Origin: a virus
DNA length: 20,116 nucleotides
Direction: 5' to 3' (one strand)
IMG/VR virus record: IMGVR_UViG_3300022865_000056
Coordinates: 1-20,116 of that record
Below, one piece after another: positions 1 to 20,116 of the stretch. Positions within the stretch are counted from its first letter, which is position 1. Every line of letters starts with the position of its first letter. The position numbers were made by a program, and so were the translations under genes. Below the pieces are notes generated by a model. It did no database searches. It worked only from the letters and a program-made list of their open reading frames with translations, and was not told the origin of the DNA.

Positions 1-375
1 TGCTTCGCAGAAAAACAAGGCTATTCAAAATTTGGTTCATACACAGGTAATGGAAATGCTGATGGTACATTTGTGTACACAGGATTTAAACCAGCTTTTG
101 TTATGTTAAAAAAAACAAGTGGTACAGGAAACTGGCAAATGTTTGATGACAAGAGAGTGGGATATAATCCAGACAATGATGTTTTAAGAGCAAATTTAAG
201 TAATACTGAATGCACTAGCTGTGTTAAGATAGATACACTTTCTAATGGTTTTAAATTAAGAAATACAGATGGTGATGGTAATACTTCTGGTGGAACATAC
301 ATCTACATGTCATTTGCAAGTGAGCCTTTCACTACATCAACAACTAATGGTTCTATACCAGCTACAGCTAGATAA
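1..375 (+). CDS. Tail/fibre protein, C-terminal fragment (DUF7483-like domain)
   Basis: The frame is open from base 1, so the N-terminus lies outside the window; 124 residues are visible. The visible part is one compact, aromatic- and glycine-rich beta domain: GYSKFGSYTGNG, then FVYTGFKPAFVMLKK, NWQMFDDKR, GYNPDND, a Ser/Thr-rich stretch, GFKLRNTDGDGN, and a GTYIYMSFASEPF ending. From memory this pattern matches a domain (DUF7483) found at the C-terminus of many marine phage tail or fibre proteins, where it may help receptor binding; that role is inference. The GTG at base 73 is not a real start, because the domain begins upstream of it. The gene ends 55 bases before the neck/tail protein, which fits a tail gene cluster. 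Confidence is good for 'tail-associated' and low for the exact function. Confidence 0.7.
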   Translation, partial: CFAEKQGYSKFGSYTGNGNADGTFVYTGFKPAFVMLKKTSGTGNWQMFDDKRVGYNPDNDVLRANLSNTECTSCVKIDTLSNGFKLRNTDGDGNTSGGTYIYMSFASEPFTTSTTNGSIPATAR

Positions 376-382
376 CAAAATC

Positions 383-409
383 TTGATATAGCATTAAATT
401 TGATATAAA
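383..409 (+). promoter_or_regulatory. Possible weak sigma70-like promoter before the tail gene
   Basis: The 55-base gap between the fibre and neck/tail genes holds TTGATA (383-388) and TATAAA (404-409) with a 15-base spacer, which is shorter than the preferred 16-18. The octamer TTGATATA occurs twice here (383-390 and 400-407). In such AT-rich DNA a match of this quality can arise by chance. No terminator hairpin is visible in the gap. The next gene has a short AGG at 421-423, seven bases before its ATG. Confidence 0.2.
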
Positions 410-430
410 CCATAATAAACAGGTTTTTAT

Positions 431-2650
431 ATGCTACAAAAATTAGGATTTCTACCAGGATTCAATAAACAAGTCACAGAAACAGGAGCCGAGTCTCAAT
501 GGACTGGTGGCGAGAACGTACGTTTTAGATATGGTACTCCAGAGAAGATTGGGGGCTGGACTCAATTAGGAGAATCAAAACTCACAGGTGTTACTAGAGG
601 CTTACATCATTTTGTAAGTAAAACTTCTATTAAGTACGCAGCTATTGGAACCAATAGAATTTTATATGTTTATTCCGGAGGTGTGTATTATGATATTCAC
701 CCAATTAAAACAGACTTTGGAGTTTTATCAGGAGCTTTCACTTGTAATTTTACCAACAGTAGTGCTGCAGTAACTATTACTTTTCCAGGAGGAAGTTATA
801 CGACAGCTGGAATGGTAGCAGGTGATATTTTATTGATGACTGATTTTACGGGTGGAACGGGTACAGGATTTTCAACAACAGATTTCGATGATAAAAAATT
901 TATGATTACTTCAGTTGATAGTACAACTCAAGTTACAATCACAATGCCAAGTGCTTCTACAGCGAGTACAACAGGAACTTTTAAAGTTCAATGGTACTAT
1001 CCAGTGGGTCCAGCAGAACAAGTTGGAGCTTATGGTTGGGGGATATCTTTATTTGGTGGAAATATTTTAGGAGCAATAACAACTACTTTAAATGGTGGTT
1101 TAAGTGATGATGCTTTTGGAACAGGAGGAAGTGGAACAACGATTACATTAGCAAGTGTCAGCGGTCTTCCGAGTACCGGTACAAATTATATTCAAGTAGG
1201 TTCTGAAGAAATATCTTATACAGGAGTTAGTGGTAGTACTATAACAGGAATTACTAGAGGAGTTAGAGGATCAACAAGAGCGGCACATAGTACAGGTGCA
1301 ACAGTTACTAATACTTCTTCTTACACAGGTTGGGGATCACCCGCAGCTAACACCGATTCTGTAACAGACCCCGGTCAATGGTCCTTGGACAATCTAGGCC
1401 AAACTTTAATTGCTTTAATTGTTAATGGTCCTTGTTTCGAATGGGATGCAAACGCAACCAATGCAACCGATAACAGAGCGACAATTATTTCAGGTGCACC
1501 AACAGCATCAAGGGACATGTTAGTCTCTACTCCAGATCGTCACTTAGTATTTTTTGGAACAGAGACAACGATTGGAGACCCAACGACTCAAGATGATATG
1601 TTCATAAGGTTCTCTTCTCAAGAAAATATTAATGACTATGCTCCAACCGCGACCAATAGTGCTGGTACACAGAGACTGGCCGCCGGATCACGGATCGTGG
1701 GTGCTAAACTTGGTAGAAATGCAATCTATGTTTGGAGTGATACTTCTTTATTTACTATGAGATTTGTTGGAACTCCATTTACATTTGCTTACGAACAAGT
1801 TGGAACGAACTGTGGATTACTAGGTAAGAATGCAGCCGTTGAAGTTGATGGTGCGGCTTACTGGATGTCTGATAATGGTTTCTTTAGATATACGGGTCGA
1901 TTAGAATCGATGGATTGTTTGGTCGAAGATTATGTTTATGATGATCTTAATACAACTTCTAATGAATTAGTATATTGTGGTATTAATAACTTGTTTGGTG
2001 AGATCACTTGGTTCTACCCAACGTCTACTTCCAATACAAATAATAGATCTGTTACATACAGTTATCTAGACTCAACAGCAAAAAGACCTATCTGGTTTAC
2101 TAATGCTAGTACACTTTATCAAAGAAGTACTTGGGCAGACTCAGCTGTATTTGGTTTACCTCATGCAAGTAAATATGATGCAGGAGACGATGCGTCTTTT
2201 GATGTCGTAGGTAATACGGATGGAGTTACAATTTATTTTGAACATGAAACTGGAGTCAATCAACAACTAGCGGGTACTATAGCAACTGCTATTCCAGCAA
2301 ATATTACTTCAGGAGATTATGATATTACACAAAAAGTAGTTAAAGGAGCAGCAACTAATATGGCTGACCTTAGAGGAGATGGAGAAAGTATTATGAGGGT
2401 AAGTAGAATTATTCCTGACTTTGTTTCTCAAACAGGGAATGCTATTGTACAACTAGATTTAAGAGACTATCCAAATAACTCTGCAGCAAGCTCCTCATTA
2501 GGTCCGTTTACAGTGACAACTTCTACAAGTAAAGTAGATACACGAGCTAGAGCTAGAGCAATTGCTTTAACTATTTCTAACACTGCGGTAGATAGTAGTT
2601 GGAAGTTAGGGACTTTTAGATTAGATATACAATCTGGAGGAAGACGATAG
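431..2650 (+). CDS. Neck/tail tube structural protein (T7 gp12 / P22 gp10-like role)
   Basis: A 739-aa virion protein. The N-terminus (MLQKLGFLPGFNKQ, then an ENVRFRYGTPEKIGGW segment) is the type seen in phage tail-nozzle or DNA-stabilisation proteins that coat the portal exit in podoviruses. Two inserted beta domains can be seen: about residues 97-166, with an FMITSVDSTTQVTITMPS core, and about 236-294, with TTITLASVSGLPSTG followed by GSEEISYTG and TGITRG. Both patterns are common in phage tail proteins. The C-terminal half is a beta-rich repeat-like scaffold (YWMSDNGFFRYTGR, IYVWSDTSLF), consistent with a beta-propeller; that fold is inferred. There are no catalytic motifs, signal peptide or membrane segments. 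The ATG follows a short AGG. The stop TAG overlaps the GTG of the next gene by one base. The family assignment rests on recognition, so the precise homologue is uncertain. Confidence 0.65.
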   Translation: MLQKLGFLPGFNKQVTETGAESQWTGGENVRFRYGTPEKIGGWTQLGESKLTGVTRGLHHFVSKTSIKYAAIGTNRILYVYSGGVYYDIHPIKTDFGVLSGAFTCNFTNSSAAVTITFPGGSYTTAGMVAGDILLMTDFTGGTGTGFSTTDFDDKKFMITSVDSTTQVTITMPSASTASTTGTFKVQWYYPVGPAEQVGAYGWGISLFGGNILGAITTTLNGGLSDDAFGTGGSGTTITLASVSGLPSTGTNYIQVGSEEISYTGVSGSTITGITRGVRGSTRAAHSTGATVTNTSSYTGWGSPAANTDSVTDPGQWSLDNLGQTLIALIVNGPCFEWDANATNATDNRATIISGAPTASRDMLVSTPDRHLVFFGTETTIGDPTTQDDMFIRFSSQENINDYAPTATNSAGTQRLAAGSRIVGAKLGRNAIYVWSDTSLFTMRFVGTPFTFAYEQVGTNCGLLGKNAAVEVDGAAYWMSDNGFFRYTGRLESMDCLVEDYVYDDLNTTSNELVYCGINNLFGEITWFYPTSTSNTNNRSVTYSYLDSTAKRPIWFTNASTLYQRSTWADSAVFGLPHASKYDAGDDASFDVVGNTDGVTIYFEHETGVNQQLAGTIATAIPANITSGDYDITQKVVKGAATNMADLRGDGESIMRVSRIIPDFVSQTGNAIVQLDLRDYPNNSAASSSLGPFTVTTSTSKVDTRARARAIALTISNTAVDSSWKLGTFRLDIQSGGRR

Positions 2651-2814
2651 TGGCAAAAATTGTACAATCCTTAACTAGAGCAAGTGAAGAATACGAAGCG
2701 GACACTGCACAATCTTTGGTTAGAGATTTAGATGCTGTGTTAGAGAAATTAAACACAACGTTTCAAGAAGAATTAAAACAGGAGATAGAAGCTAGAAGCT
2801 TCTTTTTAGATTAA
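2650..2814 (+). CDS. Small hypothetical protein, 54 aa, charged helical
   Basis: A GTG start overlaps the previous stop by one base (TAGTG), and the frame runs 54 codons to a TAA that itself overlaps the next ATG. The protein begins MAKIVQSLTRASEEYEAD, continues with SLVRDLDAVLEKLNTTFQEEL and ends EIEARSFFLD. It is almost entirely predicted helix with heptad-like leucines (about residues 20-48), so a short coiled coil is plausible. No family is recognised with confidence. The precise one-base junctions on both sides, the filling of an otherwise empty 163-base gap and the clean amino-acid composition argue that it is real. It sits in the tail cluster, so a small virion or assembly role is likely but unproven. 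Confidence 0.7.
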   Translation: MAKIVQSLTRASEEYEADTAQSLVRDLDAVLEKLNTTFQEELKQEIEARSFFLD

Positions 2815-3149
2815 TGGCAGTAGTCAATCAATATAAATTTGTAGGAATAGATAACAGTACAACAGGTAGTGCACTTACACCTTTTGGTTCAGGGTTTCCT
2901 TTAGTAAGTGAAACGTATGTTATTAAATCTATTTTAGTTACATCAGCAGGTACACCAACAACGACTGTTACAAACAATAGTATTACAGCTATTAAAACAA
3001 TAGGTCTAACAGCAAATGTTACAACAGAATTATTAACCCAACCGCTAATAGTAGAAGGTGGTAAAACCTTTACAGTACAAGCAAGCACAACAGACTCGTT
3101 TGATGTAGCTATTAGCTATCTAAACATTAAGAAAGAGGTAACAACATAA
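2814..3149 (+). CDS. Small beta-rich structural-type protein, 111 aa
   Basis: This gene starts at an ATG sharing its A with the previous TAA (TAATG). No Shine-Dalgarno lies at a proper distance, so translation is probably coupled to the upstream ORF. The protein is rich in Thr, Val and Ser, with alternating hydrophobic residues: VVNQYKFVGID, then YVIKSILVTSAGTP and a GGKTFTVQASTTDSFDVAIS segment. This looks like a small beta sandwich, as in head-tail decoration or tail accessory proteins. It has no cysteines, signal peptide or membrane segment. A virion role is inferred from location and composition; I do not recognise a named family. Confidence 0.7.
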   Translation: MAVVNQYKFVGIDNSTTGSALTPFGSGFPLVSETYVIKSILVTSAGTPTTTVTNNSITAIKTIGLTANVTTELLTQPLIVEGGKTFTVQASTTDSFDVAISYLNIKKEVTT

Positions 3150-3316
3150 TGGAAATACTAAACGCAAAAGTAGAGACGACTTACAGACACAAGGAAACAG
3201 GAGAGCTTTTTAAGGAGAGAAAAGACTGGGAAGCTAAGGGTTTCAAGCAAGAAGACATGGCTCAAGATGTAAAGGTTATTATGCCAGCACTTGATTTGTT
3301 GTCTAAAACAAAGTAA
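3149..3316 (+). CDS. Small hypothetical protein, 55 aa
   Basis: It begins at an ATG that shares its A with the preceding TAA and runs 55 codons to the TAA at 3314-3316. The protein starts MEILNAKVETTYRHKETGE, continues LFKERKDWEAKGFKQEDM and ends VIMPALDLLSKTK. It has a mixed charged composition with a short beta-like N-terminus and a helical C-terminus. It is not recognised. The TAATG overlap continues the chain of coupled small tail-cluster genes, and the region would otherwise be an unexplained 190-base gap. Twenty-four bases then separate it from the next gene, which has its own strong ribosome site. Confidence 0.65.
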   Translation: MEILNAKVETTYRHKETGELFKERKDWEAKGFKQEDMAQDVKVIMPALDLLSKTK

Positions 3317-3340
3317 AGTAATAAACTCAGGAGAAAAATT

Positions 3341-3724
3341 ATGTTTGAAGAACAAATGTCACAATCAATAGAAGCAGGCGCACCCGATATCAAGTACAAT
3401 CAAGGTGATATTGGAAGAGGCCAACCCCAAGACGAACAAGGTAAACAAGTTGCTGCTAAAATATGGGAGCAAATGGAACCCGAGCAAAAATCTCAATTCG
3501 GAAGTTTTGATGCTTTCTTTGCAAGCGGTATATGGAAACAAATTATCCAACAGATGCAAGCAGATGAATCAGGAATTAATTCTCAAGCTCCAGAAATGAT
3601 GCAAGAAAATGTTAACATGGCTGAGTCAATGCCAGGCGGTGGTATCGCTGATGTTGATATGAGAGAACAAGTTCAGATGAGAGCCAACGGTGGTCTGATG
3701 GGTCTATACAACAGAGGTAGATAG
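3341..3724 (+). CDS. Acidic, Gln/Met-rich virion-cluster protein with C-terminal GG-motif
   Basis: A 127-aa protein preceded by AGGAGA eight bases before the ATG. It is rich in Gln, Glu, Met and Gly. The middle part contains a helical stretch (KQVAAKIWEQMEPEQKSQF, then SFDAFFASGIWKQIIQQMQ). The C-terminus, residues 113-127, reads MRANGGLMGLYNRGR, a Gly/Arg-rich tail that resembles the GG-motifs in the 633-aa and 284-aa proteins downstream. No enzyme motif is seen. The location between tail and putative ejection genes suggests a small virion or scaffold protein; this is inference. An overlapping +1-frame ORF at 3405-3599 is a shadow with no ribosome site. Confidence 0.7.
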   Translation: MFEEQMSQSIEAGAPDIKYNQGDIGRGQPQDEQGKQVAAKIWEQMEPEQKSQFGSFDAFFASGIWKQIIQQMQADESGINSQAPEMMQENVNMAESMPGGGIADVDMREQVQMRANGGLMGLYNRGR

Positions 3725-3726
3725 TC

Positions 3727-5628
3727 ATGGCCGGTATAAAAGATACCAAAATAATTAAAGGTCAACCACACCTGTTGACTTACATAACACCAAACGAAGT
3801 TGAAAAATTAAAAGCTTTAGGGGGTCAAGAGACTATGACACCTGAAGGCATACCTGCGTATCCTGAATATGATAACTATGGTTTTAGTAGTCAATCGGAT
3901 TTCAATTCAGGAGATGTGTCTAGATCTAATGATCCTAATGTAAGAGGAGAAGGACCAGGTCAAAATAGAGTAACCGCTTCTCAATTAGCTGCAACAAATG
4001 CAAAAGAAAAAGCAGATGCAATTGCAAAAGATATTGCAAAAAGAGAATTAGAAAAATCTAAATATGATGTAGGTACTAAGAAAAATCCTTATGCAGATTT
4101 TTTTAGTAAACAAAAAATAAAAAGCATGAACAAAGCTGCTCGAAGAAATAAATATAAAACTTTACAAGAATTAAATCAACTTCCAAAAGATGAACTAAGT
4201 AAAAGTCAACTTGCATTTATGGCAATGAATCCGATTTATGGTTTTGGAAAATTAATAAGTGGACAAACAAAAGTTAATCCAGAAACAGATATGTTTGATA
4301 TAGATTCGATAAGAGAAATAGGTGGTCAAACACAATATACACCTACTGTAGATCCTGTTACAGGGAAAACAACCTATGGTACAACAGCCAATCAAGCAAA
4401 ACAATTAGGTTATTTAAAACAAGATATAGACATGAGCACTAGAAAAGATATTACTCAAAACGAATTTGATGAATATATGAACAGAAAAAAAATTCCTACT
4501 TTTGAAAGTGGTGGCAACCCTAATATTTTACCACAATACGCAATGATGGGGGGTGGTGCAGACATGGGATCAGAAGATGTTGAACCGTATAATCAATTTA
4601 CTTATGACGAAGATGCTTTTGGTCTTGGCGGAGACTCAGCAGATGTAACAAGAGCTTCATATGATTTTAACCAAGGTGGAAGAGCCGGAAAAGCTGAAGG
4701 TGGGATCATGGAACTAAGAGCACGAAGAGCTTTCGGTGGGATCATGGATAGAGTTGATAAGAGACAAGGATATTTTTTAGGAGGTATAGGTAAAGCTATT
4801 AAAGGTGTAGTTGGTGGCGTGGCTGATGCAGCAGGTAAAGTTTTAAAAAGTGATGTTGGTAAGATGGCAATAGCCGGCGCAGCATTTTATTATGGTGGCG
4901 GTGGTTCTGGTATGTTTGCTCAAGGATCCGCTGGTGGTGGTGGTTGGATGGGTGGTTTAAAAGCAATGGGTGGTAATTTTATGAGTTCAGCAAACCCTCT
5001 TTTATTTTCAGGTGGTAAACTTAGTCTAGGTAAACTAGGGTTAGCTTCAGCAGCACTACCTTTTTTAATGCCAGCAGCTAAACCAAACGAAACAAGTTTT
5101 AGTGATAGAGGTGGATCATTAATAGATCCTATAACAGGACTACCCGCAAAACCAGCTGAGATGAGAGCATCACTAAATAATGCTTTAGATAATGCTGATG
5201 GAGATCCTATTAGAATAAAACAAATTAATGATGCCTATGCTTTTTTAGGACCTGATGAAAGACTAGGAACTTACTCACCTTATAGAACTTATGGAGTTAA
5301 AGATGGTGGCAGAATAGGTAAAGCAGAAGGTGGATTAATGGACCTTGGTGGTATGGAAAAAGATTACAGAGCTGAAGGTGGATTTGTACCTATTGGAGAA
5401 TATGAAAAGAAGGACGATGTACCAGCAAGACTAAGTGTTAATGAATTTGTATTCACAGCTGACGCTGTAAGAGGCGCAGGTCAAGGAGACATAGATAAAG
5501 GTGCAGAGATCATGGAAAATATGATGAAAAATTTAGAAAAAGGTGGTACAATATCAGAGGAATCACAAGGAAATATTGGAGCCCAACAAATGTTTGAAAC
5601 ATCAGAGCGATTAGGAGAAGTAATATAA
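3727..5628 (+). CDS. Large Gly-rich virion-associated protein with GKAEGG motifs
   Basis: A 633-aa protein starting after AGAGG (3713-3717). Residues 1-290 are hydrophilic and Lys/Gln-rich, with charged helices around 95-150. Residues 317-326 read GGRAGKAEGG, followed by a doubled GGIM segment (326-328 and 338-340). Residues about 350-460 are very Gly/Ala-rich and partly hydrophobic (VVGGVADAAGK, MAIAGAAFYYGGGGSG, LGLASAALPFLMPAA), which could insert in or cross a membrane during DNA ejection. Residues 527-536 repeat the motif as GGRIGKAEGG, and 565-581 contain VPARLSVNEFVFTADAV, a segment that recalls the GEFV/NA ending of some tape-measure-like proteins. The likely role is internal virion or tail protein; no enzymatic domain is visible. 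The stop overlaps the next ATG (TAATG). Confidence 0.65.
   Translation: MAGIKDTKIIKGQPHLLTYITPNEVEKLKALGGQETMTPEGIPAYPEYDNYGFSSQSDFNSGDVSRSNDPNVRGEGPGQNRVTASQLAATNAKEKADAIAKDIAKRELEKSKYDVGTKKNPYADFFSKQKIKSMNKAARRNKYKTLQELNQLPKDELSKSQLAFMAMNPIYGFGKLISGQTKVNPETDMFDIDSIREIGGQTQYTPTVDPVTGKTTYGTTANQAKQLGYLKQDIDMSTRKDITQNEFDEYMNRKKIPTFESGGNPNILPQYAMMGGGADMGSEDVEPYNQFTYDEDAFGLGGDSADVTRASYDFNQGGRAGKAEGGIMELRARRAFGGIMDRVDKRQGYFLGGIGKAIKGVVGGVADAAGKVLKSDVGKMAIAGAAFYYGGGGSGMFAQGSAGGGGWMGGLKAMGGNFMSSANPLLFSGGKLSLGKLGLASAALPFLMPAAKPNETSFSDRGGSLIDPITGLPAKPAEMRASLNNALDNADGDPIRIKQINDAYAFLGPDERLGTYSPYRTYGVKDGGRIGKAEGGLMDLGGMEKDYRAEGGFVPIGEYEKKDDVPARLSVNEFVFTADAVRGAGQGDIDKGAEIMENMMKNLEKGGTISEESQGNIGAQQMFETSERLGEVI
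4699..4748 (+). repeat. In-frame 14-bp direct repeat, 36-base period
   Basis: GGTGGGATCATGGA occurs at 4699-4712 and again, without a mismatch, at 4735-4748. The period is 36 bases (12 codons), so both copies encode GGIM followed by an acidic residue inside the 633-aa protein, just after its first GKAEGG motif. It looks like a small tandem duplication in a Gly-rich linker, or a repeated functional motif. Confidence 0.75.
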
Positions 5629-6476
5629 TGGCAATAACAGAAACTAGAAGTTTACCCCCACAGTTTGTAGAAGATCTAGGTAAAGATTACGCAACACAGT
5701 TAACGGGTTTAACTTCACAACCAATGGACACGACCAAGTTTCAACCTATGGTTGCAGGTCAAGACCAAGCACAAACAGACGCTTATAATTTAGCAACTAC
5801 ACAAGGTCAAGGTATCGGAGCTTACGCACCTTATCTATCACAAGCGGGAGCTTATGGAACAGCAGCCGCAGGTCTTTCAGGGCCTCAAGGTTATTCAAGT
5901 TTCATGTCCCCTTATCAACAAGATGTTATCGATGCAACAATGAGTGAGTATGATACACAAGCTGCAAAAGGAATTACAGGTATAGGTCAACAAGCAGCGA
6001 TGTCTGGAAATTTAGGTGGTGGACGTGAAGGGGTTATGAGATCAGAATATCAAAACAAATCTGACATGAACAGAGCATTACTACAAGCTGGAATGTTACA
6101 ACAAGGATTTGGCCAAGCACAACAAGCAGCTAACACAGCGTTCGGTCAACAACAACAGTTAGGAGCTGATCAACAAAGAATGGCTCAACTAGTTCCAGGA
6201 TTATACGGAGCAGATATTGGAACATTACAATCAGCAGGTCAAACTCAACAACTACAAGCACAAAATATTCTTGATCAACAAAGAGAAGCTAATAGAATGG
6301 CAGCCTACGAACCTTACGAAAGATTAGGTTACATGGGTGCGGGTATGGGTAATGTTATGGGAGGTGCAATGGGTCAGTATCAATCACAAGTTACACCTAA
6401 TCAATCTCCACTACAGCAAGCTATGGGTATCGCTTCACTAGGACTAGGAGCTTATCAAGCTTTTAAACCAAGGTAA
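5628..6476 (+). CDS. Gln/Ala-rich helical protein, probable internal virion/ejection component
   Basis: A 282-aa protein whose ATG shares its A with the previous stop. It is dominated by Gln, Ala, Gly and Met. A recognisable core reads FMSPYQQDVIDATMSEYD (about residues 91-108), then a segment with SGNLGGGREGVMRSEYQ, then helices of the type LLQAGMLQQGFGQAQQAANTAF. From memory, this core is common in marine phage structural clusters next to very large virion proteins. The C-terminus (about 235-280) has hydrophobic Gly/Ala/Met helices (MGAGMGNVMGGAMG, GIASLGLGAYQAF). By position and composition it may act like the small T7 core protein gp14, which crosses the host envelope; this analogy is not based on visible homology. 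Confidence 0.65.
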   Translation: MAITETRSLPPQFVEDLGKDYATQLTGLTSQPMDTTKFQPMVAGQDQAQTDAYNLATTQGQGIGAYAPYLSQAGAYGTAAAGLSGPQGYSSFMSPYQQDVIDATMSEYDTQAAKGITGIGQQAAMSGNLGGGREGVMRSEYQNKSDMNRALLQAGMLQQGFGQAQQAANTAFGQQQQLGADQQRMAQLVPGLYGADIGTLQSAGQTQQLQAQNILDQQREANRMAAYEPYERLGYMGAGMGNVMGGAMGQYQSQVTPNQSPLQQAMGIASLGLGAYQAFKPR

Positions 6477-6478
6477 TT

Positions 6479-7333
6479 ATGTTTAATAAAACTTTAAGTA
6501 GACCTATGTTTAGACGCGGCGGTAAAGCTGAAGGAGGCATTACGTCTGGACTAAGAAGACAAGGTTACGCTGGTGATGATGGTAATCAAAACGTTATTAA
6601 AAATGATATGGAAAAAGTTGCAACCAATAAGAGTCAATTTGATAAAGCCTTTCCTTCATATAACAATGCAGGTTCTGATTTTTTTCTGAACCTTGGATCA
6701 AATATATTAGCAGCGCCAGGAGGTAATCCTATTTTACAGACATTAGGTACCGCAGCGAAAGAACCTTTACTTCAAATGCAAAAAACAAACATGGCTAACA
6801 CGCAAGGTAACAGAGAACTTGCATTAAAATTTTGGAACAATTTAGATGATGATGACAAAATTCTAGTTGAAAAACAAATGGATTTTTATATGTCTAAAGA
6901 CGGGGGTAATATGAGTCGAGAAAAAGCTCTGGAACAAATTATGTTTAGGAAATCACAGAGTCCTACAGATGCTGCAAGAGAAGCGATATTAACTGAACAA
7001 GATGATACAACAAATGCAGTAAATTCTATAGCAAAAACATTTGGTTTAGGTATGCCTGATGCTGCAACTTTAAATACATTTTTTGGAGACATTGAAGCAG
7101 GTACATACGAAGGTGCTCCACATGATCCAAGTACATTCTTTATTGAGGATGATGATGTAGCTAGAAGTGGTAAAGATTCTAGACTTGTTGTAAAAGATTT
7201 TGATCCTAATAAAGATGACTACAAAGATGGTAGAGTTTACATAGATTTCATAACTAAAATAGCTTACGTAAAACAAGGACAATTCTTTGTTCCTTATAGT
7301 GAATGGTCCGCAGAAGAAATTAAAACAGATTAG
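6479..7333 (+). CDS. Virion-cluster protein with N-terminal GGKAEGG motif, 284 aa
   Basis: This protein starts MFNKTLSRPMFRRGGKAEGG. The GGKAEGG at residues 14-20 closely matches the motifs in the 633-aa protein, here at the very N-terminus. The remaining sequence is soluble and acidic: a helical region (LTEQDDTTNAVNSIAKTFG, DAATLNTFFGDIEAG), then a C-terminal beta-like domain with VYIDFITKIAYVKQGQFFVPYSEW. There are no catalytic motifs. The AAGG just before the ATG is a modest ribosome site. It lies two bases after the Gln/Ala-rich gene and eight bases before the giant gene, so the three are probably co-expressed and may assemble together. Function is unknown. Confidence 0.65.
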   Translation: MFNKTLSRPMFRRGGKAEGGITSGLRRQGYAGDDGNQNVIKNDMEKVATNKSQFDKAFPSYNNAGSDFFLNLGSNILAAPGGNPILQTLGTAAKEPLLQMQKTNMANTQGNRELALKFWNNLDDDDKILVEKQMDFYMSKDGGNMSREKALEQIMFRKSQSPTDAAREAILTEQDDTTNAVNSIAKTFGLGMPDAATLNTFFGDIEAGTYEGAPHDPSTFFIEDDDVARSGKDSRLVVKDFDPNKDDYKDGRVYIDFITKIAYVKQGQFFVPYSEWSAEEIKTD

Positions 7334-7341
7334 GAGGATAA

Positions 7342-10300
7342 ATGCCGTTCGGAATCGACCCTCGAAAAATAATAGAAGAAGATAATCAAGAAGAAGATAA
7401 AAAAGTTAAAGAAGCCATTAAAAAAACTTTAACTTTTGAGGAACAGATTGAAGAAAATGAAACTACTATTAGAAAGCGAAGCGACATTTCTAAAAACTTT
7501 TCTGAAGTTGATAAGGCTCTGCGTGAAGTAAACTTTGTTGAGAAAGAAGGCATGGCTGCCTGGAGAAAAGAAAAAGAAGAAACAGATCCAGAAGGATTTG
7601 AAAAATTTCAAGACTGGGAAAGTAAAACTTTATTTGGCAAACTTGGTATTGGTAAAAAATCTAAAACACTAGAACAAGAAGAAGTTAAAACTAAAGATAT
7701 TGAAAAACCTTTTGTCTTTGATGATGAAGAAGAGGGTACTGGTGGTAAAATTAAAACACAATCAAAGGGTATACCTTTTGAAAGTGAAGTAGGAATAACA
7801 GAATCAATTGGTTCTGCACTTGTTTCAGGTGCTATAAAAATTCCTAAAGGTTTCATGAATATTGGAGCATGGACCATGGATGTATTTGGAGATGAAAACA
7901 TTCCAGTGGATCAAGGTAAAGTTGCTCAGTTTGAAAATTGGTTTGATAAAACTTACATCGGTGGACTAGAAGGTTACGCTGAAGAGCGAGCACGAGCTAC
8001 TGCCGTAGGTAGACTTACAGAAATGATGGTACAGTTTTATGGAGGTTGGAAAACTGTTGGTAAAGGAGCTGAAAAAATAGCTCTTAAAGCTCAAGAAGGA
8101 ATTAACAAAGCAACTACGGCTATTAAAAAAGGAAAGTATTTAAGAACAGCCGGTAACAAAGAAGGTTACAAGTTAGCTAAAGAAGTTGAAAAATGGAATA
8201 AACTTTCAGGTAAACAAAAGTTTGTGGGAATGTTTGTAGGAGGAGGTGTAACTGGAGGGGTGATCTATGATAATTTAAATATAGGAACTTTTGGAGACAT
8301 AGAAGCATTAGATTTTTTACCCACAGGATTAGATAGAGAACAGAAAGATACAGCTAAGGAAGATGCAATGAGGATGTTCTATAACAAATTAAAATTTGCT
8401 GGTGAAATGGGTTTTCCTATTATTCCTGCAATTATTGGTGGGGGTAGAATTGGTAAAAGTATTTTAGACGGAGCAGTTAAGAGAAATGCAAATGCCGGAA
8501 AGTTTGATAAGTTTGTAGAAAAATTTGTTGCTAGACCTTTTAGATCTAGAGGACCTTTCCCAGAGAAACAGTTTCAAGCCATGCAAAGATTAGAAGGTAA
8601 AAGAACTTCAGCTAATTTATTGTCTACAGATTATCTTAGAAACCTAGATGAATTAGTTAAACAGATATCCAAGTATTCACAAGGAGCAGCTAATGCCAGT
8701 GGTATGACTACTGAAATGTCTAGTCTAATTGTAGATTTAATTAGAAAGGGTAAGCTTGGAGTTCAAAATGGTAAAGTAGTTGTTAAAGGATTTGGTGATG
8801 CAGATTTAGAAAATTTCTATCAAGCGATGACAGGTAAATTAAAAATAAAATCTGATGATGTTGTAAAATTAGTTGAACAATTAACAGGGGTCCATCAATC
8901 ATGGGCTCAATTTTTAAACACAGTGGTTCAAGGTAAAAACTTAAACGTAGCTACTAAAGAATTTACAGCTTTAATGAATGATAGAATTAGAAATACTTTA
9001 AACTCAGAGTATAAAATATTTGAACAAGGAGGCGTTAAACCTTTTGTAGAAAACGCAACGTCTAATGATGTTTTAAAAGAAGTAGCAGATATTTTTATGA
9101 GAAGTGCAAAAGCTAATGGTAAAAGATTAAGTGCAGAAGATGCTGAATTAATTGTAAAAGATATTATTAAGAATGTTAGGTTAGATAAAAATACCACGAC
9201 TCCTATATTTAAATATGAAGCATCAGACATAGCAAAAAACAAAGCATTAATAGTTAAAAACATTGGTGAAAATATAACAGGAGGGGGTAAATTTAAACCA
9301 GATGGTAAAGGAGGATTGATACAAACTAAATCAGATCTAGCTGCCTTTAATAAATTGTTTGGTAAATTTGAAAATGCTGAATCCATCATAGCTAATGTGA
9401 CAACGGATCTTGCAGAGATTGCAGCAAGAGATAGATTTTATAATGTAATTAAAGAAGGCTCTGATGAAATGATTAAAAAAGGTGAGATTGGAATTGTTTA
9501 TCCAACTTATAACTCAGCTGTAAAAGCATTTGGATTAGGGGAAGACATTATAGATGCTACTTCTGGTCTACAACTTCCACAAAAATTAGGTGAGCAAGCT
9601 TACACAGTTCCTATCAATGGAATGTTTACAACTAGAACTATTGCCGAAGGTTTAAAATACGGTGCAGCAAATAGTATGGGAAGTATAACTAAAAATATTG
9701 TTTATCAGTATGCAGTGATGCTACCTAAAGGATTGATCCAAGCTGGTAAAACAGTAGGGGGTCCTTTCACACATGCTAGAAATTTTTCATCCGGTGCAGT
9801 AACTACTGTTGCTTTAGGTAATTTTAGTTATGCTCTTAGACATCCGGGAGTTGCCATAAGATCTATGATAACCGCGTTTAATACATTACAGCCTCAACTT
9901 CTTTATAGAAATAAGCCAGGAGCTTTACGTTATATTGAAAGGGGAGGTAAACAAATTTCTTTAAGTGACAGTGAGTTTGCCGATGCTTTAAAAGGAGAAG
10001 GAGGCCAAGCATTATATAGATTTTTACTTGAAGAAGGTATGGTAAATCAAAGTGCTATCATGAGAGATGCCATAGGTTTACTTGAAGATGTAGCTAAACA
10101 AGGATTTCTAATGAAAGCTTGGAATAAATTAGGTAGAAAAACAAAAGCAGTTATAAAAGGGGCTCAAGATATGTATGTTGCAGAGGATGATATCTGGAAA
10201 ACTTGGAATTTTTTAATGGAAGATCATAAAATTGCAGGAGCTTATCAAAGAGCAATTAAGAAAAAAATTATTAATCCAGCAACAAATAAACCATACACTC

Positions 10301-11799
10301 AAATGGATATTCCAAATAGATTAGACATAATGAAAATGGCAACTCAAAACGTTAGAGAAATGTTGCCTAACTATGCATACGTATCTGAATTAGTACAAGC
10401 ATCTAGAAGATCACCATTAGGTAATTTCGTGTCATGGCCTGCAGAAATTATAAGAACTTCAACAAACATATCTATGGTATCTAAAAGAGAAATGGCTGAC
10501 CCTGTGTTTAAATTAATAGGTGCTGAAAGAGCTGCTGGTTTTGCAATGACCGTCGGTACTATAGGTCCAGCTGCAATATGGGGAGCAAGTCAGTTAGCTG
10601 GTTTTACAAAAGAAAAACTTATGGCTTTAAGAGAATTTGTTCCATACTTTTCAAAAGATAATACTTTATTACCAGTGTACGAAGATGGAAAATATAAATA
10701 CATAGATTTTAGTAGAGCATTTTTCTACGATGTAGTTACTCAACCTTTTCAAACTACTTTTACGGAAATGAATAGAAGAGAAGATGAACCGGTTATACCT
10801 TCAATAGTTATGGGTTTAACAAAAGCTCTTGGTAAATTAGTTGAACCTTTTGTATCAGAATCTATTTGGATTAGTGGTATCATGGATCTATATGCTAGAG
10901 GTGGGAAAACTAAAAGGGGCCAAGCTATATGGAATGAACGAGATTCTGAAGGAGATAAAATATTTAAGGCAATTGGACACTTAACTAAACTATATACACC
11001 GGGTTCTACTGTTCAACTTGAAAGATTATACAATGCTATTACAGGTAAAACTATTAAAGGTACACAGTATGAAGTGTCGGATGAATTACTAGGTTTGATT
11101 GGATTAAGAAAAGCACCTGTAGATATACCGAGATCTATTGAAATTATGATTGGCCAGTTTTTAAAATCTGAAAGAGATGAAAGAAAATTAATTTATGCAG
11201 GAACATTAACTGGTGATCCCGTAAAAGATGACAACAAAATTATAAGACAATTTATATTTGCTAATCAACAAAGATTAGAAACTTATGAAGTCATGAGAAG
11301 ACAATATGATGCTGCTAAAGTTTTAGGTATGAAGGAAAAAGATATAAAAGAAATATTTAAAGCTAGAGGTAACGAAGCATTATATAAAATGATTAAAACA
11401 AATAAATTTAAACCTTTTGGTATTACAGATGGAATGAAAGACGCTTATGAAAGAATGTCTGAAAAATATAACATTGAAAATCCTTTATCAAAAAGAATAA
11501 TAAAAAGATTAGAAAAAATTGAAAAGAAATTAACAAAACAAAGATTAAATAGAGAATTTAAAATAGACCCTGAAAGATATTTATTTAATGAGAAATCTAT
11601 TATAGATAGAGGAATAGAATTGTTTAAACAAGATGACAAACCTGCATTACCAGAAGGATTTAGTAAGCTACCAGACACACCACAACCTGTGGTAAATAAT
11701 GCACAAATGACACAGAATGTTGACCCTATAACTAACTTGACACAAACAGAAGAAGCGTTATTATCGCCAACTGAAAAGGTAATTGCGAGTAGGACTTAA
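7342..11799 (+). CDS. Giant internal virion / DNA-ejection protein candidate, 1485 aa
   Basis: This gene has the best ribosome site of the structural region (AGGAGG, 7332-7337). Residues 1-140 are highly charged, rich in Glu and Lys, and probably coiled coil. Hydrophobic Gly-rich patches occur near 293-312 (VGMFVGGGVTGGVIYDNL), 356-366 (FPIIPAIIGGG), 821-843 and 1064-1088 (AAGFAMTVGTIGPAAIWGA). These could insert in a membrane. The rest is mostly long helical segments. The C-terminus is basic coiled coil (about 1375-1405), followed by a proline/asparagine-rich tail ending in LTQTEEALLSPTEKVIASRT. Size, position (last structural gene before lysis) and alternating helices with hydrophobic patches resemble T7 gp16-type ejection proteins. 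I find no lytic transglycosylase motif, so the comparison is by context only. The stop overlaps the holin-like ATG. Confidence 0.6.
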   Translation: MPFGIDPRKIIEEDNQEEDKKVKEAIKKTLTFEEQIEENETTIRKRSDISKNFSEVDKALREVNFVEKEGMAAWRKEKEETDPEGFEKFQDWESKTLFGKLGIGKKSKTLEQEEVKTKDIEKPFVFDDEEEGTGGKIKTQSKGIPFESEVGITESIGSALVSGAIKIPKGFMNIGAWTMDVFGDENIPVDQGKVAQFENWFDKTYIGGLEGYAEERARATAVGRLTEMMVQFYGGWKTVGKGAEKIALKAQEGINKATTAIKKGKYLRTAGNKEGYKLAKEVEKWNKLSGKQKFVGMFVGGGVTGGVIYDNLNIGTFGDIEALDFLPTGLDREQKDTAKEDAMRMFYNKLKFAGEMGFPIIPAIIGGGRIGKSILDGAVKRNANAGKFDKFVEKFVARPFRSRGPFPEKQFQAMQRLEGKRTSANLLSTDYLRNLDELVKQISKYSQGAANASGMTTEMSSLIVDLIRKGKLGVQNGKVVVKGFGDADLENFYQAMTGKLKIKSDDVVKLVEQLTGVHQSWAQFLNTVVQGKNLNVATKEFTALMNDRIRNTLNSEYKIFEQGGVKPFVENATSNDVLKEVADIFMRSAKANGKRLSAEDAELIVKDIIKNVRLDKNTTTPIFKYEASDIAKNKALIVKNIGENITGGGKFKPDGKGGLIQTKSDLAAFNKLFGKFENAESIIANVTTDLAEIAARDRFYNVIKEGSDEMIKKGEIGIVYPTYNSAVKAFGLGEDIIDATSGLQLPQKLGEQAYTVPINGMFTTRTIAEGLKYGAANSMGSITKNIVYQYAVMLPKGLIQAGKTVGGPFTHARNFSSGAVTTVALGNFSYALRHPGVAIRSMITAFNTLQPQLLYRNKPGALRYIERGGKQISLSDSEFADALKGEGGQALYRFLLEEGMVNQSAIMRDAIGLLEDVAKQGFLMKAWNKLGRKTKAVIKGAQDMYVAEDDIWKTWNFLMEDHKIAGAYQRAIKKKIINPATNKPYTQMDIPNRLDIMKMATQNVREMLPNYAYVSELVQASRRSPLGNFVSWPAEIIRTSTNISMVSKREMADPVFKLIGAERAAGFAMTVGTIGPAAIWGASQLAGFTKEKLMALREFVPYFSKDNTLLPVYEDGKYKYIDFSRAFFYDVVTQPFQTTFTEMNRREDEPVIPSIVMGLTKALGKLVEPFVSESIWISGIMDLYARGGKTKRGQAIWNERDSEGDKIFKAIGHLTKLYTPGSTVQLERLYNAITGKTIKGTQYEVSDELLGLIGLRKAPVDIPRSIEIMIGQFLKSERDERKLIYAGTLTGDPVKDDNKIIRQFIFANQQRLETYEVMRRQYDAAKVLGMKEKDIKEIFKARGNEALYKMIKTNKFKPFGITDGMKDAYERMSEKYNIENPLSKRIIKRLEKIEKKLTKQRLNREFKIDPERYLFNEKSIIDRGIELFKQDDKPALPEGFSKLPDTPQPVVNNAQMTQNVDPITNLTQTEEALLSPTEKVIASRT

Positions 11800-11990
11800 T
11801 GGCTAAAAATATTGCACTAACAAAAATAGAATCACATGAAAAACTGTGTAGAATTATGCAAAAACAAACTCATGACAAAATTAAATCAATAGAAAATCAA
11901 ATAAGTAGAATTGAAACTATTCTACTGACATCTGTCGGAGCTTTGATCACCGGTATGGCCGGAATGATCTACATGTTAATCATAAAATAG
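11799..11990 (+). CDS. Small XhlA-like membrane protein, probable holin
   Basis: A 63-aa protein sharing one base with the stop of the giant gene (TAATG). Residues 8-40 form a charged amphipathic helix (KIESHEKLCRIMQKQ, IKSIENQISRIETI) and residues 41-62 are a single membrane helix (ILLTSVGALITGMAGMIYML), ending in a Lys. This order, a cytoplasmic coiled coil followed by one C-terminal membrane segment, is that of XhlA-type lysis accessory proteins and some small holins. The M15 endolysin gene starts eight bases downstream, which supports a lysis role. The sequence alone cannot tell a holin from an endolysin-activating membrane protein. Confidence 0.65.
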   Translation: MAKNIALTKIESHEKLCRIMQKQTHDKIKSIENQISRIETILLTSVGALITGMAGMIYMLIIK

Positions 11991-11997
11991 GAGAGTC

Positions 11998-12492
11998 ATG
12001 AAACTTTCGAAAAATTTTCACTTATCAGAGATGATTAAGTCCCAGACAGCGACCAGGATGGGCCTTAACAACATTCCAGGGGAGCAACATACAGAAAACC
12101 TAAGATTGCTTTGTGAGAGGGTCCTACAGCCGATTAGGAGTCACTATAATAAAGTAGTTACGGTTTCTAGCGGATATAGAGATATTATTTTAAACAGGCG
12201 CCTTGGATCTTCAGATTCATCACAGCACTGTCAAGGGATGGCGGCAGATATAGAAATATTTGATTTACCCAATAATGAATTATCAGATTGGGTTAAAGAA
12301 AACCTTATGTTTGACCAATTAATATTAGAGTACTTTGATCCATCAGAAGGCCCAAATTCAGGGTGGGTTCATATTTCTTATAATCCGACTATATCTTTAA
12401 ATCGTAAGGAGTATTTGATTGCTTTTAAAAAAAATGGTAAGATTGAGTACAAACCAATTTTAGGTTTAAGTACAGATAGATATGTCAAATAA
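11998..12492 (+). CDS. Peptidase M15 family endolysin
   Basis: A 164-aa zinc peptidase of the M15 type (Peptidase_M15_3-like) that would cut peptide bonds in cell-wall cross-links at lysis. The zinc ligands are visible: H77 and D84 in SSQHCQGMAADIEIF, and H125 in GWVHIS. The substrate-pocket SSGYR is at 57-61. The N-terminus NFHLSEMIKSQTATRMGL is the usual beginning of the family. The length fits a single catalytic domain with no separate wall-binding domain and no signal peptide, so release through the preceding holin-like protein is expected. The ribosome site AGGAGAG (11989-11995) is good. Arginine codons in the first half are mostly AGG, whereas the neighbours use AGA, which suggests a different recent history for this segment. 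Confidence 0.85.
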   Translation: MKLSKNFHLSEMIKSQTATRMGLNNIPGEQHTENLRLLCERVLQPIRSHYNKVVTVSSGYRDIILNRRLGSSDSSQHCQGMAADIEIFDLPNNELSDWVKENLMFDQLILEYFDPSEGPNSGWVHISYNPTISLNRKEYLIAFKKNGKIEYKPILGLSTDRYVK

Positions 12493-12506
12493 AAAGATTT
12501 AGTAGG

Positions 12507-13079
12507 ATGACTTTAGAAGAAAAAAAATTAATAAAAAAAGAACTTTCTAGAAAATGGTATCTTAAAAATAAAGAATTAGTTATAGCTAGATCTAAAAAAT
12601 GGCATCAAAAAAATAAAGAAAAATCTAAGGAATATTATTCTAAATATCAAAAAAGTAAAAAAGGTTTATTAACTAAAAAAAGATATAGAGATAATAACCC
12701 TGAAAAAATAAAAGAATATTTATTGGAAAATAAAGATAGAATTCGAAAACAACAAAACATTAGAGAAAATTTTAGAAGAAAAAATGATATTAATTTTTGT
12801 TTAACAAAAAGATTGAGAAGAAGGTCATGGGGCGCATTAAATGGTATAGATAAATCTAAAAAAACTATGGAATTATTAGGATGTACAACAGAAGAATTTA
12901 AAAAATATTTAGAATCTAAATTTACAAAAGGAATGACTTTTGATAAAATACACATAGATCATATAAAACCATGCGCTACCTTTGATTTGACTAAACCTGG
13001 AGAACAAGAAAAATGCTTTCATTACAGTAACTTCCAGCCTTTATGGCCTATTGATAATTTAAGGAAAGGTGCTAAATAA
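12507..13079 (+). CDS. HNH endonuclease, homing-type
   Basis: A 190-aa, very lysine-rich protein. The C-terminal 70 residues are a phage-type HNH nuclease: MELLGCTTEEFKKYLESKF (121-139), then IHIDHIKPC with D151-H152, and FHYSNFQPLW with N175, followed by N184 and K187. Residues 15-90 consist of degenerate repeats of the form W/Y-x-x-x-N-K-E (KWYLKNKE, KWHQKNKE, YRDNNPEK, YLLENKDR), a DNA-binding style seen in similar nucleases. It is a free-standing homing-type enzyme, or it could serve packaging; I favour homing because it sits between the lysis and helicase genes as an extra unit. AGG directly abuts the ATG, so initiation is probably weak or uses another signal. Confidence 0.8.
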   Translation: MTLEEKKLIKKELSRKWYLKNKELVIARSKKWHQKNKEKSKEYYSKYQKSKKGLLTKKRYRDNNPEKIKEYLLENKDRIRKQQNIRENFRRKNDINFCLTKRLRRRSWGALNGIDKSKKTMELLGCTTEEFKKYLESKFTKGMTFDKIHIDHIKPCATFDLTKPGEQEKCFHYSNFQPLWPIDNLRKGAK

Positions 13080-13109
13080 AATCCCAGCGCGCCACGTGTG
13101 TATATCCTA

Positions 13110-14540
13110 CTAAATCCATGACTTTAATTCTTCTCCTAATACTTCAGAAGCAATATCAATCTTTTTACGTAAAGCTTTAACAATCTTTTCATCGACCGTA
13201 TCTTCAGCATTAATATCAACATACGTTACCGGTTTTTTCTGACCTATTCGGTGAGCACGGTCTTCGGACTGTAATCTTTTCTCCAAGTCATATCCGTTAG
13301 AATAGTAAATAACGGTGTTTGCAGCAGTCAAAGTAATGCCATAGCCGCCCGTAGAGGGTGTGCCAACAAAAAACCGACACTTAGGGTCGTCTTGAAATTT
13401 CTTAATATTCGGTTGTCTATCTTCTTTAGGCGTTAGCCCATAATAATCAACCACGGATCCCGGACTATAAACTTTTTCTATTTCTTTAATTATGTTTTTA
13501 ATATCATATTGATAGTGAGCCCAAATAATTGCTTTACCTTCCATATCTTCCAACACAGTTAATAATTCTTTTATTCTATTATTTTCAATAGCTTGAGTTT
13601 GACCATTGTCATCTGTAAAATGACCACAAGTAATTTGATGCAGTCTCATTAATTGAGTTAAAGTATTAACAGTTGTACTTTGTTTACCATTTAAAATAGC
13701 TAACGCTTCTTGTTTCATTTGGTCATACAATTTACGTTGTTCTTTAGATAGACTTATTTGACGTTTAATAAATATTTTATCAGGTAAATCTAGGCAATCT
13801 TCTTTTAATACACGGTAAGAGAAAGGCTTTAATTTGTCAGATAATTCACCTAAATTTTTAAAACCATTAACTAATTGTATTTGACGGCCGGCAATGTTTG
13901 CAGTTTTCATAATAGCATATCTCATTCTAAATGAATAATAAGATTCATGATCTAAATGAAACGGATCTAAAAAATAACATTGACTAAATAAATCTAATGG
14001 ATTTTTAGTTACAGGAGAACCTGTCATAATTCTTCTATATTTAGTTTCTCTACCTAAAGATAAAATATTTTTAGTTCTATTAGCCTGCGGATTTTTAATA
14101 GTAGTCGACTCATCAATAGCCATCATAGTTTCATGACATGATAAAAATTTATTAGCAAAAGCAAAACCTTTTTCGGTACTTAAAGCTTCAACATTCATGA
14201 TAAGAATATGTAAACTTTCACCTCCACTAAATAAAGTATCTAAACTTTCTTGTTGTTTTTTAGTAATATTGGCTTGCCACAATACGGTCACATTCTCTAT
14301 ATGATCAGGTAAATGAGTTGGTAATTCATTACTATACCAAGTACCTACAACTCCTTTAGGAGCGATAATTAAAGCACCATTAACTTTACCTTTATCATAA
14401 AGCATAGCTAAATTATCAATTAATACTTTTGTTTTGCCAGTTCCCATTTCTAAGAAATAAGCATAACTTTCTTTATTCCATGACTTTTCTAATGCAGTCA
14501 TTTGATGATTGTATGGTTTTGTTTTAAATTTATAGTTCAT
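13110..14540 (-). CDS. SNF2-type helicase / ATPase
   Basis: The only minus-strand gene in the window, 476 aa from the ATG at 14540-14538. An upstream in-frame ATG at 14573 would precede the predicted transcription start, so the shorter start with AGAAAGAAG before it is chosen. Motifs in order: a Q-like YNHQMTAL (10-17), Walker A MGTGKTK (32-38), AIDES (141-145) as motif II, MTGSP (172-176) as motif III, and QSEDRAHRIGQ (424-434), the SNF2 motif VI. The protein should be an ATP-driven dsDNA translocase or branch-migration enzyme, as with T4 UvsW-like helicases, acting in recombination or fork repair. It converges with the HNH gene and diverges from the replication genes, with its own promoter. 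The 30-base convergent gap shows no clear terminator. Confidence 0.85.
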   Translation of the reverse strand: MNYKFKTKPYNHQMTALEKSWNKESYAYFLEMGTGKTKVLIDNLAMLYDKGKVNGALIIAPKGVVGTWYSNELPTHLPDHIENVTVLWQANITKKQQESLDTLFSGGESLHILIMNVEALSTEKGFAFANKFLSCHETMMAIDESTTIKNPQANRTKNILSLGRETKYRRIMTGSPVTKNPLDLFSQCYFLDPFHLDHESYYSFRMRYAIMKTANIAGRQIQLVNGFKNLGELSDKLKPFSYRVLKEDCLDLPDKIFIKRQISLSKEQRKLYDQMKQEALAILNGKQSTTVNTLTQLMRLHQITCGHFTDDNGQTQAIENNRIKELLTVLEDMEGKAIIWAHYQYDIKNIIKEIEKVYSPGSVVDYYGLTPKEDRQPNIKKFQDDPKCRFFVGTPSTGGYGITLTAANTVIYYSNGYDLEKRLQSEDRAHRIGQKKPVTYVDINAEDTVDEKIVKALRKKIDIASEVLGEELKSWI

Positions 14541-14558
14541 AATTTTTCTTCTTTCTAC

Positions 14559-14586
14559 TTGACAAGATAACATTTATAACTATATT
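14559..14586 (+). promoter_or_regulatory. Sigma70-like promoter, rightward (replication module)
   Basis: TTGACA (14559-14564, perfect consensus), a 16-base spacer and TATATT (14581-14586, five of six). The expected start is near 14593, next to the ATG at 14594. The resulting message would begin at, or almost at, its first codon. Very good hexamers in a phage suggest recognition by host polymerase early in infection; that timing is inference. Confidence 0.6.
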
Positions 14587-14591
14587 GTCAA
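14564..14591 (-). promoter_or_regulatory. Sigma70-like promoter, leftward (SNF2 helicase)
   Basis: On the minus strand: TTGACA (14591-14586, perfect consensus), a 16-base spacer, then TATCTT (14569-14564, four of six). Transcription would begin near 14557, leaving about 17 bases before the helicase ATG at 14540, with room for its AGAAAGAAG ribosome site. It overlaps the rightward promoter nearly completely, so both cannot be occupied by polymerase at the same time. Confidence 0.5.
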
Positions 14592-14593
14592 GC

Positions 14594-14950
14594 ATGAAAG
14601 AAAATAAAGTTTATGTCATTCAAACAATTGCTGGTACTGCAGAAGGTAGACCTAAAATAAATATTATGGGCGCATCAAAATATGGTGAGTTTGTTTTTTT
14701 ATTACCGGAACTTTCTCAAATAATATTTTCTCCTGGTCCATTAATTTTTAAACTTAGAAAAGCTTTAAAAGATTTTACGACAGAAGATCATTTATTATTA
14801 ACTGGAGATCCTGCAATTATTGGTGTGGCCTGTTCGATAGTTTCTGACATGACTAACGGTAAATACAATTTACTAAAATGGGATAAACAAGAAAGACAAT
14901 ATTATCCTATTCAAATTAACTTATATGAAAGAGGAAAGATAGATGAGTAA
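14594..14950 (+). CDS. Conserved-type phage protein of unknown function, 118 aa
   Basis: It starts at the first ATG after the divergent promoter; a TTG nine bases upstream, at 14585, lies inside the -10 region and is unlikely. No Shine-Dalgarno is present. The protein is compact and globular: VYVIQTIAGTAEG (6-18), INIMGASKYGEFVFLLPEL (22-40), FKLRKALKDF (52-61), LLLTGDPAIIGVACSIVSD (67-85) and a C-terminal YNLLKWDKQERQYYPIQI. The LTGDPAIIGVA loop and the LKWDKQERQYYPI ending look conserved for a family in marine podoviruses, recalled from memory and without a known activity. As the first gene of the rightward operon it may be an early protein. It overlaps the next gene by eight bases. Confidence 0.75.
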   Translation: MKENKVYVIQTIAGTAEGRPKINIMGASKYGEFVFLLPELSQIIFSPGPLIFKLRKALKDFTTEDHLLLTGDPAIIGVACSIVSDMTNGKYNLLKWDKQERQYYPIQINLYERGKIDE

Positions 14951-15497
14951 TATAGACTTTGAGAAAGACCAAACAAAAATGTTAGGGAAGACTGAAAACA
15001 TTCAGTCACTAGCAGATCAAGTGGAGAAATTAAATTTTTTAGATCAAGAAGTAGAAATACTAGAAAAAAATCTAAAACAAAAAAAGAAAGATTTTGAATA
15101 TCTATCGGGAGAAGTTATTCCAACCATGATGGCTGAGATGGGTTTGTCTCATCTTAAACTTATGGATGGTTCTTCAGTAGATGTAAAACCAAATTACAGC
15201 GCAAACATTACTATTGCTAATAGAGATGCTGCGTTTAACTGGCTTCGTAACAATGGACTAGGAGATATAATCAAAAACGAGATATCCGTATCTTTTGGTC
15301 GCAACGAGGATAACAAGGCCGCTGATTATGCGAACCTTGCAGCAGAGCGTGGGTATCAACCAACACAAAAGTTGAAGGTTGAGCCCATGACTCTCAAAGC
15401 GCTAGTTCGGGAGCGTATTGAAAACGGCAAAGAAATGCCTACCGAGCTTTTCAACGTATTCGTTGGAAATAAAACAACAATAAAAAGGAAACAATAA
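14943..15497 (+). CDS. Coiled-coil phage protein in replication module, 184 aa
   Basis: The ATG has GAGG (14931-14934) eight bases upstream and overlaps the previous gene by eight bases. Residues 20-55 form a charged coiled coil (QSLADQVEKLNFLDQEVEIL), followed by EVIPTMMAEMGLSHLKLMDG (57-76), a beta segment (VDVKPNYSANITI), and AAFNWLRNNGLGDIIKNEIS (96-115). The C-terminal domain holds EPMTLKALVRERIENG and ends with the basic KTTIKRKQ. The family looks familiar from marine podovirus replication clusters, but I know no demonstrated activity. Position between the 118-aa protein and a possible ssDNA-binding protein suggests a nucleic-acid role. Bases of about 15230-15480 use CGT, CGC and CGG arginine codons and GAG, unlike the AGA/GAA-rich first half and its neighbours. 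Confidence 0.75.
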   Translation: MSNIDFEKDQTKMLGKTENIQSLADQVEKLNFLDQEVEILEKNLKQKKKDFEYLSGEVIPTMMAEMGLSHLKLMDGSSVDVKPNYSANITIANRDAAFNWLRNNGLGDIIKNEISVSFGRNEDNKAADYANLAAERGYQPTQKLKVEPMTLKALVRERIENGKEMPTELFNVFVGNKTTIKRKQ

Positions 15498-15499
15498 AC

Positions 15500-16267
15500 A
15501 TGAACCAAGTAATAAAAAAAGAAGAAGCAGGCGCGTTAGCTACAAATATGTTTGAAGCTGATGCAAATCATGGCATAGAAAATATGTCGCAAGAAGACCT
15601 TGCATTACCTTTTCTAAAGGTGTTAGGACAACTATCACCGGAAGTTAATAAGACACATGCAAAGTATAAAGTCGGTGCTGAACCTGGTATGATTTATAAT
15701 ACAGTTAGCGGTCAATTTTTTGATGGCTCTAAAGGTATTGACATTATCCCTGTTCATTATCAAAGACAGTTAGTAGAATGGCAAGATAGGGGAGCCAGTA
15801 CAGGCGCTCCAGTTGCAATTCATAACGCTGAAAGTGATATCATGAGTAAAACAACTCGTGATAAATCTTACAAAGATAGATTACCTAATGGTAACTATAT
15901 CGAAAACACAGCAAATCATTTTGTGCTTATGTTAGGGGATTCACCTACAACAGCATTGATTTCTATGAGAGCTACTCAATTAAAAATTAGTAGAAAATGG
16001 AACTCAATGATGATGGGAATTAAACTACAAGGTAAAAATGGTATGTTTACTCCGCCTACATATAGCCACATTTACAAACTAAAGACTGTTCAAATGTCAA
16101 ATGACAAAGGAACATGGTATGGTTGGGATGTGTCACAGGTAGGTCCGGTATCAGATAAAAGTATCTATGATATGGCTAAAAATTTTGCAGAGCGTGTAAG
16201 CGCAGGTGAGATTGCAGCTAAACCTGAAAATCAAGAACAACCAAAAACAGATAAAATAGTTTTATAA
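15500..16267 (+). CDS. Phage replication-cluster protein, possible ssDNA-binding protein
   Basis: A 255-aa protein with AAGGA upstream of its ATG, two bases after the preceding stop. The N-terminus is helical (EADANHGIENMSQEDLALPF), then LKVLGQLSPEVN (39-50), EPGMIYNTVSGQFFDGSKG (61-79), IDIIPVHYQRQLVEWQDRG (80-98) and SDIMSKTTRDKSYKDRL (112-128). The C-terminal core has NHFVLML (139-145), STxLKxSRKWNSMMM-like residues at 156-172, and FTPPTYSHIYKLKTV (183-197), and a Gln/Glu/Lys-rich tail follows. The alternating beta core plus a flexible tail, and its place just before the primase, agree with an OB-type ssDNA-binding protein, but I see no diagnostic motif. The tail is not strongly acidic, which weakens a T7 gp2.5 analogy. 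Confidence 0.7.
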   Translation: MNQVIKKEEAGALATNMFEADANHGIENMSQEDLALPFLKVLGQLSPEVNKTHAKYKVGAEPGMIYNTVSGQFFDGSKGIDIIPVHYQRQLVEWQDRGASTGAPVAIHNAESDIMSKTTRDKSYKDRLPNGNYIENTANHFVLMLGDSPTTALISMRATQLKISRKWNSMMMGIKLQGKNGMFTPPTYSHIYKLKTVQMSNDKGTWYGWDVSQVGPVSDKSIYDMAKNFAERVSAGEIAAKPENQEQPKTDKIVL

Positions 16268-16279
16268 GTTTCTAGGAAT

Positions 16280-16309
16280 TGGGCGGCGAAGCGAGAGTGG
16301 ATCCGCCCA
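16280..16309 (+). promoter_or_regulatory. GC-rich stem-loop before the primase gene
   Basis: TGGGCGG (16280-16286) pairs perfectly with CCGCCCA (16303-16309) around a 16-base loop. The loop and stem base include GCGAAGC (16286-16292), a sequence known to form an exceptionally stable DNA mini-hairpin. The element stands out in a very AT-rich region, lies 10 bases before the primase ATG, and that ATG has no Shine-Dalgarno. There is no T-tract, so an ordinary rho-independent terminator is unlikely. It may control primase translation, mark a processing site or act as an ssDNA replication element. Confidence 0.65.
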
Positions 16310-16319
16310 TCATAAAATT

Positions 16320-17789
16320 ATGAATGAAATTAAAAACCTAAATAAAGGTCCGCTTACGTATGAGGACTGGTACGATCTTGGCTATACTCTGGTGCCTTGT
16401 GAGGGAGGCAAGCCTACAGTTAAAAAATGGAGTGATGCCGATTTTAAAATAAAGAAAGAAGAATGGAAAAACAAACATTTAGATAAAGAAATAGGATTAA
16501 GATTAGATAACGTAGTTGATTTAGATCTTGATAACACGCGCGCAAAAGTTTTTGCACATAAATATTTAACAAATTGTGGCACTATATCCGGTAGAGAACA
16601 TAACCCTACAAGCCATTATTGGTTTAAAGCAAAATTACCGGCACAGAAATTTTCATTACCAAAAGACCTTGAAAGATATGTTGAACATGCGGCACATGGA
16701 CAAACTTTATGCGAAATAAGAAGTACTGAGACTTGTTATACAATCGTTCCAGGATCATTACATAGTAAACATAGAGAACATGTAAGATGGGAAAAGTATG
16801 CAGGCTTTAATGAATATGTAGGCGACTTAAATAAAATTTTAAGAAAAATATCTTTAGCTACTGCTCTATCAATTTTATATGCACCTAAAGGTCAAAGAGA
16901 TGAATATTGTACAGCTATTGCTGGAGTTTTAATTAAACAAACGGATTGGGACGATACTGAAATCAATGATTTTATTTATGACATTGCAGTAGAATCTAAT
17001 GACGATGAATCTGAAAATAGAAAAAATAAAGGTTCAACAACAAGAAAATCTAAAAAACCATTCGGCATGCCTAAACTTGCAGAAATAATTGAATGCAGGA
17101 TTGAAAGTGTTGCAACAATATTCAGTTGGATAGGCGTTCAAGATAAAGCTTTAGTTGAAGTTAAACAAATAGCGGACGATTCAATAGGAGATATTGTTGA
17201 GTATGGTCAAGATAGATATAAAATACGAGTATCTGGTAATTTAGAAGGCGTAGCATTTACTAAAACTATTACAGTTGATGGACCAACGCTCATGAACCAG
17301 GGAAAATTTTATGATGCGGTTATAATTCAAGCTGAAGTTTGGCTACCTAAAATGAAAGCAGCCCAATTTGAGGAAATAATGAAAATGAAATTTGAATCCA
17401 GAACTAAATCAAAAGACTACGTAGAAGAAGCGGACGAATCTTTTGTATTTAAAAAACATTTTATTAATTATATTAAAATTAAAAAAGCCTTCACAGATAA
17501 AGAGCAATTAGTTAACTATGGGAGTCCTTATTTTAATCAACAAAATAATCAATTAGAATTTAATTTAGATGAATTTGAAAGTTACTTACAAGAACAAAGA
17601 ATAAATCATAAACGAGTAGATCTTGTTTTAAAAATTCAAGACATATTAAAAGCCACTAAAAAAAATGGTAAATACAAAAATAAATCTTTGGTGTCTTGGG
17701 TAATCGATAATCATAAAATTGAAAATGAAGATCTTATGGTAGAAGGAACTAGTGAAGAAGTTAAGGAGGTAAATTCTGAACGAGCCTAG
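16320..17789 (+). CDS. Bifunctional primase-polymerase (AEP/Prim-Pol type)
   Basis: A 489-aa replication primase of the archaeo-eukaryotic type. The N-terminal Prim-Pol domain shows its three metal/nucleotide motifs: VVDLDLDN (65-72, catalytic D67 and D69), SH at 98-99 (TSHYWF), and CEIRS with E132, followed by TIVPGSLH (141-148). Residues about 180-275 are helical (QRDEYCTAIAGVLIKQ), as in the PriCT-like extension that follows such domains. Residues 280-489 show no Walker motifs, so there is no fused helicase; the next gene supplies one. This C-terminal part may bind DNA or partner proteins. The gene follows the stem-loop and has no ribosome site. Its last 14 bases overlap the helicase start, implying coupled translation. 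Confidence 0.85.
   Translation: MNEIKNLNKGPLTYEDWYDLGYTLVPCEGGKPTVKKWSDADFKIKKEEWKNKHLDKEIGLRLDNVVDLDLDNTRAKVFAHKYLTNCGTISGREHNPTSHYWFKAKLPAQKFSLPKDLERYVEHAAHGQTLCEIRSTETCYTIVPGSLHSKHREHVRWEKYAGFNEYVGDLNKILRKISLATALSILYAPKGQRDEYCTAIAGVLIKQTDWDDTEINDFIYDIAVESNDDESENRKNKGSTTRKSKKPFGMPKLAEIIECRIESVATIFSWIGVQDKALVEVKQIADDSIGDIVEYGQDRYKIRVSGNLEGVAFTKTITVDGPTLMNQGKFYDAVIIQAEVWLPKMKAAQFEEIMKMKFESRTKSKDYVEEADESFVFKKHFINYIKIKKAFTDKEQLVNYGSPYFNQQNNQLEFNLDEFESYLQEQRINHKRVDLVLKIQDILKATKKNGKYKNKSLVSWVIDNHKIENEDLMVEGTSEEVKEVNSERA
17763..17778 (+). promoter_or_regulatory. Ribosome site and CTG start of the SF1 helicase
   Basis: AAGGAGG (17763-17769) lies six bases before the CTG at 17776, which is the ideal spacing. 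The frame is closed by TAA at 17770-17772, so only ATT (17773) and CTG (17776) can start upstream of the Walker A. CTG is preferred on spacing. Confidence 0.7.
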
Positions 17790-19452
17790 ATTTATTGCAG
17801 GTCCTCCAGGTACCGGTAAAACTCACAAATTTATTGTGGATACCTATATGAAAGCTTTAGCAAAATATACTCCTGAAAAAATTATAATTTTATCTCACAC
17901 TAATATAGCTGCCAATGAAATTAGAGATGCTATTTTTGATTTAAAAAATTTAAAAAATGAAGAAGGAAATTATACATTTCCACAATTACGAGGAATTACT
18001 AAAAAAGCAATGAAATATAGAGTATGTACTATTCATACTTATTGCAAAAGTAGATTATTAAAAAAAGAAGTGTTTAAGTTACATAATCATAAAGAATTAA
18101 TAAACAAAGATAGTCGTTTTAATCTTCACAGGGAAGATGACATAAAACGTAAACATAGATTTTATAAATACTTATCAGACGCTGACGGACATGGAGAAAC
18201 TTTAGATAAGTATTGGATTAAATGCGATCAAAAATCTTTTGAGCCTTACAGTTTAAAATTGATTAAAGAGTTACTTCCACTTTATGAAAAATATAAAAAG
18301 GATAAAACTCTTTGTGATTTTTCAGATATGGTAAATAATTTTACACGTCAAACGTATAATGAAAAAACTAAACAGTGGGAAGATGACGTAAAAGATCCAG
18401 ATATAGATATGTTAATTATAGACGAATGTCAGGATTGTAATGTACCCCAAAGAAAAGCTATTGATAAAATGGCAAGAAACGTAAAAGAAGGACATTACTA
18501 TTTAGTCGGAGACGCAGATCAAACCTTATTTGAGTATTCAGGATCAGATGCAGAATATTTTCACAACTTAGCTGCAAATCCTTATTACGAATTAAAAAAT
18601 GGTAATAGATGTGGTGAAGCTATTAATACGTATTGTAAATCAATTATAATGGATGTTTGGGATCATTATAAATCTCATAGAGTGTGGACTCCAGCAAAGT
18701 ATAAGAAGGGTCCTAACGAAGACGAAGTTATTAAAGGAAAAGGTTATTATTTACCAGATTTAAAACCATCAGGACATTTAGATAAACTTTTAGATAAAAT
18801 TAAAAATACTGAGGAAACATTTCTATTTACTTATAGAGGAACTCCAAGCGATGTACGTTGTACAGATTTTCTTATAGCACAAGGTATAGAATTTGCTCCA
18901 GTAAGTAAGCCTCCATTTGTAATTAAAAAAGAATTAAGGGCTCACAAATTATGGCCAGATTTTATTAAAGGTATTCCAATGGATCTTACTTTGATAAAAA
19001 ATTTTTGTGAATATTTAAATAAGGATTTGATTGTCGGAGATAGATCTAAAACAGTAGAAACTCTTAAAACATGGATTAAAACAGATTACACTGTAGATTA
19101 TTTAATAGATAAAAAATTATTAAAGTCTAGTTGTAAAGGTCATAAAGATTTTGATCTTATAAGAGCGCCAGTTAACAAACATAAAGAAAGAATGAAATAT
19201 ATAAAAAGGGTTTTACATAACGGTTTTGATTTTGATAAAAAAGTTAGAGTTGAATATGCAAACATTCATACTGTTAAAGGTTTAACATATGATAATGTTA
19301 TTGTTGACGAAACTGTCGTTAATAAAGATCCTTATTTTACTTCACTAAGACTACAATACACTGCATACAGCAGAGGGATTTTTGACTATTGGAGATTAGC
19401 AAAAATGCCCGGAAAATACTTTACAATAGGAAAAAAAAATGAGTGCTTATAA
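17776..19452 (+). CDS. SF1 DNA helicase, UvrD/Dda-like
   Basis: A 558-aa ATP-dependent 3'-5' or 5'-3' DNA helicase; the polarity cannot be told. Starting at CTG 17776, the protein begins MNEPRFIAGPPGTGKT, giving a complete Walker A (9-16). Other motifs follow: Ia HTNIAANEIRDAI (41-53), Ib TIHTYC (85-90), FSDM (182-185), motif II IIDECQD (214-220), motif III VGDADQTLFEYSGS (244-257), GNRCGEA as motif IV, HTVKG (498-502) as motif V and YTAYSRG (528-534) as motif VI. Beginning at the first later GTG, 17836, would remove the Walker A and inactivate it, so the non-ATG start is preferred. It overlaps the primase by 14 bases and DUF3310 by 14 bases. It probably unwinds the fork ahead of PolA. Confidence 0.88.
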   Translation: MNEPRFIAGPPGTGKTHKFIVDTYMKALAKYTPEKIIILSHTNIAANEIRDAIFDLKNLKNEEGNYTFPQLRGITKKAMKYRVCTIHTYCKSRLLKKEVFKLHNHKELINKDSRFNLHREDDIKRKHRFYKYLSDADGHGETLDKYWIKCDQKSFEPYSLKLIKELLPLYEKYKKDKTLCDFSDMVNNFTRQTYNEKTKQWEDDVKDPDIDMLIIDECQDCNVPQRKAIDKMARNVKEGHYYLVGDADQTLFEYSGSDAEYFHNLAANPYYELKNGNRCGEAINTYCKSIIMDVWDHYKSHRVWTPAKYKKGPNEDEVIKGKGYYLPDLKPSGHLDKLLDKIKNTEETFLFTYRGTPSDVRCTDFLIAQGIEFAPVSKPPFVIKKELRAHKLWPDFIKGIPMDLTLIKNFCEYLNKDLIVGDRSKTVETLKTWIKTDYTVDYLIDKKLLKSSCKGHKDFDLIRAPVNKHKERMKYIKRVLHNGFDFDKKVRVEYANIHTVKGLTYDNVIVDETVVNKDPYFTSLRLQYTAYSRGIFDYWRLAKMPGKYFTIGKKNECL

Positions 19453-19645
19453 AAAACAAGTAGGAGGATCACATTATAAAGATATGATTATTCAACCCGC
19501 AGACTTTATTAATAAAAACAAATTACTTTTTGCAGAAGGAAACGCAATTAAATATATCTGTAGACATCAGTCGAAAGGTAAGTTACAAGACATAGAGAAA
19601 GCTATTCACTACTTAGAAATGATAATAGAAAGGGATTACAAATAA
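19439..19645 (+). CDS. DUF3310 protein (T7 gp1.7 C-terminal-like)
   Basis: A 68-aa single-domain protein. The pattern VGGSHYKDMIIQPADFI (8-24), followed by FAEGNAIKYICRHQSKGK (31-48) and IEKAIHYLEMII (52-63), is typical of DUF3310. In T7, the related domain is in gp1.7, a nucleotide kinase involved in dTMP/dGMP phosphorylation. Whether a stand-alone DUF3310 is enzymatic is not established. The ATG falls inside a run of nine A (19431-19439) at the end of the helicase gene, with AGG at 19428-19430 as ribosome site. It lies between helicase and polymerase, so a supply role for DNA synthesis fits the context. Confidence 0.85.
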   Translation: MSAYKKQVGGSHYKDMIIQPADFINKNKLLFAEGNAIKYICRHQSKGKLQDIEKAIHYLEMIIERDYK

Positions 19646-20116
19646 TGTGTACAGTTCCACAATTAAAAGATCTAGATTTAACTGATATAGATACTGTTGC
19701 AATTGACTTAGAAACTTATGATCCTAATTTAAAGACAAAAGGATTAGGGGCTGTAAGAAAAGATGGCTTTGTTACAGGTATAGCAATCGCTACTAAGAAC
19801 CAGACTTTGTATTTCCCTATTGCTCACCACATGACTGATAATTTAAATACCAAAGAAACTTGGACCTATTTAAATGAAAAGATTTTTCAAAACAAAAACA
19901 TACGTAAGGTATTTCATAATGCTATGTACGATGTCTGTTGGATTAGATCGGCAACTGGAGACATGCCTCAAGGAGAATTGTTAGATACTATGATTGCAGC
20001 ATCAGTTATTGATGAAACTAGAATGAGATATTCACTAGACTCTATAAGTAAAGATTATTTAAATGAAACTAAATACAAATATGATTTAGCTGAAAAAGTT
20101 TTAGAGTGGTCTAATG
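19645..20116 (+). CDS. Family A DNA polymerase, N-terminal 3'-5' exonuclease domain (partial)
   Basis: The ATG shares its A with the DUF3310 stop (TAATG). The frame is open to the window edge, showing 157 residues. The proofreading domain is clear: exo I VAIDLETYDP with D21 and E23, and exo II VFHNAMYDVCWI with N92 and D96. The later segment DTMIAASVIDETRMRYSLDS is the usual link to exo III, which should lie just past the edge, as does the polymerase domain. Early residues are short (18 before the first motif), so no 5'-nuclease domain is fused. It should be the replicative phage polymerase, working with the AEP primase and SF1 helicase. Confidence 0.87.
   Translation, partial: MCTVPQLKDLDLTDIDTVAIDLETYDPNLKTKGLGAVRKDGFVTGIAIATKNQTLYFPIAHHMTDNLNTKETWTYLNEKIFQNKNIRKVFHNAMYDVCWIRSATGDMPQGELLDTMIAASVIDETRMRYSLDSISKDYLNETKYKYDLAEKVLEWSN

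Follow-up and report, generated by a model that had tools for sequence, protein, structure and literature searches.

Two interlocked sigma70-type promoters predicted in a compact divergent region between a helicase gene and the replication genes of pelagiphage-type viruses

Introduction

When two divergent genes begin 53 bp apart and near-consensus promoter elements occupy almost the same bases on both strands, the question is whether the arrangement is a regulatory switch, an operator, or simply two promoters packed into little space. We addressed this in an IMG/VR viral record of 20,116 bases, all of which was analysed and is called the window here. Its genes resemble those of the Pelagibacter phages HTVC027P and HTVC023P and of phage 023Pt_psg01, and by this sequence comparison the window is a pelagiphage-type genome fragment, kin to HTVC027P and 023Pt_psg01. 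Pelagiphages are the viruses that infect the commonest bacteria of the ocean. The 53-bp gap, which is conserved among relatives, separates an SNF2-family helicase gene, confirmed as the only family-supported minus-strand gene in the window, from the first gene of a rightward replication operon. The features are as follows.

13110 to 14540, minus strand: SNF2-family helicase gene, starting at 14540
14558 to 14592, no strand assigned: 8-bp inverted repeat, CTTGACAA...TTGTCAAG, made up of two TTGACA boxes and flanking bases
14559 to 14586, plus strand: predicted rightward promoter, with TTGACA at 14559-14564, a 16-nt spacer and TATATT at 14581-14586 (11 of 12 consensus positions)
14564 to 14591, minus strand: predicted leftward promoter, with TTGACA at 14591-14586, a 16-nt spacer and TATCTT at 14569-14564 (10 of 12 consensus positions)
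14594 to 14950, plus strand: Pam3_gp32-like gene, first in the rightward replication operon
14943 to 19645, plus strand: remainder of the operon, encoding Pam3 gp33-like, Pam3 gp34-like and primase-like proteins, a UvrD-like helicase and a DUF3310 protein

The promoter pair

The original prediction of a perfect TTGACA, a 16-base spacer and a good -10 box on each strand was borne out at 14559-14586 (plus) and 14564-14591 (minus). It had also placed each -35 box over the -10 box of its opponent, and this required correction, as each such pair has exactly one base in common (14564 and 14586, respectively), indicating that the boxes abut and are not superimposed. The leftward -10 box carries a TG one base upstream, as in an extended -10 element. 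The two -10 boxes are 11 bases apart, with predicted starts about 37 bp apart, and the pair matches the definition of overlapping divergent sigma70 promoters, namely a -35 and a -10 box with a 16-18 bp spacer on each strand of the same DNA. Dinucleotide shuffling of the 53-nt gap gave sites of 11/12 and 10/12 on opposing strands in 0 of 20,000 trials. Across the window, promoter-like sites occur at the level of chance (79 found, 77.7 expected), so that counts of such sites are uninformative by themselves. An AT-rich stretch inside the UvrD-like gene (18620-18672) also reaches 10/12 on both strands, without TTGACA, probably by chance.

Conservation among relatives

To collect relatives, two scans of viral contigs were run with protein sequence only, a procedure that leaves the sampling unbiased by the gap, and 160 loci were obtained. 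Among these and other loci, 134 entries, including the window, had both flanking genes in divergent orientation, and the compared set consisted of 95 distinct 75-base stretches. Promoters of the TTGAC(A/T)-16..18-TATANN type were present on both strands in 91 of the 95 distinct gaps, as compared with 1 of 4,750 shuffles. The four that failed were L097, L106 and L136, which combine a weak leftward -10 box (e.g. TAACTT, TACCTT) with a TG extension, and L164, from a distant lake phage. The original prediction had named loss of the hexamers in close relatives whose gene order is the same as evidence against it; when this was checked, the promoters were not refuted.

Position by position, the TTGACA and -10 boxes of the two strands were the best conserved and the centre of the spacer varied; TTGACA came near the maximum of 2 bits on both strands. 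The -10 boxes of the relatives are mostly TATATT or TATCTT and not TATAAT, a point that counts against the promoters; in L057, L066 and L068 both strands match the full consensus, TTGACA-17-TATAAT, with a distance of 26. The internal spacers remained at 16-18 in nearly all 95 gaps. The distance from TTGACA to TTGACA was 21/22 bp in 69 gaps and 25/26 bp in 20, and the degree of interlock drifts from an overlap of 1-2 bp to a separation of 3 bp. At least six changes of distance label are forced by well-supported branches of an SNF2 tree, although this was a quick tree and phage mosaicism could make one cassette mimic several independent events.

Phages of the window's clade typically have the interlocked pair. 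A TTGACA pair 25 bp apart is present on both strands in 023Pt_psg01, and the symmetric pair is absent from the lake phage DSL-LC04 and from the cultured, more distant HTVC027P and HTVC023P, the first of which has a helicase 61% identical to that of the window. In its own gap HTVC027P has TATAAT rightward and TTGACT-17-TATATA leftward. It also shares with one relative a conserved TTGACA...TATAGT, which was rejected as a candidate, since it lies in similar, apparently coding sequence.

The leftward -10 box showed a further regularity. Boxes without A at position 4 carried the TG in 29 of 35 cases, and the others in 3 of 42. When independent pairs were drawn from the tree, 7-8 of 9 differed in opposite directions (sign test, median p 0.016), the box having either A4 without TG or a weaker sequence with TG, and essentially never the two together in these contrasts. 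A functioning extended -10 promoter would be expected to show such a trade-off.

Promoter overlap and competition

In some close relatives the two promoters lie apart. Separated promoters were found in three gap sequences belonging to six contigs (L087; L090, identical to L003-L005; and L092). Their gaps are longer, at 109-113 bp, as are those of L088 and L089, and the distance from -35 to -35 is 26 bp. The former TTGACA beside the leftward -10 box has become TTAAGA, the former TGTCAA beside the rightward one has become GCTAAT, and new full promoters are in place (TTGACA-17-TATATT and TTGACA-16-TATATT), so that both genes and both promoters are retained. Hexamers are thus retained wherever a promoter uses them and are lost elsewhere, and the existence of these natural variants shows that the overlap is dispensable.

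Selection keeping both promoters is indicated by their presence in 91/95 gaps, by the TG compensation and by their retention on separation. Taken together, the constancy of the spacers, the low conservation of the exact 8-mer symmetry (below), the separated forms and the TG compensation suggest two real sigma70 promoters, and the same facts argue against both an operator of fixed geometry and a switch that depends on overlap. We therefore consider it highly probable that the gap is a compact divergent region with two interlocked promoters of the host-sigma70 type, in which selection would maintain the promoters and the overlap would be tolerated compaction; both elements are most likely working sigma70 promoters. 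The leftward promoter would drive the SNF2 helicase and the rightward one the gp32-gp33-gp34-primase-helicase operon, and while they overlap one polymerase would fill the whole site, so that the two directions would share it by competition. Judged from the geometry, mutual exclusion of two polymerases is plausible for as long as the promoters overlap.

The original prediction went further and read this exclusion as a simple switch between the helicase and the replication operon. That the promoters must compete if both are active still stands, but exclusion does not appear to be the purpose of the arrangement, because close relatives retain both promoters at a separation of 26 bp. The switch reading, in which overlap was selected because exclusion of the opposite direction sets a fixed ratio of SNF2 to replication operon, or a temporal switch, seems to us unlikely though credible. 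The promoters physically overlap in nearly all relatives and both boxes are near consensus, so that occupancy could suffice for competition, and in Escherichia coli strongly activated bidirectional promoters do compete and repress the opposite RNA (PMC12825309). In the same system, however, interference from steric overlap by itself is slight at basal activity (PMC12825309), and both the drift in interlock and the six contigs that keep both genes and both promoters apart weigh against selection for overlap as such. Neither a switch nor an operator is required to account for the gap, and the overlap resembles genome compaction more than a proven switch.

The inverted repeat

The 8-bp inverted repeat CTTGACAA/TTGTCAAG is unique in the window and was found in 0 of 100 dinucleotide shuffles, and the original prediction had suggested that its exact symmetry could be an operator. 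This did not hold up among the relatives, where the exact 8-bp symmetry was present in 15 of 95 gaps, as compared with 74 for TTGACA on both strands and 91 for TTGAC(A/T) on both strands. The repeat is a by-product of two TTGACA boxes and their flanks, and the near-palindrome arises because each strand requires its own TTGACA and its own TATA-type box at opposite ends.

A dimeric repressor of phage or host origin, bound at the repeat and controlling both genes, could draw on the perfect repeat in the window and on a CTTTC-type sequence conserved outside both -35 boxes, but we judge it very unlikely and rejected it. The base preceding TTGACA differs between the arms in most gaps, and conserved symmetric half-sites at a fixed helical spacing were not found in the 95 gaps, their distance being 21/22 or 25/26 bp while the promoter spacers stay constant; a shift of 4 bp corresponds to a rotation of more than one third of a helical turn. 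The variable distance from the CTTTC/AGAAAG sequence to the -35 box also speaks against a rigid protein site, and the extra, gene-proximal hexamers are lost in the separated forms. That just one promoter works, its counterpart being a relic or a match by chance, is hardly credible, for although AT-rich DNA is rich in promoter-like matches, the near-maximal TTGACA on both strands, the TG compensation at the leftward -10 box and the re-formation of both hexamer pairs on separation all stand against it.

Predicted transcripts

In 86 of 95 gaps the rightward -10 box ends 6-8 nt before the ATG of the gp32-like gene; the distance is 7 nt in the window and likewise in the separated forms. No Shine-Dalgarno sequence was found before this ATG, though several other genes in the window have one. 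Together these two features predict a leaderless or nearly leaderless mRNA, and the rightward transcript of the window, with its ATG 7 nt past the -10 box, is probably leaderless. The leftward SNF2 transcript is predicted to start at about 14556-14557, with a short leader that is rich in purines and about 16 nt long (AGAAAGAAGAAAAATT). Just within each predicted transcript, and outside both -35 boxes, lies a conserved purine-rich AGAAAG element (14541-14557, 14594-14605 and relatives), which falls in the SNF2 leader on one side and in the opening codons of the gp32-like gene on the other.

HTVC027P lacks an RNA polymerase gene and relies on the polymerase of its host (PMC12753301), a dependence that fits host-sigma70 promoters and would by extension apply to the phage of the window. 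An RNA-seq dataset exists for HTVC027P (PRJNA1253180; PMC12753301), and the text of that paper gives neither per-gene values for gp01 and gp87 nor start sites.

Another promoter-like site is conserved in three of the relatives, L169, L170 and L171, about 11 kb downstream of the start of the replication operon. It consists of TTGACA, 17-18 nt and TATAGT or TATATT, before the gene of a small protein whose product starts MTD(I/T)TKYRNVSL and for which a Pfam search returned a sub-threshold match only. In L169 and L171 a divergent ORF begins right beside the -35 box.

Comparison with known systems

The pair belongs to a long-known kind, overlapping divergent sigma70 promoters, and is not a new type of element. 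In tetA/tetR of Tn10 the overlapping divergent promoters are built around repressor operators; the likeness lies in two full sigma70 promoters within a short gap between divergent genes, while at the present locus neither a neighbouring regulator gene nor a conserved operator was found. The bidirectional promoters described by Warman, Grainger and colleagues share with the present pair a pseudo-symmetric DNA and, as predicted here, divergent transcription and the lack of simultaneous binding in both directions. However, that class has one symmetric -10 element and is defined by divergent starts 7-25 bp apart with a shared or reciprocally overlapping -10 (PMC10268837, PMC12825309), whereas the two promoters of the window have separate -10 and -35 boxes and the spacing given above places the pair outside it.

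Pseudanabaena phage Pam3 (L174; ON014755.1) shares four genes and their order with the window, the helicase lying beside gp32. In Pam3 the four (helicase, gp32, gp33 and gp34) all point the same way, with a 4-nt overlap between helicase and gp32, whereas phages of the window type (13110-14950) have the helicase inverted in place with the promoter pair between. A divergent layout is also found in DSL-LC04, HTVC027P and HTVC023P. The helicase is thus flipped relative to Pam3, with no polarity of the change implied.

Biological significance

A bolder proposal is that, in an abundant group of ocean phages with no RNA polymerase of their own, the interlocked pair acts as a protein-free competition device, which would fix the ratio of SNF2 to the leaderless operon and whose interlock lineages would tune or disengage; we regard this as quite unlikely. 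A further prediction is that the first gene of the replication operon is leaderless. The series of promoters interlocked at 21/22, interlocked at 25/26 and separated, all between the same pair of genes, constitutes a ready-made set for tests of polymerase competition, and the value of the locus lies in a useful annotation together with this natural test series.
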